A DNA stretch of 33,343 bases. Origin: a virus. The notes under the pieces were generated by a model, which was not told the origin of the DNA, did no database searches, and was given only the letters and a program-made list of their open reading frames with translations. Below, in pieces: positions 1 to 33,343 of this stretch. A program made the position numbers and the translations under genes. Position 1 is the first letter of the stretch, and each line of letters begins with the position of its first letter. Location: positions 1-33,343 of the IMG/VR virus record IMGVR_UViG_3300008267_000828, one strand, 5' to 3'.

Positions 1-803
1 TCTAAATTATCAACTTCTCTTTCACCAACAATGTGAAACTTTGCTGGGGTATCTGACTGACCATAGAGTGGAAATTCTTGCTTAAGAGTATGCAAAAGAC
101 CGTCTGCCTGATTACGAGCATGAAGATAGAAGCGACTTCCAATTTCTCCTTCTGGAGAAGCGTGAATCTTCATAGTTTCTCCATTAAGAACTTTCTTGAT
201 TACCATTGGCATAAACTTTTCTGGATCCTGAGTTTCACCAATAATATTCATGGTATTAGTAATTGCAATTGGGATTCCATAAGTTCTCCAGTAAGAGAAT
301 GCAATGCTTTCTTGTGCTGCCTTGGATGCAGAATAAGGATTGCTTGGGAAATATTGGTCTACCCATTCCTTGTGAGCATGTCCCTTTGGTGCAGGACCAT
401 ATACTTCATCAGTTGAAATGTGCAAGAACTTTTCTGGCTTTGCAACTCTAGCCCAATCAAGGAGATTGCAAATTAAAGACACGTTGTTTAGAATAAATGG
501 AGTTGGCTCTTCAATGCTTCTGTCAACATGACTCTCACTAGCAACATTTATTACATAGTCAATTTCGCCAAATGCGTGTGCTGTTACTGGAGAAATTGGT
601 GCAGTAAGGTCTGTCTTAATTACTTTCACTCTACTGTATGCATCTGGCAAGTCATCACAGGCAACATTGATTCTATCAGTTAAACCTTTGTGTGTAAATG
701 TTGTTGGACAAACTACAAACCAGTCTGTATTTACTAATAGATGCCTTAGAACATGGCTTCCAACAAAACCACTAGCACCAGTTAAAAGAACTCTTTTACT
801 CAT
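1..803 (-). CDS. rmlB: Nucleotide-sugar dehydratase of the dTDP-glucose 4,6-dehydratase (RmlB) type, 3' end cut by window
   Basis: Extended short-chain dehydrogenase that probably converts an NDP-glucose to the 4-keto-6-deoxy sugar. The ATG is at 803-801 and the frame stays open to position 1, giving 267 codons with the C-terminus missing. Visible motifs: N-terminal NAD-binding GASGFVGSH; the RmlB hallmark SESHVDRSI; STDEVYG, whose Thr-Asp-Glu is the catalytic trio of 4,6-dehydratases; YSASKA (YxxxK); and a QDPEKFMP segment typical of RmlB. The RmlB segment usually read as RDWLYVEDH is here SRFYLHARN, so the substrate may differ. It begins 15 bases after the large terminase stop, with a weak GGAAA ribosome site. 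In phages such enzymes feed virion glycosylation or modified-base pathways; which applies here depends on genes beyond the window. The family call is firm, the exact substrate is not. Confidence 0.88.
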   Translation of the reverse strand, partial: MSKRVLLTGASGFVGSHVLRHLLVNTDWFVVCPTTFTHKGLTDRINVACDDLPDAYSRVKVIKTDLTAPISPVTAHAFGEIDYVINVASESHVDRSIEEPTPFILNNVSLICNLLDWARVAKPEKFLHISTDEVYGPAPKGHAHKEWVDQYFPSNPYSASKAAQESIAFSYWRTYGIPIAITNTMNIIGETQDPEKFMPMVIKKVLNGETMKIHASPEGEIGSRFYLHARNQADGLLHTLKQEFPLYGQSDTPAKFHIVGEREVDNL

Positions 804-818
804 TATTTTCCATTTCTA

Positions 819-2603
819 CTAAATTAAATTAAAATTCATAAGATACTCTTTAATATCTTCTGTCATTTCAGGTTTTGATTGTACCACTTTTCTATCTTCC
901 TTGTCAACTTTTGTACGAGACTCATATGTGTGAACTTCTACTTCCTGAATTTTTTCTCTTCTTGTATGGCTAATTGCATTATAAACAGATCCACACATAG
1001 CATCAGCTAAGTCCTTAGACTTTTTTCTAGGGTGGTCTACTCTATTGTTGTTCATAATTCTTAACTCTTGCATTTCTTCAAGTAATAAATCTATTTGAGG
1101 CAATACAACTCTTTCTTCATAGATAAGCATTGATAAATCTTCATAATGCTTCTTGGCTACTGAAAGAGTTTCTGTTTTAATTCCAACACTTGTTAAGTCT
1201 CTTTGAATATCAAAAGAATTCCATCTATCAAAAGTAACAAGTCCTAAGTTAAAGCCAAGCCTTCTTAAGTTAATAATCCAGTTCTTGACTTCTGATAAAT
1301 CTACTGGACCTTCTTTCTTAGGCTCCCAATAAACAATTGCATCTACAACAATGAATGGAACAATTTGTTCATAATTATTAAATGATTGAACACTTACCCA
1401 CTTGTCAACGTGTGCAATTGACACAGCACACTTGTCATGCTTTTGTGCAAGGTCAGCGTGTACAAAGTATGTGGTCTCTGGATCTGGAACAAAAGACTGC
1501 TCTATTCTTTTAGACACATCAATTGGATTAATCTTTTTGAATGCCATAGACAGCTTTTCTCTATTCTTAAAGAATGCATCTGATGAAGTTGTTGGCATAC
1601 AGGCAAAACGCATTTGTGCATCAGCCATATCAGTAAGGAATGCTATCTTAAAATCTTCAATACTTCTTGTTGGATTAATTTCCCAAGTTGGTCTTTTTAG
1701 TGCAAAGACTCCAGGGATCCTATAGGAGTTAATAATATCTTCATCCCACTCAACAGTAAACTTATTACTTGGATCTTCTTCAGAAAGTAGTGGATTGATT
1801 ATGAACTCATGAGATCTAACAAGAGTTTCTTTTTCAGCAATTACATCTTCATACCTTGTTGTAATAAAGTCACCTTTAAAACGAGGGAAGGATAGCAGTA
1901 CAACTTTGCCATAGTCTGGAAAACGTGAGTCTACAGATCCACGAAATGCTTTATAGATATTATCAGCAGTTTTAGCCTGATCATTTCCACTTGCAGACTC
2001 CATTGCAAAACCAGAAATCTCATCCAGGATTGCAAGTATTAAGTTCAAGCCTTCAGCAGACTCTCTTTCAGAATGTCCAGAGTAAACTGTAATTGACTTA
2101 TCAAATTCTATACTATCAATTTTTGGTGGATCAAACTTTCCTGCAAACCAAGGTGATCCAGTAATCTTTGTCTTAAATCCTTTAAAGAAAACATTTTTTG
2201 CCTGTTGAGCGTTAATAGCAACATTCATAATATCAATAGCATCATTGGTTGGCTTACCAAAATAACGAGAAGGATCTTTTAAGCATAATAGTTTATAAAC
2301 TAAATAAGCACATCCAACTGTTGAAGAAAAGTCTTTTCCACTACCCTTTCCAAGTTGCATAATAACTTCATTCTTCGTATACCTCTTAAAATGTTCTTTA
2401 CCAGCTTCCTCACCCATAAATCGAATTAAATCTTTTTCCTTGTAGATTTGACTCATACATTCAACAAGGGTATATTGATACTCAGAAAGTGGTGGCTGAT
2501 TTAAATATTTCTCACCCTCAACAAATGTCTTTGCATCAACTGGAATTTCTGCGAATGGAGACTCATCAAGAGCTTCCATAAATTCGCTAATATCAATTGT
2601 CAA
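819..2603 (-). CDS. terL: Terminase large subunit (packaging ATPase and nuclease)
   Basis: Motor that pumps DNA into the prohead and cuts the concatemer. The 594 residues have the usual two domains. ATPase: P-loop LGKGSGKD at about 84-91 and Walker B with catalytic Glu in LAILDEIS at about 190-197. RNase H-like nuclease: three acidic positions in VHADLAQKHD (near 388), VTFDRWNS (near 457) and KDLADAMCG (near 530). The start overlaps the end of the small terminase gene by 11 bases, the normal TerS-TerL coupling. In this window it is the last packaging gene before a sugar gene, not the first gene of a head operon. Function is secure; the packaging strategy (cos or pac) cannot be told from this sequence. 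Confidence 0.95.
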   Translation of the reverse strand: MTIDISEFMEALDESPFAEIPVDAKTFVEGEKYLNQPPLSEYQYTLVECMSQIYKEKDLIRFMGEEAGKEHFKRYTKNEVIMQLGKGSGKDFSSTVGCAYLVYKLLCLKDPSRYFGKPTNDAIDIMNVAINAQQAKNVFFKGFKTKITGSPWFAGKFDPPKIDSIEFDKSITVYSGHSERESAEGLNLILAILDEISGFAMESASGNDQAKTADNIYKAFRGSVDSRFPDYGKVVLLSFPRFKGDFITTRYEDVIAEKETLVRSHEFIINPLLSEEDPSNKFTVEWDEDIINSYRIPGVFALKRPTWEINPTRSIEDFKIAFLTDMADAQMRFACMPTTSSDAFFKNREKLSMAFKKINPIDVSKRIEQSFVPDPETTYFVHADLAQKHDKCAVSIAHVDKWVSVQSFNNYEQIVPFIVVDAIVYWEPKKEGPVDLSEVKNWIINLRRLGFNLGLVTFDRWNSFDIQRDLTSVGIKTETLSVAKKHYEDLSMLIYEERVVLPQIDLLLEEMQELRIMNNNRVDHPRKKSKDLADAMCGSVYNAISHTRREKIQEVEVHTYESRTKVDKEDRKVVQSKPEMTEDIKEYLMNFNLI

Positions 2604-3117
2604 TTACAACGACCCCACCTTCATTAACCTGAGATAGTTTAGATAGAACCTTTGGTCTGCAAGACTCGCAAGAAGATGTCACCTCTTTTAGGATTGATAT
2701 AAGTATTTCTTGCTTTCTTTCTGTTTCTAAAAGTTCATCTGCTAACTCTTGATTATCTAATAGACCTGCTTTTTGTAGCATCTCAAGTCTCTTGCTTTCA
2801 ATATCAGCAATAAGTTTAATAGATGTTGTCTTGGCTGTTAAATTTGCAGTAGTATCTGCAGAGTCAATAACTTCATACGCTTTTTTAATAAGTGATGAGA
2901 AGTGCTGATCTGCACCTGCAAGAGCTTCTTTTGCACGAGCGTGAATAGCTTGATTATTTGCTGCCATTACTCTCCAGTCAGTAAGTAACTCTGTAACCTT
3001 TACTCTTGGAATGTTTAGTGCTTTTGAAATCTCTGAAGCATCTAATCCTTTTAGGTACTCTGATGCAACCTTGTTTACAAGGTCTAAATGATTAACTAGT
3101 GCTGCTTCGCTTGACAC
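2593..3117 (-). CDS. terS: Probable terminase small subunit with N-terminal helix-turn-helix
   Basis: A 174-residue, mostly helical protein immediately before TerL. Residues about 15-50 read as a helix-turn-helix (YLKGLDASEISKALNI, then VKVTELLTDWR), the DNA-recognition part of TerS. The middle (about 55-130) is amphipathic helix suited to the oligomeric ring, and a CESC pair lies near residues 151-154. The start is GTG at 3117, preceded by a strong AGAGGGG ribosome site 5 bases away. It overlaps the upstream gene by 26 bases and TerL by 11. The call rests on position, size and HTH architecture rather than on a diagnostic motif. Confidence 0.8.
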   Translation of the reverse strand: MSSEAALVNHLDLVNKVASEYLKGLDASEISKALNIPRVKVTELLTDWRVMAANNQAIHARAKEALAGADQHFSSLIKKAYEVIDSADTTANLTAKTTSIKLIADIESKRLEMLQKAGLLDNQELADELLETERKQEILISILKEVTSSCESCRPKVLSKLSQVNEGGVVVIDN

Positions 3118-3379
3118 GCTTACCCCTCTTCTTTACCGCTTTAACTCTGTCAGGATAAAAAGACCTTGTTGGTCCAGAAATATCCTTAAACATCTGAAAG
3201 CAGTCTATCCATTCTACACCATTTACAGGATTTTTTACAAGACATTTAAATTTAAAAGTAGCACCATGCTCTCCAGTAATCTTTATAAGATCGCCTTCAC
3301 TTACTTCATGACCGCTTTCAGTAATCATTGAGGACTTTCTTTCAAATCTATCTTTAAATATAGTTTTCTTTTTAGCCAC
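3092..3379 (-). CDS. Small basic protein of unknown function upstream of the terminase genes
   Basis: A 95-residue protein very rich in Lys and Arg at both ends (MAKKKTIFKDRFERK at the start, KKRGKRVKRSS at the end), with a middle that reads as short beta strands (GDLIKITGEHGATFKFKCLV, then VEWIDCFQMFK). That layout resembles small SH3- or KOW-like beta-barrels, with nucleic-acid binding as a plausible job. It starts with GTG, overlaps the preceding gene by 8 bases and TerS by 26, so it is probably co-translated with the packaging genes. I do not recognise a named family with certainty. Confidence 0.6.
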   Translation of the reverse strand: MAKKKTIFKDRFERKSSMITESGHEVSEGDLIKITGEHGATFKFKCLVKNPVNGVEWIDCFQMFKDISGPTRSFYPDRVKAVKKRGKRVKRSSTS

Positions 3380-3707
3380 GCTTTTTAGCCTTCTTTAGCA
3401 ATAAGTATCCAATAAGATCATCTTCATCATTATCCCCAGCATACAGCTTCTTGTTTTTAATTCTATTTAATTTATCATCAATGCGAACATTAAGCTGTTC
3501 CATATCATCTGCATCACTAAAGATACGAATAGGGTTAAGTGCAGAGTTACCATACGCTACATTCTTTTCTAGTAACATCTCTGTGATATCTAGACAGGCA
3601 GCAAGGATATTATATCCAGCTGGGGCAGTTTTAGAAAGCTCAAGAATCTTCTTAATTTTTTCTTCATTCTTGTTTACAAAGAATGCTTCTGATGGGTATT
3701 CAGCCAT
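3372..3707 (-). CDS. Nmad1-like (DUF1599-type) protein
   Basis: A 111-residue protein. The segment EKNVAYGNSALNPIRIFSDA followed by VRIDDKLNRIKN and then DDLIGYLLL matches the layout I associate with the nucleotide-modification-associated domain 1 / DUF1599 family: a KNxxYG motif, a DKLxR motif and a C-terminal helix beginning D-x2-D-L. The family occurs widely in phages and has been linked by gene neighbourhood to nucleotide or DNA modification; its biochemistry is not settled. Its ATG shares one base with the stop of the tiny upstream HTH gene (TAATG), with an AGGAGA ribosome site. Family assignment is from memory of motifs and should be tested by profile search. Confidence 0.62.
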   Translation of the reverse strand: MAEYPSEAFFVNKNEEKIKKILELSKTAPAGYNILAACLDITEMLLEKNVAYGNSALNPIRIFSDADDMEQLNVRIDDKLNRIKNKKLYAGDNDEDDLIGYLLLKKAKKRG

Positions 3708-3859
3708 TATTTTCTCCTGCTTTTTCTTAATCCAAATTTACCAAGGTACACATAAATAGTCTCAACAGACACACCGCATTCTTTTGCAATATCTTCTGGG
3801 GACTTCTTATCCATTAAGAATCTTTTTCTTAACCAGTTTTCGTTAGCATACATTTTCAT
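3707..3859 (-). CDS. 50-residue helix-turn-helix protein
   Basis: A short reading frame filling the space between the RuvC-like and Nmad1-like genes. It encodes 50 residues, starting MKMYANENWLRKRF and ending LGKFGLRKSRRK. The centre, KSPEDIAKECGVSVETIYVYL, is a clear helix-turn-helix of the kind seen in resolvase C-termini and sigma-region-4-like proteins. The stop overlaps the next start by one base (TAATG), supporting real translation. The start is ATG 3859 or ATG 3853; an AAAGGA lies 12 bases before the first, rather far. It is likely a DNA-binding protein of unknown target, possibly a local regulator or packaging accessory. Confidence 0.7.
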   Translation of the reverse strand: MKMYANENWLRKRFLMDKKSPEDIAKECGVSVETIYVYLGKFGLRKSRRK

Positions 3860-3886
3860 AATATCATTATATCCTTTATAAGTCAA
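3858..3886 (-). promoter_or_regulatory. Candidate sigma70-type promoter before the terminase gene cluster
   Basis: TTGACT (3886-3881), a 17-base spacer, then TATTAT (3863-3858): each hexamer matches the consensus at five of six positions with ideal spacing. It lies across the stop of the RuvC-like gene. Transcription would start near 3851, at the second ATG of the 50-residue HTH gene, giving an almost leaderless message for that gene and normal messages for the packaging genes. In AT-rich DNA such matches arise by chance, so this is tentative. Confidence 0.35.
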
Positions 3887-4463
3887 GTTTACTTATCTTG
3901 TTCCAGTTATTAGTTGCATACCAGCCAATTGCAATAGCATCTGCAACATCATTATCATCTACATCAGTCATAAATTCTATATTAACAAGTCTGATAGTTC
4001 TATTCTTTCTAAACTCTCTTTCCTTGCCCTTATACCAAGAATCTGACTTGCCAGGAGTTTCTTTTCTCAGGGCAGCCTTTTCTTCTTTTGTTAAAACCTT
4101 ATTGCCAATCCAGTTTTGCCAGGCAACTGGTACGCAAGGATAGATATCTTTTACGCCATTAATATATGCTGCACTAACAATGGCTCCTTGTGCAAGAGCC
4201 AGTTGCATAGATGTCTTTGGAGAGTTTGCAAAAATAGTATTTTCAATTACAACTGCTTTAACATCAAAATCTTTAAACAATGGAGTAAGTTTTTTACAAG
4301 CATCTCCAGCTTTTTTATAATGATCATTTCCAGTAAAATTAACTTTACCAAATTTGACTAAATTATCATTTTCAAATATTGCAAAGGCAGCAGAAGTAGA
4401 AGATGCATCAATAGAAATAAATCTACTTGGCTTACCAATATCTTTCCAACTATTTTTGCTCAT
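3876..4463 (-). CDS. RuvC-like Holliday junction resolvase
   Basis: RNase H-fold nuclease expected to resolve branched DNA before packaging. Conserved acidic positions: the first Asp in FISIDASSTSAAF, a Glu in AVVIENTIF, and the C-terminal DVDDNDVADAIAIG, matching the D-E-D pattern of RuvC-type resolvases. The segment NSPKTSMQLALAQGAI between them corresponds to the RuvC alpha helix after the second strand. A TTG at 4469 extends the frame by two codons, but ATG 4463 with AGGA ten bases upstream is the better start, giving 195 residues. It overlaps the end of the zinc-finger gene. It is one of two candidate junction resolvases in this window. Confidence 0.82.
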   Translation of the reverse strand: MSKNSWKDIGKPSRFISIDASSTSAAFAIFENDNLVKFGKVNFTGNDHYKKAGDACKKLTPLFKDFDVKAVVIENTIFANSPKTSMQLALAQGAIVSAAYINGVKDIYPCVPVAWQNWIGNKVLTKEEKAALRKETPGKSDSWYKGKEREFRKNRTIRLVNIEFMTDVDDNDVADAIAIGWYATNNWNKISKLDL

Positions 4464-4743
4464 AATCAAAAAATCCTTTTATATCTTTTAGTGTTTGATC
4501 TAGCTTTCTTTTACTAATCATACAACTATTACAAAACCCAACATCATTATAAATGCTGATCTCAATACCACATCCACCAGCACATTTTCTAGACTTACTT
4601 GCACGAGACCTTACCTTTGAAACTTTATATCTTTGCATAATCTTTTCTTTAGTTGCAGCACTTCTACACTCAGCAGAACAATAAATTTGATTCTTATTGT
4701 TTGTCTGAAACTGTTCGTCACAAAGTTTACAAAATTTACTCAA
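4450..4743 (-). CDS. Small zinc-finger protein (two Cys clusters)
   Basis: A 97-residue protein with an N-terminal finger CKLC followed by YCSAECRSAATK, and a second cluster CAGGCG with CNSC near residues 54-74. Between them is a very basic stretch (RYKVSKVRSRASKSRK) fit for nucleic-acid contact. The only start that keeps the first finger is TTG at 4743, preceded by AAGGAAAG at good distance and overlapping the upstream nuclease stop by 8 bases. Such zinc proteins are common near phage recombination nucleases; the specific job is unknown. It could be a DNA-binding accessory of the adjacent nucleases. Confidence 0.68.
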   Translation of the reverse strand: MSKFCKLCDEQFQTNNKNQIYCSAECRSAATKEKIMQRYKVSKVRSRASKSRKCAGGCGIEISIYNDVGFCNSCMISKRKLDQTLKDIKGFFDYEQK

Positions 4744-5515
4744 GGTCTTTCCTTGGAGCTATTTTAATATCACCCTTTGGCTTTGTACGACAAACTGTTT
4801 CGAAATCACAACCCTTGCACACCTTAGAGTTTGAACGATAAGGATTTTCAGGAAGAAGACCATCATCAGAAGCCTTCTTAACTTCTCTCATCCAATCAAA
4901 GAAATAGTTTATAAAGTTTTTGTAATGCTCATTAAGCTTTACAGGGAACATAGATAGTTCGTGACTATTCTTTGACTCATAAACAAGGAATGCAAAACTC
5001 TTTTTAAGAATCTTCATATAGATAAGAAGTTGCTCAACATGGTATTTTCTTGCTTCGCCCTTGACATTTAAATAATGAAAAGAATCTTCGTTAAGAGTTT
5101 TAATTTCAGTAAGAATGTCCATGTCGTTCCACTTAATAATTGCATCAGTTCTGCCAGAAATTGGTGGATCTTGATAAGACAAACGCTCTTCATTTGTTAC
5201 TAGAATACCTGCAGACTCCATAGCCTTTTCAATACGACCATGGCGATCAGTTCCACTATCCATATTTGCAACTGAATACCAATCAGTTTTTACATCTGAT
5301 TCATTTCCTTCAAACCATAAGTACCAAAATCTTGGACACTTACCTGCACCATAAGTCAGTGTTGAAGGAGTAAAGCTATCTCTCTTCTTAAATGAAGACT
5401 TTCTTTGTAAAGCATATCCTTCTTTAATCTTGTCAACAATCTCTTGACTATTGATTAAATTTTCTTCACTCTTCTTTGGCTTTTCAACCAACTTGTTAAT
5501 AAGGCTCTTAGCCAT
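4736..5515 (-). CDS. Cas4/RecB-like PD-(D/E)XK nuclease with four-cysteine (Fe-S type) signature
   Basis: Probable single-strand exonuclease acting in recombination. Numbered from ATG 5515 (259 residues): first Cys in GKCPRFWYL (about 60), H-x2-[IV]-E in HGRIEK (about 92), Asp in SGRTDAII (about 124), E-x-K in LTEIKTL (about 137-139), YHVEQ (about 158-162), and three C-terminal cysteines in CKGCDFETVC (about 233-242). This order, with one Cys before and three after the nuclease core, is that of Cas4 and AddB nucleases that hold a 4Fe-4S cluster. The frame reaches an earlier ATG at 5533, but ATG 5515 has AGGA six bases upstream and only an 8-base overlap with the preceding gene. No Cas genes or repeats are near, so a role in phage recombination is the simplest reading. 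Confidence 0.85.
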   Translation of the reverse strand: MAKSLINKLVEKPKKSEENLINSQEIVDKIKEGYALQRKSSFKKRDSFTPSTLTYGAGKCPRFWYLWFEGNESDVKTDWYSVANMDSGTDRHGRIEKAMESAGILVTNEERLSYQDPPISGRTDAIIKWNDMDILTEIKTLNEDSFHYLNVKGEARKYHVEQLLIYMKILKKSFAFLVYESKNSHELSMFPVKLNEHYKNFINYFFDWMREVKKASDDGLLPENPYRSNSKVCKGCDFETVCRTKPKGDIKIAPRKDLE

Positions 5516-5825
5516 TGTTAATCCTAACTGCATATTTTAATGCATCCACTAGTCTATCCGTTGCTTCTTTAGCTGAATAGTATATATTTTTCTTTGCTCT
5601 TTCATCTTTCTTAACATTAGTATACCAGGAAGCGAGCATTGCAAATTTAGCAGAATATGCTTGTAGTTTTACAATTAGTTCAACACCAACTGATGCTGGA
5701 ACATCTGGCTTGGAAATAAGTTTTGCAACAAGTGCAAGAGTTTGAGTTAGCTCTTCATCTTGCATATGCTCAGATATTTCATTAAATCCATTTACCTGAT
5801 TTAGTAAATCAACTGTTGTTTCCAT
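5508..5825 (-). CDS. Hypothetical all-helical protein in the recombination cluster
   Basis: A 105-residue protein with no glycine-rich loop, cysteine cluster or membrane segment. It reads as four or five amphipathic helices (for example EELTQTLALVAKLISKP, VGVELIVKLQAYSAKFAML and KEATDRLVDALKYAV). It sits between the Hjc-like gene (17-base overlap) and the Cas4-like gene (8-base overlap), so it is almost surely co-expressed with them and may be a nuclease partner or scaffold. I do not recognise the family. Confidence 0.6.
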   Translation of the reverse strand: METTVDLLNQVNGFNEISEHMQDEELTQTLALVAKLISKPDVPASVGVELIVKLQAYSAKFAMLASWYTNVKKDERAKKNIYYSAKEATDRLVDALKYAVRINNG

Positions 5826-6108
5826 TGTTCCTCAATTCTTCAAATACTTCCCATTCAATAACAGCAAGTCTAACTTTTTTATTACCTTCACCAATTACTA
5901 ACATTAGTGCTGGATTCTTTGTCCTATCAACCTTTAAAGTATCAGTGACAATCTTTGCCCAATTATCTTGACTGATAGAAAATGATTTACTATATTCTTT
6001 TACATCAACAACAAATTCATCATCAGAGCCATCAGCCTTTACAGCACCTCTACCAGAATTCTTATGAGCTTTCATACCTGCTCTTTTTAACTCTCCACGC
6101 TCACTCAT
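5809..6108 (-). CDS. Probable Holliday-junction-resolvase-like nuclease (Hjc / PD-(D/E)XK type)
   Basis: A 99-residue protein whose layout matches the short archaeal-type resolvase fold: N-terminal basic helix (RGELKRAGMKAHKNSGRGA), an acidic turn (DGSDDEFVVDVKEYSKSFS) in which VDVK stands where the (D/E)xK catalytic pair belongs, a helix (QDNWAKIVTDTLK), then a strand for the remaining core (PALMLVIGEG, VRLAVIEWEVFEEL). Phage proteins of this kind contain an SGAxxxxxGD segment; here it is SGRGAVKADGSDDEF. It overlaps neighbours on both sides (1 and 17 bases). A general VRR-NUC-type nuclease is the main alternative. Confidence 0.66.
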   Translation of the reverse strand: MSERGELKRAGMKAHKNSGRGAVKADGSDDEFVVDVKEYSKSFSISQDNWAKIVTDTLKVDRTKNPALMLVIGEGNKKVRLAVIEWEVFEELRNNGNNS

Positions 6109-6269
6109 CAGTACCCCTTAATGTTTAAGTTAACTTTGGACAAGTGCCTTTTTGAACATAGCCAGGTCAAGTCCATAGTTGTATTTTTATAAAATCTTGC
6201 AATTAATACAGGCTCTTTACAAGTGTGACAGAAAAATTTTCCTCTATATTCAGAGAAGTCTTTATACAT
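6108..6269 (-). CDS. 53-residue zinc-ribbon-like protein
   Basis: A short reading frame between recA and the Hjc-like gene. It encodes 53 residues, starting MYKDFSEYRGKFFCHTC and ending VNLNIKGY. Cys14 and Cys17 (CHTC) plus Cys38 and His42 (CSKRH) make a plausible Cys3His or ribbon-type metal site. The start overlaps the end of recA by 8 bases and the stop shares one base with the next ATG (TGATG), so both junctions look like those of real genes here. The function is unknown; a small DNA-binding helper of the recombination genes is a guess. Confidence 0.68.
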   Translation of the reverse strand: MYKDFSEYRGKFFCHTCKEPVLIARFYKNTTMDLTWLCSKRHLSKVNLNIKGY

Positions 6270-7275
6270 CTAACTTTGCCTCTAGGTCTGCAACTCTTTT
6301 TGGATCTTCCTTTAGCCATTCAATAACCTTTGCTCTACCCTGCAGTCTTTCTTCTCCCACAGTGTACCAAGCACCACCTTTTTGAATTGCTCCAACAAGT
6401 TCTGCGGTATCAACTAGATCTGCAACCTTGTCTACACCCATAGAACCTTCTCCATCAAAGTAGAAGTCATAGGAACCTGCAACAAAAGCTGGACCAGTCT
6501 TATTAAAATCAACGTGCCAATTGACTACACGACCAATCTTAGATTCAATAATCTTGTCTCCTGAAACTATCTTTCCCTTGATTGCTTGATTATCAGATTC
6601 ACTTGACCAAAGCTTAACGATAGTACTGCTAAAGAATTTTACAGCATGACCACCAGTTGGTTGGTGTGAAGCAAACATTGCACCAATATTATTTCTTTGT
6701 TGAGAAATTAAAACAAGTAAAGTTGGCTTATCATTATTATTTGCATAATTAAGCATCTTTACTGCATTAGTCATATCTCTTGCTTCTGCACCAATTTGCT
6801 TAGTATTTTCTAGCTGCTTTAATTCTTCTGAATCTTTTTCAAAATATATAGCAGGAAGAAGTGCAGAAATAGAATCAACAATTAAAATATCAACGCCAGC
6901 CTTCATTAGTTGAACACCAACATCAACCATTTCATTCATACTCCTAGCATTTGAATAAATTAGTTGCTCAACGTCAACGCCAAGCTTTCTTGCCCACTCT
7001 GGATCAAAAGATGCCTCTGCATCAATCCATGCACAGATCTTTCCATCTTTTTGAGCATCAGCAATCATTTGTAAACAAAATGAAGACTTTCCTGCAGACT
7101 TATTTCCCCAAATTAGAACTTGACGACCATAGCCAAATCCACCCTTAAGTGCGTTGTTCAAACTAATACTTGGTGTCTTTTGTTTACTTATTTCAATAGT
7201 GTTTCCACTTGTAATTTTCTTACGCAACTTTGGATCTAGCTGAGATAAGAAATCGTCTAAATCTATTTTACTCAC
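6262..7275 (-). CDS. recA: RecA-family recombinase
   Basis: ATP-dependent strand-exchange protein. The 337 residues contain the RecA core: Walker A GNKSAGKS (57-64), catalytic Glu in WIDAEASF (Glu87, like E. coli Glu96), Walker B DILIVDSIS (about 129-137), and ISQQRNNIGAMF followed by PTGGHAVKFFSS, the L2-region and core signature. Length is close to bacterial RecA, with a short lysine- and glutamate-rich C-terminal helix. It starts with GTG in a GTGA overlap with the MazG-like gene. With the nucleases downstream it probably drives recombination-dependent replication and repair, as UvsX does in T4. Confidence 0.93.
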   Translation of the reverse strand: MSKIDLDDFLSQLDPKLRKKITSGNTIEISKQKTPSISLNNALKGGFGYGRQVLIWGNKSAGKSSFCLQMIADAQKDGKICAWIDAEASFDPEWARKLGVDVEQLIYSNARSMNEMVDVGVQLMKAGVDILIVDSISALLPAIYFEKDSEELKQLENTKQIGAEARDMTNAVKMLNYANNNDKPTLLVLISQQRNNIGAMFASHQPTGGHAVKFFSSTIVKLWSSESDNQAIKGKIVSGDKIIESKIGRVVNWHVDFNKTGPAFVAGSYDFYFDGEGSMGVDKVADLVDTAELVGAIQKGGAWYTVGEERLQGRAKVIEWLKEDPKRVADLEAKLDV

Positions 7276-7598
7276 GCTAGAACTCCATGCATTTTAGGAC
7301 GTTCTGTATTTATCTTAGCCTTGTTCTTTAAGGATTCTTCAAGAGATAAAGCAGTATAGCCATCTCTAACTAAACCAGCATATAAATCTAAGACTCTAAT
7401 AATAATGTCAGCTAGTTCTTCTACTACCTGATCGTCACCCTTCTCCTTGCGTATTGCCTCAAGCACCTCAGATACTTCTGAGTGCACCATTGCAAGTTGC
7501 TTTAGATAAAAAATAGTTCCATTGTTATCATCCCAAAACCCCTTGTCTCTTGCATTTGCATGTAGTACTGCTGCAAATTCATCAATTATGATAGCCAT
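7272..7598 (-). CDS. MazG-like nucleotide pyrophosphohydrolase
   Basis: A 108-residue all-alpha protein with the metal-binding pattern of the MazG / phosphoribosyl-ATP pyrophosphatase superfamily: VHSEVSEVLEAI (ExxE) followed by VVEELADIIIRVLD (ExxD). Members hydrolyse NTPs or dNTPs to NMPs and pyrophosphate, cleansing abnormal nucleotides or altering host signalling nucleotides. It lies directly downstream of the polymerase gene (start one base before the polymerase stop codon) and overlaps recA by 4 bases, so a role in dNTP pool control during replication is reasonable. The substrate cannot be read from the sequence. Confidence 0.85.
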   Translation of the reverse strand: MAIIIDEFAAVLHANARDKGFWDDNNGTIFYLKQLAMVHSEVSEVLEAIRKEKGDDQVVEELADIIIRVLDLYAGLVRDGYTALSLEESLKNKAKINTERPKMHGVLA

Positions 7599-10500
7599 TT
7601 ATAATACTTCCTTCAATGTAATTGTTCCTTCTTTTGTCTCACTAAAATTAACTTTTGCTACTTTTCCAGGCTGACACTTCATATATCCAGTAGAGAACAT
7701 TGTTGGGAATACCATTACAGCAGTCATTTCTCTTGAACTATCAGCAACAATCATATTAGCCATTCTCTTTCCAGCTTTAGTAACTCTTGGAGTAAATGAT
7801 AGCACAAAGTGTTCGTCATTTGCAAATGGAATTTGTTTATAGTTTAGAAACTTAATCAAAGGACTATCCTTGTGATCTTTAAGTTCATCAATAGGAATTG
7901 CTTCTGATATTCTGTTTGCACCTGCAAGAATTAAATATGTTCTGCCTGGTTCAATCTTTGTTTCTTCATCATCAAAAATTCCAACCACTCCAGTAGAGTC
8001 CATAATTTCTACTCGTGACCAACCTTTTCCACGCTTAATATTTTTAGCAATACCAAGCATCACAAATACACCCTGCTCATCAAAATCTTCTACAAGATCT
8101 ATGTATGCGTAGTAGTGCTGTGGAACACTTGTATTTAATTCAGGAAGGTTTAGATATTCATAAAGGTTTTCTCTTACCTTTACTTCATCTCTAGGATTAT
8201 CCTCAAATGTTAGTGCACCAATTAGATCAAGTGCCTCTACTGCTCTTGAATTAATACCACTACCTTTTTGTCCTGCAAACTTCTTAAACTGTTCTTTAGA
8301 GTCAAAAGGTCTGCCAGAGATAATCTTATTTGCTACACCTTCTGACAGCCACTTGATTGCAGCAAGACCAAACCTAATGCCCTTGCCTTCAATCTTAAAG
8401 TCTGAATCAGACTCATTGATATGTGGAAGTTTTAAAGATATACCCATACGCTTTGATTCAATCAAATACTCTGTACGAGCATCACTATCTTTTTCACTCT
8501 TCAATAGAGAAAACATAAACTCAATTGGGTAGTGGTACTTTAACCAGGCAGTCCAGTAAGACAGGGTTGAGTATGCCACAGCGTGAGACTTGTTGAATGA
8601 GTAACCTGCGTGTGCTTCAAAATCATGCCACAAGTCTTTTGCTCTGATGCCAATATGTTTTTCTGCATTGTTAACAAACTTATCTTTAAAGATGTCAAAT
8701 TCTTTAGCATCTTTTTTCTTACCAATAATTTTACGAACCTTGTCTGCTTCAACCATAGTCATTCCACCAAGAACTACACAAGCTTGCATAACCTGTTCTT
8801 GATATAGCACACAACCATAAGTATCTTTTAGATAGTCATTCATAGATGGATGAATATATTCAACCATTTCCCTGCCATGCTTACGAGCAATGTATGACTT
8901 ACCAATTGTATTCATAGCACCTGGTCTAACAAGTGCATTAGAGGCAACTAGTTCATCAAAATTACTTACTCTCATTTTAACAAGCAGGTTTGTGTAAGGA
9001 GTTGCTTCACACTGAAAAACACCCTTTGTACGACCTTCAGAAAGCATCTCAAAGACTTTTTTATCATTTAAAGGTATCTGTTTAAGATCTATATCTTTAC
9101 CGTGACGTTCTTTAATTGTTTTAATAGTCTGATCAATTACTGTCAAAGTTTTAAGACCAAGCACGTCAAGCTTAATTAGACCAATTTCTGCAGCCTCTTC
9201 CATATCAACTGCAACTACTGGAATTCTTTCTTTGCTTCCTGGTGCTACTCGTGTTTCAAGTGGAGCATACTTAAAGATAGAGTCTTTTGCAGTAACAACA
9301 CCTGCAGCATGAATACCAGTTCCACGGATTCTTCCACGAAGTTGTTCTCCATATTTAACAATTTCAGGATACTTCATTCTAAACCACTGAGCATTTGTTG
9401 ATCTTGTAAAATCATCCCAGCTATCTACGCCCTTAAGAACCTTATTAACATCGTTTAAAGGAATGTTAAATGCTCTAGCAACGTCTCTCACAACACCCTT
9501 ATCTTTAAATGCAAGGAATGTGGCAATGGATGCAACATTTTTATATTCACGTTCAAGATACGACTTTACTTCATCTCGCCTATCATCTGCGATATCAGAG
9601 TCAATATCTGGGAAATCATCTCTGTCTGGATTAATAAAACGGAAAAACAATAAGCCGTATTCAATTGGATCAATTTCAGTAATACCCAATGCATAGCAAA
9701 CTAAAGAACCTGCAGCACTACCACGACCTGGACCAACCATAATTCCCTGATCCTTTGCCCAATTAAGCATATTATGAACAACCAAAAAGTAGGGTGAAAA
9801 GTTTTTACTCTTAATAATATCAAGTTCTAGATTTAATCTATCTAGGTATTCTTTATTTTCAGAAAGACCTTTTAATACCAATCCTCTAGAGGCAAGTGCA
9901 AGAAGTTCTTCATCTGGATTTTCAACCTTTATTGGGAGAAGGTCTAGTCCACTCTTAATTCCATACTCTTCTATTTTGTTTGCAATCTCAACAGAGTTTT
10001 CATAAATATCTTCACGCTTAATACCCTGCTGTTGCATAGCAGACTTAATTTCTTCATATGAAAGAAGATGAATATCAAATGTTCTAAAGCTCATCATTCT
10101 ATCTTCGCCATATAAATAATCAAGACGCTTCATAGGATCTTCAATCTTTGATGCCTTATCAAAAGTTGCTTCTTTATTTAACTTAGCGTGTGTATTTAAA
10201 AGCAGCATCATTTCTTGAATTACTTTTTGACTCTTATCAGAGTGGTGACAGTCAGGAGTTACAACTGATTTTACTCCATAGGTGTCTGCCATTTCAAGAA
10301 GTTCTTTATTTAATTCAGCAGAGTTATGTGGCATAACTTCTACATAAAAATCATCACCAAATTTTTCTTTAAACCAAGTAATATGTTTTTTGGCAGCAGC
10401 ATATTCTTTATATTCAATTGCTTTTGCAAGAAGTCCACTCATACACGCTGATAAAACAATTATGCCTTCGTTGTATTTTCCAAGTATTTCAAAATCAATA

Positions 10501-10868
10501 CGAGGCTTCTTGTAATATCCTTCAGTCCAAGCAAGTTCATTAAGTTTATTTAAGTTTTCTAAACCTTTATCATTTTTTGCAAGAAGAACAATATGGTTAT
10601 ACACCATATCTAAAGGATCAGTTCTTTCAGACTTATCTCTATTGTCAAATCTGTCTGCTGTAATATATCCTTCAATTCCTAAAATTGGTTTTACACCGTT
10701 TGCCTTTGCAGCCCTATACATAGGTCTATGACCAGATAGAACGCCGTGGTCAGTTATTGCAATTGCTGGTAGCCCAATTTCAGCAGCACGTTTTGCATAC
10801 TCTTCTGGAGTTGCAACACCATCCATAAGGGAGTAGTGTGTGTGAACGTGTAATGGAACGTAAGTCAT
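7599..10868 (-). CDS. dnaE: DNA polymerase III alpha subunit (DnaE type, C-family replicative polymerase)
   Basis: Replicative polymerase of 1089 residues, slightly shorter than cellular DnaE (about 1160 in E. coli). The N-terminal PHP domain keeps all expected metal ligands that I can locate: His7 and His9 (HVHTH), Asp16, His41 (ITDHG), Glu66 (GIEGY), His92 (NHIVLLAK), Cys in LSACMSG, and Asp and His in TPDCHHSD. Palm: VGPGRGSAAGSL, catalytic FPDIDSD (near 419) and the third Asp in KLDVLGLKTL. Fingers and helix-hairpin-helix region: GYSFNKSHAVAYS onward. C-terminal OB-like segment near 955-990 (VEIMDSTGVVGIFDD). The far C-terminal tau-binding region looks reduced. It has a good AAAGG ribosome site and follows a hairpin after ssb. 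The intact PHP site suggests built-in proofreading, as no separate epsilon gene is seen. Confidence 0.95.
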   Translation of the reverse strand: MTYVPLHVHTHYSLMDGVATPEEYAKRAAEIGLPAIAITDHGVLSGHRPMYRAAKANGVKPILGIEGYITADRFDNRDKSERTDPLDMVYNHIVLLAKNDKGLENLNKLNELAWTEGYYKKPRIDFEILGKYNEGIIVLSACMSGLLAKAIEYKEYAAAKKHITWFKEKFGDDFYVEVMPHNSAELNKELLEMADTYGVKSVVTPDCHHSDKSQKVIQEMMLLLNTHAKLNKEATFDKASKIEDPMKRLDYLYGEDRMMSFRTFDIHLLSYEEIKSAMQQQGIKREDIYENSVEIANKIEEYGIKSGLDLLPIKVENPDEELLALASRGLVLKGLSENKEYLDRLNLELDIIKSKNFSPYFLVVHNMLNWAKDQGIMVGPGRGSAAGSLVCYALGITEIDPIEYGLLFFRFINPDRDDFPDIDSDIADDRRDEVKSYLEREYKNVASIATFLAFKDKGVVRDVARAFNIPLNDVNKVLKGVDSWDDFTRSTNAQWFRMKYPEIVKYGEQLRGRIRGTGIHAAGVVTAKDSIFKYAPLETRVAPGSKERIPVVAVDMEEAAEIGLIKLDVLGLKTLTVIDQTIKTIKERHGKDIDLKQIPLNDKKVFEMLSEGRTKGVFQCEATPYTNLLVKMRVSNFDELVASNALVRPGAMNTIGKSYIARKHGREMVEYIHPSMNDYLKDTYGCVLYQEQVMQACVVLGGMTMVEADKVRKIIGKKKDAKEFDIFKDKFVNNAEKHIGIRAKDLWHDFEAHAGYSFNKSHAVAYSTLSYWTAWLKYHYPIEFMFSLLKSEKDSDARTEYLIESKRMGISLKLPHINESDSDFKIEGKGIRFGLAAIKWLSEGVANKIISGRPFDSKEQFKKFAGQKGSGINSRAVEALDLIGALTFEDNPRDEVKVRENLYEYLNLPELNTSVPQHYYAYIDLVEDFDEQGVFVMLGIAKNIKRGKGWSRVEIMDSTGVVGIFDDEETKIEPGRTYLILAGANRISEAIPIDELKDHKDSPLIKFLNYKQIPFANDEHFVLSFTPRVTKAGKRMANMIVADSSREMTAVMVFPTMFSTGYMKCQPGKVAKVNFSETKEGTITLKEVL

Positions 10869-10889
10869 TTTTACCTTTCAGTTAAATAG

Positions 10890-10914
10890 GGTGGGGGAGT
10901 CCTTCTCCCCCACC
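10890..10914 (-). terminator. GC-rich hairpin between ssb and dnaE (terminator or attenuator)
   Basis: A perfect 10-base-pair stem, GGTGGGGGAG paired with CTCCCCCACC, around a 5-base loop. It lies just after the ssb stop and before the dnaE ribosome site. On the transcribed strand it is followed by CCTATTTAACTG, so there is no strong U-run and termination would be partial. It is by far the most GC-rich element nearby. It probably lowers readthrough into dnaE or stabilises the ssb message. Confidence 0.72.
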
Positions 10915-10918
10915 ACAA

Positions 10919-11569
10919 TTACCAATCTACAGAAGTTGATACAGATGGGTTGTCAAAGCCCAAGAAGAACGATTCCTGCTCTGCGTAAGGAACTTCTCTT
11001 ACAACAGCTTCAAGTTCTGGAATCTCATACTTAGACCAATCAAACTTTTCTTCATCTTGCTTAGTTGGAATTAGAATATAAGTTGTCTCAGTTCCTTTTC
11101 CATTTCGCTTTAGCTTCCATGTCATGTTAGAAAGGCTTTGTGAGTCTTGAACATATTCACGAATTGTATCAAATGTTGCAGACTTTGCTACACCCATACT
11201 CCAAACAGCAATGTACGGATCGTTTACGCCATCATCAACTAGTACATTGATGTAGAAGCGTAGACGTGATCGCCATCCAGCCTTCATGTCCTTTCTGTGC
11301 ATTTCACAGCCAAAGCAACGACCTTCGCTTTCAGCAGAACAGGCTGCCTTACGCTTATAATCCTTTGGGTTTGTGTGTTCAGAAACAACAATGGCTAGAC
11401 CATTCTTTTCGTCATAGCTTGGGGAGTCTCCATCAAGTTCATTTACAAAACGAACGGATACACTCTGATTGTCTTCTAACTTTAGCCACGTTACTCGTGG
11501 ACCATTATTTTCGAACTTTGGCTTATCTAGCATTGCTTCGATATTCTTTAGCCCTTTTACAATTGCCAT
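10919..11569 (-). CDS. ssb: Single-stranded DNA-binding protein with zinc-site cysteines (gp32-like)
   Basis: A 216-residue protein at the usual place for phage SSB, between primase and polymerase. It has a beta-rich core (PRVTWLKLEDNQSVSVRFVNEL, RLRFYINVLVDD, PYIAVWSMGV) and a central metal cluster His65, Cys77, Cys85, Cys88, His91 (CFGCEMH), as in T4 gp32-type proteins rather than E. coli SSB. The C-terminus is Asp- and Glu-containing but ends SVDW, not the DDDIPF-like tail. It has its own promoter candidate upstream, an excellent TAGGAGA ribosome site and a hairpin after it, so it is probably made in larger amounts than its neighbours; its codons are also less AT-rich. Confidence 0.8.
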   Translation of the reverse strand: MAIVKGLKNIEAMLDKPKFENNGPRVTWLKLEDNQSVSVRFVNELDGDSPSYDEKNGLAIVVSEHTNPKDYKRKAACSAESEGRCFGCEMHRKDMKAGWRSRLRFYINVLVDDGVNDPYIAVWSMGVAKSATFDTIREYVQDSQSLSNMTWKLKRNGKGTETTYILIPTKQDEEKFDWSKYEIPELEAVVREVPYAEQESFFLGFDNPSVSTSVDW

Positions 11570-11610
11570 AATATTTCTCCTAATATTTGTCCTATATGTG
11601 GACGATTTAT

Positions 11611-12564
11611 CTATTGTAACACATTTGCTATAAGATCGTCAAACTGTGACACAAACTTTTTTAATTCATCATCAGATAGTTCTGATACATCTTTTACTGA
11701 CTCTGGAAGACTTGCATTTATTGCACTTGATCCAAGTATGTTAGATAACTTTTTTGCCATCTCTTTTCCTGCATCATCGTTATCTCCTAAAATAATTACA
11801 TTATTAAAATACTGTTTTAAGAGTTCCCTCTGTTTACCTGACACAGATGCTCCTAAAGTGGCTACAGCGTGTGCTCCTACCTGTTCTAGGCGTATTGCAT
11901 CGAAGGATGACTCAACTACAAACACCTTGTCAAATCTTTTTGCTCTAAACAAGTTGAACATTGTTTTTGCTTTTGGAAGACCTGGAGTATTCTTAAATTC
12001 TTTCCCCTCTACAGATCTGCCAACAAACCCTAAGCACATTCCATCAGGAGAGTGTACTGGAATTGTAACCATATCTTGACTTTCAGAGTATCCAAGTAGA
12101 TACCTTTCAACACTGTCTTTAGTAATTCCTCTACCAAGATAGTACTGTGCAGCCCTTTGTGAATTTAGTGCAGAAATATTTAGTCTTTTAATTAGTTCAC
12201 TATCAAACTCTATAAACTCTGGTTTCTTATCAAGCTTAGACTGAATAGCTTCTATAAAATTAACATTGTCAGATTTAGAGTCAACCATTCTTGCGGATTC
12301 AAAATATGATCGCTTTGTAACATGCATAATTACTTCAATTAGAGAATGAGATTCTTGACATCCAAAGCAGTAAAACAATCCGCTTTCTTTTGATACTTCT
12401 GCAGCAGGAGATCTATAGTTATTGTGATAAGGACAAAAAATTATGAAGTCAGACTCTACTTCATATACGACATCAATACCTGCTGCTAACAGACTTCTTC
12501 TGACTTGATCTTCTGAGTAGAAGAAGCCATCACTGGCTTGTTTTTGTCTATTCCCTCTATACAC
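11611..12564 (-). CDS. dnaG: DnaG-like primase (zinc finger plus Toprim, short form)
   Basis: Makes RNA primers at the fork. It has 317 residues against about 580 in bacterial DnaG. The CHC2-type zinc finger is Cys44, His47, Cys66, Cys69 (FCPYHNNYRSP and FYCFGC). The Toprim core has Glu in FVVESSFDAIR and the Asp motif ILGDNDDAGK. The helicase-binding C-terminal domain of DnaG is absent. The start is GTG at 12564, because no later start preserves the conserved FYSEDQVRRSLLAAGID segment; a GGAAAGAG lies nine bases ahead. This makes a 79-base overlap with the upstream gene, unusually long for this genome. Confidence 0.9.
   Translation of the reverse strand: MYRGNRQKQASDGFFYSEDQVRRSLLAAGIDVVYEVESDFIIFCPYHNNYRSPAAEVSKESGLFYCFGCQESHSLIEVIMHVTKRSYFESARMVDSKSDNVNFIEAIQSKLDKKPEFIEFDSELIKRLNISALNSQRAAQYYLGRGITKDSVERYLLGYSESQDMVTIPVHSPDGMCLGFVGRSVEGKEFKNTPGLPKAKTMFNLFRAKRFDKVFVVESSFDAIRLEQVGAHAVATLGASVSGKQRELLKQYFNNVIILGDNDDAGKEMAKKLSNILGSSAINASLPESVKDVSELSDDELKKFVSQFDDLIANVLQ
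11613..11642 (-). promoter_or_regulatory. Strong sigma70-like promoter candidate for ssb
   Basis: TTGACG (11642-11637), 18-base spacer, TACAAT (11618-11613), with TG one base before the -10 hexamer (TGTTACAAT, an extended -10). Each hexamer matches the consensus at five of six positions. It lies in the last codons of the primase gene; the message would start near 11606, giving a leader of about 37 bases that carries a short GTCC/GGAC inverted repeat and the AGGAGA ribosome site. It fits the need for abundant SSB. Confidence 0.55.
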
Positions 12565-12827
12565 TCTGCTGTTCTCTTTCCTACATAAACGCCATAAATT
12601 GATATTTCAAAATTAAATGTTTTTCCATTATAACTGATTGTAAAGTCTGTGTCAATATCATACCTTGGAACATATCCATCAGATCTCATTCCAGCAATAA
12701 TCATAGAGGTGTACTGCTCTTTAAGTCTAATAATATGAGAATCATCATAAATTTCACCATCAAGGCTAAATCTTTTTATTGACTTATGTGCGTACATACC
12801 ATTAATTATATCAATGGAATTAACCAC
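12486..12827 (-). CDS. Hypothetical 113-residue protein between methyltransferase and primase
   Basis: Mixed alpha/beta protein with an N-terminal helical part (DDSHIIRLKEQYTSMIIAGM) and a beta part (DFTISYNGKTFNFEISIYGVYVG). There is no recognisable catalytic motif, metal site or membrane segment. The start is GTG at 12827, sharing one base with the methyltransferase stop (TAGTG). Its last 79 bases overlap the primase start. Given the position it may assist replication, but I do not recognise the family and infer nothing more. Confidence 0.6.
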   Translation of the reverse strand: MVNSIDIINGMYAHKSIKRFSLDGEIYDDSHIIRLKEQYTSMIIAGMRSDGYVPRYDIDTDFTISYNGKTFNFEISIYGVYVGKRTAECIEGIDKNKPVMASSTQKIKSEEVC

Positions 12828-13789
12828 TATACCATTTTTTCTAGTCTTTTTACTGCTTTTTCATAGAACTTCTGTTCTCTTTCAATTAATACTGGAACTC
12901 TTTTAAGAGCTATTGCCGCTTCTCCAGTTGAACCAGATCCAGCAAATGGATCAAGAACTAGGTCTCCTACTTTTGAATATAACGAAAGAAGATATTGTAA
13001 TAGGTAGACTGGCTTTTCTGTTGGATGTATTCTATTTCCAGATTTTGATGGTAAAGATATATGATTTGGAATACAAGCTTGAAGATATTTTTCTCCATTC
13101 TTATCTTTATACATATTCTCTACTCTATCTAAAATAATTTGATTACTATTTAATAGAACATCTTTTACTAAATTAATTACTGAGTCTATATGAGTATTAT
13201 CTTCAAAATTACTTTCTAACAAAGATTGGCGAACTAGACTATTTACTACAGACGATGCCTTTTCTGCAACCACAACTGCTTCTATAATTTTATTATCAAT
13301 ATTTTGATTTACTATTTCAACATCAGAATTAAATGTAGCCTTACTTCCTTTAACTCCAACAATTATATACTCAACAGCAGACGTTGGCATATATGCTCTA
13401 TTAATTGGAACAGCATTTGGCTTGGTCCAACTTATAACACGCCTTGGGGAAAGACCGTTTTCTTTAAGTGCATCAATAAAATAAGATATATAAGAATCTG
13501 CACAAAATATTGCAAAGTTTCCACCCTTTTTAAGCACACGATTAAATTCGCCAGACCATTTATAAAGCTCTTTAATAAAATCTTCGTGACTAAAAGTATC
13601 CCATTCTTCTTGTGTGTCTGAGTCAAACTTATAAGAATGAATTGTATTGTCTTTATATGTATGAAAATTTGTTTCCCTTGCTATATTAAATGGTGGATCT
13701 GTTAATATAAAGTCAATACTGTTATTTTTAATATTTCTATAGTTATCATCATTAAAAATGATATCTTCAATCTTTAAAACATTATCCAT
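12827..13789 (-). CDS. DNA adenine-N6 or cytosine-N4 methyltransferase (beta-type order)
   Basis: S-adenosylmethionine-dependent DNA methyltransferase of 320 residues. Catalytic motif IV, DPPF (31-34, in ILTDPPFN), comes before the AdoMet-binding motif I, DPFAGSGSTGEAA (near 277-290), the beta-class order typical of N6-adenine and N4-cytosine enzymes. RIHPTEKPVYLLQYLLSLYS before motif I is the usual motif X-like segment. Residues about 155-225 form a helical insertion (IIEAVVVAEKASSVVN and onward) in the region where a target-recognition domain is expected. It overlaps the HNH endonuclease gene by 8 bases and the next gene by 1. It may protect phage DNA against the adjacent nuclease or host enzymes. 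Confidence 0.9.
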   Translation of the reverse strand: MDNVLKIEDIIFNDDNYRNIKNNSIDFILTDPPFNIARETNFHTYKDNTIHSYKFDSDTQEEWDTFSHEDFIKELYKWSGEFNRVLKKGGNFAIFCADSYISYFIDALKENGLSPRRVISWTKPNAVPINRAYMPTSAVEYIIVGVKGSKATFNSDVEIVNQNIDNKIIEAVVVAEKASSVVNSLVRQSLLESNFEDNTHIDSVINLVKDVLLNSNQIILDRVENMYKDKNGEKYLQACIPNHISLPSKSGNRIHPTEKPVYLLQYLLSLYSKVGDLVLDPFAGSGSTGEAAIALKRVPVLIEREQKFYEKAVKRLEKMV

Positions 13790-14498
13790 TATATGCTACC
13801 TTTTCTAAAAACTTTTCTGGATATGCAAAAGGACAACTTGTGCAATCGTTTTGATTATTAACAAATTCTAGCCCTCCACCAATTTTTTCTGGTATCTTTA
13901 TTCCTAAAAACATATCTGGCTTTTTATTATTGCTTATGCATCTTTCACAAACTCTTGACTTATACAAGTTATTATCTCTTGACAATAGTTGATAGCTATC
14001 TTTTATTTCAAATACGTTTGACACATCTACTTTTTTTTCAATATCTTTATCACTAATCAACATCCTTGCAACTGGAATTCTATGATCAATTTCTGGATTA
14101 GTAGTTACTCTTATCTGAGTAAAAGAATCCCTATCTTCAAGAGTATTACGAATTTTTGAAATTTCTCCTGGAGTGTATACTGCTCTAGCATAGTTGTTAC
14201 CAGTAATATAAGGGGAAACTATTTTATCAAAGGTGTCATTTATATTATGAACCAGACATTTTCTTCTATTTCCCTTTGGTATATTTACTCCAGCATTTCT
14301 TAACTCACGAACCTGTGCAGCTATTTGTCCAACGTCTACACCATTATCTGTTAGCTTGCTTCTAAGGCAACATCTAGATATTCCATTTGGATTTTCAAGT
14401 ATTATTCTTAAAACTTCCTGAGACTTAAATCCTTGTGCAAAATTTAGCTCTTTTAAATACTTAAAAAGGTCTTCGTGCGTTAATATATCATTATTCAT
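13782..14498 (-). CDS. HNH endonuclease, probably a restriction-type enzyme paired with the methyltransferase
   Basis: A 238-residue protein. The N-terminal half (about 20-75) reads as a winged-helix or HTH domain (SQEVLRIILENPNGISRCCLRSKL, then GQIAAQVRELRNAGV). The C-terminal part holds a beta-beta-alpha-metal nuclease: PEIDHRIPVARM (near 138-149; Asp-His pair), YQLLSRDNNLYKSRVCERC (near 168-186; Asn and Lys of the HNH helix) and two CxxC pairs, CERC and CTSC, that would bind structural zinc. Several type II restriction enzymes have this D-H, L-N-K, CxxC layout. The gene precedes the methyltransferase and overlaps it by 8 bases, so they are one translational unit. A homing or recombination HNH nuclease is the alternative. 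It has a strong AAGGAG ribosome site. Confidence 0.76.
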   Translation of the reverse strand: MNNDILTHEDLFKYLKELNFAQGFKSQEVLRIILENPNGISRCCLRSKLTDNGVDVGQIAAQVRELRNAGVNIPKGNRRKCLVHNINDTFDKIVSPYITGNNYARAVYTPGEISKIRNTLEDRDSFTQIRVTTNPEIDHRIPVARMLISDKDIEKKVDVSNVFEIKDSYQLLSRDNNLYKSRVCERCISNNKKPDMFLGIKIPEKIGGGLEFVNNQNDCTSCPFAYPEKFLEKVAYNG

Positions 14499-14508
14499 AA
14501 ATTACTCC

Positions 14509-15723
14509 TTATTCAAAGTCTTTATAAATAAAGCGACCTGAGTCAAAATCAATATCTACCATAAACTCTCCACAAAAACCGTGGCGATTCTTTCTAAATA
14601 TACATTCAAGGATTGTGCTACCCGTTGCACGACCAAGGGCTAAAACCCAGTCAGCATCATAAGCTAACTGCTTAGACCAGGCAACCTGACCAAGTGATGG
14701 AACGCTATTCATATCTGTTGCATCGTCTGGTGTAGCAGAAGCAATAGCAATAACTGGAACTTGTGAAGAGATTGCAAGTACCTTTAATTCTCTAGAAATA
14801 TTTTTAATCTTTACAACTTCATTATCGTTACCTTGGTTAGAATTCATCAACTGAATATAGTCAATAAAAACTACATCTGGAGAGTACTGGTCAATCTTAC
14901 CTCTAACAACAGAAGGAGAAACATCTCCAAGACCATCGTTAGATACAATATAAAAAGGTGGCTTATCTTTAAGATGTTGCTTAGCCCAATTTTCAAACCC
15001 TTCAACATCAATCATTCCAGAACTTAATTTTCTATGAGAAAAGTATCCTTCTGCCATAATTGTGTATACACGATTTCGCACTTCTTTCTCTGTCATTTCA
15101 AGAGAAACTACTAGTGGTACTTTTCCAGCTTTCCACGCCTGTACAGCCATAAAAATAGCGAGCCAAGACTTACCAATGGCAGGGTAAGCAAGAAGAATAC
15201 CAAATTGACCAGGAGTAATACCACCAGGTAGGTAGTTATCAAAACCTGCAAGATTCGTTCTAACACCATGAATTCCTTTTTCACTTAATTCTTTAATGTG
15301 TATAAAATGTGCAGCAGCATCTTCAACATCTGTTGCATCAATATCTCTTACATCTGCACTAATTCTTTTAAGGTCAGATGTCTTAGAAATAATTGTATTT
15401 AAAGCCTCTACTGGCTGATTATCATTTAGCTGTTTAGCACTAGACATTAAGACATTTCTTAAATTATCTTCAAGATACTTAGTTCTAAGCTCTTCTAAAT
15501 GATGCTTTGTTGATCCAATTTCTCCAACTGGCTGGAAGTCTCTAAACTTTTCTACAAGCAATGATTGTGTTGGAACATTAGAGTTTTGTTCATAATAATT
15601 CTTTACAAAATCCCAAACATCTTTGTGTGTTCTAAATAGAATATCTGGATTTGCTTGAAAAAGAACATGAATCTGCTTATCATTCAGTACAGCAGATAAC
15701 ACTTTTGCTTCTAAATCAACCAT
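14509..15723 (-). CDS. dnaB: Replicative DNA helicase (DnaB-like)
   Basis: Hexameric 5'-3' helicase of 404 residues. The small helical N-terminal domain (about 1-110) begins DLEAKVLSAVLND as in DnaB. The RecA-like core carries Walker A AYPAIGKS (near 183-190), SLEMTEKEVRNRV (the DnaB SLEM motif), Walker B VVFIDYIQLM (near 285-294) and the C-terminal region LECIFRKNRHGFCGE holding the arginine finger segment. SQLAYDADWVL-type sequence before it (SKQLAYDADWVLALGR) also fits. It is co-translated with the 102-residue gene before it (TAATG overlap). Together with primase and SSB it forms the phage's own primosome. Confidence 0.92.
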   Translation of the reverse strand: MVDLEAKVLSAVLNDKQIHVLFQANPDILFRTHKDVWDFVKNYYEQNSNVPTQSLLVEKFRDFQPVGEIGSTKHHLEELRTKYLEDNLRNVLMSSAKQLNDNQPVEALNTIISKTSDLKRISADVRDIDATDVEDAAAHFIHIKELSEKGIHGVRTNLAGFDNYLPGGITPGQFGILLAYPAIGKSWLAIFMAVQAWKAGKVPLVVSLEMTEKEVRNRVYTIMAEGYFSHRKLSSGMIDVEGFENWAKQHLKDKPPFYIVSNDGLGDVSPSVVRGKIDQYSPDVVFIDYIQLMNSNQGNDNEVVKIKNISRELKVLAISSQVPVIAIASATPDDATDMNSVPSLGQVAWSKQLAYDADWVLALGRATGSTILECIFRKNRHGFCGEFMVDIDFDSGRFIYKDFE

Positions 15724-16031
15724 TACTTATTTAGCCATTCCCTTGCTTGTTGTCTTAGCAACACTCTTGTTGCATCGTCTTCTTCTTTTATTCTCTTAGA
15801 ATCATACACCTTGTCTGCATTATTTGCAAACCATTTCCAAGTTGGAGATGCAGATACCCTAACATAATACTCAATTAGATCGTAGCAGGTTTCTACCCCA
15901 TAAGATTCAATTAAAGAATCTGCTGCCCATTGTTGGGCATGTATGTTAATGTTTTCGTCTTTTTGTGTTTTTTCTTTAATTAACTTCTTATATCTAGATA
16001 TTAGTGCAAAGCGATCTTTCTTATCCGCCAC
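15723..16031 (-). CDS. Small protein preceding the helicase gene, possible helicase accessory
   Basis: A 102-residue, helix-rich protein with several Trp residues (AQQWAADSLIESYG, PTWKWFANNADKVY, QAREWLNK). The start is GTG at 16031 with an AGAGGAC ribosome site 4 bases before it. The stop overlaps the helicase ATG (TAATG). Genes right before phage helicases often encode helicase loaders, and one-to-one coupled synthesis would suit a partner, but the sequence has no AAA+ motifs and I do not recognise a loader family. The role is inferred from position only. Confidence 0.62.
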   Translation of the reverse strand: MADKKDRFALISRYKKLIKEKTQKDENINIHAQQWAADSLIESYGVETCYDLIEYYVRVSASPTWKWFANNADKVYDSKRIKEEDDATRVLLRQQAREWLNK

Positions 16032-16079
16032 TAGTCCTCTAATTCTTTTTTAGCTTCTTCTACTTTTTCAATTACTTTA

Positions 16080-16119
16080 TTTTCTACAAACTGATACACT
16101 TTTCTACAAACTGATACAC
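16080..16119 (-). repeat. Perfect 20-bp tandem duplication causing a frameshift
   Basis: Two identical 20-base copies lie head to tail at 16080-16099 and 16100-16119. On the coding strand each begins GTGTATCAG and ends GTAGAAAA. Twenty is not a multiple of three, so the second copy shifts the frame and brings in a TAG at 16086-16084. Removing one copy restores an open frame ending at TAG 16033-16031, which overlaps the next gene's GTG start. Confidence 0.9.
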
Positions 16120-16254
16120 CCTATCAAGTGCCTGATCTGTATTTTCACCATTACGAACAAAATCTGTAATTCCTAAATCAATTCTAAGACTTTGAAAATT
16201 ACCTAGATTAAGTGTATATCCAAGTGTTACTGAAACATTTGTTGTTTCTGACAT
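16084..16254 (-). CDS. Small phage protein of unknown function, C-terminally truncated by a tandem duplication
   Basis: As read it encodes 56 residues from ATG 16254, which has AGGAGA six bases upstream; the frame extends to 16305, but that would overlap the previous gene and lacks such a site. The body has two beta strands (NVSVTLGYTLNLGNFQSLRIDLGITD) and a helix (TDQALDRVYQFVE), then KCISL and stop. With one 20-bp repeat copy removed it would read on after QFVE as NKVIEKVEEAKKELED, about 67 residues, a natural helical end. The lost tail and the restored TAGTG coupling argue that the longer form is ancestral. The protein may still fold, as both strands and most of the helix remain. The family is unknown to me by name. 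Confidence 0.66.
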   Translation of the reverse strand: MSETTNVSVTLGYTLNLGNFQSLRIDLGITDFVRNGENTDQALDRVYQFVEKCISL

Positions 16255-16264
16255 ATCTGGTCTC

Positions 16265-16777
16265 CTACCATGTCTCTTCTTGCCAGGTTGGGATAAAACG
16301 CCCATCCTTTGTCTTCGTATAAAGCATTATAGCATCTCCCATCTTAGAACGCAAATCCTGTTCTGTTAATACGTTTCTAGGAGTAATTCTTCCATCTTTT
16401 CTTGGTCTTCCACCATGAACAGTTGTCATAATTTCCCTAATTTCAAAAATATGATCTTCAGAATAATATGCATTAATTTGAAAGCCTCTTTCTCCACCAA
16501 TACTATCACCTATTGGTGCAGGAATCAAGCCGTTAGCAATAATTCTTTGGAACTGAACTCTTGACCTATTTAAAAGTCTTGCAGTATTTGCTATAGTGTA
16601 AGCTCTTTTTCTATGTTTCTTAAAATCAGAATATAACATTGATTGTTCCTTATCCTGAGTTACATTAAAAAAGTTAACAATGTTACTGCTTTTATTAATG
16701 TGAAATACTTTTATTAGATCCCCATTTAAGAAGAATATCTTTTTACAAGGATTTATTTTATCCTGTGGCTGTGACAT
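16265..16777 (-). CDS. Helix-turn-helix DNA-binding protein (MerR/excisionase-like), likely regulator
   Basis: A 170-residue protein. Residues about 58-115 hold the motif: AYTIANTARLLNRSRVQFQRIIANGLIPAPI, then YYSEDHIFEIREIM. This resembles the winged HTH of excisionase or MerR-type proteins, where the first helices read DNA and a wing carries the Pro-rich loop. It is followed by a basic segment (GGRPRKDGRITPR). The N-terminal 45 residues are a short beta domain (KKIFFLNGDLIKVFHI). It sits between the last tail gene and the replication genes, a sensible place for a regulator of the early/late switch. There is no proof of target; a replication-initiation role is also possible. Confidence 0.66.
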   Translation of the reverse strand: MSQPQDKINPCKKIFFLNGDLIKVFHINKSSNIVNFFNVTQDKEQSMLYSDFKKHRKRAYTIANTARLLNRSRVQFQRIIANGLIPAPIGDSIGGERGFQINAYYSEDHIFEIREIMTTVHGGRPRKDGRITPRNVLTEQDLRSKMGDAIMLYTKTKDGRFIPTWQEETW

Positions 16778-16785
16778 TTTTCCTA

Positions 16786-17220
16786 CTAAGAAGTAATTCT
16801 TTCGCCAATTGCTATAATTGACACATCAGCAGAAAAAGCACCACCTGTTGAGGGAGAAAATACATTTACGTTGCAGTTATTCTGTGTTACTTTTTCTAGG
16901 ACTGCATATAGATTAGAAACACCATCTAAAGAGGTGACTGAGCAAACTACTACGGGGGTTGTTTTAAACATACCTGAATAATCAAAGGTAGACGTTGCAT
17001 TTGTTTGAGTAGAGAGGTTTCCATTGGTAATTTTTAAAGTTTCTGCATAAAAAACTAGGTTTGCCGCTGCTACTAAAGAAGATGTTGAGACATCTCTATA
17101 CTTAATTTTATGAAAAACATTGCCTAAAGCGTCTTGTAATTTCTGAATTTGTTGAACTAGTTTATAGATATAAGATATATCTAAAGGTTGTCCTCTTTCT
17201 GGTAATTCAATTTGTGCCAT
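16786..17220 (-). CDS. Tail fibre or tail-tip protein with H-type-lectin-like C-terminus
   Basis: A 144-residue protein. The N-terminal helix (LDISYIYKLVQQIQKLQDALGNVFHKI) could trimerise. The C-terminal part (about 75-144) reads as beta strands: FDYSGMFKTTPVVVCSVTS, then NLYAVLEKV, CNVNVFSPSTG and VSIIAIGERI. The phrase 'F..sGmF...PvVvcsv' followed by a 'v.ViAiG' end is typical of H-type-lectin-like domains at phage fibre tips. As the last gene of the tail block it is a candidate receptor-binding component. It has a strong TAGGAGA ribosome site. Confidence 0.65.
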   Translation of the reverse strand: MAQIELPERGQPLDISYIYKLVQQIQKLQDALGNVFHKIKYRDVSTSSLVAAANLVFYAETLKITNGNLSTQTNATSTFDYSGMFKTTPVVVCSVTSLDGVSNLYAVLEKVTQNNCNVNVFSPSTGGAFSADVSIIAIGERITS

Positions 17221-17236
17221 TTTTTTCTCCTACTTA

Positions 17237-17245
17237 ATTATATCA
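17237..17245 (-). promoter_or_regulatory. Candidate extended -10 promoter before the fibre and regulator genes
   Basis: TGATATAAT at 17245-17237, a full extended -10 element, formed in part by the TGA stop of the upstream tail gene. No good -35 lies 16-18 bases further up. The start of transcription would fall near 17230, only about ten bases before the ATG. It could give the fibre, HTH regulator and helicase genes their own messages. This short motif can occur by chance in such AT-rich DNA. Confidence 0.33.
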
Positions 17246-17821
17246 GGTTAAGGATACCACTTCTGTATCAAAAACTTTAAATAAATCATAAACCCCTTGT
17301 ACTGATCCAGAAATACCTAAATAATCATCTAATCTAGATTGATAATCTACTAAATCTTCAAAAGTATTTTGTCTAGGAATATCTTTTAATGCAACTGTTC
17401 CAATTACCCTGACTGAAGCAGACCCAGCTGGTATTAAAATGTTTGTAGAGTCGTCAGAAGATCTTTCATGGTATTCAAAATTTCCCATAACTGAACCTGA
17501 TCCCCACTGAACAAAAATATCTGTAGGATGTTGCTTAAAGTTTTGTGAATGATTGTGTGCAATTGATGCACTCGTAATAGATGCAGAATTGTAGTTATAA
17601 ATTGTTGGAGTGTCCCAAGTTACAGTAACTTCATCAGTAGCAATTATTGCAGTAACATCTGATTCAAGAGGTCTATATTGACCAATACTTTTAACAACAT
17701 ATAATTGTGACCATGCTGACCACTGGTTTTTATCTACAGAGATAATTCTAAATTGAAATGCGTGGTCTCCATTTTTATCTGGTGGTGGCAATTTTTCTAC
17801 AGGAATTCTTATCTCTGCCAT
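17243..17821 (-). CDS. Minor tail protein, fibronectin-III-like features
   Basis: A 192-residue beta-rich protein. HAFQFRIISVDKNQWSAWSQLYVV resembles the end of a fibronectin type III repeat (RV.aydg..WSpWS), and DEVTVTWDTPTIYNY the start of the next. A QWGSGSVMGNFEYHERSS segment and a C-terminal helical piece (TFEDLVDYQSRLDDYL) follow. The first residues lack a signal peptide. It is coupled to the gene before it by a TAATG overlap. Position after the large tail proteins and the domain type suggest a tail-tip surface component. Confidence 0.65.
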   Translation of the reverse strand: MAEIRIPVEKLPPPDKNGDHAFQFRIISVDKNQWSAWSQLYVVKSIGQYRPLESDVTAIIATDEVTVTWDTPTIYNYNSASITSASIAHNHSQNFKQHPTDIFVQWGSGSVMGNFEYHERSSDDSTNILIPAGSASVRVIGTVALKDIPRQNTFEDLVDYQSRLDDYLGISGSVQGVYDLFKVFDTEVVSLT

Positions 17822-18966
17822 TAAGAAACTCCTACGCCAAACCTGTACTCTACATAACTTGTTGAGTTCTCTTTCTTTAAAATTGGATTCTCATCTAATG
17901 TCTTAATATATTCAGCAGCAACCAAAGAATATAAAGGGTTATAGCTAGATATATTTTCAAATCTTATTCCATCATAAAAAACTATGTGATCTCCAGTTTC
18001 TACATTAGAGTCATCATGAATGCAAGTATAAATTCTTATAGCATTAATTGCTGACCATGAAAAGTTTTCCGTTGTAGTAAAATCAGAAAGATTTTTTGTT
18101 ATTACCTGATATCTCATCAAGTCTATATCAGTATCTTGAAGTGCCATATTGACATACGCTTTTGGAGGATTTGCTCCAGAATTATTTAATAACTCTAATC
18201 TAATTTTAACATTATCTGGTGCTAAGGACTGTACACCATCTCTTGCAACACTCACTACTGAAAACGCTAATTTAATTTGATCACTTGGTAGGTTTTTTCC
18301 TAAGTTTAAATTTATGGAGTTGTTTTCAACATAGTAAGACGCACTGCTAGATATGTCAATTAAAGAAGAGCTTGCAGATACCCCAGAAACTACTGAAGTA
18401 CTTCCAGAAACAGCCATACTTCTGTTTAGATATCTTGGTTGCTCTCCTCTATTTATTCTATCTGAATATTCAAAGATAGGGGAATTGCTATTTATAAAAA
18501 TAAAGTCTTCCCAAGAAGGGTTTGATATTTGAACATCTCCAACATTTACTGAGTCAATTGGAACTGGTCCAATATATAAAACAGTTCCAGAGTCATTTAA
18601 ATTATTAGAGTATGCCCAAGGCTCTGAGTTACTAAAAGCTGAAACTATCTTACTATCAAAGTTTCCAGCAACTATATTAGTTTGTGCTGGATAAAGACCT
18701 ATTTCTGTAATTTGAAACCTTTGCTCTAGTGGGAGCTCTGCCTTAAAAACAATCTTTTCTTGACCATCTTCTTTAAGTAATCCTTTTGATAAAATTGGCA
18801 CTCTTGCAACTTCAAACCCCAAGGAGTCTGCGTCTGAAGCAAAAGTTACAGATGAAGATGTTGGCAAAGCTTTTCCACCAACACCGATTGCAATGTGACT
18901 TGCAAATTCTGGAGCTTGGTTTAAAAGATACTTTGCTACGATATTTTTACCATTTGTTGTAATCAT
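17821..18966 (-). CDS. Minor tail / baseplate-associated protein
   Basis: A 381-residue beta-rich protein. The N-terminus (MITTNGKNIVAKYLLNQAPE, then HIAIGVGGKAL) is characteristic of tail-fibre or tail-tip attachment modules whose first 100 residues carry 'hiaiG.g' followed by 'RvpilskgLlkedgqekIvfkAelP' and 'iteIGLYpa', all visible here. The C-terminal two thirds are Ser- and Asn-rich with strands, like a carbohydrate-binding or jelly-roll domain (for example SVVSVARDGVQSLA and VVFYDGIRFENI-like DHIVFYDGIRFENI). It overlaps the preceding gene by ATGA and the next by TAATG. Confidence 0.7.
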   Translation of the reverse strand: MITTNGKNIVAKYLLNQAPEFASHIAIGVGGKALPTSSSVTFASDADSLGFEVARVPILSKGLLKEDGQEKIVFKAELPLEQRFQITEIGLYPAQTNIVAGNFDSKIVSAFSNSEPWAYSNNLNDSGTVLYIGPVPIDSVNVGDVQISNPSWEDFIFINSNSPIFEYSDRINRGEQPRYLNRSMAVSGSTSVVSGVSASSSLIDISSSASYYVENNSINLNLGKNLPSDQIKLAFSVVSVARDGVQSLAPDNVKIRLELLNNSGANPPKAYVNMALQDTDIDLMRYQVITKNLSDFTTTENFSWSAINAIRIYTCIHDDSNVETGDHIVFYDGIRFENISSYNPLYSLVAAEYIKTLDENPILKKENSTSYVEYRFGVGVS

Positions 18967-19859
18967 GATTCCACCTTATATATTGTACCATTTGTGTCTA
19001 TTTCAACTTCTACCTGTTGATTTCTTTCCATATTTATAAGCTCTATAACTAGATCTCCATTAGTATCAATGTAATAATAACCTTTTTCACGGGTAACTAT
19101 TTGATTATTTTCATCAAGATATTGGTATGTGGCTGTTAAATCTTCTAATGCTATATAATCTTCTTGTGGGATTTTATCTTCAACATTAATAGTAAAAATT
19201 CTTGTCAGTGGCTTAAATTTATCCATAACCGTTAGCTGTTTAGCTATGTCATATTTCTTTCTTATTTCAGAAAGGTTAGAAATAATTGAGTACCTTTGAT
19301 TTATTCCCTCAATAGTGTCATGTCTTTCAACTATTGATAGCTCTACTGCAGAAAGGTTTTCAAAAAGAATTTTTGTAATATGCTCTGCATTAAATTGTGG
19401 CACAAGTGAAGATATGTTAGTCACGTCTCTTGTTGGAGTTTTTGGCTCAGCTGCTTTAGGAGTTTCAACAACAACTGGGGTTGGAGTTGGTGGCATTGCT
19501 GGATTTGAACCACCTGTTGTATCATCTTTTTGATCTCCTGAGCCAGTACCAGTTCCAGTATCAGTGCCAGTACCACTTTTTTTAACTTTAGTTACAACTG
19601 GTGGTGGCGGTGGTGGTGTTGGTTTAACGGTTGGCTTATCATGGGCATCTCTTACTGGAATCTTTTGTACTTCTTTTAATGCATCAGCTTTTGCTTTATC
19701 AGAAGCAGCTTTTGAGCCTTCTCCTTTATTTTTTGCAGGTGCAGTGTATTTTTTCTCAACAGCAGCTTGTTGCTTAGTTTCTGAAGCTTGAGCCTTAACT
19801 GCTGGAGTGGGAGCTTTTTTAGGTGCTGAACTTCCACCAGGAATTTTCATTGCTGGCAT
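18963..19859 (-). CDS. Virion-associated protein with Pro/Ala/Thr/Gly-rich N-terminal half
   Basis: A 298-residue protein. Residues 1-145 are low complexity: Lys-Ala-Pro mixtures, a run of six prolines (near 82-90) and a Gly-Thr repeat (GTGTDTGTGTGSG). The C-terminal 150 residues look folded: a helix (VPQFNAEHITKILFENLSAV, then a charged helix) and beta strands ending in DTNGDLVIELINMERNQQVEVEIDTNGTIYKV. The layout suggests an extended flexible stalk joined to a small domain, placed between two tail proteins in one operon. The function is unknown; a tail-tip spacer or spike is the most natural guess. Confidence 0.6.
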   Translation of the reverse strand: MPAMKIPGGSSAPKKAPTPAVKAQASETKQQAAVEKKYTAPAKNKGEGSKAASDKAKADALKEVQKIPVRDAHDKPTVKPTPPPPPPVVTKVKKSGTGTDTGTGTGSGDQKDDTTGGSNPAMPPTPTPVVVETPKAAEPKTPTRDVTNISSLVPQFNAEHITKILFENLSAVELSIVERHDTIEGINQRYSIISNLSEIRKKYDIAKQLTVMDKFKPLTRIFTINVEDKIPQEDYIALEDLTATYQYLDENNQIVTREKGYYYIDTNGDLVIELINMERNQQVEVEIDTNGTIYKVES

Positions 19860-19860
19860 T

Positions 19861-22800
19861 TTATACCTCCATTACCCTTAATTGACTTTTAACATTTGAA
19901 GAAGATCTTCCATATTGAGCAGATATTACAACAAACTTTTTATTTTCATCTACCATTTTAACACCTTCTGGTAAATCAAAATCAATTTTAACAATGTCAC
20001 CAAGTTGAACGTGTGATGTTCCAAATGTATCTAATTCAAATACTTTTCTTGGTCTAATTGTTTTATCTAGAACCCACTTCATAATATCTTTTGCAGAGTC
20101 CTCATTCTGAATATAAATAGAATTTAATGAGAACGATTTGTTTCCATAGATTGCCCTGCTATTTCTAATACTGTCATAAATTTTTTCAGACCTTCCTGGA
20201 GAAACAATTAAATTACTGCTTGTAATTACTGGATCAGAGAAGTTTGATAATTCTTTAAAGTAGTCATCAACTGTTAAAACATTAGAAATATTTTGAGTAA
20301 ATGTAATACCTTGAATCATAATTCTATTTGTAGAGCTTTCACTTAAGTCAATTGCTTTGTCTGTAGTGTTAAATATTAAAAACTCAGCACCATATGATCC
20401 TGGTAAAAATCCAGAAACTTCATAAGATTTTTCAGAAGTAAATGGTGGAACTATCTTTGCAACAAGGGCTGGATATGCTTGATCATATTTAATATTAAAA
20501 TATGCACATTCTCTCATAATCGTTCCAAATTCTTCAAAGTAAAAGTTCACACTTGGTCTTGATTCAGTTCCAATAGAGGACAGATATGTTCTTTGAATAG
20601 CTGATGGAACAGAATATTTTCTTAAAGACTCAGCAGAAATATAGCTATTGACTTTTTCATTTATAGAAACATCACTTTGTTTTGTATTTCCAATTGCATA
20701 AATGTTTTCAAACATACACTTGCTTGACCCTCTTACAAATAATCCAGTTTTTAATCCAGCTGATGGGTATTGTAAAGGATTTTCATCTGTGACTTTTCCT
20801 ATTAATCTATTGTTTAAATATATGGAAAAGTTTATCTTAGTAATAACATCACCATTTTTTACTATATCTGCATCTAAAGATAAATCATAAACTGGCATTT
20901 CTTGAGAAGTCAGCCTATCAGAACCAACAAACTTTCCTTCGTCTACAAGAATTCTTGCAAGAGATCCCCACAACTTTCTAGGAACTGCAATATTTTCTTT
21001 TCCAGTTTTTTGCACAGCGTATGGAGTTTTTTCAACTTTGTAAAATATAATATTTTCAATAACTCTGTCTAAAGCAACTGAGGCAGAATTTGTTGCTGCA
21101 CTTGCAGTTGATCCATAGTACTCAAGAATGTCTGAAGACAAAGATGCTATTTCAAGATAATATCCAGAATTTGTTACTGGATCAAGCATATATCCAATTC
21201 CTCCAGCACCACCAGAAAGCTGTTTTATATTTAAATCTCCAACAGATTTATCAATGTCAAAAAGTTTTATTGAATTTAATGCAGACTGATTTTTTTCATC
21301 TTTTTGTTTTCCAACAATTCTAAGTCTAGTCCCAACATGTGTATAATCTTTATCTAAATCTTTATAAATATAGTTTACTAAATCTCTTTCTGAAGTGCCA
21401 GAAAGATTTGGAAGAATGTTGTTAGGATCTTTTGTTAGGGCTGGAACTGGGTATGGTCCATTAAAAATTAATGCAGATGACTGAATAGTAGCAACATCTT
21501 GCTGATTGTGAATAGAAAGCCCTTCTGATCTTGTAGATTGTTTCATAAAGTTAGCAATTTTACTAGTTACAAAAGACTGACCCTTAGAAACCGCATCATT
21601 TCCAAGAGGGTAGACTGATGCTGATGTAACTGATGCAGAAATAGCGTCATTTACTAAGTTTTCTATTGGCGTAGTGCTAAATATTTTACTTGAATCCATT
21701 CTAAAAGATTGTCTATTGTTAGAGTCTTGCCAATAAGCATTTAATCCTGCGGAGTGACTTGTTATAGCAGTTCCAAATTGTCCTCTTCCATGGGATCTTA
21801 CTGGACCATTTTTAAGTCTAACATTTTCTTCTAAATTTTCAAAGTTTGCTCCTGAAGCATTTTCATAGTATGGCTCTGTATAAATCCTAAGTTTTCCAGT
21901 AAGCAGCATTTTTCCATTAAATGGAAGTTTTGAAAAATATTTTTGATATTCATTATTACTTGAAATCCAAACATCTCCAGTTCCAGTAACAGTATATTGC
22001 TGTGCATCATATCTAATAATTTCTCCATTTGCATATAAATATCCTTGAAATCTTGGAAGCCAAAAAACACTTTCTCCAACATCAATTATATTTTTTACAA
22101 CCTCATAGTTTTCTACAAGTGGCACAGTACTTTCAAGGTCTATATTAAGTGGAACTGCTCCCAGTGCGTATCCAACATTTCCTGTTGGTTGATTAATCGT
22201 TCTTGTTTCTTGTTGATCTCCAAGTTCCCAAAGAACAGAGCTTTTATATCCGTAAGTTCTTTCACTTAAGCTTAAACTTGCTTGTTCTAGTTTTGAAACT
22301 TCTCTTTGAATATACCTTGTTGTATAGTTAATCTGACCATCATTTAAAATTTTTGTTTCAAATCCGCCAATAGTTTCAATATTTGGAACTATGCTGCCTG
22401 TCTTTTGTCCATAAAGAGTTGTTAATCTTTCAGAAATTGAAGAGTTATCATCTCTTATTGAAATGTCTGGCATTAAATATTCTTTTGGCATAACTACAAA
22501 GTTATTGTATTCATCAAAGAACATTGCTGTCTGAGTTGCCTGTGCAAGTCTTTGTAAAATTTCTGCAACCGATGCATCTGGCTCAATAAAGAAAAATGGA
22601 ACTACTGGATCATTTGCAGTGGTAATATTTTTAAACACATAGTTGCTAAATCCAATATTATCCAGCAACAATGCGATAGCCATAGTTAGGGGACAGTTTT
22701 GCAAAAATATTGGAGTAGCATTATTCGATTCCAAAATAAAGTATGCATCTCTTAAGTTTAACGAAACATCTTGCATACCACTTGTTGCAACAGCAGCATT

Positions 22801-24372
22801 TTCTGAATAAAAAGTTTTTAATGGAATAAACTTATCATAGCCATTTACATCTAGTACTGCTTCATAAAAGTCGAACTTGATCTGTGGCTTAAGATTATTT
22901 GCAATAAGGCTTCCAGTTTTAGTAGTAGTGTTAAATATGTTTAATTCTGTAAATACCCCATCATGATTTGACAAATTAATACCACCAGTAGATGCTACAA
23001 GACCTCCAACTGGAAGTCCATAGTCTGTTGACATAAGATTTTTATTAATGTCATAATCTAAAACATAGTCTGTTATATCAACTTTTAATCTTGGAGATAG
23101 CTCAATTAAGTCAAATGTTCTATTTGGAGCATACATTGTTTCTACAACAACTCTAATTCCTTTAATAAAAACAAAGTCTCTGTATGTATTAAGACCTTCT
23201 ACAACAAAATAGTCTGGATTTAATATTTTTTTAATTAAGCCAACTCTTTTTGTATCATCATCTTCTAATAATGAAAATCCATACTCTACACTGTAAGTTA
23301 GCCACTCTTGTTCTTCTTGATCCCAGACATATAGGGTTCCTGGCTGAGTTGTTGAGCTTCCAACCACATAAGCATCTCCACTTACAACATTTCTATTTAC
23401 ATAAATTGGATCTGGTAATTGATCAATAGTATCTAAGTATCCATAAAGGTGAAAGTTTGTTTTAAATTTTTCAGGTATTTTAATTCCATAGTAGATTTCT
23501 ACATGCCCATCCCAGGGAACAATTCTAGATCCGTCTCTTCTTGTAGATGTTTCATTAAATGATACTGCATTTATCCAGTTATTATTTGAATCAAGGTATT
23601 GAATTCTCCATCTTTTTGGAATAGAAGATTTTTTTATGTCTTGAAGTGGGTCTGCAATTAAATTATTATTGCTTCTAATTGTTCCAGGAACTAAAAATTC
23701 TCCATTAATTCCTACTGCGGTTGGATCTGCTAAATTAGTTTGCATTTTTACAACTATTCTGTTTGTAGCAACATCATTTTTATAAACAACAAATGGTGCA
23801 CAATCATTTATTTTATATGAAGGATCTCCTGTAGTGAATGCTGTTGAAGCAGTACTTGATATTCCAAATTCTTCTCCAGACTCGTTTCTAAAAGAATTCC
23901 AATATTTAAATTTATCAAATCTTGATGAAAAGTAATATCTTGGTCTTCTTCCAGACCTAATACTGTCAACAAACTGTTCATTTTTAATATTATTAGATTC
24001 TCCAAAATATAAAATCTTATTAATTCCAGACCTTGGTCTAAATGGTTTTATACAATCTTTTAGAGAATAGTAAAGCTCTCTACTGTTATCTGCTTTAAGA
24101 AATGTGAATGGTTCATTTGGATCTTCTGTTCTATACTGAGAAATAGTTGTTGACTCTAGGGCATCTGTGTATACGTTTGCATTATCTTGAGAATCATACT
24201 CTGGATATAGAGTTCTATAAATAACACTTGCACTATCTGGTCTATATCTATAGTTTCCATAGTTGTCAAGATTTAGTAAATCATTTTGATTCCATTCAGC
24301 AATAATTAATGAATCGACATCAATGCTGTTCCTTGTTTGAAGATGGTTTATTAGATCGCTATCTGAAAACAT
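19861..24372 (-). CDS. Large tail-tip protein (1503 residues) with concanavalin-like domain
   Basis: The second largest protein of the window, beta-rich throughout, without a signal peptide. A middle segment (near 440-720) resembles tail-hub proteins (KVDITDYVLDYDINKNL, GGINLSNHDGVFTELN, then VAEILQRLAQATQTAMFFDEYNNFVVMP, typical of baseplate-hub-type tail proteins). Residues about 1005-1225 look like a concanavalin/LamG-type jelly roll: RLRIVGK, GIGYMLDP followed by GYYLEI, later YLNNRLIGKV and GLFVRGSSKCMFENIYAIG. The C-terminal end (DTFGTSHVQLGDIVKIDFDLP, then FVVISAQYGRSSSNVKSQLRVMEV) matches the close of hub proteins. It probably combines the hub with host-surface sugar binding. It is separated by one base from the gene after it. 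Confidence 0.75.
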   Translation of the reverse strand: MFSDSDLINHLQTRNSIDVDSLIIAEWNQNDLLNLDNYGNYRYRPDSASVIYRTLYPEYDSQDNANVYTDALESTTISQYRTEDPNEPFTFLKADNSRELYYSLKDCIKPFRPRSGINKILYFGESNNIKNEQFVDSIRSGRRPRYYFSSRFDKFKYWNSFRNESGEEFGISSTASTAFTTGDPSYKINDCAPFVVYKNDVATNRIVVKMQTNLADPTAVGINGEFLVPGTIRSNNNLIADPLQDIKKSSIPKRWRIQYLDSNNNWINAVSFNETSTRRDGSRIVPWDGHVEIYYGIKIPEKFKTNFHLYGYLDTIDQLPDPIYVNRNVVSGDAYVVGSSTTQPGTLYVWDQEEQEWLTYSVEYGFSLLEDDDTKRVGLIKKILNPDYFVVEGLNTYRDFVFIKGIRVVVETMYAPNRTFDLIELSPRLKVDITDYVLDYDINKNLMSTDYGLPVGGLVASTGGINLSNHDGVFTELNIFNTTTKTGSLIANNLKPQIKFDFYEAVLDVNGYDKFIPLKTFYSENAAVATSGMQDVSLNLRDAYFILESNNATPIFLQNCPLTMAIALLLDNIGFSNYVFKNITTANDPVVPFFFIEPDASVAEILQRLAQATQTAMFFDEYNNFVVMPKEYLMPDISIRDDNSSISERLTTLYGQKTGSIVPNIETIGGFETKILNDGQINYTTRYIQREVSKLEQASLSLSERTYGYKSSVLWELGDQQETRTINQPTGNVGYALGAVPLNIDLESTVPLVENYEVVKNIIDVGESVFWLPRFQGYLYANGEIIRYDAQQYTVTGTGDVWISSNNEYQKYFSKLPFNGKMLLTGKLRIYTEPYYENASGANFENLEENVRLKNGPVRSHGRGQFGTAITSHSAGLNAYWQDSNNRQSFRMDSSKIFSTTPIENLVNDAISASVTSASVYPLGNDAVSKGQSFVTSKIANFMKQSTRSEGLSIHNQQDVATIQSSALIFNGPYPVPALTKDPNNILPNLSGTSERDLVNYIYKDLDKDYTHVGTRLRIVGKQKDEKNQSALNSIKLFDIDKSVGDLNIKQLSGGAGGIGYMLDPVTNSGYYLEIASLSSDILEYYGSTASAATNSASVALDRVIENIIFYKVEKTPYAVQKTGKENIAVPRKLWGSLARILVDEGKFVGSDRLTSQEMPVYDLSLDADIVKNGDVITKINFSIYLNNRLIGKVTDENPLQYPSAGLKTGLFVRGSSKCMFENIYAIGNTKQSDVSINEKVNSYISAESLRKYSVPSAIQRTYLSSIGTESRPSVNFYFEEFGTIMRECAYFNIKYDQAYPALVAKIVPPFTSEKSYEVSGFLPGSYGAEFLIFNTTDKAIDLSESSTNRIMIQGITFTQNISNVLTVDDYFKELSNFSDPVITSSNLIVSPGRSEKIYDSIRNSRAIYGNKSFSLNSIYIQNEDSAKDIMKWVLDKTIRPRKVFELDTFGTSHVQLGDIVKIDFDLPEGVKMVDENKKFVVISAQYGRSSSNVKSQLRVMEV

Positions 24373-24746
24373 TATACTTCCTCAAGAGAAATAGAAATAT
24401 CCCAAAGATCGTGGTTAGTTCCGCCTCTTTTAACAACATTGTAGCTAAAGTCTGAAACAAAAACCTCTAGGACATCTGAATATTTATCAAGTTTATCATA
24501 AACTGATACAGAAAAATTTTGTGGCTTATCATAAGATAAGAACATATAAAATGATCCAGGATTTGAGCTATACCAGTCTAAGAGTTCTGCACCACCAGCA
24601 CCACCATCTGCTGTATATTCTGATAGTCCAGATATCGTAGCAGCACCATTGCTATCAAACTCTGGATCTCCATCATAAGATCTGGAAGGAATTAGATTAT
24701 AGGAAAAAGATATATTCATTTTATCTGCAATGTGATAAGAACGCAT
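24372..24746 (-). CDS. Distal-tail-like protein, main part (possible frameshift partner of the 44-codon frame before it)
   Basis: A 124-residue frame from ATG 24746 with no ribosome site; a second ATG at 24719 overlaps the stop of the preceding frame as ATGA. The content is beta-rich (NISFSYNLIPSRSYDG, FYMFLSYDKPQNFSVSVYDKLDKYSDVLEVFVSDFSYNVVKRGG, DISISLEEV), with the closing strand typical of tail-tip beta-sandwiches. It lies between tape measure and hub protein, where a distal tail (Dit-like) protein is expected. Residues RSYHIADK before the second ATG look like natural protein continuing from the upstream frame, so the true gene may be one 157-residue protein interrupted by a frame change near 24750. 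Confidence 0.62.
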   Translation of the reverse strand: MRSYHIADKMNISFSYNLIPSRSYDGDPEFDSNGAATISGLSEYTADGGAGGAELLDWYSSNPGSFYMFLSYDKPQNFSVSVYDKLDKYSDVLEVFVSDFSYNVVKRGGTNHDLWDISISLEEV

Positions 24747-24850
24747 ATGAGTGGAACACCATCTAAAATTCCTCCAGAATTATTAGAGAAAATAATTGCT
24801 TGTGGTCTTATCCACTTTTTTCTTGCACTTAAATATGCACTACTAACCAT
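24716..24850 (-). CDS. 44-codon frame after the tape measure, likely N-terminal part of the distal-tail-like protein
   Basis: Starts with ATG 24850 in a TAATG overlap with the tape measure stop and has AAGGAG 11 bases upstream, so translation here is credible. It reads MVSSAYLSARKKWIRPQA, then IIFSNNSGGILDGVPL, and ends ICVLITLQIK before TGA. The last ten residues look unlike the rest. In the -1 frame the same bases give MRSYHIADK, which runs into the 124-residue frame. Either the first 35 codons belong to that protein (frameshift, natural or from sequencing), or it is a tiny independent protein coupled by ATGA. Confidence 0.55.
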   Translation of the reverse strand: MVSSAYLSARKKWIRPQAIIFSNNSGGILDGVPLICVLITLQIK

Positions 24851-27800
24851 TAATATCTACTGCTCCTTAAATTTCCTCTATTTTGTTGAGAAAGCTTTGC
24901 CATAACTACATTTGCAATATCATCTGGAGATGCATTAGTTCCAGATACATTTACATTTACGTTATATGTACTATTATACATTGGTGAAGAAGTTGAAACA
25001 ACATTTGAATTATTAACTGGTATGTCAGAAATTGAACTTTCTGGAATAGAGTATCTTGGAGATCCAATTCCATCTAAGAAATTATTTGTAGGGATAGGAG
25101 ATCTTCCACCAATTCCTGGGAATACTTGACTATTCAAAGCTTCAAGGAATGGTCTATTTTGATCTGCAACACGTTTTCTTACTACAAACTCTCCAGGAGT
25201 AAGGAGGGCTGGAACTTTATCAATCATTCCAATTCCTGGAACGCTGTTTCCATTATGCATTCTTAGTGCAGGAGGAGACTCTGTTGAGCCCTTATAAGCA
25301 ACTCCACCAAAAGCCATTTTAGAAATAGTTCCTCCATAATTTTGCATAGCAAAATCTCCACCAGACCCAGGAGTGGAGGCATTGTACTCTTTTGCAAGTG
25401 TATTAAAATCTAATATAAAAGTCTTTAAGAATCCCTTTTGAGCAGCCGTAAGCTCTCCATTTATTTCTTTTAGTTTTAATGCTGCAATTATTCCTTTTTG
25501 CTGCAACAAGAAAGTTCTAAGCTCTGCTTTTTCACGGGCTTCTGCGTTAGCAAGTCTTTTTTCTTCAATTTCATACATTCTATCTTGAATAGCTTCAACT
25601 TCTGCCTGAATAGCCTTATTTGCAGCCTCAAGCTCATTTCTTGTCATAAGTTTTCCATTTACAGAAACTGTTAAAGATTCTAAATCTCTTTGTCTTTGTG
25701 CTTCAAGTGCTGCTCTAGTGTCTTCAATTTGATATTGAGCTTCTTGCTGTTGCATTTCATTTGCTGCATTTGCTGCTGCTGCAATGTCTCCAGAAGCAAG
25801 GGCACTAGCAAGACTAATTCTTGAACGATCTTGTTCTGCAATTCTATCGTTTGCCTCAGAAACTTTGTCCAAAGCTTCAAATCTTGCATCATATGCCTTA
25901 TTTACTTCTTCTTCTTTTTCAGCAAGATCTTCAAGTGCTCTATCATTAAGCTCCATCTCTCTTTGTTTTGCTCTCAAAGCCTTGTCTTCTTTTTGAGATT
26001 TTATGTCTAGAGCCTTGCTTTGCATTTCTAGACTTAGTAAAGTTTTTTCTTCTGCTGTCATAGCAAGGAATGCAGTTGCTTTTTGAATATTTAATTGCTT
26101 TTCTGCAAGTGCAATAAGTTGTGCTCTTTGTTTTTTATTAGCCTTTAGATACATCTCAGTATCAATTAAAGCAAGAGCTTCTTGTTTTTCTGTTCCAAGA
26201 AGGTGGTTAGTTGCTTTGAAGTAATCCATCTTTGCTTTTGTTGCAGCTTTAAATTCTTTAATGTATTGAGCAAGAGTTTGCTTACCAGAGCCACCTCCGC
26301 CACCTCCAGAACCTGCTCCAGCACCTGCTCCAGCACCTGCTCCAGCACCTGCAGCAAATGAATTAGTTATAGATTGCATAACAGTGCCAACTTCTTCTCC
26401 AAACGCCCTTCTAGAATGTTCATCTAAAATTCCGCCCTGATTTTGAAAATCTGCTCTAATTTTTACAACAACATCCATTTTTGTAAGAATTGCTTTTTTT
26501 TCAAGGTCTGGCAAAGCTGCAAACTGATCATAGCTTGCACCAACCTGTTGCATAATTGGTGTAAAATTATCTTTTGCGTATATGTTTAATTCTTTGTCTG
26601 ACATTTTTTCAAATTTTAACAAAGAGTCATACATGTCTTTAATATCTTTTTTACTTGTTGTTTTAACATTTATTAGAGTATCTATGTCTGGAATTTTTCT
26701 AAGGATTTGAAGTTGTTGACTTACATCATCAAATTCTTTTTCACTTAGTCCACCTTCTTTAAATCTTACTAAAAGATCTAAATTATATAGATTTTTCTTT
26801 CCAGATAAAAAGTCTTCAGCAGCTTGAGGACCAAGTTTTTTAACTTTTTCCATAATTTGAGAGACAATCTCTTCAGAAGCTCCACCTTCTATTAAAGACT
26901 CTCTTAGTTGCTCTTGCTGTTGTGCTCTAAACTGCATGGCTTGTGACTGAGCCTCATTACCAGCAACTGTGATAGATCCAGTCCTTGAACCCTTGGTGGT
27001 TCCTTGTGCATTAAGATTTAGTTCTTGAACGTCTGCAAACCCTAATTGTTGTGCAGTTATAGCAGCTAAATTATTATGAGACTGTGCAAGATTTGAAGAC
27101 TGTTTAATATATTCTTCTATAGTTACAGTACCTTCTTGATATGCTAAATTTAAAAGCTCTCTTGCCTGAGCCTCTTTTTCAAAAGCTGAAGCGTTGGTTG
27201 CACTTATCTCATTAAGCTTATAGTTCTTTATAAATTCTTCTTCTCCACCTTGGAATGCTTGAATAAATCTTGCACCAACATTCATTTTTCTGTAAGCAGA
27301 AGTAGCATCTTCAGCAAGTTTTGTAGCATCTATTTTAGGACTAATTTTAGCTGTTATTGAAGAAAGATTTTTTAATAAATCTCTTCCATCTGGACCCATT
27401 AACTTAGTTAATTCTCCTGAGAATTGTAAAGCAATAGACTGATCTCCTAACGCATCTCCAACTTCAATTGCAATAGCTCTTGCTTCTTCTGTTCCAATAG
27501 CACCAGAAATAATTGCTGCAGATAACTGATTTCTTAAAAGTTCTACAGCATTTCCTCCACTAGATTTTGCAGTTCCAATGTCTTTTAACATCTGCTTTCC
27601 AGCTTCAGACTGAACAAATTCAGTAGACTTTGCCTGAGCTTCTTCGCTAATAGCCTGTCCACCAATTCTTTCAACTGCAGCTATTCTTGCTGCCTGAGCA
27701 AAAGTTTGATTTCCAAACTGTTTAGCAATTCCTTCAACTGTTTTTGAAGTTCCATACATTGCATTTGTAAATTCTGCACCAGATTTTTCTGCATTGTTTA

Positions 27801-30800
27801 TTTGTTTATTTAATTTATACACTGCAAAACCTGCAAGAGCAACTCCTGCTGCCATAGAAGACATTCCTAAAGTTAATCTTCCTCCAACAGTTGCCATATT
27901 TTTAAATATTGGACCAAGATTTTTTACACTTCCAGATATTCCAGAAGGTCCTCCATCTATTCCACCCTTACCAACAGCTTTTCCAAGCAATGGTCCAAGC
28001 ATTTGTACCACTGTTCCAGCAATCATAAGTGGCATGTTTCCACCCACCATTCCACCCATCTGAGCAACTGTTCCAGCTGCAGAGACAAGCCCACCAAATG
28101 CATACCCCTTAACCTGTCCACCATTCATCATTTCAAGAATTCCTTGATTTTGACTAGCTGCTTTTTTATTTACAACAAACTCGCCAGGAGTTAACATGGC
28201 TGGAACAGTATCAGAATTTCCAGATCCAGGAACTGTTCCTCCAGAAGCAAAGTGTGCCCTTGACAATTTAGAACCTGAAAATTTAGAACCCTTTAAAGTT
28301 AAATTCTTAAGTATTTTTTCAAATGTTTGAGAAAGTCTTAGTCCAGTATAAGAAACTCCTTTTTCTGTATTAGACATGGTTGCTCCATATTGGAATCTAC
28401 TGTAAATATTTCCTTTGTCATCAAAAATTTCAACTGTAGGCTTTGATTTTGCCCCTCTTCCAGCTATTCTTCTTGTTCCAATCTTTGTTTGATCATCAAT
28501 TAATCCATTTGCTAAAAGATATTCTCTTACAACATTTGCAATTCTAGAATCTGATTCAAGCTTTTTCTTTCCTCTTTGAGCATTTAATCTTCCAGAAGAC
28601 TGATTATTTTGCCTTAAAGATTCTAAAATTTCTTTATCTTTTGGATCAATAGCTTGATTAACAAGTTCATCAAGACCAAGATATGAGACACCTTTCTTAA
28701 AAGATGGGGTATCCTTTAATAGTGCATCTGGATTACTAAGTTGAACTTCTTGAAGTTTTTGTAAAATTTGTTGATGCATTTTTCTAGTATCAATTCTTTT
28801 ATCTGATCCAGTTTGATCTAATGCATCATTTAAAGTTTCAAATACATCTGGACCACCATCTTTTAAAAATTCTAAAAGCTCTAATACTTTTACTCCACCA
28901 CCAGAAGATGCCATAGCCCTATTCATGGTATCAGGAATTCCAAATATTGAAAGACCTAATCTTGTAATCATATCATCAAGAGATGGAGAATTTAATATAA
29001 GTGATGAAAATTGTGAAGAAGTCATCAAAGGTGCTGTTTTTAAAGGAATAAATCTTTCTGTTTGAGAAATTTGTCCAAATCCTCCAGCAATATTTCTGAG
29101 TGACTGAACCATTCTAACTTCTTCATTTGTTCCAAAATATTGAACACCTGGAATCTTTCCACCTTTGTTATATCCTTGTACACCTCCATCATTAATAGCC
29201 TTTAACAATCCAAGATTATTTTTAGTAGCCTCTTTATTAACAACAAATTCACCAGGGGTTAGCATTGCTGGAACAGTATCTGTGTTTCCTACACCAGGAA
29301 CTCCACCGCCAGCATTTCTTCTAAGTCCTCTTATCCTAACACTAGCACCCTTTGCAGCATTAGTTCCAGCAGCACTAGCAACTCCAAACGATGGGAGTGC
29401 TCCTGCAGCACCTTGTGTTGCAGCCATTGCACCATATGCTTTTGTTAAGTTTGCAATTGCTGCAGCTGCTGCATTTGCTGTTCCAACTTGTTCAATAAGT
29501 GTTGCATTTAAGACTTGACTTGCCCCAGATAACTGTTGAGCAGCCATAGCTGCATCCATTTCAGCAAGGCTTAAATATTTAGAACTTTGACCTAGTGCTT
29601 TGAATGCTCCAATTGGACCACCAGTAATAAATCCTTTACTAAATAGTGCCATACCCTGTGTCATTTTTGCAAGAGTTCCAACAAGGTTTAAGAATAGACC
29701 AGCTAACATTGTTACTGCTGGGACTACAACGCCAACAATGACTGCAGCAATTGCAGTAAATTTCTTTTGACCTTCTGAAAGGCTGTTAAATCCATCAACA
29801 ATTTTTGTAATAAAGTTAACAACTGGAATTGCAAGTTGAACAAATAATTGACCAATAGGAGCAATTGCTAATTTAAATCTTTCTACTGCTCCTGTTAATT
29901 GAACACCAAAGGATTCTTCAATTGTCTTTAACTCTTTATCTGCAGTTGCACCAAGTTGTTCTGTTGAATATCCCATAGTGGCAATAACTTGTTGTGCTTG
30001 AGATCCTTTTCTAGAAATATTATCAAATAGTGCTCCAAGTTTTGCATACTGGAATTTACCAAATACCTGCTCTAATGCCTGTTGTCTTGAAAATTGATCT
30101 AGACCTGCAAGGGCTTGTGCAAAAGCTTGAACAGTGCCCATCAAGTCTCCACGATTTGCTTGAATAATTGTTTCAAGATTAATTCCCATACCATTCAACA
30201 TTTCAGTTGCCTGTTTTGTTGGGTTAATCAAAGATGCAAGACCAGACTTTAAAGCGTTAGCACCTTCAGCAGCATCTACACCACCTTCTTGCATTGCTGC
30301 AAGGAATACCGTAAGGTCTTTTACGTTGCCACCAAGACCTTGAATAACTGGGGCTACTCTAGGAATTGCTGCAGCAATATCCTGCAAAGACACAACAGTT
30401 TGGTTTTCAACCATATTTAAAAAGTTAATAGTATCTGCAAGATCTTTTCCAGATAATCTAAATGCAGACTGCAAGGATATGGTAGTTTCAAGTGCTGCAT
30501 TTTGATCCATTTGACCAAGTGTTGCAAGTCTAGTTGCCTGTGATACAGCATCTGTTAGATCAGCATTTTGTCTACCAGCAGCAGCAGCCTGAGCAGCAAG
30601 TCCAATTGTATCTTTTACAGCAATACCATATTTTGTATACTCAGAAGCAAGACCTTTTACAGCTTCTAAATTCTTGTCTAGTTCTGCTGGAGTTGTAAAG
30701 ATATCTCCATACACCTTTTTAAATGCGACAGCTTGTTTTTCAAGATCCATAAAGGTTTTTCCAGCAACAGAACCAAAGATGGTAAGTGGTACTGTAAAAC

Positions 30801-31356
30801 CAACCATGAGCTGACGACCAGCCCACTGAACATTTTTACCAAAGTTAATTAACTGAGTTGTTCCTTGCTTAAACATATTGGAAAGAACTTGAGTTCTTTG
30901 AGCAGCGACTGCAGCCTCAGAAGAGAATGCAGCAAGTGGTCTAACTGCTATGGCTTCTTGAAAACCATTTGCAGCACCAGAGGTTGCTATAAATTGTGTC
31001 TGAAGTCTTTTTGCACGTTCTGCAGCAAGTGCCATTGTTTCTGCTGCAATAGCACTATCTTTATTAAATTTTGCACTAAAAAATTGCCCAAGAGTCGTTT
31101 TACCCTTGGACAAAGTTTTATCTAAAGTGGCAGCAGCAGTTGAAAGCCTAATGGTCTCTGCTGTAAATAATCCAGTCTTATTAATTGCACTTTGCAATTC
31201 TTTGGAGTATTCAGCTGCAAAAGTTCCCTGTGCCTTATTGCTCTTATTAAGAGCTAAATTGAAAGCATTAATCTGGGTTTGCAAAGCTTGAAGTTGAGAC
31301 GCAGCACTACCTGTATTAATCTCAATATCAATAATGCCTTTTGCTACTTCAGCCAT
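24850..31356 (-). CDS. Tail tape measure protein
   Basis: Sets tail length and is ejected with the DNA; at 2168 residues it implies a long flexible tail (roughly 300 nm by the usual 1.5 angstrom per residue rule). The N-terminal coiled region is followed by the TP901-type tape-measure domain (about 200-440: GIAVKDTIGLAAQAAAAGR, LNMVENQTVVSLQDIAAAIPRV, GGVDAAEGANALKSGL). Hydrophobic membrane-like segments lie near 534-558, 1085-1122 and 1162-1180. The motif VP(A)-(M/L)-LTPGEFVV-x-K occurs three times, near residues 698, 1055 and 2052, each after a Gly-rich VPGxGxxD stretch. An Ala-Gly linker is at about 1668-1682 and a long charged coiled coil at about 1720-1940. It starts by TAATG overlap with the chaperone stop. 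Confidence 0.95.
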   Translation of the reverse strand: MAEVAKGIIDIEINTGSAASQLQALQTQINAFNLALNKSNKAQGTFAAEYSKELQSAINKTGLFTAETIRLSTAAATLDKTLSKGKTTLGQFFSAKFNKDSAIAAETMALAAERAKRLQTQFIATSGAANGFQEAIAVRPLAAFSSEAAVAAQRTQVLSNMFKQGTTQLINFGKNVQWAGRQLMVGFTVPLTIFGSVAGKTFMDLEKQAVAFKKVYGDIFTTPAELDKNLEAVKGLASEYTKYGIAVKDTIGLAAQAAAAGRQNADLTDAVSQATRLATLGQMDQNAALETTISLQSAFRLSGKDLADTINFLNMVENQTVVSLQDIAAAIPRVAPVIQGLGGNVKDLTVFLAAMQEGGVDAAEGANALKSGLASLINPTKQATEMLNGMGINLETIIQANRGDLMGTVQAFAQALAGLDQFSRQQALEQVFGKFQYAKLGALFDNISRKGSQAQQVIATMGYSTEQLGATADKELKTIEESFGVQLTGAVERFKLAIAPIGQLFVQLAIPVVNFITKIVDGFNSLSEGQKKFTAIAAVIVGVVVPAVTMLAGLFLNLVGTLAKMTQGMALFSKGFITGGPIGAFKALGQSSKYLSLAEMDAAMAAQQLSGASQVLNATLIEQVGTANAAAAAIANLTKAYGAMAATQGAAGALPSFGVASAAGTNAAKGASVRIRGLRRNAGGGVPGVGNTDTVPAMLTPGEFVVNKEATKNNLGLLKAINDGGVQGYNKGGKIPGVQYFGTNEEVRMVQSLRNIAGGFGQISQTERFIPLKTAPLMTSSQFSSLILNSPSLDDMITRLGLSIFGIPDTMNRAMASSGGGVKVLELLEFLKDGGPDVFETLNDALDQTGSDKRIDTRKMHQQILQKLQEVQLSNPDALLKDTPSFKKGVSYLGLDELVNQAIDPKDKEILESLRQNNQSSGRLNAQRGKKKLESDSRIANVVREYLLANGLIDDQTKIGTRRIAGRGAKSKPTVEIFDDKGNIYSRFQYGATMSNTEKGVSYTGLRLSQTFEKILKNLTLKGSKFSGSKLSRAHFASGGTVPGSGNSDTVPAMLTPGEFVVNKKAASQNQGILEMMNGGQVKGYAFGGLVSAAGTVAQMGGMVGGNMPLMIAGTVVQMLGPLLGKAVGKGGIDGGPSGISGSVKNLGPIFKNMATVGGRLTLGMSSMAAGVALAGFAVYKLNKQINNAEKSGAEFTNAMYGTSKTVEGIAKQFGNQTFAQAARIAAVERIGGQAISEEAQAKSTEFVQSEAGKQMLKDIGTAKSSGGNAVELLRNQLSAAIISGAIGTEEARAIAIEVGDALGDQSIALQFSGELTKLMGPDGRDLLKNLSSITAKISPKIDATKLAEDATSAYRKMNVGARFIQAFQGGEEEFIKNYKLNEISATNASAFEKEAQARELLNLAYQEGTVTIEEYIKQSSNLAQSHNNLAAITAQQLGFADVQELNLNAQGTTKGSRTGSITVAGNEAQSQAMQFRAQQQEQLRESLIEGGASEEIVSQIMEKVKKLGPQAAEDFLSGKKNLYNLDLLVRFKEGGLSEKEFDDVSQQLQILRKIPDIDTLINVKTTSKKDIKDMYDSLLKFEKMSDKELNIYAKDNFTPIMQQVGASYDQFAALPDLEKKAILTKMDVVVKIRADFQNQGGILDEHSRRAFGEEVGTVMQSITNSFAAGAGAGAGAGAGAGSGGGGGGSGKQTLAQYIKEFKAATKAKMDYFKATNHLLGTEKQEALALIDTEMYLKANKKQRAQLIALAEKQLNIQKATAFLAMTAEEKTLLSLEMQSKALDIKSQKEDKALRAKQREMELNDRALEDLAEKEEEVNKAYDARFEALDKVSEANDRIAEQDRSRISLASALASGDIAAAANAANEMQQQEAQYQIEDTRAALEAQRQRDLESLTVSVNGKLMTRNELEAANKAIQAEVEAIQDRMYEIEEKRLANAEAREKAELRTFLLQQKGIIAALKLKEINGELTAAQKGFLKTFILDFNTLAKEYNASTPGSGGDFAMQNYGGTISKMAFGGVAYKGSTESPPALRMHNGNSVPGIGMIDKVPALLTPGEFVVRKRVADQNRPFLEALNSQVFPGIGGRSPIPTNNFLDGIGSPRYSIPESSISDIPVNNSNVVSTSSPMYNSTYNVNVNVSGTNASPDDIANVVMAKLSQQNRGNLRSSRY
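26311..26352 (-). repeat. 12-bp tandem repeat encoding an Ala-Gly linker in the tape measure gene
   Basis: Three full copies of a 12-base unit (ACCTGCTCCAGC on the plus strand) plus half a copy, coding for alternating Ala and Gly, directly followed (in the protein) by a Gly-Ser run. It is in frame and divisible by three, so copy number can change without frameshift. It looks like a flexible hinge before the coiled coil. Confidence 0.85.
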
Positions 31357-32023
31357 TATTTACTTACCACCTCGTAATCCAAGCCATTTCCAATACCAAA
31401 GCCAGCACGTTGTGCAGCTTTGCCTTGAAGAGCAAGGATGTCGTTAGGATTAGATGTAGCACCATTGCTAAAAGCTCTAGCCTTTATCTCTTCCCACTTA
31501 TTTTCAGACGAAGAAGAATCTATATTAACACCTTGCAAAGCAGCTAAGAATTTTTTATTTTCATAGTCTTGCTCATTCTTTGCTTCTAGTATTGCTACTA
31601 GTTCAGGCATTGATATGCTTTCCTCCATTTCAGAATAATTCTTCCAGAAACCCAGAAGAAATACTCTTGATTCTAACTCAGCAAGATCTAGTTCGTCCCA
31701 ACTAGAGCCGCTGCCAGTGCGTTTGGGTCATTCAACTTAATCCCTGCAGCTACTTCAATTACCTTGTACACAGTTGGGAGATCCATGATTTCCTCTAACT
31801 GCTCCTTAGTTGCTAGTTCTGAGTTATACTGCTTCATTGCAATAGTTGCACAGCTTAGCAATAGATCCATTGATTTGATATTATCTTCTGCAATCTTTGG
31901 ATCACTAATTTTTTGAAACTCTTTCATAAAATCTCTAAGTAAAGAGATCTTTAGTGGTTTCATAGAAATAGTAGAGCCATCTAATAGCTCTACTTCTACA
32001 ACTTCATATACACTAGTTGCCAT
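31356..32023 (-). CDS. Tail assembly chaperone, long form (gpGT-like) made by -1 frameshift at CCCAAAC
   Basis: Joins the first 101 codons of the short chaperone to the overlapping frame that ends at 31356, giving about 222 residues. The slip site C-CCA-AAC is at 31727-31721; after slipping back one base, reading continues CGC ACT GGC. The new frame is open for 121 codons and includes SSWDELDLAELESRVFLLG, then FWKNYSEMEESISMPELVAIL and NEQDYENKKFLAALQGV, which is the typical gpT segment of siphoviruses. The internal ATG at 31628 has no ribosome site, so the frameshift is the likely route. The product recruits major tail protein to the tape measure during tail assembly and is absent from the virion. 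Its stop overlaps the tape measure ATG. Confidence 0.87.
31687..31727 (-). promoter_or_regulatory. Programmed -1 ribosomal frameshift site with downstream hairpin
   Basis: The heptamer CCCAAAC (31727-31721) fits X-XXY-YYZ in the zero frame of the short chaperone gene. Fourteen bases downstream is a hairpin with 7-bp stem TCTAGTT/AACTAGA and loop GGGACG (31706-31687), which encloses the zero-frame stop codon. The spacing is longer than the usual 5-9 bases and the stem is AT-rich, so its stimulating role is uncertain; the slip site itself is canonical. Confidence 0.85.
31688..32023 (-). CDS. Tail assembly chaperone, short form (gpG-like)
   Basis: A 111-residue helical protein between major tail protein and tape measure, the standard place for gpG. 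The N-terminal strand pair (YEVVEVELLDGSTISMKPLKISLLRDFMKEF) and the later helices (MDLLLSCATIAMKQY, KEQLEEIMDLPTVYKVIEVAAGI) match this class. The end NDPNALAAALVGTN overlaps the slip site. It has an excellent AGGAGG ribosome site and an extended -10 promoter candidate just ahead. Frameshifting should make it the major product and the gpGT form the minor one. Confidence 0.87.
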   Translation of the reverse strand: MATSVYEVVEVELLDGSTISMKPLKISLLRDFMKEFQKISDPKIAEDNIKSMDLLLSCATIAMKQYNSELATKEQLEEIMDLPTVYKVIEVAAGIKLNDPNALAAALVGTN

Positions 32024-32048
32024 TTATTCCTCCTGTAGAATATATTCA

Positions 32049-32057
32049 ATTATAGCA
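32049..32057 (-). promoter_or_regulatory. Extended -10 promoter candidate for the chaperone-tape measure operon
   Basis: TGCTATAAT at 32057-32049, a complete extended -10 element, placed between the terminator after the major tail gene and the chaperone ribosome site, in non-coding DNA. No strong -35 is seen (TTCTTT at 18 bases is the best). Transcription would begin near 32042, giving a short leader that carries AGGAGG. Confidence 0.45.
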
Positions 32058-32069
32058 TAAAAGGCTTCT

Positions 32070-32108
32070 ATAAAAGAAATTACCCACCCTCAAATTAATG
32101 AGAGTGGG
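32070..32108 (-). terminator. Rho-independent terminator after the major tail protein gene
   Basis: A stem CCCACTCTCA paired with TGAGGGTGGG (32108-32099 and 32092-32083), ten pairs including one G-U, with a 6-base loop, followed on the transcribed strand by TAATTTCTTTTAT. Placed 28 bases after the major tail stop, it would let that gene be transcribed in excess over the chaperones and tape measure. Confidence 0.78.
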
Positions 32109-32135
32109 CACTTTCTATTATTAAATTATATTAGG

Positions 32136-32804
32136 TTATGCACCCTTTACACGGTCAACAATCTTACCGTATGAACCGTTAGAAGTTGGAAGCAAACGGA
32201 ATGATACTTCATACATAGAAGGAGTATCACGCTTTGCTGACACAGTTACGCTATCAATAGATAGAGCACGGTGTGCAACATAGACACGCTCAACCTGATC
32301 TGCACCAGTTGCGGTTGGATCACCAGAACCTGGACCAACAGCGATAAGTGCACGTTCCAAAGGAACTTCACCTAGATCACCTGCTGAGAGGTTAAGTGTT
32401 ACTTCATCTGGATCTGCATCGTTGTAGTTAGAATCTGCAGTTGCAATTGCAACAACAAGGTTCTCAAGTGTAGCTTCAGCAAATGCTGTAACCATGTTCA
32501 CCTGCATACCTTGCTTGTAAAGCTTAGCAACGTCAAGAAGCTGATCAACCTGTACCTCACCAAAGTCTGGCTGGAATTGTACTTCCAGACCGTTCATGGT
32601 GTATCCTACGTTTCTCCAGCTTGCGGAAGCCGCTTCAACTGTATCTGCATATAAAGTTCCATCAACGAACGCTGGGATGCTGCTTACGCTTCCACTTCCT
32701 GAGAAGTTGTATGCACTTCCACTCCACTGTAGTGGACCAGAGTTAGATACGAAAAGCTGTGCTGCACCAACAATAATTTGATTGGAATTTCCACGAGTAG
32801 CCAT
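32136..32804 (-). CDS. Major tail protein
   Basis: Forms the tail tube. A 222-residue, beta-rich protein rich in Ala, Gly, Ser and Val, right before the chaperone genes. Segments such as GLEVQFQPDFGEVQVDQLLDVAKLY, VNMVTAFAEATLENLVVAIAT, LGEVPLERALIAVGPG and RVYVAHRALSIDSVTVSAKRDTPSMYEVSFRLLP show the strand pattern and the 'F.vsfrllP' end of the lambda gpV/HK97-type tube family. Its codons are visibly richer in G and C than those of neighbouring genes, as expected for a highly expressed product. It has a GAGGTG ribosome site and is followed by a strong terminator. Confidence 0.9.
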   Translation of the reverse strand: MATRGNSNQIIVGAAQLFVSNSGPLQWSGSAYNFSGSGSVSSIPAFVDGTLYADTVEAASASWRNVGYTMNGLEVQFQPDFGEVQVDQLLDVAKLYKQGMQVNMVTAFAEATLENLVVAIATADSNYNDADPDEVTLNLSAGDLGEVPLERALIAVGPGSGDPTATGADQVERVYVAHRALSIDSVTVSAKRDTPSMYEVSFRLLPTSNGSYGKIVDRVKGA

Positions 32805-32883
32805 ATTTTTTTACACCTCACTTTTAGTCTTAAAATTTGTAGGGTATTGGCGTTTCCTAGTTTAAGTATACATCTAGTTTTTA
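32805..32883 (-). promoter_or_regulatory. Leader of the major tail gene with weak promoter candidate
   Basis: A 79-base non-coding leader. It contains TATACT (32870-32865) as a possible -10, preceded by TG, but no convincing -35; two direct copies of AAACTAG flank it. It ends with GAGGTG about ten bases before the ATG. A promoter here would make sense for the most abundant virion protein, but sequence support is thin. Confidence 0.3.
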
Positions 32884-33343
32884 TCATTCATTAAACTGTT
32901 TAGAATGATAGTCATACTTAATAATAAGGTCTCTTGTAGGGTTATATTCCATAAAATCAGAAACATCTTGCTGTGTATCTGTAAATCCAGACTGGTAAAC
33001 ATTTACACAATGGAAGTAATACTTGCTTAATTCTGGGTAGTTAGGATCGTTGTATCCTGGAAGAGTTTTAGTAAATTCATTAATATCTCTTGCAGCATCA
33101 TCTTCCCTGTCCAAGATGCTTTGAATAAGGCTTGTAAGGTTTATGGTAGTTGCATACCTGTCTTGCTGGTTCCTGTTAATGTCGTACAGAGAGCCACCAA
33201 CGATTGTATATCTCATTTGGTCAGTCTTGATAGGGTAGAAATATTTATAGCCTCCACGGACTCTGCTGAACTTATCAAACATAACGTAAGGAAGATCATT
33301 GTCAATTACTGCAGTTGGAAGATTGTTTGCTGGAGCAGGGAAG
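32884..33343 (-). CDS. Tail terminator or head-tail connector protein, 5' end cut by window
   Basis: The frame is open from the window end (33342) to the stop at 32884, 152 codons. An internal ATG at 33282 exists, but the 20 codons before it (ending LPTAVIDNDLPYV) look like real protein and lack a stop, so the gene very likely starts outside. The sequence reads VIDNDLPYVMFDKFSRVRGG, then YKYFYPIKTDQMRYTIVGG, followed by the helical LTSLIQSILDREDDAARDIN and a C-terminal YYFHCVNVYQSGF. A small protein encoded just before the major tail gene in siphoviruses is usually the tail terminator. The family is judged by position and fold impression, not by a specific motif. Confidence 0.68.
   Translation of the reverse strand, partial: FPAPANNLPTAVIDNDLPYVMFDKFSRVRGGYKYFYPIKTDQMRYTIVGGSLYDINRNQQDRYATTINLTSLIQSILDREDDAARDINEFTKTLPGYNDPNYPELSKYYFHCVNVYQSGFTDTQQDVSDFMEYNPTRDLIIKYDYHSKQFNE

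Follow-up and report, generated by a model that had tools for sequence, protein, structure and literature searches.

Introduction

Hardly any sequenced phage genome encodes a complete restriction-modification (R-M) system: one survey counted 9 R-M systems in 831 phage genomes (PMC4176335). Burkholderia phage KL3 carries an EcoRII-type module in which a restriction enzyme and a methyltransferase are encoded in a phage genome (PMC3091744), although KL3 is a temperate P2-like phage and the locus studied here is a cassette in a replication operon. Adjacent restriction enzyme and methyltransferase genes, patchily distributed within the virus family, are also encoded by the chlorovirus PBCV-1 (CviAI/CviAII) and by melbournevirus (mel_015/mel_016) (PMC7019647, PMC7253447). 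Chloroviruses package their restriction enzymes, whose presumed role is the degradation of host DNA (PMC7019647), and those of marseilleviruses are plausibly directed at rivals (PMC7253447). These viruses infect eukaryotes and offer a functional parallel, not family kinship.

At the protein level, the nuclease of our locus resembles IceA1/NlaIII (PF05315) in profile similarity and in its HNH layout (D-H, N-x-x-K and two CxxC pairs), and the phage relatives of this nuclease show a CATG pattern; iceA1 is described, in a passage of PMC2816704 citing Xu et al. (2002), as encoding a CATG-cutting isoschizomer of NlaIII. Unlike IceA1/NlaIII, the family described here falls below the Pfam threshold, is phage-borne and has as partner either a beta-class methyltransferase or none. 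The PADLOC type II restriction enzyme profile REase_II PDLC03537, represented by the bacterial protein L201, is similar over the whole length of the nuclease, including the N-terminal helical part, but the methylase partner of L201 is a C5-cytosine enzyme and the phage proteins match the profile weakly.

Here we analyse a linear virus record, a window of 33,343 bases that represents a fragment of a tailed freshwater phage with low GC content (35%). We propose, with a probability of roughly 0.7, that it carries a mobile phage-borne type II R-M cassette in which the nuclease is most likely CATG-specific and the methyltransferase protects the same site.

Results

Organization of the locus

The genes of interest lie on the minus strand, to which the coordinates given for this locus refer, in the order DnaB-type helicase (14509-15723), HNH nuclease (13782-14498), methyltransferase (12827-13789), a 113-residue open reading frame (u113, 12486-12827), DnaG-type primase (11611-12564), SSB and PHP-DnaE polymerase. 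The primase shares about 33-37% identity with its counterparts in Streptomyces and Rhodococcus phages and, judging from these relatives, the host is likely an actinobacterium. A previous sequence-only reading had placed the nuclease gene before the methyltransferase gene with an 8-base overlap, the pair being located between helicase and primase. Both open reading frames are real and the overlap, ATGGATAA (13782-13789), contains the nuclease stop codon TAA at 13784-13782 and the methyltransferase ATG at 13789-13787, so the arrangement is confirmed with the addition that u113 separates the methyltransferase from the primase. Translational coupling of the two genes through this overlap is likely, and the adjacency of nuclease and methyltransferase genes is that expected of type II R-M systems.

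Domains and active site of the HNH nuclease

The nuclease (238 residues) is a remote IceA/NlaIII relative composed of a winged helix and an HNH domain with four cysteines. The N-terminal winged-helix domain (residues about 8-91; 14226-14477) matches HTH_39 in 8 of the 9 family members and is predicted by AF2 as a block with pLDDT of about 73-93. The catalytic domain (residues 95-238; 13785-14216) contains the D138-H139 pair (14082-14087), predicted to provide a metal ligand and the general base; N177-L-Y-K180 (13959-13970), predicted to provide a second metal ligand and a conserved lysine within the helix motif L-S-R-D-N-N-L-Y-K; and the CxxC pairs C184/C187 (13938-13949) and C219/C222 (13833-13844). 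These eight residues are invariant in the nine phage homologues and in the IceA protein of L124. All the elements listed in the sequence-only reading (HTH-like N-terminus, Asp-His motif, L-x-N-N-x-x-K helix and two CxxC pairs) are therefore present. By analogy with Hpy99I and PacI (PMC4081073), the aspartate and asparagine would hold the metal, the histidine would act as general base and the cysteine pairs would bind a structural zinc.

The full-length AF2 model, built from nine sequences, folded the winged helix and left the HNH half unfolded; the Foldseek matches of this model, winged-helix proteins without a significant hit, consequently concern the winged helix only. When modelled alone, the HNH half reached a pLDDT of 81 and a pTM of 0.76 with a beta-beta-alpha layout, and its top Foldseek matches were mostly HNH nucleases (Cas9 HNH, VcaM4I, TagI, Cap5, Ref and IscB), none of them below E 0.001. 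We found no solved structure for any member of the phage HNH family. Elsewhere in the window, positions 4450-4743 encode a small protein of zinc-ribbon type that weakly matches both NinG and HNH endonuclease families.

Relationship of the nuclease to type II restriction enzymes

Pfam, PHROGs and NCBIfam contain no family for the window nuclease, and neither tblastn against phage and plasmid records nor a catalytic-domain query against genome contigs gave an HNH match. The PDLC03537 profile matches the window protein with E 9e-7 and all nine phage members weakly (E 1e-6 to 1e-8, best 4.5e-8). The bacterial protein L201, which belongs to this profile and whose gene adjoins that of a C5 methyltransferase, aligns with the phage profile over 219 columns with a probability of 98.4 (hhalign) and itself matches PF05315 weakly. 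At the chosen cut-offs, PDLC03537 had no match in a set of 29 genomes or among 398 Pseudomonadota genomes, and matched in 1 of 395 Bacteroidota genomes.

The phage HNH profile also picks up IceA/NlaIII-type proteins of Campylobacterota (best E 3.7e-7, several at 1e-3 to 1e-5) in a small detection set of 389 open reading frames. Because none of the phage proteins reaches the gathering score of Pfam ICEA (PF05315) and the hhalign comparison with one IceA protein is weak (48.7% probability), profile evidence identifies them as remote relatives of IceA/NlaIII rather than members, with which they have in common profile similarity and the active-site and cysteine pattern. The family thus combines homology to type II restriction enzymes with intact catalytic residues. 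The sequence-only reading had favoured a restriction-type over a homing-type nuclease, and would have given way to best matches among homing endonucleases or non-catalytic zinc proteins; the profile searches returned type II restriction enzymes instead, and the nine PDLC03537 matches, the C5 methyltransferase beside L201 and the detection of IceA/NlaIII proteins all support its view.

The methyltransferase

The methyltransferase (320 residues) carries motif IV, DPPF, at residues 31-34 (13688-13699) ahead of the SAM-binding motif I, DPFAGSGSTGEA, at residues 280-291 (12917-12952), a motif order that, together with an above-cut-off match to Pfam N6_N4_Mtase (E=5e-42), identifies it by sequence as a beta-class enzyme acting on N6-adenine or N4-cytosine. 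The insert between the two motifs (about residues 155-245; 13055-13327), about 90 residues long and missing from shorter phage relatives, is a candidate target-recognition region. Among solved structures, the closest is that of a DpnA-type enzyme specific for adenine, and our searches found no close bacterial relative. One of the better relatives, a beta-class methyltransferase of L124 resembling that of the window, adjoins an IceA-family gene, and two Helicobacter relatives adjoin IceA fragments. Since IceA occurs in only 1 of 398 genomes sampled from the phylum of L124 (that of L124 itself) and in 0 of 398 from another phylum, chance adjacency in L124 is unlikely. In the Pseudomonadota and Bacillota samples IceA was too rare for partner classes to be compared.

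We considered whether the window methyltransferase is the usual IceA partner and rejected this: the partners of Campylobacterota IceA belong to another class and do not resemble it, so its specificity is not predictable from homology. Some cassette-free relatives of the window phage (L115-L118) possess a PF01555-like protein, about 247 residues long, with a degenerate motif IV (THPPY/AAPPF) and no nuclease neighbour; it is probably not an active DNA methyltransferase.

Distribution and selection of the cassette

A scan with the window helicase collected 80 related contigs, among which four further ones carry both genes at the identical site, between the helicase and the 113-residue open reading frame. 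L005 is 100% identical to the window, and the remaining carriers show 78-92% identity in the nuclease and 91-95% in the methyltransferase, giving four distinct lineages (window/L005, L007, L008 and L011). In the non-carriers the helicase is joined straight to the 113-residue frame, and none of the 80 helicase loci has the nuclease without the methyltransferase or the reverse. The junctions are clean and close relatives show the intact empty site. On a tree of helicase plus primase the carriers are scattered among related phages: L007 and L008 are each sister to an empty contig (support 0.999 and 0.995) and L011 falls within an otherwise empty clade (0.955).

The left edge of the exchanged segment corresponds to the final 12 nt of the helicase frame before its stop codon (14512-14523), which read AAAGAYTTTGAA in 4/4 carriers; almost every empty relative has AAGGATTTTGAR here, L016 being different. 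The right junction at the start of the 113-residue frame, GGTTAATTCCATTGATATAATT (12780-12827), is common to carriers and empty sites. A search for wide co-conversion around the cassette revealed none beyond these 12 nt. The GC content of the cassette is 30-31%, compared with 35%. Both genes are under purifying selection, with dN/dS of 0.08-0.25 for the nuclease and 0.07-0.14 for the methyltransferase; values well below 1, combined with joint presence and absence, imply that selection maintains the two genes and that they are acquired or lost together at a single site, through either recombination or homing-like repair. In L008 the N-terminal half of the nuclease (L008:7238-7951) is far more diverged from that of the window than the C-terminal half, which suggests mosaicism or altered DNA recognition.

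CATG is absent from four of five contigs with a solitary nuclease

Alignment-based scans uncovered five further contigs whose HNH proteins are 51-56% identical to the window nuclease. Their genes sit at unrelated genomic places, and no PF01555 methyltransferase was found in any of the five contigs. Counts were made for every palindromic 4-mer and CATG was picked out only afterwards, although homology predicts this same word. In four of these contigs, CATG was observed 0 times against expectations of 175, 155, 313 and 83. The fifth, L101/G008, has 49 CATG (111 expected) and a nuclease with intact motifs at 15847-16542; it stands as an unexplained exception, which may reflect differing specificity or a protecting gene beyond the contig. 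Since GGCC is also absent from three of the solitary contigs and CCGG from all of them, host restriction was a serious confounder, and three controls were carried out on the available metagenomic contigs, which are fragments.

Among 80 relatives in the L093 group, CATG is zero in 3 of 4 HNH-bearing loci and ranges from 9 to 84 in all 75 HNH-less loci; one locus with zero CATG, L273, ends precisely at the border of the HNH gene. The closest HNH-less relatives, L268-L271, contain 19-22 CATG per locus with GGCC and CCGG both at 0, and L268 shows a precise empty HNH site of 10 bp. No HNH gene was found in the L268-L271 contigs, which reach 91.7 kb. Their CATG content is reduced (observed/expected about 0.3), which would fit a nuclease that was lost recently, with CATG sites accumulating again since then.

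The unrelated group around L102 comprises one HNH-bearing locus with 0 CATG, on a contig that keeps GGCC, and 79 HNH-less relatives that all contain CATG (3,971 in 1.15 Mb). Across both groups, CATG is thus present in 154 HNH-less relatives (75 + 79 loci). In an unbiased ranking of 136 strand-merged 4-mers, CATG was the sole word missing from all four solitary contigs and present in L268-L271 (83 copies). The pooled Fisher test gives p 2e-7 on loci that are not independent, and the robust statement is that the association appears in two independent groups. Taken as sequence evidence, these comparisons point to CATG as the target of the solitary nucleases, and the disappearance of the 4-mer as a whole speaks against a longer one.

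CATG is retained by carriers of the methyltransferase

Phages with both genes keep CATG, at observed/expected counts of 49/85, 96/148, 30/63 and 25/43, slightly below those of empty relatives; the window-type phage retains 49 sites. Among HNH-bearing contigs, CATG is kept only where the methyltransferase is present, L101 excepted. Because CATG is lost in solitary-nuclease phages and kept with the methyltransferase, the comparison supports a restriction-type nuclease accompanied by a protecting methylase.

The four cassettes (window 12827-14498, L007, L008 and L011) together contain 1 CATG against an expectation of about 11 under synonymous recoding, while backbone genes are close to theirs, with 25 against about 30. 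This is a weak hint, as the cassettes are related to each other, that the cassette possibly originated in a CATG-free genome. The window and its helicase relatives contain no or almost no GGCC, CCGG, CGCG and GCGC (GGCC: 0 of 17 expected in the window and 0/69 in a 100-kb relative), which suggests host restriction of GC palindromes in these phages.

Discussion

Homology, conserved active-site residues, cassette structure, purifying selection and the CATG pattern are the basis for reading the locus as an R-M cassette. Together, the winged helix and HNH domain would act as a sequence-specific endonuclease, most likely directed at CATG; for the window enzyme itself, this specificity is probable from its solitary relatives and from IceA/NlaIII. 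If it cuts CATG, the methyltransferase must protect CATG, and its specificity is probably CATG with m6A as product. The overlapping methyltransferase would then modify this site in the phage's own DNA, allowing the methylated genome to keep its CATG sites, and in an infected cell the nuclease would cut unmethylated DNA, presumably that of a co-infecting phage, the host chromosome or both. Should the site of the window nuclease differ from CATG, the pair is still R-M-like. Solitary-nuclease phages would protect themselves through the loss of every CATG. On balance we lean towards a broader picture, a phage-specific family of CATG endonucleases used as offensive weapons with two interchangeable states of self-protection, solitary and site-free or methylase-paired and site-keeping, the pair being mobile between phages.

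The nuclease-first gene order had been regarded in the sequence-only reading as a puzzle for the timing of protection. The order stands but the puzzle is weaker than thought, given that the giant-virus R-M system of melbournevirus also transcribes its restriction enzyme before its methyltransferase (PMC7253447). Incoming phage DNA would already be protected if progeny DNA is methylated before packaging.

A literature search found no solitary phage restriction enzyme in a site-free phage, which is not proof of absence, and no restriction enzyme that stands alone in site-free phages but has a partner methylase in site-bearing ones. If the proposal is true, solitary and methylase-paired nucleases constitute a natural experiment on a virus disarming its own weapon, the long-standing proposal that viruses turn restriction enzymes on rivals or on host DNA becomes directly testable, and the approach provides a computational route to reading the specificity of an uncharacterised phage nuclease. 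New CATG enzymes may result.

Among the alternatives, it is unlikely that the two genes are independent neighbours, with the methyltransferase being an ordinary methylase that counters a host restriction enzyme and the nuclease serving some other purpose at a different site. The nuclease family does occur alone on contigs that lack the PF01555 methyltransferase, the window methyltransferase is not orthologous to the usual IceA partner, and solitary phage methyltransferases are common (PMC4176335); this account nevertheless has to face two genes that are always inserted or absent jointly, with overlapping reading frames in one cassette, and the retention of CATG, L101 apart, only beside the methyltransferase. 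Still less probable is a free-standing homing endonuclease that cuts the empty helicase/u113 junction, a sequence devoid of CATG, and carries the methyltransferase as a passenger. The use of one insertion point by four scattered lineages, the precise empty sites (also seen for the solitary copy, in L268) and a co-converted flank of just 12 nt are what homing would produce, but the identical site can be explained by homologous recombination in the common flanks. The window protein matches type II restriction enzymes and no homing family, the solitary relatives occupy unrelated places, and the genome-wide loss of one 4-mer fits a frequent cutter and not a long-site homing enzyme.

The least probable alternative, to which we give very little weight, attributes the loss of CATG in solitary-nuclease phages to a host R-M system instead of their own nuclease. 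Viral palindrome avoidance is documented (PMC7230728), and phages of the L093 group are missing GGCC and CCGG too, the kind of footprint that host restriction is known to leave. Their close HNH-less relatives, however, lack GGCC and CCGG as well but keep CATG; in the unrelated L102 group only the HNH-bearing contig, in which GGCC is kept, has lost CATG, unlike its 79 relatives; and the lost word is that expected from IceA/NlaIII.

Other phages related to the L093 group are completely devoid of GATC (L301, L304, L306, L312 and L319) or of GTAC (L304, L314-L317, L335 and L336), and these may harbour other solitary nucleases or have been shaped by host systems.
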